This document shows, piece by piece, positions 1 through 64,000 of a stretch of DNA of 64,000 bases. The stretch is from Cliona cf. orientalis (taxonomy: Eukaryota > Porifera > Demospongiae > Clionaida > Clionaidae). The stretch is from contig OZ005704.1 of NCBI GenBank assembly GCA_963930775.1, positions 1,488,001 to 1,552,000 on the forward strand, given 5' to 3'. The notes under the pieces were generated by a model. It was not told the DNA's origin, did not search any database, and saw nothing but the letters and a program-made list of their open reading frames with translations. The position numbers were made by a program, and so were the translations under genes. Every line of letters begins with the position of its first letter. Position 1 is the first letter of the stretch.

Positions 1-169
1 GATTTTAAGTGCAGTTCAGTTTTAGTAATTTTTGTATGTGAAGCAGACAATAATTATTATACATGAAGTATCGCATAAAGATTCTCAATTTGCCAGATTT
101 TTACCTCCATAATTATGGTTTTACACCCTATTTTGGAAAAAAATTATTATACTGAATGTATCTGTGCAG

Positions 170-1254
<1,085 letters not shown>

Positions 1255-1506
1255 TTAAGGCACATTGTTTATTTATTTGAATTAATTTTTATACATGAAT
1301 TCTCGTTGGATTTCCGTTTTCATCAGTGATTATTATTCATCTTTATTATTAGACATTCAAAGTGAACAGCTAACAATTGCAATAATTAGTGCACATGGAT
1401 TAAAAAGAAAACATAAAACTGAACAATCAATGGATGATGATAAAAATAATTGATATAATACAGATTCTATAAATAGTTTAATTATGCATACAAAAAGTAT
1501 TAAAAA
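1255..1506. other. Convergent 3' spacer
   Basis: AT-rich spacer of about 250 bp between two genes that converge tail to tail. TTTATT near 1268-1273 could be the minus-strand AATAAA poly(A) signal of the large membrane gene. I see no ORF or RNA gene in it. Confidence 0.5.
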
Positions 1507-4500
1507 TTAGATTGTAGTGAATTGATCATAAGTGTTGACAATGCGACCGTTGCTCGACTGCCGTTGGGGGCGCTGTCTCTCTTGGCTCATTCTATCGTAG
1601 CCCAAACCGGAGTTCTGGCTTGCTCTCTCCTGATTTAGCTGCATCTGGGCTTCATACTTCATGGCCTCTTGAAGCACTCGGCTGCTGCCTTGGCTCTTCT
1701 CCACCTGTTCATCGATGTCGACTTCTCTGTAACGAGTGGAACCATAGTCCTTAGCAATCATGGCCGCTCGCTGGTTTTGCTGAAGTATACGTCGTCTCTC
1801 TTCTTCTGCCGTTTTCTTCATCAGTATCTCCCTTTGTTTCTGCAGTTCTCTCTCCTTGGCTTGCTGTCGGGTGATCTTTCCCACATATCTAGGGGAGCCT
1901 CGTCCGAGGTCGTAGAGTGGGATGTCTCGCTCGGGTATGTCATCGTGATGATTTCCAATCGCATTTCTGTTTGAGATTATCATTCCGTCTTGACTGGATT
2001 GGCTCCACCCATTTTCTCCTCGTCTCATACCCGATTTCTTCCTCAGTCCTCTTTGTCGTTGCAGCTGGCTGGAGTTGCTTGAATCCAGATCAGCCGATGG
2101 GAACATAAAGGAGGTCTCGTCGACCTCTACTGAACTACCGGAACTATCATCTCTGCCGTTGAACATTTCTTGTCTAGAGTTTCTCCGCTGACCACCGTTG
2201 TATAGTCCGTCCTCCATTGGGTCGCTCTGCTCGGGAACTGGGGGTAATTTTATGGGGTAGCCCTGCGATAGAGGATTGTGGTTGTGGTCGTGCCTGCTTC
2301 TTCTACTCCCACCGCTTCCCTTTCTCGGCTGATCGATCACTCCTGGGAAGGCGTCTGGCATGATCATTCCTCCACCCGAGCTGCCGCTGATGTTGAAAGG
2401 ACTATCCACAGGTATTCCTGGGTTGAAAGCCGAAGGCATGACGGGAGGGGGCATGCTTGGAAAGAAGTTGTTTCCGTCACTTCCAGATCCTATATGATCG
2501 GCTGGCGAGAGCTGAGACTGTGGAGTGAGTCCGAGGGAGAGGTAGGCCTGAGTTGGGTCATCGTTGAACGGCAGGTCAAAGTAGTCGTCTTCGATGTCGT
2601 ACGGACTCGTGCTGTTGCCTGATTTGCTGGTGAGTGTGGTCCCTGTGAAGGTCGTACCAGTTCCATGGTAGGGAGGAGGAGGGTGATCCAAGGTAGACTC
2701 AGAATATTGCTGTGGGTGTAAGAAGTGTATAATTTGTAATGATGACAACTCTGGAGACCTTTGACCCAAGAGGAGGCCATGAAGGGGTTAAAATTTGAAG
2801 ATCAAAATGTCATTATGTATTACCCAGCTAAGGCTATAGAAATAAGTAAATTTTACTACATGCTGCAAACTTACAAATTGCTTTCCTCTGATGGGTGCCT
2901 GTCTTCCTGGTTCAGGTGGCTCTCTGATGAGTGGCTTCATCGATGAGCCGCTCATGATTGCATCCTCAGTGGTGAGGTCTCCCTGGTAGATTTGGTGATT
3001 GGGTACAAGGTTCATTGACTCGGCCATGAAGATACCGGAATTTATGGAGTCCATCGGAACAAGATCACAGTGTGCAGGACTCTTCTCCTAATGGTATGAG
3101 ATACAATGTCAAGTGAAATTAAATATTTATGTGCTAAATTTGTGGAATACTTAATTAAATTTGTAATTAATAGCTACTGGCCTCAAAGCTAGTACACCCT
3201 TCTTTAGTGATGTCAGTTGTTATTATAGTGTCCTAGGCAAGCGTCCATTCCCAGGTAAGTGCCCATAAATTTCAAAGGTCAATGTAGCATCTCATTTTAC
3301 AATAGCTACTATGTCCACTGCATGATAACTACTCTTAAACTGACTGGGTATGATGTACTACATACCACTCCCTCTTCTTCTGAGAAGAAGTATCCATTGC
3401 TGTTTCTTCTTGCTGAAGTAGTATGATTGGAGTGAGGTCTGTATATTCCCCTCTTTCGATATCGTTTCCTGACAAATCCCACCACAAAGATCACCACGAC
3501 AACTGCTAAAGCAACGGCAACCACTCCGAGGACAGCTCCAACAATAGCAACTGAAGATCCACCACTGGGTGCAGATGTACTCCCAACAGTGGTAGTAGTT
3601 ATAGCTGGAGATGATTGAGAGTCACTGGTAGTAGAAGTTGTAGATTCTTTTACACTGCTTGTTGCTTCTGTTGATGTAGCATTCTGTGTGGTAGCTGTAT
3701 CTGGTTTTGTAGAGTCAGTCTCTTGTGTGGTAGTTGACTTTTCTGTAATAATTGGCTCTTGTGTGGTAGTCAGAGGTTCTGTTACAGTAGTAGTCTCTTC
3801 AGTAGTAATGGGCTCTTCAGTGGTAGGCTGTGTAGTTATTGGAGACTGTGTGGTGGTTGGAGTCTGTGTGGTGATTGACATTTCTGTAGTAGTTGAAGAC
3901 TCAGTGGTGGTCGGAGATTCTGTGGTGGTTGGAGCCTCTGTTGGAATTTCTGTAGTGGTAGGAGCTTCTGTGGTAGTTGGAGATTCAGTGCTAGTCACAG
4001 CTTCCGTAGTTGCTGGAGCCTCTGTAGTAGTCACCTCCTCTGTGGTGGTTGGAGCCTCTGTTGTAGTCATCTCCTCTGTGGTGGTTGGAGCCTCTGTTGT
4101 AGTCATCTCCTCTGTGGTGGTTGGAGCCTCTGTTGTAGTCATCTCCTCTGTGGTAGTTGGAGCCTCTGTTGTAGTCATCTCCTCTGTGGTAGTTGGAGCC
4201 TCTGTTGTAGTCATCTCCTCTGTGGTGGTTGGAGCCTCCGTACTAGTCGCCTCCTCTGTGGTAGTTGGAGCCGCTGTAGTCACCTCCTCTGTGGTAGTTG
4301 GAGCCTCTGTAGTCACCTCCTCTGTGGTGGTTGGAACCTCCGTAGTAGTCACCTCCTCTGTGGTGGTTGGAGCCTCCGTACTAGTCACCTCCTCTGTAGT
4401 GGTTGGAGCCTCAGTACTAGTCACCTCCTCTGTGGTAGTTGGAGCCGCTGTACTAGTCACCTCCTCTGTGGTAGTTGGAGCCTCTGTAGTCACCTCCTCT

Positions 4501-7500
4501 GTGGTAGTTGGAGCCTCAGTACTAGTCACCTCCTCTGTGGTAGTTGGAGCCGCTGTACTAGTCACCTCCTCTGTGGTAGTTGGAGCCTCTGTAGTCACCT
4601 CCTCTGTGGTAGTTGGAGCCTCTGTAGTCACCTCCTCTGTGGTAGTTGGAGACTCCGTACTAGTCACCTCCTCTGTGGTAGTTGGAGACTCTGTACTAGT
4701 CATCTCCTCTGTGGTAGTTGGTGCCTCCGTACTAGTCACCTCCTCTGTAGTGATTGGAGCCTCCGTACTAGTCACCTCCTCTGTGGTAGTTGGAGCCTCT
4801 GTAGTCACCTCCTCTGTGGTAGTTGGAGCCTCTGTAGTCACCTCCTCTGTGGTAGTTGGAGATTCTGTACTAGTCACCTCCTCTGTGGTGGTTGGAGACT
4901 CTGTACTAGTCACCTCCTCTGTCGTAGTTGGAGCCTCCGTACTAGTCACCTCCTCTGTGGTAGTTGGAGCCTCCGTACTAGTCACCTCCTCTGTAGTGGT
5001 TGGAGCCTCTGTAGTAATTGCAGCTTCTGTAGTGGTTGCAGCCTCTGTGGTAGTTGGAGACTCTGTAGTAGTTATCTCCTCCGTGGTAGTCACAGCTTCA
5101 GTGGTAGTTGGAGCCTCTGTAGTTATAGGAGCCAGTGTGGCCTCTGTGGTTGTTGGAGCCTCAGTAGTAATCGGAGTTGGTATGCAAGACTCTATTGCAC
5201 CTGACACGATGGTGGTGTTCACTGTCTGTATATCAAGGCTACTAGGATCTACTTCTTGATTTGCATCATTTTGAAGACTAACCTGAACTGATAGAAGCAC
5301 TACTAAAGTGAAGTTCTCTGTTTGAAAAGTTGAATTCACCAGAGCCATGAATATGACATTTTCCCTCTCTCTAGATAGTGGTGCTATTATAGTTCCTCCA
5401 TACATTCCATTGATTCCATTCTTTCGAGCTATTACTTCTTCATCAACAAATGTAGAATCAAATTCCTCTTGAAATGATACATTCTTGTGTGAGAAGTCAA
5501 GATAAATTTGAACCACATTCATAAACTCAAGCGCAGTATTTAGAGGCTCTATTGTACCACTGATAAGAAACTGACAAGGAGCGGAGTTATCTTGTAAAGA
5601 GAAAGTATAAAATATCCCAGAAACTGTGAATGATAGGTCTAAGCTGTTCCGTTCAACTGTGAATATCTGAGAGATACTTGGATTTCCGATGTTGGTTACA
5701 GTGACTCCACCCTCGGTGAGCTCTGCTCCTTGAGGGGTGCTGAAGTTAAACACTTCTGAGGCTAGAAATTCTTGAAGTACAAATACATCCCTGAGATCTC
5801 TTTCACAGTCACCGTTTATATCCACTTCTCTAGGAATGGGGCAAGTCTGACGCTTGGAGCGTAATCTATTGTACTCGTATGGTGACATTTCGTCATAGTA
5901 GTCATAATCGTAGGATAGTGGAGCCTCACGCTTTGATATAGATGATGAATCAGACACTTGGATTTCAATTTGACCAGAAGGAGAGCTGCTTTGCATATTT
6001 ATGATGCTCGGGATGACACTTGTATTTGCAGTGTAGTCAATGCTAACGTTGAAACTTAGCTTTCCTGCTTGCTCAGCTCTAAATGTCACGACAGCCAGCT
6101 CTGCTAAATCACTCTCAGCCCCTGTGTTCAGTACTCCCCCAATAGTGATCACACCACGGTTGTTCACTGCCGATATGATTGTTCCATTCTTCCAGTTTTC
6201 ACCCTGGATAATGTCCACGATTTCCAACTGAGAATTGGGATCATACGCCAATTCTAGCTCATACACACCCACAGCCTCTTGAGCTGAATTCACGACGACA
6301 GAAATTTCAAACATGTTGCCAGTTTTCACTTGTGTCTCCATGGGCTTGAGTCCCACCTCTCCTTGGCTGGGATTTAGGCTGACATTATAATATGTCTCGT
6401 ATGTGACATTATCTGTAGCAGATGCTATTAAACTGACTTCAGTGAGTGGATTTTTCAGCAGCTTAACAATGCTGGTATTTTTCTCAATATACAGAGTATC
6501 TGAATCAACTGTGGAGAATGTTATCAATCGAGGGTAGATTGGACTGCCATCTTGATCAAACAATGTGGTTAAAATAGTGCCATCTGTGAGAATTGCAGTA
6601 CAGTCGGCAAAGAGTGGCTCGTTCAATTCAGCAGATGTGCTTGAGAGAGTGATGCTAGTAATGCTACTAACTTCAACTGGATTGCTGTCAACAATGACAT
6701 CAAGAATGTCAGACTTGATGCTGTTATTCACCATTGTTGCTTGAAGTGAAATGTTATCTGTATCTATCCCTGAACCAAGTGAGTTTATATCGAGCTGATT
6801 AATGTTGATTATAACTATGTCAGAATTATTACTGACAACATCCACTCTCAATAGTTCAGGTGGGACTACCTCTGTTGTTCCATCTGTGAAGCTAATTGCT
6901 GCTCTGAGCATTGCTTGCTGGTAAATATCACTTGATCCGATTTGATTTAGCTGAGATATCACTGCATTATCACTCCCTCTATAGGCGGTCAGTATGAATG
7001 AATCAGATACTGTTCTCTTTACTGTAATTACATGTTCAGTAGCAAGATTTAATGTTGCAAACGTAATCTTTATGGTTGCATTTCCACCCATAATTCCATT
7101 TGTCTCTACTCTCCTTGTTGATCCTAGGTGATCAGCAAGCCTCACTAAAGCTTTGGAGTTGTCAAGAACCTCAAATGTCACATTTTCATGACTTGTGATG
7201 TTGCTCATAAATCCATCACTATAGGTGAGGTACACTTCGAGCAAGATATAATCAGGAGTTTCAAAGAATGTAGCTGCATCGTCAGAAGCAGTTAAGTAAT
7301 TTGAGGTTCCTTTTATAATGAGAATAGGGGCTTCAGTACTTTCACTGTACATGAATGAATCATTGGCTATGAAAGTGATATTTTCACATTCTTGAAGAGA
7401 TTCTAATTGCCACAAAATGCTGATATCGAAATAATTTATAGGACTGGAAATCTCATAGCTACTGCCACTTGGTGGTGTGGTCTGCTGTAGTGCATCATCC

Positions 7501-10500
7501 AGCCCTGGACCGGTAACAGCTATCTCCAAGGCATCATACTCTTCTGTGAGCAGCATTCTAGAATTATCGCTGAACTGGACAACTGGTACAATGTTCAACT
7601 TCGATCCTATAACATCAAATTCCTCCAGAAGTGTAATTGTTGCTTCACCCATATCAATCATTTCGTCTGGGATTTCGACACTGATTCCGCTGAAGGCAAA
7701 GATATCAAGGCATTCTGCTTCCACTGCATCGTTAGTGACATTGATCTCTACACCATATATTTCATCCAGTGTGGATACATATAGTGTAGTTATTCCAACA
7801 TCGATTCCTTCAACAAAGTAGCCATCTTCTGTTAGTTGTGCAATGCTCTCATTGCTCACACTTAGATAGGGCCGCAGTAAAGATGTGATATAAATTGTAG
7901 CGGTTGTGGTATCTGTTGATATTGTGGTCATAATGGCGAAGCTTGACTGCTGATAAAGGGTTGATCCATTTTCACACGTTGCCTCAGTTTCAATGGCGTT
8001 CAAAGTGTTATCTGCAAGAGTGATGTTGACTTCTTGTGAAGGTAACCACACTTTGAATGGAATGGTTCCGTTTGCTGCAAGAGATGACATCGTAGTTATT
8101 GTAATGCTAACCTCATCTCCTCCAAACATTTCAGAACCATCAAAATAGACATGCCTACAGTTCATATCAACTTTGATGATGTTCTCATTTTCAGACGAGC
8201 AAGTGGTATCGGTCGAAAGCAGATCGAGTTCACCGCTCATAACATTGAACCCATAAACACTCATATCTATTTCATCCACTTCCATTGTTAGTGTAGCTGT
8301 ATTGACAATTTCATTTTGGCTCGTACATGCAAATACTCCTGCATATTGCCTTGTTTCAATATGTGCCCTTCCTGTCATACTGTTCTCTCCATCTCGATTC
8401 AGTGATTGCACATATTTAATATTACGTTCCTCAACTAAATCACTGCCATTTGTAAGGACTAGCTTAAAAGTTTCACACTGAATATCGATATTGTCGCTGA
8501 TTTGATCTTCTTGGCGAATAAAAATAATGAGATCAGCAAGAGACTCAGTGAAGTTTATCTGATTAGTGTTGGTGCGATCATAGATTCTGAATCCCGTAAG
8601 TGATATTCTGTTGCTATCTGATGGATGCTCTCTAGGCAGAAGGCTCCAGGTGAAGTTGGACTCTGCACCCCTTAGTTCAGCAGCTGATCCCAGTACCCGA
8701 CAGTCGAGGCTGAACCCTGCTAGCCGTCTGTCAAATGAAGCATAAATTGGCACCCTGAACTCTTCACCGGGAAGAAGCGAGCGCTTTGGTGGAATCATAA
8801 ACACAGCAGTGTCGATTTGGGTCCGGCCGGTTGGCATTAAGGATACTGACCCTAGTTCAAATATATTTTCTTCGACCATTATTTTAATATTGGCCATAGT
8901 AATTCCACTCTCTGTAAACCACTGTTCTGGAATATCCAAAAGTGCTGTACTTGTTCCACATGGTGCTGAGATACTGCAGTTCGTTTCACTTATTGTGTCA
9001 TCTGTGAGACTTGTAAGGATTACTTCACAACCTGAATCTATATCAATGTTTGAATTGAACGAACTATCCCTCACTTGAAAGGCAACGGACACAGTAGGAT
9101 CATCTGACCACACCTCCCTGTTAGATACAAAGCCTATCAAATTATCTATTGGATCTGCATCAAGGTAATACATATTCGACTGTCCACTGAAACGGCCAAG
9201 CATTGCGTTCACAGCACCTGATCTACTCAACTGGCCACTCTGACCAATAAATTTGCCGAACATTATATTGTACGTTAGACCATATTCGTCTGAGTCATCA
9301 CGTGTGATGTCCTCATCTAAGATGAATCCTAGGCCTTCGGTGTCCACCTGAATTGGTGCCAGTGGTGTCTCACAAGATGGAAGGACGGTTGGAGTGGGTA
9401 AGAAAGCTGGCGTCGGAGTAGGAGTGGGAGAGAACATTGTGGAGGTGGGAATTGGTGTTGACGAGAACACTGGAGTAGATATGATGCTAGAGACTGCAGT
9501 TGGTGCAGATGTAAGAAATGTTGATATGAAAGTCTCCGAAGAACTGGCGATTGCTGACATGGAGCTAACAGCGAGAGATGGAGTTGGCGTGGATATCACA
9601 AGAGATGGTATAGTTATTGAACTTGAGGGGAAGGCGAATGTAGTCGGCTGTGGTGTGGATGTGACTGTAGGAGTACTTGATATGGTTGGAATTTCGCTTG
9701 TTTCTGAGAAAGGTTCTAATGATAGAGAATCTCCTGAACCAAAGTCCAGATCCCCAGAGCCTTCAGGAGTCATAGAGACAATTGGCGTACTACTACTTAA
9801 CACAGTGCTCCCTGTACTTGAAAATACTGGAGTCGTGGGGGCAATTGGTGTGCTACTGCTCATTATACGACCTGGTACACTTGATAATATCGGAGTCATG
9901 GAGACAGTTTGTGACGCAATTGGTGCACTAGATGCAACTGTTGTTTCTGCAATAGTTTGTGTGATGTCAATCAGACTTGTGAGCATTCCTGAAGAAGTGA
10001 AGGGTTGTGACATCAATTGAGTTTCTACAGATGCTAAAGAAATAGTAGTTGGTTCAGGAGAGGCACTCGCTGATGTTTCTTCTAAGCTCACGATCATGGT
10101 GGCAGCTGAGGTGCTTGGTGAGATTTCTAGTGTTGGTGTTGGTATGATTAGGCTTTGAATAGCTGTCGGCAGAGTAGTAGGGGTTGGTTCTATGGAAGAA
10201 GGAAGGAGTACAAGCACACTTCCTGTTGTCAAGGGTATTGATGATGTGATAATCATCTGCGAGGAACTTTCAGGTACAGTGGATGTTTCAGCAGCAGTGG
10301 TTGCTGAAGCGATTGTTGGCTGTGGGGTAGGTATGACTGTGTTCAGCATCATAACAGAAATCGGAAAGCTGACCGAGCCTAGAGCTGTTGTCGCTGGAAT
10401 GTTTGTTTCGGTAAGCGAAAGCAGGGGCATGCTGCCAGTTGTAAAGGGAGTTTGGGCTAAAGTTTCTGAAACTACTGGGGTTGCAATAGGTGGCAATGTG

Positions 10501-13500
10501 AGTAGTGTCGGGATGGGTGCTGCGCTGCTGATGGAGGAAGTTTGATTCACTACGTCCAAGGTTTCTGTAGCTGTAGACATTGATAGTGTTGGACTAGGCA
10601 ATGCAGTTGTATCCACTAATGCAAAGCTTGCTGTAGTCGGGATTGAGGGTAGCATTGTTGTGCTAACAACGGATGGAATCTGCTCAATGCTTTGAGTCGA
10701 ATCAACTAGAGGTGCAGAAACCTGGACCGTTTGCATACCGATTGTTGACGGTAATGGGGTCATTGAAACTATCCTAGAGCTTTCCATATCCAATTCCGTT
10801 GTGAATATTGGTACAGCCGATGTAGTAACAATAGGAATTGAAACTGAGGGAACGTTTGTGGCAGACTGATCAACAAGATTTGTAGGTGCTGCAGTAGGCT
10901 CAAGCACTAAACTACTTTGACTTGAAGGCTCTGGAGTTCTAGAGAGACTCACAAAATCATCAGAGCTAGTGTCACTAGATGAAGTAGCAATGCTGGGCTC
11001 CACGGATTGTGCAGATGTAGCAACTGCACTGGTATCACTAGATTCAGAGGTTGTTCTGATGGGGGCAGATACTGGCTCAGGTGAAGAGGAAGGAGACTCT
11101 TGCAGTACTATTGAAGAGGTCAAAATTGCAGCTCTTGTGCTAACGCTCGTGGGGCTGATGCTTTCTGGTTGGACCGTGGCAGCCACTGAAACTGCAGCTG
11201 AAGGTTGAACTGTAATGGTCAGGCTCACATCTCGTACTAGTGTAGCAGGCACTTGGGATGTCATGGATGTTGGGGCTATAAAAGTGGTGGTTGTTTCTTC
11301 TTCTGCTTGACTTGTCATTACTCCAACATCTTGTGATGTTGTTGTTGCTTGAATATTTGTTGGAGATACAGCTTCACTTGCGGTCATCACCAAGCTTTCT
11401 TGCACAACAGCGCTAGTTGTTTGTACCACTTGTTGCTCGGTAGAGCTTGTGGTTACCCCTTGGTCTTGGAATGAGCTTGAAGAAGCCTCTACTTGAGTAC
11501 TGTTCCCCATCGTTACTGTAGTTGATGGTGTAGGTGTTGAAGGAACCATAGTGGAGGCTGGAATTCCACCGCTAAACACAGACATGAATGCTCCGGCTGT
11601 TATTGAAGGTGCCTGAGGAGCTGCAATACTAGTCGATGGTTCAATAAATACCGCTGTAGTCATTGGATTACTTGGGATGGTGCTTGTGAAGCTACTAAGC
11701 ATATTGTCAGTTGTGGCCGGTTGGTCTGTTGCAGGTGTTGACTCTGGCTCAGTGACAGGTTGCATAGTGGAAGTGGAAGGGGCAATGGGCATTGTAGCTG
11801 ATGATACGAAGGTCATGGTAGTTGGAATGTTGATGCTCATTGTAGCCGACTGTAGCAGTATCATACTTGTCATAAATGGCACTACAGTATCGACTTCAGT
11901 CATTTCAGCAGATGTACTCATTGCCACGGAAACAAACATGTTTGAATTTCCTAGGTTATTGTCCACACTTGAAGTTGTGGGCATGGAGGGGACCAAGGCA
12001 GTATTGATTTCGGTCATTTCAGCAGATGTGCTCATTACCATGGCAACAGCAGATGTACTCATCACCATGAAAACAAACGTGTTCGAATTTCTCTCCACAT
12101 TTGAAGTGGTGGCCATGGAGGGGACCAAGGCTGTGGGGACTGTTGATGATGGCATGAGTAACTCACTCATTGACATTCCACTACCTTCATCTTCCATCAT
12201 CATCCCTGCAGTTTCAGGGCAGATAGTGGTGCAAGATTGTTCAAGGTCGAGGCAATAATTAGGACAGATTTCAATATCACTAATAGCAAAGTTTGTTGTC
12301 CCAGAGTTGACGAAGTCGCTCATGATGAGTCGCACTCTACTGGTATTGTAGTAGGTCTCAAACGGCGTCATATCTTCACTCGGTAGAGGCCTTGCATTAC
12401 TTTCAGTACCAGCAAGCTGCAAGTAGGGGGAGTATGTGAATGATCAATTAGGCGTCATGTAAATCTTAAGCACATCATTAAATGTGTGTAGTGGTATGTA
12501 GTGCTCACCAAGAATGTGAGGGTTGTAGCAGATGTATAGTGAAGGCAGTTGACTTCAAACGATCCTTTTAACCTGGAAAACAAAGGAAAGATTGGTGATT
12601 AAAGTTTTAATTATCAAAAAAAGCTTTCGGCTGTTGCAAAATTTCAAGAATGTAGGTTATATGAACTTACTGATCATCATTTCCCATGCCAAATGACTGC
12701 GTGCAGTCTTGAGCAAAGTATTGAAGGTCCCTCCAGTCTGAAATTTGCTCACTGTAGTACTGCAAGGTGGTCTTGACTGGAAGGTTGGAACTGAATGTGA
12801 TGAAGATCTTGGAGAGACTGACAGCAGGACTGAGACCAACCACTAGGCTCACTGGACTCTCATGATCGTCAGATTGCCACATTGTGGTGGTTGAGGTGTC
12901 TGTTGAGAACTCAGCTGCACGTGCATTCATATCATACCTGTATTGAATAATATCACTGGATCATGTATTGTGTACCAATAATCCTAGTTCTAGTTAGCAG
13001 GCCTTTCCTAGCTTAGCCGATCTGTAGTGCTCTACGTATGTGTAGTACAGTTTGGCTGCTATCAACTCAAACATGAACGAATGTTAAGGCTCTATCCATA
13101 TTAGGCTAGACTTGAACTATCATTAAACCCTGTGTCTAAAAGAGAACTCAAGTTATGCATAGCAAACGTAGGGATCCCCATATATATCTGCATTAATTTT
13201 GAACGTCAGCGGTAACTGAGAGTGTCACATGTGACTTCCTGGTGTATGGACATGATACTCTTGAGCCTAGTGCATTCGTATGGAATGATATACTGTATCA
13301 AATGCTGTAACCAGTGTCACGTATTTAATTCAGCCATCCCGTAACTCGTATTATATTATGTATGTAGCCAAGTATTGCACTATATTATAGTACACCTTAA
13401 GTGGTGTGTGGGGTATGTTTAATGATCTAATGACAAATATGTAAACTATGAGGATCGAATACACCTAGGGTCTGCCCTGCAACCCCACACATGTTCAAAT

Positions 13501-16500
13501 CACACACACACATACATAGCCGCATGAGTGGTTAGTGTATGGCCTAGGATTGTGTACTTGATATGCTTGGCAGAGCATGGGGCCTAGTTAGTCACAAGCA
13601 ACATGATATCGGGCAAGACAAGATTTATAAGTAAGTCTTTCTGTGTTTGTTGATGGTATCAGTTGAATGTTTATTAAATTCTAGCACCAGTAGTGCAGCA
13701 TGAATAATCTCTATGAATGGGTAAATGCTCAGCATAATATATTTATGCATCAATTTTGGAAATCAACAGCTATTCATTTTAGAATTAACATGATGGCTTG
13801 GATAAATAATTACTGAAAGGTTTAGTATCCATGGTAGCAAGCCCTATTATACAAACATTTAATGCTCATTGTAACCACAAGTACTTGTGCAAATTGAATT
13901 CTCAAATCTAATTATGAGGGTTCACTCCCATATTATTATACCTGATCAATTGTATCTCACCCCCATAGCCTCTGGGTACCAACCAACCTCTTGACCTCTG
14001 CTAATGAATAGGTTGGAACTGGAAGGTATGTACATGTAATACAGTAACTTTACATCATCATGCTTCGACAAAGCTTGTTGACCAGACACACTGCTACATA
14101 ACATTTCCGTAACATTTTCGGATCGTTAAGCAAGAGACAAGGATAGACTGATCCGATTAATATTTTGACTATCGGTAGCTCCAGCTAGGTATGATAAACA
14201 TTATAACTCAGTCACCTTCTCAGCTGAAAGCTAGCTGCGATATGATTGCTAAACTGATCCACCCGTGGAAGAGAAGTAGATTCACACCATTTTCCATGTG
14301 GGGTAATTTATATAAAATGTCACATCGGACTGGGACTAGACAACATCCTTAAATATATTCACGACACTAAATGCACTTCCATTGGCACTGAGCATGACTC
14401 TTGATTACGTAGTGAATGCAATTGAGCGCTCATCTTGCACAGCATGTGCATGCATGCTTATACAGCTATATAGCACAGTGCTATATTATAGTATTATTAA
14501 TTGGATAGTATAGTTTATATATTGTACTCTACTTATACAAACCAATTTCTGTGTATATGTATGTCGTCTCTATGGGGATTGACAGGTGGGAGAAGGGAGG
14601 GAAACTTGGTTTACATTCCAATCAACCAAACAGCTGTAAACCCACAAAGCTCTTCTAGCGAGCAACATGTAGCGTACATGCATGTAAGTCAAGTCATGCA
14701 TGTGAGATTCTACTCCTCACAGCATATATTATAATATTATACCTCATTATTGTTGATTCATCCATAGCTGTACACTCGGTTTCTCCTAGAGAAGTGGAGC
14801 TCCCACTCGGACAGAGGCACTGTGGGAGAAATGATGCTTCTTGTGGAACGACCACTCGAGTATTCATTGTTGCCAACTCAGGAACGTAGACTTGGACATC
14901 TTGGAGGTGGCCATTGAAGCCATCTCCTATGGTAATGCTGTTGATGGTGCTGGGAAACTGCACATCTGGATTGCTCATGTGATTGACTGGATCTAAGGCT
15001 GTTTCATTACCAAAGTGAGTCTCTAGATTCCATGTTCCTGACTCATCTTGAAAAGTGAAAAATACCGATTTCCACTGACCAGCGAGAGACGCACCATATG
15101 TTGCTATAGTGACTCTATTCTTTTCGATCAACTGTGGTAGAAATAGTTCCAATTGCAGCTCTGAGGTATAGCGAATGGCAACCTGATTATTGAGCTCAAA
15201 CAAAGTCCTGTAGTGAAGAGATGAGTAACATGAGAAGCTTAGAGGGTTAGGGAGCAATTAAGCATTCTTCGTTGGAATCTTAAACAGCCATTATCAAACT
15301 TGGACTGCAATGAAAAATGCTTTTTTAATCGTTTGTTTCTGATCTTAGGTTTCCTATCGAATTCCTTCATCTAGTGGGTAATCATATGTGTCAATCCAAG
15401 TTCCTAAAACATAATATCACAACTGGGCTTTGTTAATGTTCATGCATACTACTGGTAAGAGTGTGTAAACAAAATTGAGCTATCAATAAGCCAAGAAATG
15501 CTGACTCACCCATTCGGCACTTGCTCCTTGAAGTATACTGCGATGGTATAGCGCTTCAGGCTCAATTCTCTGAGATCGGCCAGTAAGTCCTCGGGAACCG
15601 AGAACGAATTATTGCCATAGAATCGGACGGATGAGGACGTTCTTCTAGGGTAGGACTCGTCTGAGTGTACCAGGCTCTGTAGATAGCAGAGGGGAGAAAA
15701 ATGCATGGAATTAAAAATCATCATTGGAGCACTCCAATGTAGTTAATTAATTCTTGATCACTGCATGCATGCATGCCACGTTGCTGGGAACTAGAGCTAC
15801 AGACATAACTAAGAGAAGATGAAGTGTGGATCCTACCTACATGTGTGCTATCACAAACCGTCACGGATCAGGGATTGCCCTCTCGATTAATATAATATAT
15901 ATACTTTGATGTGACACCTGTACTGCAAGGGACAAGGTTAGCTGATACGGCCGAATGCCAATCGTACCTTCCCACTTACCACTTGGGAGAGCCTACACAC
16001 ACATATGAACACGCTCAAGTATTGGCGCCCATGCATGCATGCATGAGACGCACTACCACGCTTAAAGCTAAAGTTCATTGCAGCTATAATAGCTAATAAC
16101 ATGCAGCTGCAAACATAAAGCAGATAAAGTCCTAATCCATCGGTCTCTAGAGTTTAATAGCTAATATTGCCCTCGAGAAGGTAAAAATAGACACGCATTA
16201 AAGATCTTAGTGCGCTAGCTACTGTTACAGAAATTGATAGCTTTGTGAGATGTTTCGAATAATTGTGGGAGAATGAATTTAAATGCTGTTGATAGGTACA
16301 CTCAAATCTGGATGACACAAAACAGTAGCTACAGTAGTATCAGTACAAGTGCTTACCATGTAAGAAGGGTGACATCTTGAGGGGAAAAGTGGGTAAAATT
16401 CATTATTAAGGCACAAAGAAGCACAAGACGAACACGTTGAATTGGCGTAGGTGCAGTCGACATTATCACGGGTAGACAGACTCTGAGCATTACTTGATAA

Positions 16501-16560
16501 CAACACGACACAGAATAACAAATACACGAACATAGATGAGAAATTTGATTGAGAAGTCAT
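1507..16560 (-). CDS. Giant single-pass membrane protein: LamG/LamNT head, TMEM132-like core, cohesin, dockerin-like motif, mucin repeats
   Basis: Eight exons in transcript order: 16560-16357, 15676-15510, 15207-14743, 12937-12671, 12572-12509, 12416-3366, 3087-2875, 2709-1507; about 3877 aa. Residues 1-29 are a signal peptide (another ATG 24 bp upstream is in frame). About 125-275 resembles a laminin-G-like jellyroll. About 285-440 resembles a laminin N-terminal domain (TMWQSDD, YFAQDCTQSFG). About 460-1405 is Ser/Thr/Pro mucin. About 1410-2395 resembles the TMEM132 core (VPIYASF, GITTLYVS, VVQFSDNS). About 2414-2531 is a cohesin fold (YELELAYDPNS). RSKR precedes a dockerin-like calcium loop (DINGDCERDLRD) near 2590. 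Thr/Glu/Pro repeats, one membrane helix (about 3345-3371) and a 505-aa tail with PPPPY and a coiled coil follow. It is probably a surface adhesion or matrix-binding protein. The architecture is seen directly; the family names are my recognition. Confidence 0.8.
3227..3266. mobile_element. Fragment of the AGTGTCC...GCAAGCGTCC repeat family
   Basis: AGTGTCCTAGGCAAGCGTCC followed by CCCAGGTAAGTGCCCAT matches the left end and (reverse-complemented) an interior segment of the element at 60233-60381. It lies in the 278-bp intron of the giant gene (3088-3365). Only one end remains. Confidence 0.6.
3700..5210 (-). repeat. Coding minisatellite, 36/39-bp unit, Thr-Glu-Ala-Pro repeats
   Basis: About 40 tandem copies of a unit reading TTEAPTTTEEVT (36 bp) or TTEAPTTTEEVTS (39 bp) on the minus strand, with Ser/Ala/Val/Ile variants at fixed positions. 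Six successive units at about 4040-4245 are nearly identical 36-mers (EMTTTEAPTTTE), which indicates recent unit duplication or homogenisation. All length steps are multiples of three. It forms a membrane-proximal stalk likely to be densely O-glycosylated on Thr. The plus strand is also fully open here because of codon bias in the repeat. Confidence 0.95.
9370..12200 (-). other. Ser/Thr/Pro mucin-like domain in the giant gene
   Basis: Roughly 940 residues dominated by Ser, Thr, Pro, Val and Ala with few charges and almost no Cys, for example repeated SSTPIVSMTP-type phrases near 9,760-9,900. Unlike the 3,700-5,210 array it has no strict period. It separates the laminin-like head from the TMEM132-like core and probably acts as an extended, O-glycosylated spacer. 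Confidence 0.8.
12938..14742 (-). other. Large intron of the giant gene, nothing coding seen
   Basis: A 1.8-kb AT-rich intron between the LamG-like and LamNT-like exons. The flanking exons join in phase (AG|G) without it. I found no further domain exon, tRNA or obvious transposon; the only sizeable ORF (14501-14734, +) has no recognisable features. Confidence 0.6.
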
Positions 16561-17060
16561 TTTGAATTCATTCACGATAGACATTGTACAGTTACTCGCT
16601 CTCTCGGGAGCGCTAGCACTGCGATAATGGTATCTTTTCCTTACTCCACAAGTGCAGGCTGGATCCATTGCTACGGCAGCTGCTGTTTGTTCTGCCGCAG
16701 CTGCCGTTGTTGTCGAAGTCGGACAAGTGCGGCGATGCGCGATCGGAGGAGGTGCGCCCTCTTCTCGCGTGCATTCAGCTTGCTGGACCCTCGGCAAGCT
16801 AATATAGCCCTGAGAAATCTCTTCTTGCCGTCCCAGCTTTGATATCTCCGTGAAATAGCGTCGTTAGTTAGCTGTCCTTTAGTCACTGATATGATCCTCC
16901 AGCTTCGATTACAAGTTCCTTCGCGCAAGAGCGATTTTGGGGGCGTGGCATGTTTCATGCAGGGCTAGGCTAGGGTGCAAAGGGCTCGAGGTACGTAGTA
17001 TACGGAAAGTTGCACGGAAGCTAGATCGTTAGCCAGCAGATATAATAATTATATGGACTC
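16561..17060. promoter_or_regulatory. Bidirectional promoter/5' UTR region, giant gene and AOX-like gene
   Basis: About 500 bp separates the divergent start codons of the giant membrane gene (-) and the molybdo-flavoenzyme (+). It is more GC-rich than the introns. I did not identify a TATA box or specific factor sites; the promoter role is inferred from the head-to-head arrangement. ORFs inside it (16549-16842 +, 16671-16958 -) look like chance frames. Confidence 0.45.
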
Positions 17061-25963
<8,903 letters not shown>

Positions 25964-26418
25964 CTCTGACATCATTGTAACTCAAGACTTAGTGTTACTA
26001 TAAATAAACTAAGTCTTAGTGTCACCCCGACTTATTTTGAGTTCATTAAAGTTATATACAATGCTTGAAATGTGTATCATTATGATACAACGTTAATGCT
26101 ATAATAATATTATTATAATGTCACGCTAGAGTCCTGCAGTGCTAATGTATTCATTATGCTCTTGTATTATTATTGCTTCTTTGCATGATAAGATGTTATG
26201 TTTATGTGACACCAGAAATTGAAAGTGACTTGACCTGTAGTGTTTTGTAAAACACCCCCTTACACAAAATTATGCTTAGCTAATGTGTTTGGATAGCTAA
26301 AATAGAAGTGTATTTGGTAATGGAAAACAAATAACCACAGAAAGGGCACTTCTACAAAATCTGTCTCTCGCTGATATCACAGTCAACCCATAGCATTAAT
26401 TGGACAAAGCTGTTAGGC
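25964..26418. other. 3' flank of the AOX-like gene and 5' flank of the membrane gene
   Basis: A 455-bp AT-rich spacer between two same-strand genes. AATAAA at 26003-26008, about 40 bp after the AOX-like stop, is a plausible poly(A) signal. No further ORF or RNA gene is seen. Confidence 0.55.
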
Positions 26419-29400
26419 ATGGGCTACTCCATAGTAGTAGTGATAACAACCATTGTGTGGTTACTACTCAGCTCAAGGTTTGAAAGTATGAAAGAGTTTT
26501 ATGTAGTTCCAGAATCTGATGTTGAAGAATGCAAAGCTATTCATCAGGACCAGGACCAGTGTAATACCCTGGCTTTCTACATGAACTGCAGCTGCTCAGA
26601 TTGTGAATGTAACTCCTCATACTTCAATTCTCATGAAATTTATACTTTCTGGAAAGGCATACACTCTCCATTGTTTAATGAAACTCTACCTATCCAAAAC
26701 GTAGAGAATCTGACTTTCAGAGTTAATGGTGATGATAACAGGGCCATAATTGACTGTAATGGGGAGTCAGCTGGTTTTGTCTTCAACGAATCTTCGGATA
26801 TCAAGCTCGAAAATCTGGTGTTCCTATCTTGTGTCCGTACTGAGTCTCTTGGTGCAGCTGAAAGCAGCCACCATGCCTTGGCAACTCTAGCCTTTCACAA
26901 TGGTGCAAATCTCTACTTGACCAACGTTACTTTGAACGGTTCCGTAGATGAGGCTCTGTATGTCCATAACATTGGAGGAGTCATACGCTTTGAACAAGTT
27001 GTGGTCATTAATTCCAAGTCAAATGTTCATAGAAACACCAATGTGATCTACAATAGTAAGTGTAACAATGAAAGCTTGCAGATAAATATCACTAATTCAG
27101 TATTTTCTGGGAATTATAATGACAAACCAAAAAGTAGCGCAAATCATGATGCTAATAATATTGGTCCAAATTCAGTGGATAGTTACCCTCTTGCTGCAGG
27201 CCTATCCATAACATTAAAGTGCTTAAGTGTCAACATTCTAATTGAAAACGTAACCATGAGGGATAACCATGGTGGAAATGGGGGAAACTTGGCATTAGTA
27301 TTTCATAACACATCAAGCACTCCAGATAACATTGTTACAATAAGAAACTGTACGCTAGAATCTGGAACGGCTGTTACTGGCGGTGGATTGTTTGTTGAAT
27401 TTGTTGACAGCTCGAAATCTGAAGAGTCGCTGTGTTTACTTTCACATCATAAGAGTGAGCATCAGTTATTGGTAGTCGAAAACACAACATTCAAAAACAA
27501 CTCGGCTGTTTATGCTGGCGGAGCGGTTTATCTCAAACAAAAACAATCAAAAGCGTCATGTAGTGTTGGAGGAATTTCATTTGTCAACTGCAAATTTCAT
27601 CAAAATTTTGTCACGCGTAAGGGGTTTGGTGGTACCGCATTACACAGCATAAACTATCCAATAGCCACATATAAACACCGTGGAGTTCCACAGTTCAAAA
27701 TTGTTGTTGAGTCTTGTGATTTTTGGGAAAACTACGCTGAGCAGCAAGATGTGATCCAGTCAGGGAATGGAGCCATATTCTCAAAAGCAGACTCCTACTT
27801 CAAACTCATCAATGTGACAATTAGAAACAACACTTCAAGTGGAATACTGGCCATAGGTAGTAATATCATTCTCTCGGGAAATATCTCCATTAAGGACAAC
27901 TGGGCATCAAGTGGTGGTGGCATGTTGCTCTGTCAAAATGCTATCATCTATTTCCACCAAAATACCTCTGTGAATATTTCTCACAATCGTGTAGTACACA
28001 CAGGTGGAGGTATATCAGTGGAGACCCAGTGTTTGCAATCACGACCAATGTGTTTCTTTCAACTTGCTGAAAAAATTCTTCAATATCCAGAGTCTATAGA
28101 CTCCTTACATGTGCATATTCATGACAACTTGGCGGGGTTTGCTGGGCATAATTTATTTGGTGGTTCTGTTGATCACTGCTTCATGCTAGATGGACCAGAT
28201 CACAAGCCATATTCAAATCAAAGTATTGATGTTTTTAAGTCAATTTTTCACATTCCTACTAAAGGCAAGCCATCGTCAATCACCTCTGAACCTCATCATG
28301 TCTGTGTATGTAACAAGACAGGCCAACCCAACTGCAAAGGTGCTGCTAAGAATTATAAGGTATACCCAGGTCAACCTTTCACTATAACAGCGGTCTTGGT
28401 AGGTCAGCTTCATGGCATCGTACCAGGAACAGTTCTAGCCCAAATCAGCGACCATTCGTCAGCTACTTTCAAACATGAGGAAAAAGTACAAAAATTGGGC
28501 AGAAATTCCTCATGTGGTAGTCTAACTTACACTATTTATGCAAATGATGATTCCGAAGTCGAACTACTGCTAAATGCTCAGCATTCGGGAGATGTCAGTG
28601 GCTATGAGCAGCTAAACCAACTCACGAAGCTTAAGCTGAATGTGAAGATGAAGAAATGCCCCGCAGGATTTGCTCTATTTGAAAACAATGGCACAATCTC
28701 GTGTGATTGTGTTGCTATGCTCAAGGATCAAGTAGCATGCAAAATTGCTGATAATTTGATTGAACGCAAAAACCCTTATTGGATTGGATATGATGAAAGC
28801 ACGAATGCTACTCTCTTCCATTCTCACTGCCCCTTTGATTACTGTGTTAACAGACGAGTGCTCCTGAAAGCTAAAAGAAATAGCATAAATCAAGATGCTC
28901 AGTGTGCAAATCACCGTACAGGGATAATATGTGGGGCCTGCACTGGGGATCGAAGCGTTGTGATGGGAAGCAATGATTGTCAGAATTGCTCCAATTATTG
29001 GCTTTTTATGCTCGTCATCATTGCATTCTCTGGAGTTCTGCTTGTGCTTATGCTTTCCAAGCTGAACATCACCATCACAGAAGGTACTCTAGGTGGAGTA
29101 CTCTTCTACTGCAATATCATCAACAGCAACTCAACCTATTATTTTCAGGGCGAACCTGTTTGTGTAATTACTCCACTTCTCAAGGGGTTTGTATCTTTAC
29201 TGAGCTTGAGTGTGGGTGGTACATCCATGTGCCTCTACAATGGTATGGATGCCTATGGCTTTGCTTGGCTATCCTTTGCCTATCCCTTCTACATCTGGTT
29301 TATAGCAGGACTGATTGTCTGCTTGGGGCATAAATTCAACTGGGTGGTTCGACATAATTCCGTAAAAGTGCTGGCTACTCTCATCATTTTGTCATACTCC

Positions 29401-30192
29401 AATCTTTTAGCTTCAGTAATAATAGCACTACAGGCTACATACCTGCACCAAGAAGGTGGTGGAAGCAGTTTTCGTTGGCTAAAGGATGGTAATATTAGAT
29501 ACTTCCACGGCAAGCACATTCCCCTTGTGATTTTTGCCTCCCTGCTTGGTCTGATTCTACTGCCATTCACCTTTTGCCTGCTCTGCATACAATGCCTTCT
29601 TAAAGTGTCTCACCACAAGATGTTCTCTTGGGTCAACCATCTTAAACCCTTCTTTGATGCGTATACGGGACCTTTCACGGCACAGGCACGGTTTTGGACA
29701 GGACTCCTACTTCTTGCAAGGATGATCGTTTACATACACTCAGCAGTCAATTACTCCGGCCGTCAAGAAGTAGAAACTATTGGAATGGTCGGTATCATTT
29801 CCTTTGTTCTTTTGTTCACCACATCGGTGCTCAAAGGTGGATTGTATAAACGACGGTTCTTAAGCATTATAGAATATTCCTTGCTCTTCAATCTGGGAAT
29901 GCTTTCCACATACACTGCTATTGTAAACAATGTGCAACAAAACATTGTTACTACACATGTAAGTGTTGGAATTGTGTTTTTCACTTTCGTAGGGATCATC
30001 CTGTACCATGTTAAATTTTTCAAGCGGATAAGATGGTCCGTGAGACGACTTTGGCTTCGTGCTGCGGTGATCTTAAGCATGAAGAGATCGTTGCGAAGTG
30101 ATTACCCGAGTGATGAAGAGGATCAGTACGATACTACCAATTTCCCACCCCTTGCAGAGTTTGATCAAACACGTGAACCACTGCTTGACTAG
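26419..30192 (+). CDS. Intronless beta-helix ectodomain plus multipass membrane protein
   Basis: A single open frame of 1,257 codons with no intron, unusual here. Residues 5-20 are hydrophobic (signal peptide or anchor). About 70-600 is Asn-rich with recurring short units (Gly-Gly, NCTL, NVTI, NNTS), many N-glycosylation sites and the pattern of a right-handed parallel beta-helix. About 820-860 is Cys-rich (RTGIICGAC, then NDCQNCSN). From about 858 to 1210 there are about eight hydrophobic segments, followed by a 45-residue acidic tail (YPSDEEDQYD). The layout suggests a surface receptor or channel-like protein with a large ectodomain. I associate it with expanded, uncharacterised families in sponges and cnidarians; its function is unknown. 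Retrocopy origin is possible given the lack of introns, but the frame is intact. Confidence 0.8.
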   Translation: MGYSIVVVITTIVWLLLSSRFESMKEFYVVPESDVEECKAIHQDQDQCNTLAFYMNCSCSDCECNSSYFNSHEIYTFWKGIHSPLFNETLPIQNVENLTFRVNGDDNRAIIDCNGESAGFVFNESSDIKLENLVFLSCVRTESLGAAESSHHALATLAFHNGANLYLTNVTLNGSVDEALYVHNIGGVIRFEQVVVINSKSNVHRNTNVIYNSKCNNESLQINITNSVFSGNYNDKPKSSANHDANNIGPNSVDSYPLAAGLSITLKCLSVNILIENVTMRDNHGGNGGNLALVFHNTSSTPDNIVTIRNCTLESGTAVTGGGLFVEFVDSSKSEESLCLLSHHKSEHQLLVVENTTFKNNSAVYAGGAVYLKQKQSKASCSVGGISFVNCKFHQNFVTRKGFGGTALHSINYPIATYKHRGVPQFKIVVESCDFWENYAEQQDVIQSGNGAIFSKADSYFKLINVTIRNNTSSGILAIGSNIILSGNISIKDNWASSGGGMLLCQNAIIYFHQNTSVNISHNRVVHTGGGISVETQCLQSRPMCFFQLAEKILQYPESIDSLHVHIHDNLAGFAGHNLFGGSVDHCFMLDGPDHKPYSNQSIDVFKSIFHIPTKGKPSSITSEPHHVCVCNKTGQPNCKGAAKNYKVYPGQPFTITAVLVGQLHGIVPGTVLAQISDHSSATFKHEEKVQKLGRNSSCGSLTYTIYANDDSEVELLLNAQHSGDVSGYEQLNQLTKLKLNVKMKKCPAGFALFENNGTISCDCVAMLKDQVACKIADNLIERKNPYWIGYDESTNATLFHSHCPFDYCVNRRVLLKAKRNSINQDAQCANHRTGIICGACTGDRSVVMGSNDCQNCSNYWLFMLVIIAFSGVLLVLMLSKLNITITEGTLGGVLFYCNIINSNSTYYFQGEPVCVITPLLKGFVSLLSLSVGGTSMCLYNGMDAYGFAWLSFAYPFYIWFIAGLIVCLGHKFNWVVRHNSVKVLATLIILSYSNLLASVIIALQATYLHQEGGGSSFRWLKDGNIRYFHGKHIPLVIFASLLGLILLPFTFCLLCIQCLLKVSHHKMFSWVNHLKPFFDAYTGPFTAQARFWTGLLLLARMIVYIHSAVNYSGRQEVETIGMVGIISFVLLFTTSVLKGGLYKRRFLSIIEYSLLFNLGMLSTYTAIVNNVQQNIVTTHVSVGIVFFTFVGIILYHVKFFKRIRWSVRRLWLRAAVILSMKRSLRSDYPSDEEDQYDTTNFPPLAEFDQTREPLLD

Positions 30193-30680
30193 ATGCTCAG
30201 CCAGGCACAATATTAAATAATATCCTAGAAACGTGCTTTCACAACCAGAATCGAATTAAATTTATCATATTATGATATTATGCTGCAAACCGTAATAGCT
30301 AGCTAGATGAGACTTCATGCAATTGCTACTCTGTAACAGTCAAGTTTGTACTATAGGAATGAAAGTGACTAGCTGTCATGCTTATGGTTATTATTATTAT
30401 AATAATATTATCAGTTTACATAGCATTGCTTTTGAAAACGTATAGCTAATAATAATATTATGCACCTGCCAATTTGCAGTTTATTTTGTGAGAGACCACA
30501 TCAGTTTATGAAACATACTGTTGATTATTACTTCTATGCCGTGTGGGTAAGTCTACGGAAGTGGTATAATAATATTATTATTCGTATAGTCTAGCTACCA
30601 TAAAAATTAATCAAGTTAATCTCTTGACGGTTGCGTTTGCCGCATACCTCTGATGTTCATTCAAGCAGGCCGAACACGCA
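30193..30680. other. AT-rich intergenic spacer
   Basis: 488 bp holding several copies of the palindromic AATAATATTATT-type motif (for example near 30395-30410, 30450 and 30565). No coding or RNA feature is seen. Confidence 0.5.
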
Positions 30681-30896
30681 TTACTTTAAGTCTATCACGT
30701 AAACGTAGCCCACTGACTTAACTCTTAGCTTCTCTGAGCTGAAGACCTTTTTGGCGTCACTAGTAACTTTGGTGATCCTGCTTCCAAGGTTACGAGCGTT
30801 AAGGTACATGACGCGTGCGCGCCCATCGATGAGATTGAAAATCGACGCCATGTTCCTGCTAGATGGATACCTTTCGGGAGAAGACACTCCCGCCAT
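30681..30896 (-). CDS. Hypothetical small basic protein, head-to-head with ADCY10
   Basis: A 71-codon complete frame (a second in-frame ATG would give 56 aa). It is rich in Arg/Lys/Ser and Val, with no signal peptide, no membrane helix and no Cys, and ends VYVIDLK. I do not recognise the family. Its start lies only 88 bp from the ADCY10 start on the opposite strand, in a CpG-containing stretch typical of a shared promoter. That position is the main reason to keep it. It could also be the 5' exon or UTR of an antisense transcript. Confidence 0.35.
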   Translation of the reverse strand: MAGVSSPERYPSSRNMASIFNLIDGRARVMYLNARNLGSRITKVTSDAKKVFSSEKLRVKSVGYVYVIDLK

Positions 30897-30983
30897 TACA
30901 GACTAAAAGAAGAGCGAGGAGTATGGACGTAGCTCCTTTGGCTATCGGTCACTCGAAAGGTTCGCGGGTGGTGGGTGTGGCTA

Positions 30984-33900
30984 ATGTTCAGTCGCAGCGC
31001 GCATTTTATACGAGGGCGGGGCTCGTATTGTAAGCTTACCCCCGATACTCACAATGCTGCAGGCTATAATATACCAGAGATCGACGGATCTAGTGGCACA
31101 CGGCAGTCATTAGACGGAGGAGAGCGCAGCGTTGACGATGAATCTGAAGCCGAGCAGCTGGAGCCCGTCTTGGAGCAGTTGGCTACTCACGTGCCAGATT
31201 TGATCGTATTTCGGTCCCATGACGCCCCCTTACCGCAAACCATCCACTCCTATGGTGTTATCATGTTTGGGGATATATCGGGTAAACTTTGAGTAGCTAT
31301 TAAAATTGTATACAAACTTTATCATAATATTACCCTTGCAGGCTTTACGGCACTATGTGAGAGGTACTGTAGTGGATCGAAATCTAAGAGTGATGGTACG
31401 GATCAGTTGACTTCAACTCTAAATTCTTATCTTACCCAAATTGTTCAAGGTAATTCCAATCATGTAACTCATTTACACTATAGTATATCTAACCTCTCCC
31501 TCCCTCCACCCCCTCCCTCTCCGCACACATACACACCAATATCACCATGGGCATTTCAAACAGCCATTTTGGAAGCTGGAGGGGACATCTTAAAATTTGC
31601 TGGTGATGCTCTCCTGGCTTTTTGGAGTTGCAGTCGATTCTCTGCCAGTGGAATGCTCTCCTATGTCCTGCAGGAGAGCCTCATGATACAGAACGATTTT
31701 GACAATTTTCAGACGCCAGACGGGGTCATACTGAGGATGAAAATTGGTCTGAGCGTAGGAAAGGTAGAAATCCACTACATTGGAAATAGAAATTGCAAGA
31801 CGTTTGATGTGACAGGAGAGGCTGTGGATGAAGTCAACCAGGCTCAATCGCTGGCCAAATCTGGAGCTGTGGTCATATCTAAGGCAGCATGGGACATGTG
31901 CAATAAGCAGAGGTGCATTGCAAGGATAGTTGGACCAGGGTGTGCACAGGTATAATAATTATTACCCTAGTATAGCTCTCACTGGGATGAGCTGCCTACT
32001 ATCCCTAGTTATAGCTAATCAGACTCCTCCTAGCTCTTTTTTTATGTTGCATGCTGATTTCAGCATGGAGTATAAAAAAATCTGGGATTGGGTTGTGGAT
32101 AATAATAATATTATTATTATTACAATGGAACCCCTCTTAAAATCCTGGAGATAAATCATTGTAAAATTTAATGCCAAAACTCATTCTCCAGTGGAGACCG
32201 CGGTAGAGGGGTTCCATGTAGTCATTGAATGCATACGTAATTAAAAAGTAATGTGTTTAGGTGAGCAAAATGATTCCTGAGGAGAATAATGAAGCGGCAG
32301 GAGCTATGACTAATCTCATGAGCAATGAAAAGAGAAAACTGACTCTAGATAACATTGCCAACAATCAGGATGCTGCTGCAGGCCGACTTCGAAGTGGATT
32401 GAAACGATTCTCTGAGCCAGTGGTGGGGAGCACTGCTGCCGCCGGTGGTGGTGGATATCAGAACCCGTGGGGCAACAGTAAGAAGAGCAGCCTACCTGGG
32501 AGTCTCAGGGAGCTGGGAAGTGGGTTGAACTGTAAGCAGATAGTAATCATCGTTAAAATTGTGACACAGGCCCTTAGGTAAGATAATATTATATTATTCT
32601 CGCAGTTAGGTCAGGTCTGAAGGAATTTTTGATAAAGCTTTCTCAGGAGGCAAAAAATGAAATGCGCTGTTTCATTCTTACAACTGTTGTCCACAAAGTG
32701 AGTGAGATGCAATTTTTACCAGTTAGAGTTAATGTAGCTACTATGCTTTGCATCTTCAAAGATTGATCATGGCCTTGAAGTTAGCTGGCTTTCAGAGCTA
32801 AGAGAAGTCTCTGTTTTGTTCATCAACCTTGAGCCTGGCGAACGGCTGAATGCCAGTGGCACATTGAACCTACTACAGAGTTCGTTTGATGTGGTTTTTC
32901 CTTCACTGACTAAATATGATGGTAGGCTCTTTATGATAACTATGCAAAAAAATCTTTCAATTGATCTGGTTCCCCTTTTTGCTTGCAGGGTCTCTTAATA
33001 AAGTCTTCATGTTTGACAAGGTATTCAGTAGCTACCCTTTGGTATCGATTGAATGTCTCACACAATAATGATGCTCATAGGGTTGTACGTTTCTTTGTAT
33101 CTTTGGTCTTCCTCATGCCAAGCACGAGGATGACACAACTCGAGCCCTGAGGGCAGCCAAGGACATCTTCAACAACCTTAACCAGTTACACCTGCAGCAC
33201 TATTCCGTTGGCGTGACGACCGGGGTAGCGTTCTGTGGAGTGGTGGGTCACCCCCAGAGGCACGAGTATACTGGTGAGTGCATTCATATGACATTGTTGA
33301 GTTACATACATGCCTCCTGTAAGGAATCGTAAAATTAATTTGATAGGAATGATCACTTTATAACTCAGTGTGCTGCATTGGGATTAATTGTATTTGGTCT
33401 TACCTGAGGCAAGACTGTACATGATTATTGATTTTGTATGTTTCTGTCTATCTTGATGCAGTGATTGGTCAGAAAGTGAACATGGCTGCTCGTCTGATGA
33501 TGAAATTTCCAGGCTGTGTCACCTGTGACGAAACGACAAAGAGCAAGTCCAATCTGTCCGAGGGCCAGTTCACCATGGCTCCACCGGTGACTCTCAAAGG
33601 AATATCCAACCCAGAGAACATCTACACATTTTCTACTGAAAAGTAATATTTCCCTCGTGTTTTCTCATTTCTCTTGATACGACTTTAACTACTGCAGTGC
33701 TGAAGTATTGCATTCATACCAGAGTGACATCCATGTGGCATCAGATGCAGATGATCTTATTGGTGAATCTCAATACTAGCCAGCTATGTATACTATTATT
33801 GAACTTCGACATAATAATTATGAATTTTAGGAAGACAAAAAGAGATGTCTATATTTCTTGAAGAGCTCCAGCATGTGTCAGAGCACAGCCACCGAGACCC

Positions 33901-36900
33901 TGGAGTGATCATAGTAAGTGGAGTAGGTGGGCTTGGGAAGACAAGGCTTCTCAAGGCAATGAAAGCAAAAGCAGCTAACATGGGATTCAGGTAAATAATT
34001 ATCAGGAGTACTCCTCTTATTATGTAGTTTCCTCTTATCCTCTTAACCAATTATCATTGAATCAACGTATCCCACCAGCCAAATTTAACTCCTACCAATA
34101 TTTTCAGCTTTATGGTATACTATGGGCATGCCATGATCTGTTGATTACAATTTGTAGCGACTTTATTAATTGGTTGATCTGTGTTACAGGATTGTGTCTG
34201 GTATTGGAGGATTAATAGAGCAGAATACTCCTTTCTTTACCGTCAAGATGTTAATCACTAGACTCTTGGAGCTGGACAGCTGTAAAAACTTGCACGACAG
34301 GGAGCAGCTCGTTCTGCAACATATGACCGACGAAAAGATGAAGCAGCTGCTTCCATTGCTCAATGATCTTCTGGTTCTCAAGGTAAAACCAAACCAATTA
34401 AATTGTCAAGAATGAACAATTTTAACCTTTGTGCTCTACCACACAGTTTCCTCAAACAAGTGTTACCATGCATATGTCACATGATGAAAGAACTAAGGGC
34501 CTACACACACTGCTCTTCCAGATTGTCCACCAGGTATGTATTTATGCTGAAATTATGAGCAATTATTCTTGTTGTTAACCTCAGGAAGCACTCATGAAGC
34601 CTTGTGTGTTTGGCATTGACGATGCTCATTGGATTGACTCAGATTCATGGTCATTTCTTCTCGATCTTGCCCTTGATGCTAACGCCATCCTCATCCTGGC
34701 CACCAGACCTTTAGACGCCATCAAAGACAAGCACCCAGCCATGATAGAGATCCTCAATCATCCATACACAAAGCTACTCCCTCTGGAGGGTCTTGATCCA
34801 AATGATATGATAACACTTGCCTGCAGCCTACTCAAGGTGGACTCACTGCCTGAAGTATTGAAGCAGATTATTCGGGACAAAAGTCATGGTGTGCCCCTCT
34901 GGTGCGAGGAGCTGGTCGAGACAATGCTTGAGCTGGAATACCTCACTGTTGTGCAACAGGAGGAAACAATTACAGAGGAAGAGGAGACGGATGATTTAGA
35001 TGCCACTCTTGTAGAGAAAAGGAGTGCTGAGAGTGCAAATTTGTTGGAATCAGAAGGACTCTCTCGTCAAGCTTCTAGAAATAGTACTAGTCGCCGGGTT
35101 GTTCTGAAGGCCAATGCTAGGAGGAAAAGCACTGCACAGTTAAACAGTGGAATCGGAATCGGAGATATTCCCATTCCAGATTCAGTCACTGGAATGGTCC
35201 TGACTCGTATTGATCACATGTCGCCATCAGAGCAGATGACTCTCAAGTGTGCGGCTGTTGTTGGGATGTCATTTAGTCGTGCCATGCTTGAAAGTGTCAT
35301 TCCCAACTGCAATCCTCACACTTTTCACAAATCACTCAACGTTCTTGCCGAGGCTGGAATCATTGAGTGTGCCATCGCGGCAGAAGTGAGGGACATGAAT
35401 GCCGACATTTGCTCTCGTTCTCAACGCCATCTTCCCACGGATGATCCACACTTGCACTGCCCCTGCTTAGCAAAGACATACTACAAGAGCCAACAGCCAT
35501 CTCCACACAATAAGCATCATATTGCTCCACATCCACCTGTAGATGAGTGTGAAATGTTCCATTTTATTCATGCGTATGTCCAGGAGACAGCGTATGGTCT
35601 ATGGACTGAGAGCCAGAAAAGAGCCTTACATGAGTCAGCTGCCATCTTTCTTGACAGTCAGGCTCACAAGTGTAAGAATTGTGGTGGTGGTGGTTTTGTA
35701 GCTGGTGTTCCAAAACAGAGTGCAGCACTTGGAGCTGGAAAGAGAAATAAAAGCTCAGCTCCATCAGGTAGAGCTTTTGTGGGAACTGCCAACATGAAGA
35801 ACAAGCTTAGACGAAGAAGCACAGCTGTAGCATCAAGGAGGAGCAGTGCACAAGGTTCAATTGAAAGTACTCTCGGGTCACTCACAGAAATTCGGAAGAT
35901 GCTGGAATCTCGTCAAGGTAGACCACGAAGCAGCTTTAGTCAAAATGATGAACGACCAGTAACCGCTGGATCAAGGACAATTGATTCGCGGTATGAGAGT
36001 ATTTTTGCGGCAGAAGCACTCTGCGTTGACATGCAAGACTGTCACTGTGACGAGATTCAGGCTCATATCTATCCTCAGCTGGTGAGGCACTGGAGAGCGG
36101 CAGGCAACATGCACAAGACACTTGAGTACATCATTGAGGCAGCTTCAGCCGCCATTTCTACCTTCAACAACATGGAGGCTCTCTCACTCTTACATGAAGC
36201 TAAGCACATTCTGGAAGAGCTGGGTTATGAGATCATTACTAACCTAGAGCATGCCAGAATTGAAAGTTTGATTGGACAGGTAACCAGTTGCTTGGATCAA
36301 GTTATTGGATGTAACAAATATCATACACAAGCACTTGAATATTTTTATGCATGTGCAGCATTAATTCCTCCCTGTCCCATTTTAGAATAGGAATAACATA
36401 CATTATGACTGAATAAATGTATAAAGAAACACCTTTTTCTTCTGTTGCAGGCTCTATTCCAAAGTGGAGAGGTTGACGAATCTCTTCCTCACTTTCACAG
36501 TGCACTCAGTCTTCTGCACACCCGGCTACCAACACACACCATCACCAGTGCAGCTTTCCTTGGTTACCACGCCTTCAAGCAGCTGCTACACATCAAGTTT
36601 CCAAGGAGATTCCTGGCCAGAAAGACCGGAGTAGACTCACAGACTTTTCTCGATCAAGCCAGGTGCATGGCACATGTCACCCATGCATACCACCTTCAGC
36701 ACAAGAATATGAAGACGCTGATGGCAGCCTTGAAGCAGCTGAATGCTGTTGAAGAGGCACAAGAGGACATTCATGAGGTAAGTGTGTAACTACATGTGTT
36801 AGATAGTATGATATTACTGTGATGTATGTGTTTTTTGTATGCATTTCAGCTTATTGAGGCTTATGCTACCACCATTGAGTGTTGCAACTTGTTTGACCTT

Positions 36901-38438
36901 AAGCGTCTCGCTAACCACTATCTTGAAACAGCGATGTCGCAGTAAGTGATTCTATTGCTTTCTCTAATACCAATGTCAGTTATGCTGTAATACCTGGTAC
37001 ATCAAAATTAGCTGTAATGACATTCAGTTTGGAGTGGAGGATGTCCATACGTATGCACACTTGCTGGGTGTTGCTCTCAACTCAAAGCTCTGCCAGGGAG
37101 CTATCAACGAAGCTATGGAAATTGGTAAGCAAATTTTAGTCACAGGTGCGTTTGATCCCATTATTAAATATGCAGGTAAAGCTTGCTGTAGGATCACCAG
37201 TCGTATGCACGACATCTCAATGGAAATGATGTGTTTGCCACTTCTCTTCTTCACACAGATGGTTGCATATGAGTACGTCTGTATGTGTATTTTGCAAGAG
37301 AGAGTACTTGTAGGGAATGGCAAAGCTAGAATAATGTGCTTTCTTGTGTAACCCGGCATTATTGTAGGGATGAGCCTTGCAAAGAGAGCCTGAAGCAACT
37401 TGGTGAGATAGCCAGTGAAGCTGATGACCTTCGAGCTCAGGCACTATATGATTGCTGTCGGTTTGATGCCCTCTTAGAGTTTGGTATTATTATAATTATT
37501 ATATCACTCATAATGATTGTTATTATTACTTTTACATGTACGTATATGTAGGAATTGGAAAGGAGGATGCAAATTCACTAGTATTGGCTGCCGAGACATG
37601 CTGCACTGAAGATATCTACCATTATGATGACACTGAGCGATTCTTTCTGGTTTCTTGCCTTGCACTCTGGTAAGCATGGTGATAGACACTCTGTGTAGGT
37701 AGGTATCCAAATGTGTGCATGCTCCAACCTTATATCCATGCAGGCATGCCAGACAGGGGAACCATTCATCAGCAGACAAATTTGAAACTATTGCTAGAGG
37801 TTTGTTTTATGCTTAAGGAGCCTTAAGCTCGGTGATGCAATCATTATACTATGCCCTCCTCCTTCACTTTAGGCCTTGTTCCCAAGCTCTTTGAAACGTT
37901 CATGGCTGTTCGTGCTCTGGCAAGGTTTGCTGAATGCTCCTTGCTACTCTGGAAAGTATCAACCAATGGAAGAAAGTGGGCAAAACAAGTGAGAAACCAA
38001 ATACATTCTATCATGCCATGATCAAAATTTACAAGATACAGCCTCATCTCAGAGTGCCCCCATACTAATAATAATCATAATTCAGCCAGTGATATTATTG
38101 GAACACGGCTTGGAAATGAGGCTGTTGTTATACTAGATGCATTCACATTAATGGTCCTTGTTTCTTGTTGGTAGGTTTTGAAGCAGTTGAAATCTCTCTC
38201 ACGCAAGTTCAGTGTGTTTAAGTCGAGGCGCTGCCTTCTTCGTGCCTACTGGAAGTACTCCCAGAAGAGACTGGATCAAGCTAGAAAGCTTGGCAACAAG
38301 ACGGTGAGGCAGGCCTGCAAGTACGGGTGTAAGTTTGATGAGGAATGGGCAGGAGCCTGCATGCTGGCTTGGTTTGGAAATGAGAGACAGACAACTGGCA
38401 CTGACATAGATGAGACTGACATGTACACTCTGACTTGA
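30984..38438 (+). CDS. ADCY10: Soluble adenylyl cyclase (ADCY10)
   Basis: 22 exons give about 1,756 aa: 30984-31281, 31342-31449, 31564-31949, 32261-32531, 32606-32697, 32762-32921, 32989-33020, 33081-33273, 33462-33642, 33698-33762, 33831-33990, 34190-34382, 34447-34533, 34585-36279, 36451-36777, 36850-36941, 37012-37272, 37368-37483, 37552-37669, 37744-37799, 37873-37988, 38175-38438. The enzyme makes cAMP from ATP in cytosol, cilia and nucleus. C1 has both metal Asp (GDISG Asp97; KFAGDALL Asp150). C2 has HEYTVIGQKVNMAAR. An NTPase module follows with P-loop GVGGLGKT (626-633) and Walker B FGIDDAHW. The C-terminal half is helical and TPR-like. Human sAC is 1,610 aa; extra length comes from a Ser/Gly linker (exon 32261-32531) and a long exon 14. 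The residue matching human Arg176, a bicarbonate contact, is Asn227. Confidence 0.93.
32121..32220. mobile_element. 100-bp TIR element in an ADCY10 intron
   Basis: Ends read ta-CAATGGAACCCCTCT at the left and AGAGGGGTTCCATG-ta at the right, an imperfect 14-bp inverted repeat flanked by TA. The inside is AT-rich and non-coding. It resembles non-autonomous Tc1/pogo-type elements. A related half-end (CAATGGAATCCCTCT) occurs at about 59655 in an ATG2 intron. Confidence 0.65.
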
Positions 38439-39032
38439 CGTTAACAGCTAGCTATAGCATGTTGAATGCATATATGTTGTTATGATCAATGTATAGCTAC
38501 AGTGATAAATTGTTCATCAGCATGTCATGTGACTATAACATTAAGATGCTAGCTGGTACATCCATCCGACAACTTAAAGTACAAGGTGAGTCAACGGAGT
38601 TAGGATGTATTAATTTTAGTGTTGTTGATATTTCAGTCTGTGTTGAAAATGTCCATCTTCCTTCTGGGCATAACCGTGAGTATCCTTTGCACGGTTCATA
38701 CCAGTTTCTTTGAAGTTCCGCTGGTTCAAAAGGCTCTGTTTTTGCACCTCCATTTCCATGGCTATCCTCATTTTGGGATCAGCATAGACGTGCTTGGTTG
38801 CAGAGGATTTACGCTGAAAGTATGCATCAGAGTTGACTCTGGCAACAGTCCCTATGTAGCAATAAGTTGTTTAAAAATCATTTTTGTGCTAGATACATGT
38901 ACATGTACTTGTTAGCCTTGTACCCAGGTCGTAGAAGAGGTAGCCTCGTCCCCAGGCCTTCAGAAGGCCTGGGGACGAGGCTATAGAAGAGGAGATTCAG
39001 AAATTGTGATGCTAACTGTTTCTATAATGGCT
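38439..39032. other. Convergent 3' spacer, ADCY10 and NIDO gene 1
   Basis: 594 bp between convergent genes. It carries a perfect 20-bp-arm hairpin at 38941-38983 (separate entry) and a GTACATGTAC tract near 38895. Short ORFs on the plus strand (38489-38713, 38619-38915) show no recognisable domain. Confidence 0.5.
38941..38983. repeat. Perfect inverted repeat, 20-bp arms, 3-nt loop
   Basis: The left arm TAGCCTCGTCCCCAGGCCTT is followed by CAG and the exact reverse complement. A diverged copy of one arm (GCCTGGGGATGAGGCTA) lies at 39431-39447 in the next gene's intron. A similar GCCT...AGGCTACA pair brackets about 40675-40738. It is probably a dispersed element end; a structured 3' RNA hairpin is possible. 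Confidence 0.75.
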
Positions 39033-42000
39033 CTAACCGGTGGTAGTTGAGAGTATGTGCAGGCCGGGCACTCCAGCACTGCTTGTCTGCGTCAGACTGA
39101 GGATATTGGCAGTCCCAGAGGAAGGCAGAGGGGTTGATCTCACTCCGTCGCCTGCGCTGATCCCGGCCTGGGGTAGGTGACTACCGCAGGCATCACTGGT
39201 GGTCCACTGTAGGTCTTTGTAGAGGAAGAGAGTGTAGCTGCTTTGACCATCCATGGCTAGAACCACCTGGAAGCTATTCAGCTGCAATTAGAGTGAAAGT
39301 GATTACTCTATAATAATATTATGTACATCATCATGTGTATTTTCAGCATAATATTAACTCAAAAGCTGGGAGGATCTAGGGATGAGATTATAGCAGGATA
39401 TTAATTTTCTCAGAGAAACATATCTGGAGGGCCTGGGGATGAGGCTAATTGAAACAGTTATTTTGTTTACCTTGTCTGTATGCATGGAGTTGTATCCTAC
39501 TCCACTCCAAGTAGCTATGAAAACAGAGGTGGGTACAAAGTTTGTATCGCCAGTCAGTGACCTGATCTCGTATGTGCATCGGTCTAGGATGCAGGGTTCA
39601 GAGGTCTCCCTGAAGTAGATACCACCAACTCCACTGCTGACGTCAGCATCGGCCCAGTACGGTGCAATGATCGGTGCACTGCCGCTTGTGGGAAGCGGTG
39701 ATGGACAGTAGCCCCCAAAACTCCCTCCAACGGCTAAGTACCCATTGCTGTACACCTAATAATAATAGAAGGAGAGTATCATAGCTATAACTAGTACCAC
39801 GGTTTTGTCATGGTATTCGCTGGTGTGTTATATAGTTGACTTACTCTGAGATTTCGTCCAGATTTGCTATAGAAAGTGAAGGGAGTTGTCCTCAGGTAGA
39901 CGAATATGCTGTGATCGTCAACATGACCCAAAGTGCGGTCGGCAAAGGTGGGGCCAAATGGATAGAAAGTAGCTGTAGAGAATTGAATACAGTAGCTACT
40001 AGTATTAGTGAATAATACCGAGCCATTATATAATACAACCAAAAACTGATGGCTAGAAGCTACAGAATGACGACTCAATCATTTAAAAATTGCAGGTAGT
40101 CGTTGTATACCATTTCCTGCACTGAGAATGAACTCTCCAGGTAGTCCAGTATTGCTACTAGTCTCCAAATTAGCCAGCTCAGCAGTTCCCGACTGAGGCA
40201 GAGTGAAGTGATTGCTCCCATCGCCAGCATTGATGCCAATGATTGCTGACTGAGTCCACTGGATTGTATCGTAGAGGAAGATCACATAGGATTGCCCGGC
40301 CAGTAGATCAGTAGCAATAACTGCTTGGAAGGTATTGAGCTGGAAAAAGGAGAATGATGATAATTGTGAGTTAGCTACATGTACATGAAGGTTCCTGAGG
40401 AAAATTATTGACCCAAATGTGCACTTTTGTAGTTGTTAAACATTTGGAATTGGTAAAATTAGTATGACATTGTATAGCTGTAATAAAAACCTTGACTTTG
40501 ACCCCTAATTGACCTTATAAGCTGAGGAAGTAAAGCTACTCTTCCTCAATTTTCACCTCAGCTTCAAAGGAACCCTGAGATTGAGCAGTGCATCTGATCA
40601 CATAATCATGCATAATAATATAAAAAATTAAAGATGCTATTCAGTTATGTCATACTATATAGTATGTGCCTGTGTAGCCTTGTGTGTCCCTATAAGCTTT
40701 GAAAGGCTGGGAATAGCCAAAGCTTGGAATGAGGCTACATATTATACATCACTGAGAGCCAATACCTTATCAAATCCATTTGATGCATAGCCGACTTGAT
40801 CCCAAGTGGCAATAAACAATGATGAAATGGAAACTGTCCCTCCGTAGGCAAGCGTTATCTCATACATGGCTCTCGATAGAAGTGCAGATTCTGTCGTCTC
40901 TCTGTAGTACACACTTCCAGTGGTTGAGCTACGAGCAGCGTCTGCCCAAAACACAGCCAGGACTCCATTAGAGTTGGAGAAAGGGAAGGACTGGGGAGAG
41001 GAGCCACTGGTAGCTCCACCAAGACCAATGTAGCCATCTTCATAGACCTGCCATTGAAAATATTTTTTTTGTGCATAGAGGTCACAGTTAGTGTGTCTAA
41101 ACTAAACAGTTTTGCTAGCTCTTACAATGATTTTATCTACAGATTTGCCATAAAATATAGCTGGAGTAGTGAGAGATACCACTCCGGAGTTGGAATTATC
41201 TCCTGAAGGAAGAATTTGATCGCTCTTTCCCGCTCCAAATGGATACAGTGAAACTGCAATAGATAATATTGTATACTAGAAAAAAATACTTGAAATGAGC
41301 TTACATGGCATAGGAGGGATCTGAGGGTTATCAGTTCGAAACATGAACACGCCAGGCATCAGGACATTGGTCTGAGTCTCAATATCTACAATCTCTGGCA
41401 TTCCCGAGCCAATCACACTGACATAGTTGATTCTGTCTCCAGCGTTGAAGCCCACTACAGCCTCACTCCCTCCAAATCCCCCGCTCCCTCCCGACTTGTC
41501 ACCCGTCGTCCATTGTACCTCTCCGTAACGAAATATCACGTACGATGACACAGCATCGGTGGCTAGTACCATTTGAAAGCTATTCACCTGTAAAAACAAT
41601 TAGTGATAATAGGCTAGACCAAAATAATTAGTGGCATATAAATTACCGTATCTCGAAACCAATATTATTATTTTTATGTATGCAGCTGAGTTCAAATCTC
41701 CACTTAGCTACATGTATCTAATTAAGATTTTAATTACTTCAACCATATCAAATTTATTATTATTCTTTTGGTCACCTCAGGTCCAGCATTGTTGCAGCAG
41801 TATCCAACTTGGTCCCACGTGGCGATGAAGAGTGTGGTGGGAGTGAATGTCCCTCCGTAGACCGCTCTGATCTCATCCCGGACAGCCTCCAGGTAGGCGT
41901 TGTCCCTTGTCTCACGATAGTAGACTGTACCCAGATTGGTTGTGTCCACATCAGCCCAGTAGGCGGCAATCATTGGACTGCCGCTGGTGAAGGGCAGTGG

Positions 42001-42472
42001 ATAGGGCGTCTTGCCTCCCGTGGTACTCCCTACTCCTATGTAGCCATTATCATAGAGCTACACAGTGATAAAAATAAAATATTAATATAATATTATAGTA
42101 AACTTCAATGACCGCTAGTACCTATGTTCACGAAACCAGTACATGTGTATGTATCAACTAATCCCGAATCTCCTTTCAATTGCAACTCTGTAGGAATGCT
42201 CCACTATCACACTGATGGCTTCTCTTAATAGTATCAATGTTAATGTAAACATTTGGACTCACCACTATCTTGAAGTAGCTCTTCCTGTACATCATAAAGG
42301 GAGCATACTTCAGTGTTATCATAACTGCAGCATCCTCGGCCTTTACGAGTGTTGAATCGCCTTCACTGACGCCAAATTTGAAGAACTCGGGCAAGCTGGC
42401 GGCCATGGGCAGCAATAGCAAAGCAGCAGCTACTACAGCTTTTATAAGATAACTTTTGACGGCCAATGCCAT
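39033..42472 (-). CDS. Secreted protein with three tandem NIDO modules
   Basis: Nine exons in transcript order: 42472-42263, 42057-41776, 41587-41305, 41253-41126, 41047-40766, 40339-40111, 39972-39845, 39755-39471, 39281-39033; 691 aa. Residues 1-25 are a signal peptide (LIKAVVAAALLLLPMAAS). Then come three copies of a nidogen-type NIDO domain, each starting YDNGYIG/YEDGYIG/YSNGYLA, with a core APYWADVD/YYRET and TLFIATWDQVGY, and a second exon starting NSFQ or NTFQ with WT and NAGD. Linkers carry YPFG. NIDO domains occur in nidogen, tectorins and mucin-4-like extracellular proteins, so a matrix or secreted coat role is likely. No membrane helix, EGF or calcium-binding domain is seen. Exons repeat in length and phase (282/283/128; 282/229/128; 285/249), pointing to exon-set triplication. 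Confidence 0.85.
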
Positions 42473-43262
42473 GACTGTTAAATTCTTGTTCTTCACTTGA
42501 TGAAAGATTGGTGTTCTTCCAGTAGTGATCTGAGACCAAGAGGTTAGTGAAGCACTGCCTGCAGCTGACCTTGTTTTATAGCCAGTTAATGAGGAGGCTG
42601 TGGTATAAGGCTGCTGGCACTGTTGAAGGGATTTGTGGCTGGAGTAATGAGTTTGGACTGGTGCATCACTGATGAGGTGCATGGCCATGGACTGTACATG
42701 CAGGGTGGAACAGCAGATGGTGAAGGTAAACTGAACACCCAGTAGAGAAGGAAGCTAATAATTGTAAGGAAAGGTGCAAAGGCCATCTAGACCCTATGTA
42801 GTAGGTAGTGATGTATATATACCGTGCATAGTGCTTGAAGTGGTTGTGGTCAGATATGGAGTGATATGGTTTAACGAGGTCAAACAAAAATCTTGACACC
42901 AGATCACTATGGCCACAATAATAATAATTATTATAATAATATTATTATGCAACATCACATGAAACATGCAGATCTACAAGTTATGTAACTCAATATTCCT
43001 GTTATTATTATTCAATTATGGTAATGATGGTACACATTAAAAGCGATATCAATGATGCAATAATAATTATAGAAGATGGAGTGCTTAAAAATAATAATAT
43101 TCTTGCAGATGATTACAGAACCCAATGACAAAATAATCAATATGGAACAGCAAAAAAAGTTCCACCTCAGCATAAATAGACCATTAATTTTATGATTAAT
43201 ATTCACATAAACCAAGGGATACTCTATCAGTGTTGAACAAAATAATTCCACGACACAATAAG
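42473..43262. other. Intergenic spacer, upstream of NIDO gene 1 and 3' of ATG2
   Basis: 790 bp, AT-rich from about 42900 to 43100. The frame of NIDO gene 1 stays open upstream to an ATG at 42688, but the chosen start at 42472 puts a clean signal peptide at the N-terminus. No RNA gene or repeat family is recognised. Confidence 0.5.
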
Positions 43263-46200
43263 TTAATCATTGGTTGAGGCCGATTTCCACTTTTCACTTG
43301 CTTCCTTCCTGGCGTCAGGTACAAATTGGTTCTTTACTCCACCAAGCATGTGTCTCGTAGCCTCCGACGCAAGGATGATGGGTTTGACAATTGTTCCAGG
43401 AAGTTGTCTCAAAACTCCGCCCACTGCACCAGTCACACCCTTCTCCTCGTGTTCCTTAGTGACCACAGTGTACATATCTGTGGCTGTGCTGCCTATACCC
43501 TGCATCGAGAAGAATGGTGAAAATGATAAAGAGAGGGAGAGAGGAGGGATGGAAGGAGGGAGAGAGAGAGAAAAAAGAGAGTGAGAGAGAGGACAGAGAA
43601 AAAGGACGAAGGACTCTAACTTACAGCATAGACAACATCATAGGCATTGGCAAATCCTTCCCTCACGTCCAGAGGCTCATGTGGCTTATGCTGATGCACC
43701 AGCTGACCAGAAGACCGTTCACTCGGTGATACCAGATCGTAGGCCATTTGAGCAAAGGACTGAACCGTCTCCAACATCCGACTGGTCAACTCAACCATAG
43801 CAACTCCGGTTGATGAGGTGAAAGCCGTGGCTCCTCTCTGCAGGCCCCACAAGATACGACCATCCTCCTGGTACTGGTAGTAGGGAAGACGAACTAGATC
43901 CAGAACACCGTACACTGCAACAATGAGAAACATTCACATGCTTGGTCACATACTTCAGGGATGAAGGTAGGAGGAATAGATCAATACTAACACTTAATAA
44001 GTTTGTAGTCACTTAAAATGTCCTAAACTTAGATATATATACCTAGTTGTGTTACGTGGTGCATTGGTCCAACCCCCTTGAGGATGTGGGGCAGCTGGTA
44101 GCTACGAATGTCCTGCACCCACTCATTACTGGCATACTCCATCACCTTGTCCCAGCCAAGCAACCTGAACGCAAGAAACGGTTAGTAGAGCAGCAGTTGT
44201 AAAGCAGTATAATGAGCATGTACTGCACATGTACATGCAGCTTACCCTTTCTTGTATGTCAAGGCCTTCAGCTTGACTTCAGAGTTGCTAAGGTGGCTCA
44301 GTCCGAGTAAAATCCCAGCCAGTGTCCCCTGAGGAGGAAGGAACAATGTACAGTAACACAGTGATATAATTTTAGATACATGTAATACTCTCTCTTCCTT
44401 TAGATCTGTTTTGTGTCATGGAATATTGTAACCAATAATTAATCTGAAACTGACAGGAACCATTTTATCAGTGCCTGAATGTATGCAAACTATGTCTTCT
44501 GTTGTAATATAATTTCCATGTACATGTACATAACTTAGTTACCATCTCTGTCTTGAATCCCTTGGCCTCATAGTCAATCCTGATGGGCAGCTCTGGTTGA
44601 AACACAAACGACCTTACAAAGACCTCCTTGTTTGATCGGCGGAGCACTGGAGACTGGGAACCGGTAGAGGAACCTGAACTACTCCTCTCCCTCGTCTGCG
44701 GGTCTACTCCGGCATCGTCCAATGAAGGCAGTGGCACTGATTGATTAAAGATGATGTCATAAGTATTACAGACAATCAGAGAGGTCTAGCGTGGAAATTG
44801 TCACACTCCCCTAACACATCAAAACCCCTTCTTATGCCCTTCCCACCCACAAAGGATGCCATCAATTTGTCTCCAGCTCTATGGTGAGCATGATCGAGGG
44901 ATATTATGGTAGAGTACTCACATGCCAGGGTGGCAGTGTCCCCAAGCTGCCTCAGGAAGTTCGATATGAAGAGAATAGCATCCTGTGAAAACAATGAAAT
45001 TGTAAGGTGAATACATATACACGATACTGTGCTTGCTATATTAACATCATGAGTATATTATACTCTTGCTAACATCATTAAAGAAGGAATGCAGTGTTTG
45101 CTTGATGTGACTTGCCTGGTCCATGTTGAGTCTGATGGGTAGGATGGACAGTCGAACAGACGCCTCTTCAATGTCTGGCTGTGTCTCAAGCTCAGGGCGA
45201 GTGAAGAGAACCTTCAGAGATATCTACAAGTACATGTACACCAAAATTAATGCTAGTATTACAAAATATAATAATACCGTAGGACGGGTTTTAATTGCGT
45301 AGTTTAATAATTGCGTTCTAGTCAAGTCAGGCCAAATTGCGAATCCAATAATTGCGATGGACGACCCCGTACCGTACCGTAGTATACGTGCACGTTTTAT
45401 GTTTGTGAATCTATTAATTGCGAAACGTAGAAAAACTCGCAATTTGCAATTAATAGATACTCGCAATTAAAACCCAACCTATGGTAATTGTATTCGTATT
45501 GTGTGACTGATGACCCTTTCCATGTATGTATGTACAGACTAGTGATTCATGTTTCTATTTTTGTGGCTTGCACTAACAATGAAACTATGAAATATCCCGA
45601 TCTACGATATAATAAGGATTTCACATATACCATATTGGCGTGTGATTGTCTTGGCATTGCTTCTGTGGTGTACTGATAGAGAAACTTGTTGATCTGAGAC
45701 CCAGCGAGTCGGTCCCTGATTTCCAGGTCGTTAACGAGCAGGGTGAGTTGAGATGACTGCTCCGTGTTCTTGGGATATGTCTCGTGTTGAATACGAAGCT
45801 GAAGAAACAGATCAATGTGAACTCAGGTACATTGTAGCTATAATAAAATTACATAATATAATATTATATTATTGAAGATGGGGTATGTTTACTAGCAAAA
45901 ATTACTGAGTCAGGAATTGTTACTGCAGTCTCAGAGGTGAAGCTAGAATCAATCAACTGTTCACTAAATTACACATCTGAGTGTTAGGGCCCCACCATGG
46001 CTAATTAAGCCTAAAATATTATGTACGTGTACATACTCTTGTACTTAATTACTCATACCTTGTCCAGTTCCAGCTCGATGAGCACCGAGTGGTCTCTCCC
46101 AGGTCCCCCGGCCACCCTCCAGTCACTGGGGGCAGCTCTCTTACCACCACCGCCACCACTGCCACTCCTCCTCTTGCCATTACCCCCATTACCCCCACCG

Positions 46201-49200
46201 CCATAATCTCGACCAGCTCTAGGACTTGAAGACAAAGTATAAGACCCTCTCGATGATGAGGATGCACCACTCATGAAATCTGCGGACTTAGTAGTTCTCC
46301 CATTGCTGCTACCAGTATTAGGCCTGTAAGGGTATGTAGTTCTACCAGAGTGGGATTGATCCTGTGCTGATGAGTAATAATGAGTGTTTGAGTGACCAGT
46401 GCCAGTTGTAGCATTGCTATGGTGACGGTGTGAACTGTGAGGGCTGGAGGGAGAGGGAGAGGGAGAAGAAGAGGGGGAGGTTGAGGGAGGTGTGGAGGAT
46501 TGGAAGTCTCTCCCGCCGTACATGTGCCAGATGACTGTCATCTCTTTGAGGGTGTACGCCAGGATAGGCTCTGGGTAGTGCTTGGGACGCTGCAGTTGAT
46601 CAGTGTGACGATCCTGTGGGATTGGTAAATTAAAAAGAAAAAAAGTTTTGTAAGGAAAAAAAAGACTATTAAATATTTGGCCTGTATGTATTATTATGTA
46701 CATGTAAATATGCACGAAGGCAGTGGATAGATGTTACATGTAGAACAGTACAAGTGTGTTTTCAAATGGCTTACTGGGATTGTGAAATGGTTTTCAATGA
46801 GCTCTATCTTCTCTCCCTTCTCTAGCAGACACTTGACCTGTGGCCTGGCGCCAGGAGCCTGCACAAACACAGTACACTATAACAGTACTGGTATAAGTTA
46901 TAGTTGCAAGATCTTAATTGGGGTGAATGAGATGACCCCCTCTCATCATTGGCGTACCCTATTATTACTATTATACCTCTCTGGTATCCAGTAATTTGCC
47001 TCTAAAAACTACGGTTGCTAGGCGATGGCCAACATATTTACAAATACACATGACAGATGTGTGTATACTTCTACATGTACAATGTATGTGGTTTTGCTCA
47101 CCACTCTGGTGATGGTGGGGGCATCGATGACACAGAAATCCTCATCACTCTCGGAGAAAATACTTCCATGGTCGGAGGAGCCACTTTGCTTCATTGACTT
47201 TCTCGTTGGACTCAAAACATCCTTCCGCCTCCTCCCTCCCCCTCCACTCCCTCCTCCCCTGCTCCCATTGGTCAGATTTTGACGCGGCCGGTGATGACTC
47301 ATCAAATCACGAAGAATATTATCGTCATCATCGTCATCGTCATCGGAGTCTGAATTAAATTCCATCACTACCGACTTTTCTCCAGACATGTGAATCTCCA
47401 TTTTGGATTTGGATGGTGAACTTTTTACTTTATTTGGTGGTGTTCTTTTTGATCGGCTGTGACCACTAGCTGATGAGTAGGCGTGGCCACTGGTGGTGGT
47501 GGGTGTGGCTTGTGTTGGGGCCACGATGTCTTCCATAGCATCGTCAATGAGGTGTCCGATATTTCCATTCTCACTGCTCAGGGGTGCACCATCATCAATA
47601 CCAGAAGGCTGCAGAAGTGCATACCGCATAGCCAGAAAATTGGCAGGGAATTAAATTTGGCAGTTTGGCAGTCTACATGTACATGTATATTACAACCGCC
47701 AAATTAAAATCCGCTACAATTTCCTACTCGCATATATACGTATGGCAATCCCGTACCGAACCGCCAAATTTAAATCCGCCAATATTCTTGCAATAGCGAT
47801 TTTGGGCTCAACTGCCAAATTTAATTCCCGCCAATATTTCCGGCTATACAGTATGTGCACAGAAAGCATGCATGTTAAAAATAAGAGAGCTTTGATAATT
47901 CTTGATCTACTGCCAATTGTTACGGACAAATAGTGCACACACACACAGACATACTGGTAAGTTTGCTTCAATGCCGAGGGTGGAGTAATCTCTGAGCAGT
48001 TGCGTCTCTCCTCCTCCCCCACCCTCTCCCTCGCTGCCCCCAGCAGTAGCAACCCTCCTCTGAAGGTCTCCGTTCCTCGACAGGTAGAGCATCAGGTCTC
48101 TGAGGGCAATGCACGAGTCAGCACATGTGCGGAGGTGGACCACGTTGCTGGAGCACTCCACACTCACGTCAGGGAGACGAGAAAACAGCTAAAGGGTAGT
48201 GAAAAGTAATACGTATTATATGTACAACATGTAGATATAAGCTTAAATTTTCCACCCTATGGGAGTGATCCCATATGTTAGAACCTACTTGTAGTTTTGT
48301 GGTTGTCACTGATTCAGTGAAAAACAGTAAAACTAGTCACGATGAATGACAACTAATGTCTAGACACTCAATCTCGCACAGTACATGTACCTTCTGATAG
48401 TCTCCTCCTAACTGTGAGTTATCACACAACCTCAGTGTCAGTTCAAACCACTCCATCTCCAGCACACAGACATGAAGCAGCGATCCAGGACTAGCACGGC
48501 CACTACCGCCGCCATTTCCCCCTCCCCCTCTGCCACCTCCACTGCCAGCACCACGCTGCTGATGCTGTTGCTGGTTGGCCAGAGAGAGGTAGGTGCCGTC
48601 CACCACCAGCTTCAGCACCAACACCGGCGCTCCAGTCACTAGGTTGGTCGATAGACTCATCGAATCAAAGCTTAGCAGAACGTGCAGGGGAAGGTAGAGA
48701 GGCCTGGAAGAAAAATTGAAACATACCCTACTAATGGAAAAATTTCTTCTATGTACATGTACGTATCCCAAAACCATCCTAGTGCCCAGTCAAGCTGCTA
48801 GATCATACATGTATGAAAGCAGAGATATTGAGATGCCAAGGCTATGCAAGGAGTATTGATCAGGAGTAGCTGTCGATTGCTGGCAATTTGAGAGGAATGT
48901 ACCCCTCAATTGAGAAATATGATCACTGGATATAATTATATAAAGCTCTGAAATCATCATGGAAGCCAGGCTGAATATGATGTTTTAACATCAATCTACA
49001 TATATCTGTCAGATGCAAAATATTATGGTTTGGGAGAGCCAGTTTGAGTGAGCACTGGGATACCCAGCCTTGAGAAGGCATGCTACTGCTGAAGTCTGAT
49101 ACTTCACTTTGACCTTTACATCATAGAGTGAAATATGCACATTAACTCTAGTGTATAGCAACTAAGCAATGCGCTAATAAGCTGCTCAAGGCAGCGATGC

Positions 49201-52200
49201 CCAGACTAATTACATGTACATCTACATAATTATTATTATTAAATTATTTGCATCATGCACATGTACATGTACAGTAAGTACATGTATACGTATATACATG
49301 TAATATATTGGGGTATTGTACATGTACATGCACATTGACATAATACATGTATTACATGTGTAAAAGTTAGGATGTAGTGTGGAGTTATGCATAAACGTGA
49401 CCAGGGCTACTTGTGAAGCAGTACATGTACACAAGTTATTGCACATCAACACGGTGAAAATATTTTGTCATTTTCTCCCCTATACATGTACCTGTACTCC
49501 ACAGCACACGATGTCAGGTGAGTGTGCAGCTCAGTGATCAGTGATGGTGATTCATAGCCGTCCACTTCTTCCTCACCAAAATCAAAGAACTCTGCCAGCT
49601 GAATGGACAAAATCAATATGGATAGTAATTTGTATTAAATCTGGTGGGGTGGGACACTGGTAAGAACGTAGAAGCAGAGGTATGCTAACGAACCTGTTTG
49701 AAGCAGTTGTGTTCCGCTGGAGTCATATGGTAGCCAATGGTTGCGTTTTGGAGTCCAAGTGCACACTTGTTGGTCTATTCAGGGAAAAAATAACATTATA
49801 AAATAATTTTTTTAATGGAGATCAGAGGGTAAGGTCATCATCAGGTTATCCTCCTCTTTATTTCATATGCATGATGTTTATTTATGCAAAATTTTTACAT
49901 TTGCAAAACTTTGTCTATATTATGCGATAAAAATATCAAAAAGGAGGAGGTATTAATGAACCTACCGTAGAATTTCTTTCTTTGTCCAACTTCATCTCCA
50001 TGGCAATGGTAAACAAGGGCTGTTCCAGGTGCTGGGATGCTCTAGCCTTATGGTGGGGGGCGGGGCCACCCCTCGTCCTGTAGACGATCGGCAGCATCTT
50101 GTCGAGCACTGCTCTACCGCTTCTGCCATGACTGCCTTCACTGCTCTCACTGTCCTCCACACAGGAGAAGGCAGGCAACTCGGCCAACTCAAGGCTACCT
50201 ATGTGATGCAGACTGAAATCTTGAACCTGCAGTATGCATTAAGAAAGATTTCCATAATTCTTTTATGGCGATTAGAAACAAATTTAATGTCAGGAGTCAT
50301 TTTTATTTGCATCATACATAAAAATTTTTTGGGTGTGTCAACTGATGATGTAAAATAATACTAAAGGGCTCTTCCTTTTTATGCATCACAATAATATTAT
50401 TATCATGATATGGGCCATACATTATACCTGTGCACAGAAGTAGTCGAGAGTTGGGTCTCCCTTGTAGCCACTGACAGAGAACAAGTGGATATTAGAGAGG
50501 TCAGAGTATACCAGTCCAGAGTCCATGCCCACGGCAGCTGTGGGTGGTGCAGTGGTGGACTTTGGACTGAGGTCGAGAAGGTGACCTTCAGAGCTGGCAC
50601 TGTGGAAGATGTTGGAGTCAAGAGGATCACTACTGGCAGGGGAGGGGGGCTGAGGGGGAGAGAGGGAGGGAAGGAGAGAGAAGATTTCATGGTCATTATG
50701 TACATGTACGTGTAGCTATAACGCAAAAATTTATTGTGATGTATGTATGTTCTATTTATTTGTGTTTTAATATTTCATCATGCATTGCGCATGTGCTGTA
50801 TGCTAAGTTGCCTTATGACAAGTTCTTGAACTAGTGAGAGTTTGAGTAGCTAGGTAGATCTGGTCTAATCTGCAGCTCAAACATAACATTTATAGTACCT
50901 CCTTGACTTCGGTTAGCATTGTTAGTTTTGCTTTCTCCAGAGTGAGAGAGAAGGCTAACCGACTCAGCCCACCATTTTGCACTTTCTCACCAGCTCCATC
51001 GTTATAGGGAGGGGACATATTCCCTAACCTGTCAGCTCCCTCATCCTCTGCATCTTCTGAAATATTATATTATGTGGGTGCACGTAAAAAATTTAGGAGG
51101 TAGAAAATTTGCAAACAGAAAAAAAAATGATGGAAAGTGGAGATGCTGGGTTTCGAACCCAGGACCTTCTGCATGCAAAGCAGACGCTCTACCACTGAGC
51201 TACATCCCCTCTCCATATATTTACTACTACAAATGAGCAAGTCATCACAATTTCCTTAAGTTTTAATTTTACTCAATACAGCTAATTAGAACACTCACGC
51301 ACACACACAAATTTCACCTTCTTTGAGAACGGATTTGCACATCTGGAACCTGTCCTCCTGAGTGGCTGCTGGTTGCAGTACATCCATGCAGCTGAACAGC
51401 ATGGACTTGGCATTGGCCTTCTCCACACTCGAAGGAGAGGCCGGCTGCCAAAGGAGGAGATCACTGGCAAATCTAGAGTGTAGAGGGAGGGGGAGGGAGG
51501 GGAGGGGGTAGATTAATTATTATGCAGAGCCCATGGATACTTTTTAGAATTATTGTACGAATCTATGAAATCGGAGAAGGTACATGTAAGTACATGTACA
51601 GTGGTGTATTGATATACTCTATAGATTATTATTATGTGCACAACAGGTGCCCTAGCCAGAATTTATCTTGAATAGCTTGTCGAATGTTAAAAATTGGACT
51701 CTTTCAGTTCATAAAAAATTGATGAGGTTTATGTACTCTACCATATTATTGACATCACATCTGAGGTAGCCTAGAAGCCTTGGTACCATTGACTCCAGTG
51801 GTTCAATTGGATCAGTTGTACTCTACCCTCTTGATAACTAGCACCATCATCACCCCTTGCTTGCAACAAAGCATGCTCATTGAACTCTAGATTAGAATCA
51901 GAAGGTTTTCCAATCTACATGTACAATCCAGCATACATGTATACATGCATGTACATGTATACATGACTGCTATATGTACCTACAAGGCCACACATATGCA
52001 CACACACCACTTAGTGTACATTATAATATAGCTATAGCAGGAATAACAGAGCACATCCAAGTGTCTTACTATTGGCGCCAATCTGGAGGTGCCAGAGGTG
52101 AAATACCCCTATACAAAGGCATATAATATCATGATAAGGGTGTATCATTATTGCCCTTGGTCATGCACATAGGGATGGAGCGTTCCACTTGATGCAGCTG

Positions 52201-55200
52201 TATCTAGAAGTGGATACAGCTTGCTTACTGGATGGAGCTACAAGAATTTTGATTGGATCGTTAACTTCCACCTCCTAGGTTGCCCTAGGGTCAGACTGTG
52301 ATCCAATACTGTGCTAATGAACAAGCTTTCCTGGTCCTCTCTGCCACACCAAAGCACCAAAGCCATGAAACCATGAAACAAGGGCAGGGCTGGAGGTCCA
52401 AGAGTAAATGATGTCAGAAAGCTAGAGTCAGGGGCTGAAGGTCACGTACATGTATGCCTGATCAGAAGCCATGATATTTTTATAATGAACCCTTGACCAT
52501 CTCCCCAGTAGCTGCACAGTGTAATGGTGCATGTGGTAAAAGGTCGTCAATAGAATGCGTACACATCGATCGATGCTGGCCCCAGAAATCGTGGAGATGG
52601 CGTCTAAGATCGACTCTCAACCTTGATAGCGACAAGTTTCGATGCTTCAATCACAGAGACGAACTCGACAACACAGTATTCCTTCCGAACTTCAGGTTGG
52701 TCACGCTGCTGCAGTCGCGCGCGGGCCAGCCCCTTGTGGCAGTGATGCGTGCTATATATAGCGCAAGGCTAGCTTTATTTATCCATGGCATTACGTAAGC
52801 CAAGAAAACACGTGAAGTTCAACCAACAGTACTTCTCAGAAAAAGTAGCGCTCAGGTTGTAATCTATTCGCTGGATACACGCGTAAGATACTCTACATAT
52901 TTACTGATTTTCAAGTCTCAGAAAGGCTCCAGCGAGGCCCTGAATTTTCTCATAATTACCTCATAGATTACACCATAGGTTTCATCATAATTTCACTATA
53001 ATTACCTCATAACCACAGAAAAGTAAATTGCTACTGGGGAGATAATAACTATCGCAAAAAATGAAAAACTGGCTAATATGCTTTCAACTTGTATATACAC
53101 TAATCCCATCTGGGCATAACCTGATCTCACTCTTGAGCATTTAGTTAACCTATCTTTGAGGAATACATTCAACAGGCAGCTAATGTGAGCATGCTCCTTT
53201 ATGCTACATGTACATGCATACATGTACATGTACATGTATTGAGATTTAATATGCATGTATACGGTGAATTTGCAAAAAAAAAAATTGTACAATGTATAAT
53301 CTGTGTTACTAACCTATGATAGAGAGTCTGGAGGAATTTCTTGCTGGGTATGTGGATGTTGACAGAGGGTAGAGTGCACAGCACGGAGTACTGAGCCAGG
53401 TTGATGGCATGCTGCTCAAACTCGCTCATCTCAGAGGGACTGCCGGGAAGAACTAACTCACGGGAATGCATCTCATCCGCATCATCAGAATCACCCTAGG
53501 GGACACATAAAATGCATGGAGTCATTGCATAATAAGTTCATCTGCACGCTCATAAAAGTTTACATAGTATGATCAAAAATGCCAAAAAAAGATTACGCAA
53601 AATAAATTGTGAACAACAGGAAAAAGTTTATTGATTTGATACTGATTTTGTCTATTGTTCACAATATATTTTGCGTAGTCTTTTTTGGCATTTTTGTGCA
53701 TGTATGATCATACTATGTAAACTTTTATGAGCGCGATGATCATTTTCAGAGTAACTACACGTATATACAAATACGTACCTGTGCAACTTTGCCTGTGGAG
53801 AACATAGATCGTTTGCTGGAAAAAGGAAGGGGCTCACTCTTTCTCAACTCAATCTCTGCTTCGAGCGAGTCGTGGCGGGTATAATCGAACGCCAGAGCTC
53901 CAGTAGTGGTAGTGGCAGCAGAAGAAGAAGAGGCCTTAGCCTTAGTCACCTGCAGTGTTTCGTACAGAATCACTATTAGTAAGATGGAGGACCAGATGCC
54001 ATTGGGGTGGGAGAGCAATAGGGTGGAGTCAGTAAAGCTTCTCCAACAAAATTCAAGGCATGACAATAGGGCATACACTGTACATGTACTTTGGGTGGAG
54101 GATGTTGCCACATTAAAGCTTTTGGAATCTCCCTATTCACACATCAAAGGGAATTCTGTACTGAAGGCTTGTTGGGCCGATATACCTTATGTATGCTGGG
54201 GAGAACACTTTTGGGGGGGGGGGGGGGGGGGGGGAGTGTAGGGTACCACACCCTATGTATGAAACACTGACCTGAGCCAGCACACTATCAGACACTGGCT
54301 GTACCACTATGCTTATGGTGGCTGCAGTGTCCCCAGTGTTACTGTCAGTGTTGCTGCCGCAGGTGGGTACATGGTGGAGGGAGGAGGTGGGGATTGGTGA
54401 GGGGTGGTGCTGGTGCTGGTGCTGGTGGGAGGGGCTAGAGGTTGAGGGATTGTTGATGGAGAGGAAGAGTTGTCTGCCCTCAACAGAACCATCACAGCTA
54501 AGGTAGGCTGCAGTAAAGATGGCAAAGAGATAAAAACCTCAGTGTAACACACATATATATATACATGTACATGTAATGACGCAAAAGTAGAATCAGAAAC
54601 TACATGTACTGGTTATAGATACCTTTAGCATTGTTGAAGTATGCATCGATGGAGTAGGTAGCCTCCCCAGCCAGAGCTGGAGGGGAGAGCTGACTAGATA
54701 AGCCTACGTCACTGACTGTGGCAAACAAGACTTCATTTCTTAGAGAGGACTGGTACCAGGGAGGCTGCTTCTGGTTAGTCAGATTGGGCACTGGAAATCT
54801 GAGATAACATAATGAATATTAAGTGCTGTTTACAAAAAAAATTGATGATTTTAGTAATGACTTTTTAACATGGTTAGTACCTTAGTGAGAAGTTAACTGT
54901 GTTGCATTTTGTCCTGAGGCTGAGCCTGTGTTCCCTCCTGGAGGATGGGTCGGCGGACACTGCCTGGTTGAACACAGCCTGGCGTTGCTGCATACATAGA
55001 TTAATAAACACACTGGGCAATGCAAGAATCCTGGAGGAGTAGCTGTCTAATACACACAGTTCATCCAGCTACTGCCCTCATTGTACTTCAACCTTCAAAA
55101 ACAGCAGCCAAACCAAAAAAAAAAACAAAACTTACCAAGCCTAGGGAGAATGCACTTGTACACTCATCAGGAAATAAAAATTACCCCAAACACTGGTTCA

Positions 55201-58200
55201 GTTTCATGTGGCAAAACAGCAGAGGGCAGAGGGGTTATTGATGGTTATTAAGAGGGTGCAAAAGAGAAATGCAGGGTACTAAAGGGCATACCTCAAGCCA
55301 TATTCAACTGGACAGGACATGGGATGACCTCATTTGTGAACTAGCTGGCATTACAAAACAGTGGCCAGAATTAAAGATTACCACAACATGTACATGTATG
55401 AACATAATTATATGCACACACACACACACAGCTAGCTCACCAGGCCAATGGTGTGTATGTTGCTCGATGTCATATACAGCGAGTGTTTCATCTTTTCCAG
55501 ACTATTTGACCTCAGCGTGACCAGCCGTGACCTTGTGGGCGTGGCCAGGAGGGGTTGGAGTCTGTCGAGTAGGGTGACGTCGGCACTGACCTGGGCTGTG
55601 GTGAGAAGAACCTCGGCTGTAGTGTGGACCTCTCCACAGCTGCCGTGAGAACGCTAGAGCAGGAGATTGAAGTAGGCAGTGTTACATACATGTACATAGA
55701 TACATGTAAATGTACATGTATGTAGCCATACACATGTAGCTTGGGTACCAATAACTAATAGGGGATTTATGAAAAATAATTTAATATTTGTACCTTTTTA
55801 TCGGTGCTGGACGTTGTTGAGGTCAGCTTGAGTTTGAGGCAAGGTCTGGGAGAGGGGTAGGAGTCCTCAACTAGCTGAATGATCTGGGGAAAAAAATCAG
55901 AGAGTTTATTGTACGTATATATAAATGGCCTTCTATTACTGTACAGTGGGTAACTTTGGCTACCATTGATCACTCTACAAGTACAAATGTATACGATTCT
56001 GTGCTCCTAATTTTTTTTTATTGTAATTTTCTACTACTATACACACTGGGCTGACAGAGACGGGCTTTGTGATGTGGTTGATCATGGCTTGGTTGCGGTA
56101 GAGGTACTCCCAGAGCTCAGCGGACACCATCGACACATCCACACTCAGCTGTGGACCCTGGACATCAATACTGCACTTCACTGTTGACAACCACAGCCTA
56201 TGTGTACGATATACATCATGGACACATTTGTCAATAATATTATTATAACAATTACATGTAGCTATACATGTACATATATAAGCAGATGTTTCATACAGGA
56301 TTATATTTTGGGGGGGGGGGGGGGAATGGATCAATTCCTGGCCCCCCACCCTCTCTAACAAACATTCATGCAATAGACGAAGTACAAAACACATACATAC
56401 GAGCATCAAAGGAGCTATTGGCCACATGTGTAAATACTAATGCTATACAATATATACTTGTTAATAATCAATAAAAGTGCATGTCAATACAGCAGTACGC
56501 ATTGTGTGTGCCATAATACGCACGCCATAATATAATAGAGCTCCCATCATGTGATATTATTGTGGTTGAGCTATATACATGTATACTACTATTATTGGTT
56601 TGGTGGGTACTAAGTAAGTATCACCCACACACTTGAGAGGTCGAGTGTATTAGTACGTGTACTGTGGCATGCCCAGTTTACACAAGAGCAAGCCACGTAC
56701 TCAACCCTATCAAAACTATTACGAGGCACTGACCACAAAGTTTACATAGCGGGAACGCTTAGCAGCTCACACACCCCCTAGGCCCTCCCTCCCCCCCCCC
56801 CCCCCCCCAATAGTAACATACAATGTACGTAGCACTCAAGACTGTAGTATTTCTGCTTATATTTTACTAAACCTGAGGGAGCACTCTCACTGCCTGTTCA
56901 GGAATATATGTACAGGAATTGTACACGTAAAATGCAAGGATAATTTATGCTAGTCTATTATACATGTACATGTATGTACGACCATTCTATAATATTATGG
57001 CTAGAATATTCAAGACAAAAAAAAAATCATACATGTAATTTTGGTGGCTTAGGTTATCAATACTTTGGGAGATATTATGGCTCTATTGCACTAGTGTACT
57101 CACAGCAGGTGATCGTTGGGGAGCACCTGAGAGAGCTCCTCCTGTCTATTCTGCAGCACCTTTCGATTGATACCGCCCTCCAGTAATGCAGACACCGTCT
57201 CGAAATACTTCATGGGGTCTAATCCACCTTCATCCACACTCGACAGTCCACCGCTGGAATTCCTAGGACTAGAAGATTGGGAGGAAGATTTCTGAAAGGC
57301 AGTAGCAGGTGGAGAGGAGGAATAGTACTGAGTTGCAGGAGTACAGTGTGTGTGCATTGGGTCAGCTTCTAGGAGAGCCAGGGTGATTCCACTGATAGCG
57401 AATGAATACCTACAGACATCTTGATCACGTGATTCACCAGCGTAGTGGTGCTGTTTGCGGTGTGCAGCCGTAGAGGCTTGTGTTCCAGATTTGCTCGGTG
57501 CGGATGATAACAAGCTACCACCACCATCTGTGCCAATCCTAGTACATGACCCTCTTGGCATTGGTGGACTGCTGCCGTTGTATCCAACAGGAGTGAAAGA
57601 CATCGCTCCTCCACTATTCCCTGTCGCTCTGGCGCCACGCACGCCACCACCACTACTACTAGCGTGATGATAGTGGTTTGGGCTACTGTGGTGGTAGTGG
57701 GGTGTTTGAAAGGGAGGGCTCAGTGAAAGCTGTTGAAGACCTACTCCCTCGTGAAGAGGTATACTCTCCAAATCACTTGCTATACTTCTTCCATATATGT
57801 GGCCGCCGCCACCGCTAGCAGTAGTACTGTGTTCTGATCGACCAGCAACGGTCGATGATGCACTATAGCCACCACCGTACGTATCCTGAGAACTAACTCT
57901 ACTCATTGTAGATATAAAAGAGTCCTCCATTTGCGTCATAGACTGTGTCATGTGCGTCGATATGCTTCCACTGAAGCTGTGAGCCAGGTCTAGTGAGTAA
58001 AATTCTTCATTTGTGCTGATGGTGCTGTCGACGAGTGTGGAGGAGTCATGCCGTGCGGCGAGGGAGTTGTCCCACGGGTTGGCGTGGAAGGGATCTTCTC
58101 GTTGAAGCTTCTTGGCTTTGGCTTTCTGTTCGTTGAGCTGGTGCCTGGCTAGCTGAGACTCAATGGTCTTGAGGTCTCCCTTGAGGATGGGTCTGCTCTG

Positions 58201-60946
58201 GCCTGGCTTCAGCTTCTCAAACCCAGGAGGCTGCTGAACTGCAATGAGGAAGAAAGAAAATCATAAAGTTTGCAGTGGGGTATCCATCAGAATTTATACT
58301 CAGTAAGCAGATTAAAACAATTGATGCTTCTATTTAGCATAAACATTTGCATATGCTTCATCCTATATAGGCCTAGGCTACACAATGCACTGACTTGAAT
58401 AATACACATGTATGCTACATGTACATGTACTTTGACCCTATCTATACATTATAAACAATAATTACATTGTATTCTACAGACTAACCTTCATTGAGAATGC
58501 CACTGGTCATCTCCAGTAGCATACTGAGCTGTTGAGGGGAGAAGAGCAAGTGCAGTGAACCTAAGAACCCATCCACCTCCAGCTTAGGGCCAGCGACTGC
58601 TTCATTCTGCTTGAGTTTGACTCTGACAGTGACCTGGCCACTGGCCTTGGCTACAGGAATGCCATGCAGCTCAGGGTCAAGGAGACAGCTAGAGGAGAGA
58701 CTGGTACAGTCTTCTTCCATCAGGGTTTCTGGGGAGGGAGGGAGGGAGGGAGGTAGAGAGGGAGAGAGAGATTTACGTTTACATGTACACAGAACTTGAA
58801 GCCAGTTAAAGCGACAGGTTTCTATGGTGTCCAGTGACAAGGGAATCACTGAGGGATACATGCAATAAGCTTCATACAACATAAACATTCCATATCATAT
58901 CAACAGTACAGACTTCAAAGCTCACGCTTGTCACATACAGTATAAATACTAACAAAAGGTGGCTTTAAAATAATTTTCATGGTGAGACATACCATTGAGT
59001 TTGGTGTCTTGTACATGCTCATTTCCCAGTTCGACGGTGAGGCCAGACAGCTTGAGAGCTTTGACAGAGAAATCAGCGGTCAAAGGAGGTTCATCCCCCT
59101 CCCTCTCCCCCTCCCCCTCTCCACCGCCTAGATCCACACTAGACTCCACTTTACTCAACTCATCATAAAACTCAATACTAGAGCAAAGAAATGTTTGATA
59201 GATGATAGACCACTGTTATGTATGCTTGAATAAAGTAATTACACTGACTATGCATCTGACTACGTACATGTACATGCATCATACAGTATTAAATATGAAT
59301 GAAACGCATACCTTTGTACTCTGAGTTTGAGGAAGTATTCCTGAGTTTGGTCGGCTGTTCTATAGTTCACTTGGATCACTGTGTCAGAGAGTGTCACCTG
59401 CACTCTAGCCAGCACTGCATGATATTACAATAATAATAATAATACTGGCATTGTATGCTATAATATGTGGCCATGTACAGTACCTAACTCAATAGCTTTG
59501 GCCAAAGCCTCCATTCCTTCAAACCCCTGTACAGTGGCTGGAGCCCCTCCCTCTTCTGCCTCTTCCTCGTTATCAGAGGGGCCTCCCTTCATTACCTCTT
59601 CGGCTAGCTGACGACTGCAGAGAGAGAGAGCAAATGAACAAAGTAATACCGTAACAATGGAATCCCTCTATAATGATACCCCTGAAATTAGTTTAATCAG
59701 GAACTTCAGGCTGCCCAAAGGACATCTACTGCATTACATGCACTATAATGAAGGGGCTGGATATATTACTGTACATGTACATGTATGTACCTTGAGGTCA
59801 TATTGAAGAACAGGGAGTCTGTCATAGACACTGCACAGGAAGGAAGTATCATGCTTACATGAGTAAATGTGGCATAACAAATAATATGACATTGTACTAA
59901 TGCAGCACAGACATAGACGTACTTAACCCATTCTTATTACTTAGTATCCGCTCAGACTTGCCTATCCAAATGTAGAGGCAAGTAGCCAAGGTAAAAGTAC
60001 TGTTTCGCTCTCAAGCCTCACTCAAATTTACATAATATACTGTAGCAGGCGCTGATCCAGAAATTTTGCATGGAAGGTGGCTGATGGGGTGGCTACCCAT
60101 AGTAAACTATACTGGTGCAAAGGGGGTGGCTGGTTAATAATGCTGGACATTTCCTATACTACGTTGCATAAAAGAATTAGTGTAGGGGGGTGGCTAGCCA
60201 CCCTATCCACCCCGCTGGATCAGCCCCTGTGTAGTGTCCCGGGCAAGCGTCCATGGGCGCTTAAACAATTTTGGCCCACATGGGCACTTACCCAGGATAT
60301 ATATAAATTACATACATTTTGTATAGAAGCTGCTACACTGACCCTGTGAAATGCGGTACATGGGTGCTTGCCTGGGACACTTTGGTACGTACATGTACAT
60401 GTACAATCATGCTTACCCTGCTCATCAGTCTGGTGGGGTGGTGTGTGTGGAGCAACGCTGAGAGCGAGTTCCGATATCTCAACCTTACAGTTCTCCTTGA
60501 GTAGTGCTGACCAGGGGACGGAGACCGTAACATGACCGATGTAGCCGGAGAGAACCTTTAGCGGGGCACCAGCACTCTGCAGGGCTTCATTCACAGCCTA
60601 GACAGAAAAAAAAATCAATATTATTATGCACATGAACATAATTATAGTACGCACGTATACTGTACTAGTGCTAATGCCTGCAAATGTGCTATTTTTTACT
60701 CATATACACATCTAAGCTTATATATTAGAGGAGCTACTCCATAAAGTACAGAGATTAATGCTTATGTGATCCACTTACCTCAACGTTCAGGGGGACATTG
60801 CTGATGGTTCCAGTGCCATTGTAGAGGTCAACTGTGAGGTCGTTTAGACTGATTTTCTCTTCCAGAAACTGGCCCAGGTAGTGCTGTAGTAGATAGCGAC
60901 AAGCACGCTTCTTAATAAATTCTGGTATGGTGAAAAACCACGGCAT
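43263..60946 (-). CDS. ATG2: Autophagy-related protein 2 (ATG2), bridge-like lipid transfer protein
   Basis: 35 exons in transcript order give 2,486 aa: 60946-60779, 60597-60417, 59830-59791, 59614-59484, 59414-59312, 59177-58993, 58728-58486, 58238-57104, 56197-56038, 55883-55794, 55653-55441, 54987-54881, 54798-54623, 54507-54272, 53949-53779, 53495-53314, 51472-51318, 51056-50899, 50649-50428, 50226-49966, 49774-49694, 49598-49492, 48703-48391, 48188-47955, 47608-47102, 46858-46775, 46613-46059, 45798-45631, 45223-45116, 44982-44922, 44736-44543, 44328-44246, 44164-44043, 43914-43625, 43499-43263. ATG2 carries lipids from ER to the growing autophagosome. The chorein-like N-terminus (CRYLLQHYLGQFLEEKISL) and the C-terminus (GAVGGVLRQLPGTIVKP, KNQFVPDA) match human ATG2A/B strongly. 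LLLWQP, WHMYGGRDF and a LIR-like EDFCVIDAP are also present. It is longer than human ATG2 (about 1,940-2,080 aa) through Ser/Gly/His-rich insertions. Confidence 0.94.
45116..45116 (-). other. GC-AG splice donor in ATG2
   Basis: The exon encoding RLNMDQ ends CAG|GCAAGT on the minus strand, with GC instead of GT at the donor. The rest of the donor matches consensus perfectly, as is usual for GC-AG introns, and the downstream exon (44982-44922, DAILFISNF) joins in phase and in the conserved order of ATG2. Confidence 0.85.
45275..45486. mobile_element. TIR element (MITE-like) in an ATG2 intron
   Basis: Left end ta-CCGTAGGACGGGTTTTAATT and right end AATTAAAACCCAACCTATGG-ta form an imperfect inverted repeat flanked by TA. 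The interior has repeated AATAATTGCG motifs and no ORF. The ends and the AATTGCG/AATGCG interior resemble the element at 22049-22500, so both may belong to one superfamily. Confidence 0.72.
47629..47846. mobile_element. TIR element (MITE-like), TAGCC ends, in an ATG2 intron
   Basis: Left TAGCCAGAAAATTGGCAGGG and right CCGCCAATATTTCCGGCTA are inverted, and the match continues inward through GAATTAAATTTGGCAG (a 30+ bp imperfect arm). TA flanks both ends. Internal copies of CCGCCAAATT suggest subterminal repeats. No ORF. Confidence 0.72.
51138..51209 (-). tRNA. tRNA-Ala (TGC anticodon)
   Basis: The minus strand gives a 72-nt cloverleaf with no intron: acceptor GGGGATG/CATCTCC plus discriminator A, D arm GCTC...GAGC with AGTGGTA, anticodon stem TCTGC/GCAGA around loop TTTGCAT (anticodon TGC, Ala), and T arm CTGGG-TTCGAAA-CCCAG. 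The A and B boxes of internal Pol III promoters are intact (TAGCTCAGTGGTAGAG; GGTTCGAAACC). It sits in an ATG2 intron (51057-51317) on the same strand as ATG2. Confidence 0.95.
51473..53313 (-). other. Largest ATG2 intron, nothing coding seen
   Basis: A 1.84-kb intron between the exons ending LYHR and starting FASDLLLWQP, which join in phase. It contains GTACATGTAC-type tracts (about 51580-51600, 51920-51965, 53208-53240) and no recognisable exon. The ORF at 52493-52798 (+) shows no domain. Confidence 0.55.
53547..53733. mobile_element. Long-hairpin inverted-repeat element in an ATG2 intron
   Basis: The outer arm CGCTCATAAAAGTTTACATA at 53547 is matched by its reverse complement ending at 53733. 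Pairing continues inward with few mismatches through TAGTATGATCA, AAAATGCCAAAAAAAGA and GCGTAATCT-like segments to TTGTGAACAA/TTGTTCACAA. The whole about 187-bp unit is nearly one hairpin with a loop of about 40 nt. This is typical of foldback MITEs. No target-site duplication is clear. Confidence 0.75.
60046..60229. mobile_element. hAT-like MITE in an ATG2 intron
   Basis: Ends CAGGCGCTGATCCAG (60046-60060) and CTGGATCAGCCCCTG (60215-60229) are inverted with two mismatches and resemble hAT-type CAGGGGCGGATCCAG ends. TGTAG flanks both sides (60041-60045 and 60230-60234), a possible short or decayed target duplication. The internal sequence is non-coding and rich in GGTGGCT. Confidence 0.65.
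60233..60381. mobile_element. TIR element adjacent to the hAT-like MITE
   Basis: Left AGTGTCCCGGGCAAGCGTCC and right GGGTGCTTGCCTGGGACACT form inverted ends of about 23 bp with few mismatches. A fragment of the same family is at 3227-3266. The element begins within or next to the flank of 60046-60229, so the two were probably nested or inserted side by side. Confidence 0.7.
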
Positions 60947-61461
60947 TCTTGTCCACTTCTTTGTGTGTATGGGGTTACTAGGCCAATGTTCTAATTAATG
61001 CACACCACGAGACGACTACGATTCGTCGATAACTCTGAATTTGTTCAATTGTAGACTACCTCTCGAATGTAGATACACAGAACAATTGCTTTTTCGTCAT
61101 GTGGCACTTCCAATATGCAATATCGTGAGCAACACTACGAATAGTTGGCGTAGAATGACTAAGCATTATGAAAGCATGTTCACGTACGTGCGCAGCTTTG
61201 TTTACATCGCTAATTGATGGGCGGGGCTAGCTTCAAAGTTCTCTATACGCATGCGCAAGAGTACGCAGCTCTTTCGCGCTGGCATCAGTAGCAGCAGAGA
61301 TGATTGTTTCATATGGAAGCCAAAGATGACAGACAAAAGGCTGCTAGGGCTTCCTTCACACTGTTATAAATTTGCTCGTTGTCCTTTACAGTCCCAAGAA
61401 CCAGCATCAAATCGATTGCTAACCAGTCCGATCGCGACCTCCTCAGTCTAGCCGCGCAGCC
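60947..61461. promoter_or_regulatory. Bidirectional promoter region, ATG2 and NIDO gene 2
   Basis: 515 bp between divergent start codons, with several CpG sites in 61130-61300. No TATA element was identified. An ORF at 61251-61451 (+) overlaps the likely 5' UTR of NIDO gene 2 and has no recognisable features. Confidence 0.45.
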
Positions 61462-64000
61462 ATGCAGCTGGTAATCCGTATTACAGCTCTACTGAGTGTC
61501 ATCATTGCCTGCGCTCTGTGCTCGGACCGGGTTACTTTTTATAGCTACGGTCCTGGAGTCGGGGATAGTCGTCTCATATCTTCTGCCAATCCCTCAAAAA
61601 CGCTAACTCTACTCGAGCCCTACATGTTTTATGGCGAAGACTATTCCACAATTTGCGTAAGCGGTTGATAATTAAATTTGCACGCATGCACGCAAGCCCC
61701 ACTGAATTAACATGATTATTATATTTTTCTACAGCTATCTGACAATGGCTACCTCACATTTCAGTACCCCCTCCTCTCCAACAAGCCCAAGCCATTCCCA
61801 ATCAAAATCGGCATGGAGACTGCCAAGAGAGCCATGATGATCGCTCCCTATTGGTCAGACGTTGATACAAGGTGCGGAGGGAACATCTACTATCGCCAAC
61901 TGAAAGTCTTTCCCGGCAGTGATCTGTATTATAAAATCCAAAAGGAAGTAGGTTACACTGGACTAGAAGCTGATTTTAAACCGAGTTCTGTATTGATTGT
62001 CACATGGGAAGGAGTGACAACCACAAACAATGTCCCTTGCACTGATCAGCGAGTGAGTTTGTAATAAAATTAATCATTGTAATGATTAATGCATTATGTC
62101 ATGGACTTACATTGGCATTGGGCATCTGACTCATTAATTTTAATATTAAGCTTTTCCATTAATTTTAATAGTGATATATAGCTACACCCCCACAGAAGAG
62201 CCATAATTACTTCTGAGGGGTCTAAATTTATGCCATTTTAATGAGTTTTTGATGGGTAAAAATAGGTTTTTAATGAAATCTTGATGGGTAAGTTTAGATG
62301 GTTATCATGACGACAAAATAAATTCTGAGCTAGGGGCTATCATGAATGCCTTTGCATCTTGTTGCATTTTAACGAGCCTTGGATCAAACCTCGTTTTAAT
62401 TGAGTCTTGATGGTTGAAGTCAAAATTAGGCTTCCTGATGGGGTAAATCAAAATTTAGTCATCCGTGGGGGTGTATCTTTACATATTGGAATAGCCCATT
62501 ATAATAAAATAATCATAAATAACAGAGGAACAGTATCCAATTTGTGCTCACAACTGACGGGATGAAGACCTTTGTCATGTATCGCTACAAGATTCTGGAG
62601 TGGTCTGGGCCACAATCATCCACACCGTCATCACTGCCTCACATGGAAACGGGGCCAGCCACAGCGGGAGTGAATGCAGGGGACACAGTGAATGGATATA
62701 ATGTGACAAATGACCCAGATAATATTATCCACTTGAGACTGGTCAATATGTCTAATGTTGAACCTTCTGTCTCTGGACTATTCATATACCGCATTGATCT
62801 TGGAACAAGTAGGTCATAAAGTTGTACACTTATATCACTTTTGTCTATGGCTATATAGCTGACTATATGCATGGTATGGCATAATTTGCATTTATCAGTG
62901 TAACAGTATACTATGGACAGTTATGTAAGTAGGCATTAATGCAATTATCAGAGATAGGAGTGGTTGGATGTGGGTAGCAACCCATAAAAATTAATGTTCT
63001 CATCAGACAGAGTAGTGAAGCCACAGTCACCAGCCATATCATTATGGCAATGCCAACCTTAGTTACCAGCTGGACTAGGTGTAATGCTTATCAATGTGAC
63101 ACGGTGAAGAATCTCCTCCTTATTATACATACAATAATTAACGATTTTTATAGGTGCTCGAGTAAGGACCTACCTGATGGGTAAAATGATGGAAGCCGTT
63201 GTGGCTGAGACCATGCAATTTGGCACTGCTGAACACGAGGAAGACCTCTACAGCCCCTACGCTCACATTGCAGCATCTGAGTTCAACAGGCAGCCATTTG
63301 CTCACCACGAGGAGTACGTGGCCAGCTTGACTGCAAACACGCGTAGGTTGAATTATACACTAGACCAATTAATACTAAGATTTCCTTCAGTTAACTTATA
63401 TTTACCAAAATAATGTGACATTTCGGACAAATTTCTACAAATTCCTACACATGATTGTCAGAGAATAGGGCAGAATTTTAATATGTAGAAAATTTGCCCT
63501 ATCCTACATATTTCCTACCTGTACAAAATCCGTATTTTTGTCTGGTTATGGAATACATGCATATGTAGCTAATGATACTAGCTCCATGATATGTATGTAT
63601 AGCTAATATTATGGCATTTTATTAAAATTATGATTTTTTTGCAGAGGATGCAGCTTTGTATCCATATGGAGAAGATGATGCCAACCTAGGTAACAGTGAT
63701 GAGGGCATGTCTGGAATTGAATATCTCCCCAAGGCCATTCCATTCTATGGAAAAAATTACAAAAAATATGTCGTAAGTCAATTTGTTTCTAACTTATCAT
63801 AATAGTTAGTGTATTATGGTAGGTAGATAGCTAGCTATATCGTCATAGCATTTAGTGAAATGCCGTAATTTTATCACAGGTGTATGCTGATGGTTTCATT
63901 ACACTTGGTGACTACTATCCAAGTGATTTCCCTGCATTTGTACCAAGGATCCTAAAAACCACCGATGTGCCTATTATTGCTCCATATTTTGCTGATGCTG
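61462..64000 (+). CDS. NIDO-domain secreted protein 2 (3' partial)
   Basis: Exons: 61462-61656, 61735-62052, 62526-62808, 63154-63342, 63645-63772 and 63880 onward, cut by the window end. It starts with a signal peptide (IRITALLSVIIACALC). Next come a first NIDO half with SDNGYLTF, APYWSDVD, YYRQ and VLIVTWEGV, a second half with NSIQFVL, NAGD and FIYRID, a linker with YPYGED, and the start of a second NIDO (YADGFITLG, APYFADA). The 283- and 128-bp exons and their phases are identical to those of NIDO gene 1 (39033-42472), so the genes are paralogues. A 63-codon exon (63154-63342), absent from gene 1, is inserted between module and linker. An extracellular matrix or coat role is likely. Confidence 0.85.
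62183..62475. mobile_element. TIR element in a NIDO gene 2 intron
   Basis: Left TACACCCCCAC and right GTGGGGGTGTA are perfect 11-bp inverted ends starting and ending with TA. The roughly 290-bp interior carries repeated TTTTAATGAG/TTGATGGGTAA motifs and no ORF. It occupies most of the 473-bp intron 62053-62525. Confidence 0.65.

Follow-up and report, generated by a model that had tools for sequence, protein, structure and literature searches.

What kind of protein is encoded in the window, the whole stretch of 64,000 nucleotides of Cliona cf. orientalis DNA analysed here, and do the exons assigned to it belong to a single gene? Joined in phase, the eight exons proposed in the preliminary description yielded 3,877 aa followed by a single terminal stop codon, and 7/7 junctions had a GT donor and an AG acceptor. 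The splice and phase check, with canonical splice sites, placed the gene on the minus strand, on which all features given below are located. Exon 1 (16357..16560, open frame) encodes a start (aa 1-68) that by eye resembles a signal peptide; its start codon is uncertain, with in-frame ATGs located upstream. The head begins in exon 2 (15510..15676) and continues in exon 3 (14743..15207), where a Laminin_N domain starts at aa 266 and extends through exon 4 (12671..12937) into exon 5 (12509..12572), which contributes the final portion of the Pfam match. Exon 6 (3366..12416, 9,051 bp) lies within an open frame of 3,044 aa, far beyond chance, and by frame and phase carries the probable Laminin_N end, the mucin, the core module, the stalk and a putative transmembrane segment. 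The splice and phase check assigned the predicted cytoplasmic tail to exon 7 (2875..3087) and to exon 8 with the stop codon (1507..2709). The locus has the appearance of a genuine gene of great length for a cell-surface adhesion protein, and is probably one gene.

The proposed LamNT-like head was confirmed by a Laminin_N match of 6.6e-12 (45.8 bits, cut-off 25.9) at aa 266-382, and netrins were matched in the Protein Data Bank (PDB; best 0.0033). Because this match is a single profile stretch (38-159) spanning both the exon 3/4 and the exon 4/5 joins, it supports the chain of exons 3, 4 and 5. The exon 5/6 join is predicted from splice signals and phase. Two adjacent genes might have been misjoined, exons 1-5 encoding a Laminin_N protein and exon 6 onward a TMEM132-cohesin receptor of its own, a reading that is compatible with other explanations of the core. 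An intron of 1.8 kb separates exons 3 and 4, and the start of exon 6 has no significant Laminin_N match: its first 80 residues gave no Pfam family, and their similarity to the C-terminal end of the Laminin_N domain in gene A, one of two giant cadherin loci (genes A and B) on another contig, was equalled in 390/1,000 shuffles. However, the Laminin_N match is continuous over exons 3-5, a gap of 92 bp separates exons 5 and 6, whose donor, acceptor and phase agree, and at the gene A locus a head of this type likewise precedes this core. Two joined genes are therefore unlikely, and we regard such a misjoin as highly improbable.

The region ahead of Laminin_N (exon 2 and part of exon 3) had been described as LamG-like, which was not upheld: no Pfam family was found for the segment, and a pairwise comparison with the head of gene A gave a match that was equalled in 378/1,000 shuffles. 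Aligning three further Laminin_N loci brought no information. Usherin (USH2A, with a domain set of LamG-like, Laminin_N, laminin EGF and FN3) shares with the window gene the Laminin_N head, perhaps preceded by a LamG-like region, but differs in core and tail, and of its set Laminin_N alone was found in the pieces scanned. The usherin-like head thus stood in its Laminin_N part, not in its LamG-like part, and the likeness is superficial. An usherin orthologue was rejected as the main reading since neither laminin-EGF nor FN3 was found in the pieces scanned and another locus of the genome combines such a head with such a core. The absence of laminin EGF repeats after the head held in the scanned pieces, but the apt reference for it is a lefftyrin-like cadherin rather than usherin, because gene A has a Laminin_N head followed by laminin-EGF and dozens of cadherins and then a TMEM132-cohesin-dockerin core.

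The TMEM132-like core was verified by a match to Ig_TMEM132_4th (PF16070) of 1.1e-16 (60.9 bits, cut-off 27) at about aa 1751-1850 (8034..8333), one of six in the genome. Ahead of it lie an Ig_TMEM132_2nd-like block (aa 1408-1594; 8802..9362; E 0.021, below cut-off, with weak matches in 4/6 copies of the module) and a cohesin-like block corresponding to TMEM132_3rd (aa 1588-1735; 8379..8822), for which PF23039 matched weakly in 4/6 copies (best 0.0021) and not in the window copy. The profile of the latter block matched the C-terminal cohesins described below (E 2.9e-5, probability 73.8%) and nothing in the PDB up to E 1. Blocks resembling Ig_TMEM132_5th and 6th follow (7308..8036; 2.7e-4 and 0.07, both below cut-off), and then additional Ig-like repeats (6372..7307; their length suggests about three), which partly repeat the preceding block (block-to-block profile E 7.5e-9). 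Profile searches of the Ig blocks against the PDB gave nothing below E 0.028, and phmmer gave no PDB match for the window core. The module closes with a conserved C-terminal part recognized in the alignment of copies (5190..5606).

This core of about 1,300 residues is not confined to the window. It recurs in genes A and B, giving seven copies that are 19.5-28.8% identical and have the same domain order in the alignment. BLASTP of the window core against the three gene A copies gave E values of 1.1e-41, 1.4e-36 and 3.9e-34, and against gene B 9.1e-24 and weaker, over 1,081-1,379 columns; these matches and the alignment point to kinship of the window gene with the two loci, and a phmmer search of the core against the C17 frames listed nothing. 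In a tree of the seven modules the window copy grouped with copy B3c at weak support (0.693 in FastTree, 54-79 in IQ-TREE). The head of the window gene matched that of gene A at 5.3e-16. Gene A pairs the core with Laminin_N (7.1e-23), EGF_laminin and dozens of cadherins between head and core, and a tyrosine phosphatase part (5e-33), a combination which we take to be lefftyrin-like. FN3 domains ahead of the membrane in gene A were suggested by eye and rejected, as no Pfam family was found. The genome also has Hedge domains, which together with the lefftyrin-like gene fit a sponge origin. The possibly undescribed architecture announced in the preliminary description is accordingly not isolated: besides its recurrence in this genome, a TMEM132 core with cohesin in large sponge and choanoflagellate adhesion proteins, the lefftyrins, coherins and hedglings, is already in print (PMC6030884).

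The C-terminal cohesin (aa 2402-2558; 5910..6380) was recovered when the 157-aa segment was scanned alone (PF00963 6.2e-9, 36.6 bits, cut-off 24.1), and its profile reached cohesins in the PDB (best 8.3e-4). A scan of a 1,421-aa piece did not list it, and a search of the whole genome listed no such match within the window, probably because of speed filters, since the cohesin of a paralogue was likewise present in one scan and missing from another. A cohesin was matched in 6/7 module copies at E up to 1. The dockerin-like motif proposed earlier was also found, as a calcium loop DINGDCERDLRD at aa 2588 (5787..5822), within a dockerin region (5568..5846) whose second loop has been lost in the window copy. 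Directly after the cohesin, each module copy has a dockerin loop; loop 1 is aligned in 7/7 copies, loop 2 occurs in 5/7 by a strict pattern and in one more by eye, and a profile of six copies reached PDB dockerins (best 3.5e-6). The window dockerin, with one loop and no Pfam match, lacks the type I set of two loops and PF00404 over cut-off, and copy A3a cut out alone gave no Pfam dockerin. Copy B3c has both loops and Dockerin_1 (PF00404) over cut-off, the full type I set, and was one of the four matches over cut-off among seven in the genome search for dockerins. The remaining matches were set aside, the frames at C9, C12, C8, C16 and C15 appearing EF-hand-like by eye and C10 being without a frame of 60 aa. 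The presence of cohesin and dockerin on the same chain is no proof that the two bind each other.

The linker between cohesin and dockerin spans aa 2548-2587 (5823..5942). The convertase-type site within it had been overlooked in the preliminary description. This site, RSKR (aa 2575-2578; 5850..5861), is the sole match to R-x-[KR]-R anywhere in the 3,877-residue protein and predicts a cut before Gln2579. Among 26,933 residues scanned, 6/6 such sites fell in cohesin-dockerin linkers, in 5/7 copies, with none in the 9,393 other module residues; neither of two shuffle tests, each of 5,000 trials, reached this placement even once. Since the copies share descent, the six sites count for fewer than six independent events. 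Copies B3a and B3b have no such site, so cutting would not be needed everywhere. Basic clusters can bind glycosaminoglycans, and together with the two copies lacking the site this would suit an adhesion molecule that stays uncut, its linker basic residues being incidental or serving heparin or ECM binding. That reading appears improbable to us, as the exact consensus stands in five copies and nowhere else in the scanned residues, and shuffling inside the linkers placed it in five copies in 0/5,000 trials (mean 0.47). Relative to what PMC6030884, PMC8164589 and PMC5097364 describe, the dockerin loop after the cohesin in each copy and the confinement of R-x-[KR]-R to the linkers appear to be new; among the matches listed, no paper was by its title on a furin-cut TMEM132.

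The core module is flanked by S/T/P-rich stretches of 951 and 538 aa, in accordance with the mucin predicted earlier. The first (aa 450-1400; 9384..12236) contains 19% Ser, 18% Thr and 11% Pro and no Lys; the second is a stalk of TTEAP-type repeats with 43% Thr (aa 2803-3340; 3564..5177). A hydrophobic segment, judged by eye to be transmembrane, follows at about aa 3344-3370 (3474..3554). The tail has the expected PPxY motif (PPPY at aa 3488) and ends in TTI, which is PDZ-ligand-like; exon 8 gave no Pfam family, and a search at E 0.1 found no similar tail save a decayed 26-aa piece.

These features suggest a model in which the Laminin_N head and the Ig/cohesin core, carried on the mucin spacer, would reach the matrix or an adjacent cell, while the Thr-rich stalk would raise the molecule above the membrane and the PPxY and PDZ-ligand-like tail would recruit proteins of the WW and PDZ kinds. 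A convertase of the furin type would cleave between the C-terminal cohesin and the dockerin while the protein is in the secretory path. That the product is a single-pass cell-surface adhesion receptor, akin to lefftyrin/coherin-type cadherins and cut by a convertase, is, taken as one joint claim, about evenly balanced in our estimation. In copies with a full dockerin the halves might then be held together by cohesin and dockerin pairing in a calcium-dependent manner, either in cis or by a swap with a neighbour, forming a joint that calcium or force could open; this step on its own is tentative and somewhat doubtful. In the window copy, having lost dockerin loop 2, pairing would probably be weaker and the receptor may shed its ectodomain. 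The same receptor could be cut merely to shed the ectodomain or to remove a long pro-part, the dockerin being a structural calcium-binding spacer that never pairs with the cohesin. The window copy retains RSKR after the loss of loop 2, so the site is kept without a full dockerin at least here, whereas in the other copies loop 1, and in most of them loop 2, is still found next to the cohesin, which calcium binding without pairing would explain too; we consider such shedding without pairing rather unlikely.

PMC6030884 does not settle if the bond of the TMEM132 cohesin is a strong one, partly because no dockerin was detectable in vertebrates. With seven copies that set cohesin and dockerin loops next to each other, five of them with convertase-type sites in between, this question becomes testable with small recombinant pieces. 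On a wider and decidedly speculative reading, early animals may have made the bacterial cohesin-dockerin pair a built-in calcium-dependent breakaway joint, with receptors cut by a convertase and then held by the pair alone, in cis or swapped between cells; the window gene would be a cadherin-free branch in which the joint was weakened into a shedding switch. If so, cell contacts could open and re-form.

Comparison with known systems places the receptor more closely. With the TMEM132 family, as set out in PMC6030884, the window gene shares Ig_TMEM132_4th over cut-off and one transmembrane segment by eye; the 2nd, 5th and 6th domains are matched weakly, in order and below cut-off, and the 3rd in other copies only. 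A canonical TMEM132 was nevertheless rejected: in six-frame searches scoring the best candidates only, TMEM132_N had no match in the genome, and TMEM132_C had six with E no higher than 1, all of them below cut-off and away from the window gene; a pattern search found neither WIRS nor RVxF in the tail of the window gene; and the core is followed by extra Ig-like repeats, a second cohesin, a true one by Pfam, and what remains of a dockerin. Bacterial cellulosomal cohesin-dockerin systems share the Pfam Cohesin over cut-off, dockerin-type calcium loops and profile matches to solved cohesins and dockerins; they differ in that here a single animal chain carries both domains, separated by a convertase-type site, and the window dockerin is reduced to one loop.

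The lefftyrins, coherins and hedglings, which reportedly go back to Nichols et al. in 2012, are considered here through PMC6030884, PMC8164589 and PMC5097364. By the customary definitions of these families the window gene has the Laminin_N of a lefftyrin, and scans of aa 1-500, of aa 1400-2820 and of exon 8 found no laminin EGF, cadherin or tyrosine phosphatase, all three of which are present at the gene A locus; it has the cohesin of a coherin, and the cadherin repeats of one were not found in the same pieces. It differs further in its long mucin and unrelated tail. Common to it and the group are the TMEM132-type core, joined to a cohesin inside a large adhesion protein of sponge/choanoflagellate type, and, as at gene A, a Laminin_N head. 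The window gene is best read as a cadherin-free relative of lefftyrin/coherin-type cadherins, with mucin stalks and a tail of its own, rather than as a canonical TMEM132 or an usherin.

The eight-exon model proposed in the preliminary description for the minus-strand adhesion-receptor-like gene (window 1507..16560) was upheld, with GT/AG borders at 7 of 7 junctions and the phase kept throughout a protein of 3,877 residues. The protein opens with a signal-like start and a head containing Laminin_N. A Ser/Thr/Pro-rich region (951 aa) separates this head from a core of roughly 1,400 aa; next come a Thr-rich stalk (538 aa), a single hydrophobic membrane segment recognised by eye, and a 507-aa tail. 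The LamNT-like head noticed earlier corresponds to a Pfam Laminin_N match (aa 266-382, 6.6e-12), and in the PDB this domain matched netrins (best 0.0033). The LamG-like domain described with it was not recovered: no Pfam family was found and the pairwise match was reached by 378 of 1,000 shuffles. The head suggests matrix binding. Because the Laminin_N match spans exons 3, 4 and 5, the predicted exon 3/4 and 4/5 joins are well supported; the exon 5/6 join depends on its splice signals and matching phase. No Pfam family matched the first 80 residues of exon 6, and their pairwise match to the Laminin_N end of gene A, a giant cadherin locus on contig C17, was no better than that of shuffled sequences, 390 of 1,000 of which reached it.

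The tail contains the PPxY motif previously noted, as PPPY, and its C-terminal TTI presumably fits a class I PDZ ligand; WIRS and RVxF motifs were absent from it in a pattern search. No relative of the tail was found in the genome at E 0.1 except a decayed partial copy at C16:1485391-1485468, some 2.5 kb to the left of the window, which carries two stops and shares 85% identity with the final 26 residues of the tail. On the + strand (window 17049-17429), the start of a xanthine dehydrogenase/aldehyde oxidase-like gene was recognised by eye; it is in head-to-head orientation to the adhesion gene, with about 0.5 kb between the start codons. A long CT dinucleotide run occupies window positions of about 560-690. 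A further Laminin_N gene, with frames that look EGF-like by eye, lies about 0.5 Mb away on the same contig (C16:1983001-1993000) and may be the animal's usherin-like gene.

The core is one of seven copies of a TMEM132-type Ig, cohesin and dockerin module, three others being located in gene A (A34, A3a and A3b) and three in gene B (B3a, B3b and B3c), a second giant cadherin locus on C17. Searching the 216.8-Mb assembly (149 contigs), of which the window is C16:1488001-1552000, for the fourth TMEM132 domain gave six matches: one in the window and the other five in C17 frames of 1,356, 4,809 and 8,028 aa. By BLASTP, the window core aligned with the gene A copies over 1,081-1,379 columns (E 1.1e-41, 1.4e-36 and 3.9e-34) and with the gene B copies at 9.1e-24 and weaker, whereas phmmer with the same core listed no match in either gene. 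The copies show 19.5-28.8% mutual identity and a common order: an Ig_TMEM132_2nd-like domain, a cohesin-like TMEM132_3rd domain, Ig domains 4-6, further Ig-like repeats, a cohesin, a dockerin and a conserved end, at which B3a and B3b were cut short. The further repeats resemble the preceding Ig block (E 7.5e-9, profile comparison), and the two cohesin-type domains are alike (E 2.9e-5, probability 73.8%).

Gene A (C17:2027-2076 kb) shows, in order, laminin_G_3 (4.3e-5, below the cut-off), Laminin_N, laminin EGF and a long cadherin array, followed by three module copies with cadherins between them, a hydrophobic segment (by eye) and, 6 kb beyond it, a tyrosine phosphatase piece (5e-33). Since they share a strand, are separated by small gaps and have modules running across two of these, the parts probably form one gene; canonical splice sites were readable at the two gaps crossed by modules. 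Gene B (C17:2143-2174 kb), likewise a putative single gene, combines cadherins with three copies of the module and shows signs of an incomplete fourth. Hedge-type signal domains are present in the same genome and, like the lefftyrin-like gene, are compatible with an early animal; the preliminary description calls it a sponge. Three giant cadherin frames were almost devoid of lysine: 8 in 6,328 aa (0.13%, C17:2054701-2073684), 18 in 4,809 aa (0.37%, C17:2040218-2054644) and 36 in 8,028 aa (0.45%, C17:2146116-2170199). Their arginine content was 2.4-3.8%, and G+C richness does not explain the scarcity because third-position GC was 0.35-0.38. Lysine made up 6.4% of a nearby kinase frame and 1.7% of the window module, and was absent from the 951 aa of the window mucin.

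The C-terminal cohesin matched Pfam in six of the seven copies at E up to 1. In the window copy, where a cohesin had been recognised earlier, the segment scanned alone scored 36.6 bits against a cut-off of 24.1. It was missed in the long-piece scan, and the genome search gave three cohesin places, all on C17; we attribute both absences to filtering losses with long frames. The cohesin profile reached solved cohesins in the PDB (best 8.3e-4), and the dockerin profile, built from six copies, reached solved dockerins (best 3.5e-6). Pfam Dockerin_1 matched two of six copies; when the region was cut out whole, B3a gave a weak match (0.035) and A3a none. Loop 1 fitted the strict pattern in all seven copies and loop 2 in five; in a sixth, A34, loop 2 has one changed position. 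"Dockerin-like motif", the earlier wording, proved apt, as the window copy keeps loop 1 and has lost loop 2; we read it as a putative remnant of a real dockerin. Loop position 6 is a cysteine in six of the seven copies, and further cysteines lie shortly before it; together they may form a disulfide staple, an arrangement that is not known to us from bacterial dockerins.

The scan for R-x-[KR]-R, the consensus of furin-type convertases, covered 26,933 residues: the window protein plus ten frames from the two C17 loci, two of these frames being unrelated to the cadherins. The motif occurred six times, each time in a cohesin-dockerin linker, spread over five of the seven copies; the B3a and B3b linkers lacked it. 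Whole-module shuffles gave a mean of 0.02 linker sites and within-linker shuffles a mean of 0.47 copies with a site, and five copies were reached in 0 of 5,000 in either case. As the copies share descent, this measures conservation more than independent origin. Judged from sequence, convertases would probably cut most copies here. A cut would produce an outer half ending in the cohesin and a membrane half starting with the dockerin, and calcium-dependent pairing, either in cis or exchanged between neighbours, could keep the two together as a joint able to open. That the pair holds the halves after cutting is possible, though we would not count on it. For the window copy, with its one-loop dockerin, shedding is no less likely. 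In Ephydatia, choanocyte enrichment or expression is reported for four uncharacterised cadherins, usherin, harmonin and myosin VII (PMC4942974); that the window gene acts in the collar is a guess.

In the literature searched, outside which lies the key paper of Nichols et al. 2012, we found no report of a cadherin-free member with mucin stalks, of a cohesin accompanied by a dockerin loop in every copy, or of a convertase-type site between the two. The TMEM132 core within sponge and choanoflagellate cadherins (PMC6030884) and the cohesins of coherins (PMC8164589) have already been published. We place the window gene in none of the TMEM132, lefftyrin and usherin groups; each of these assignments failed on a tested feature.
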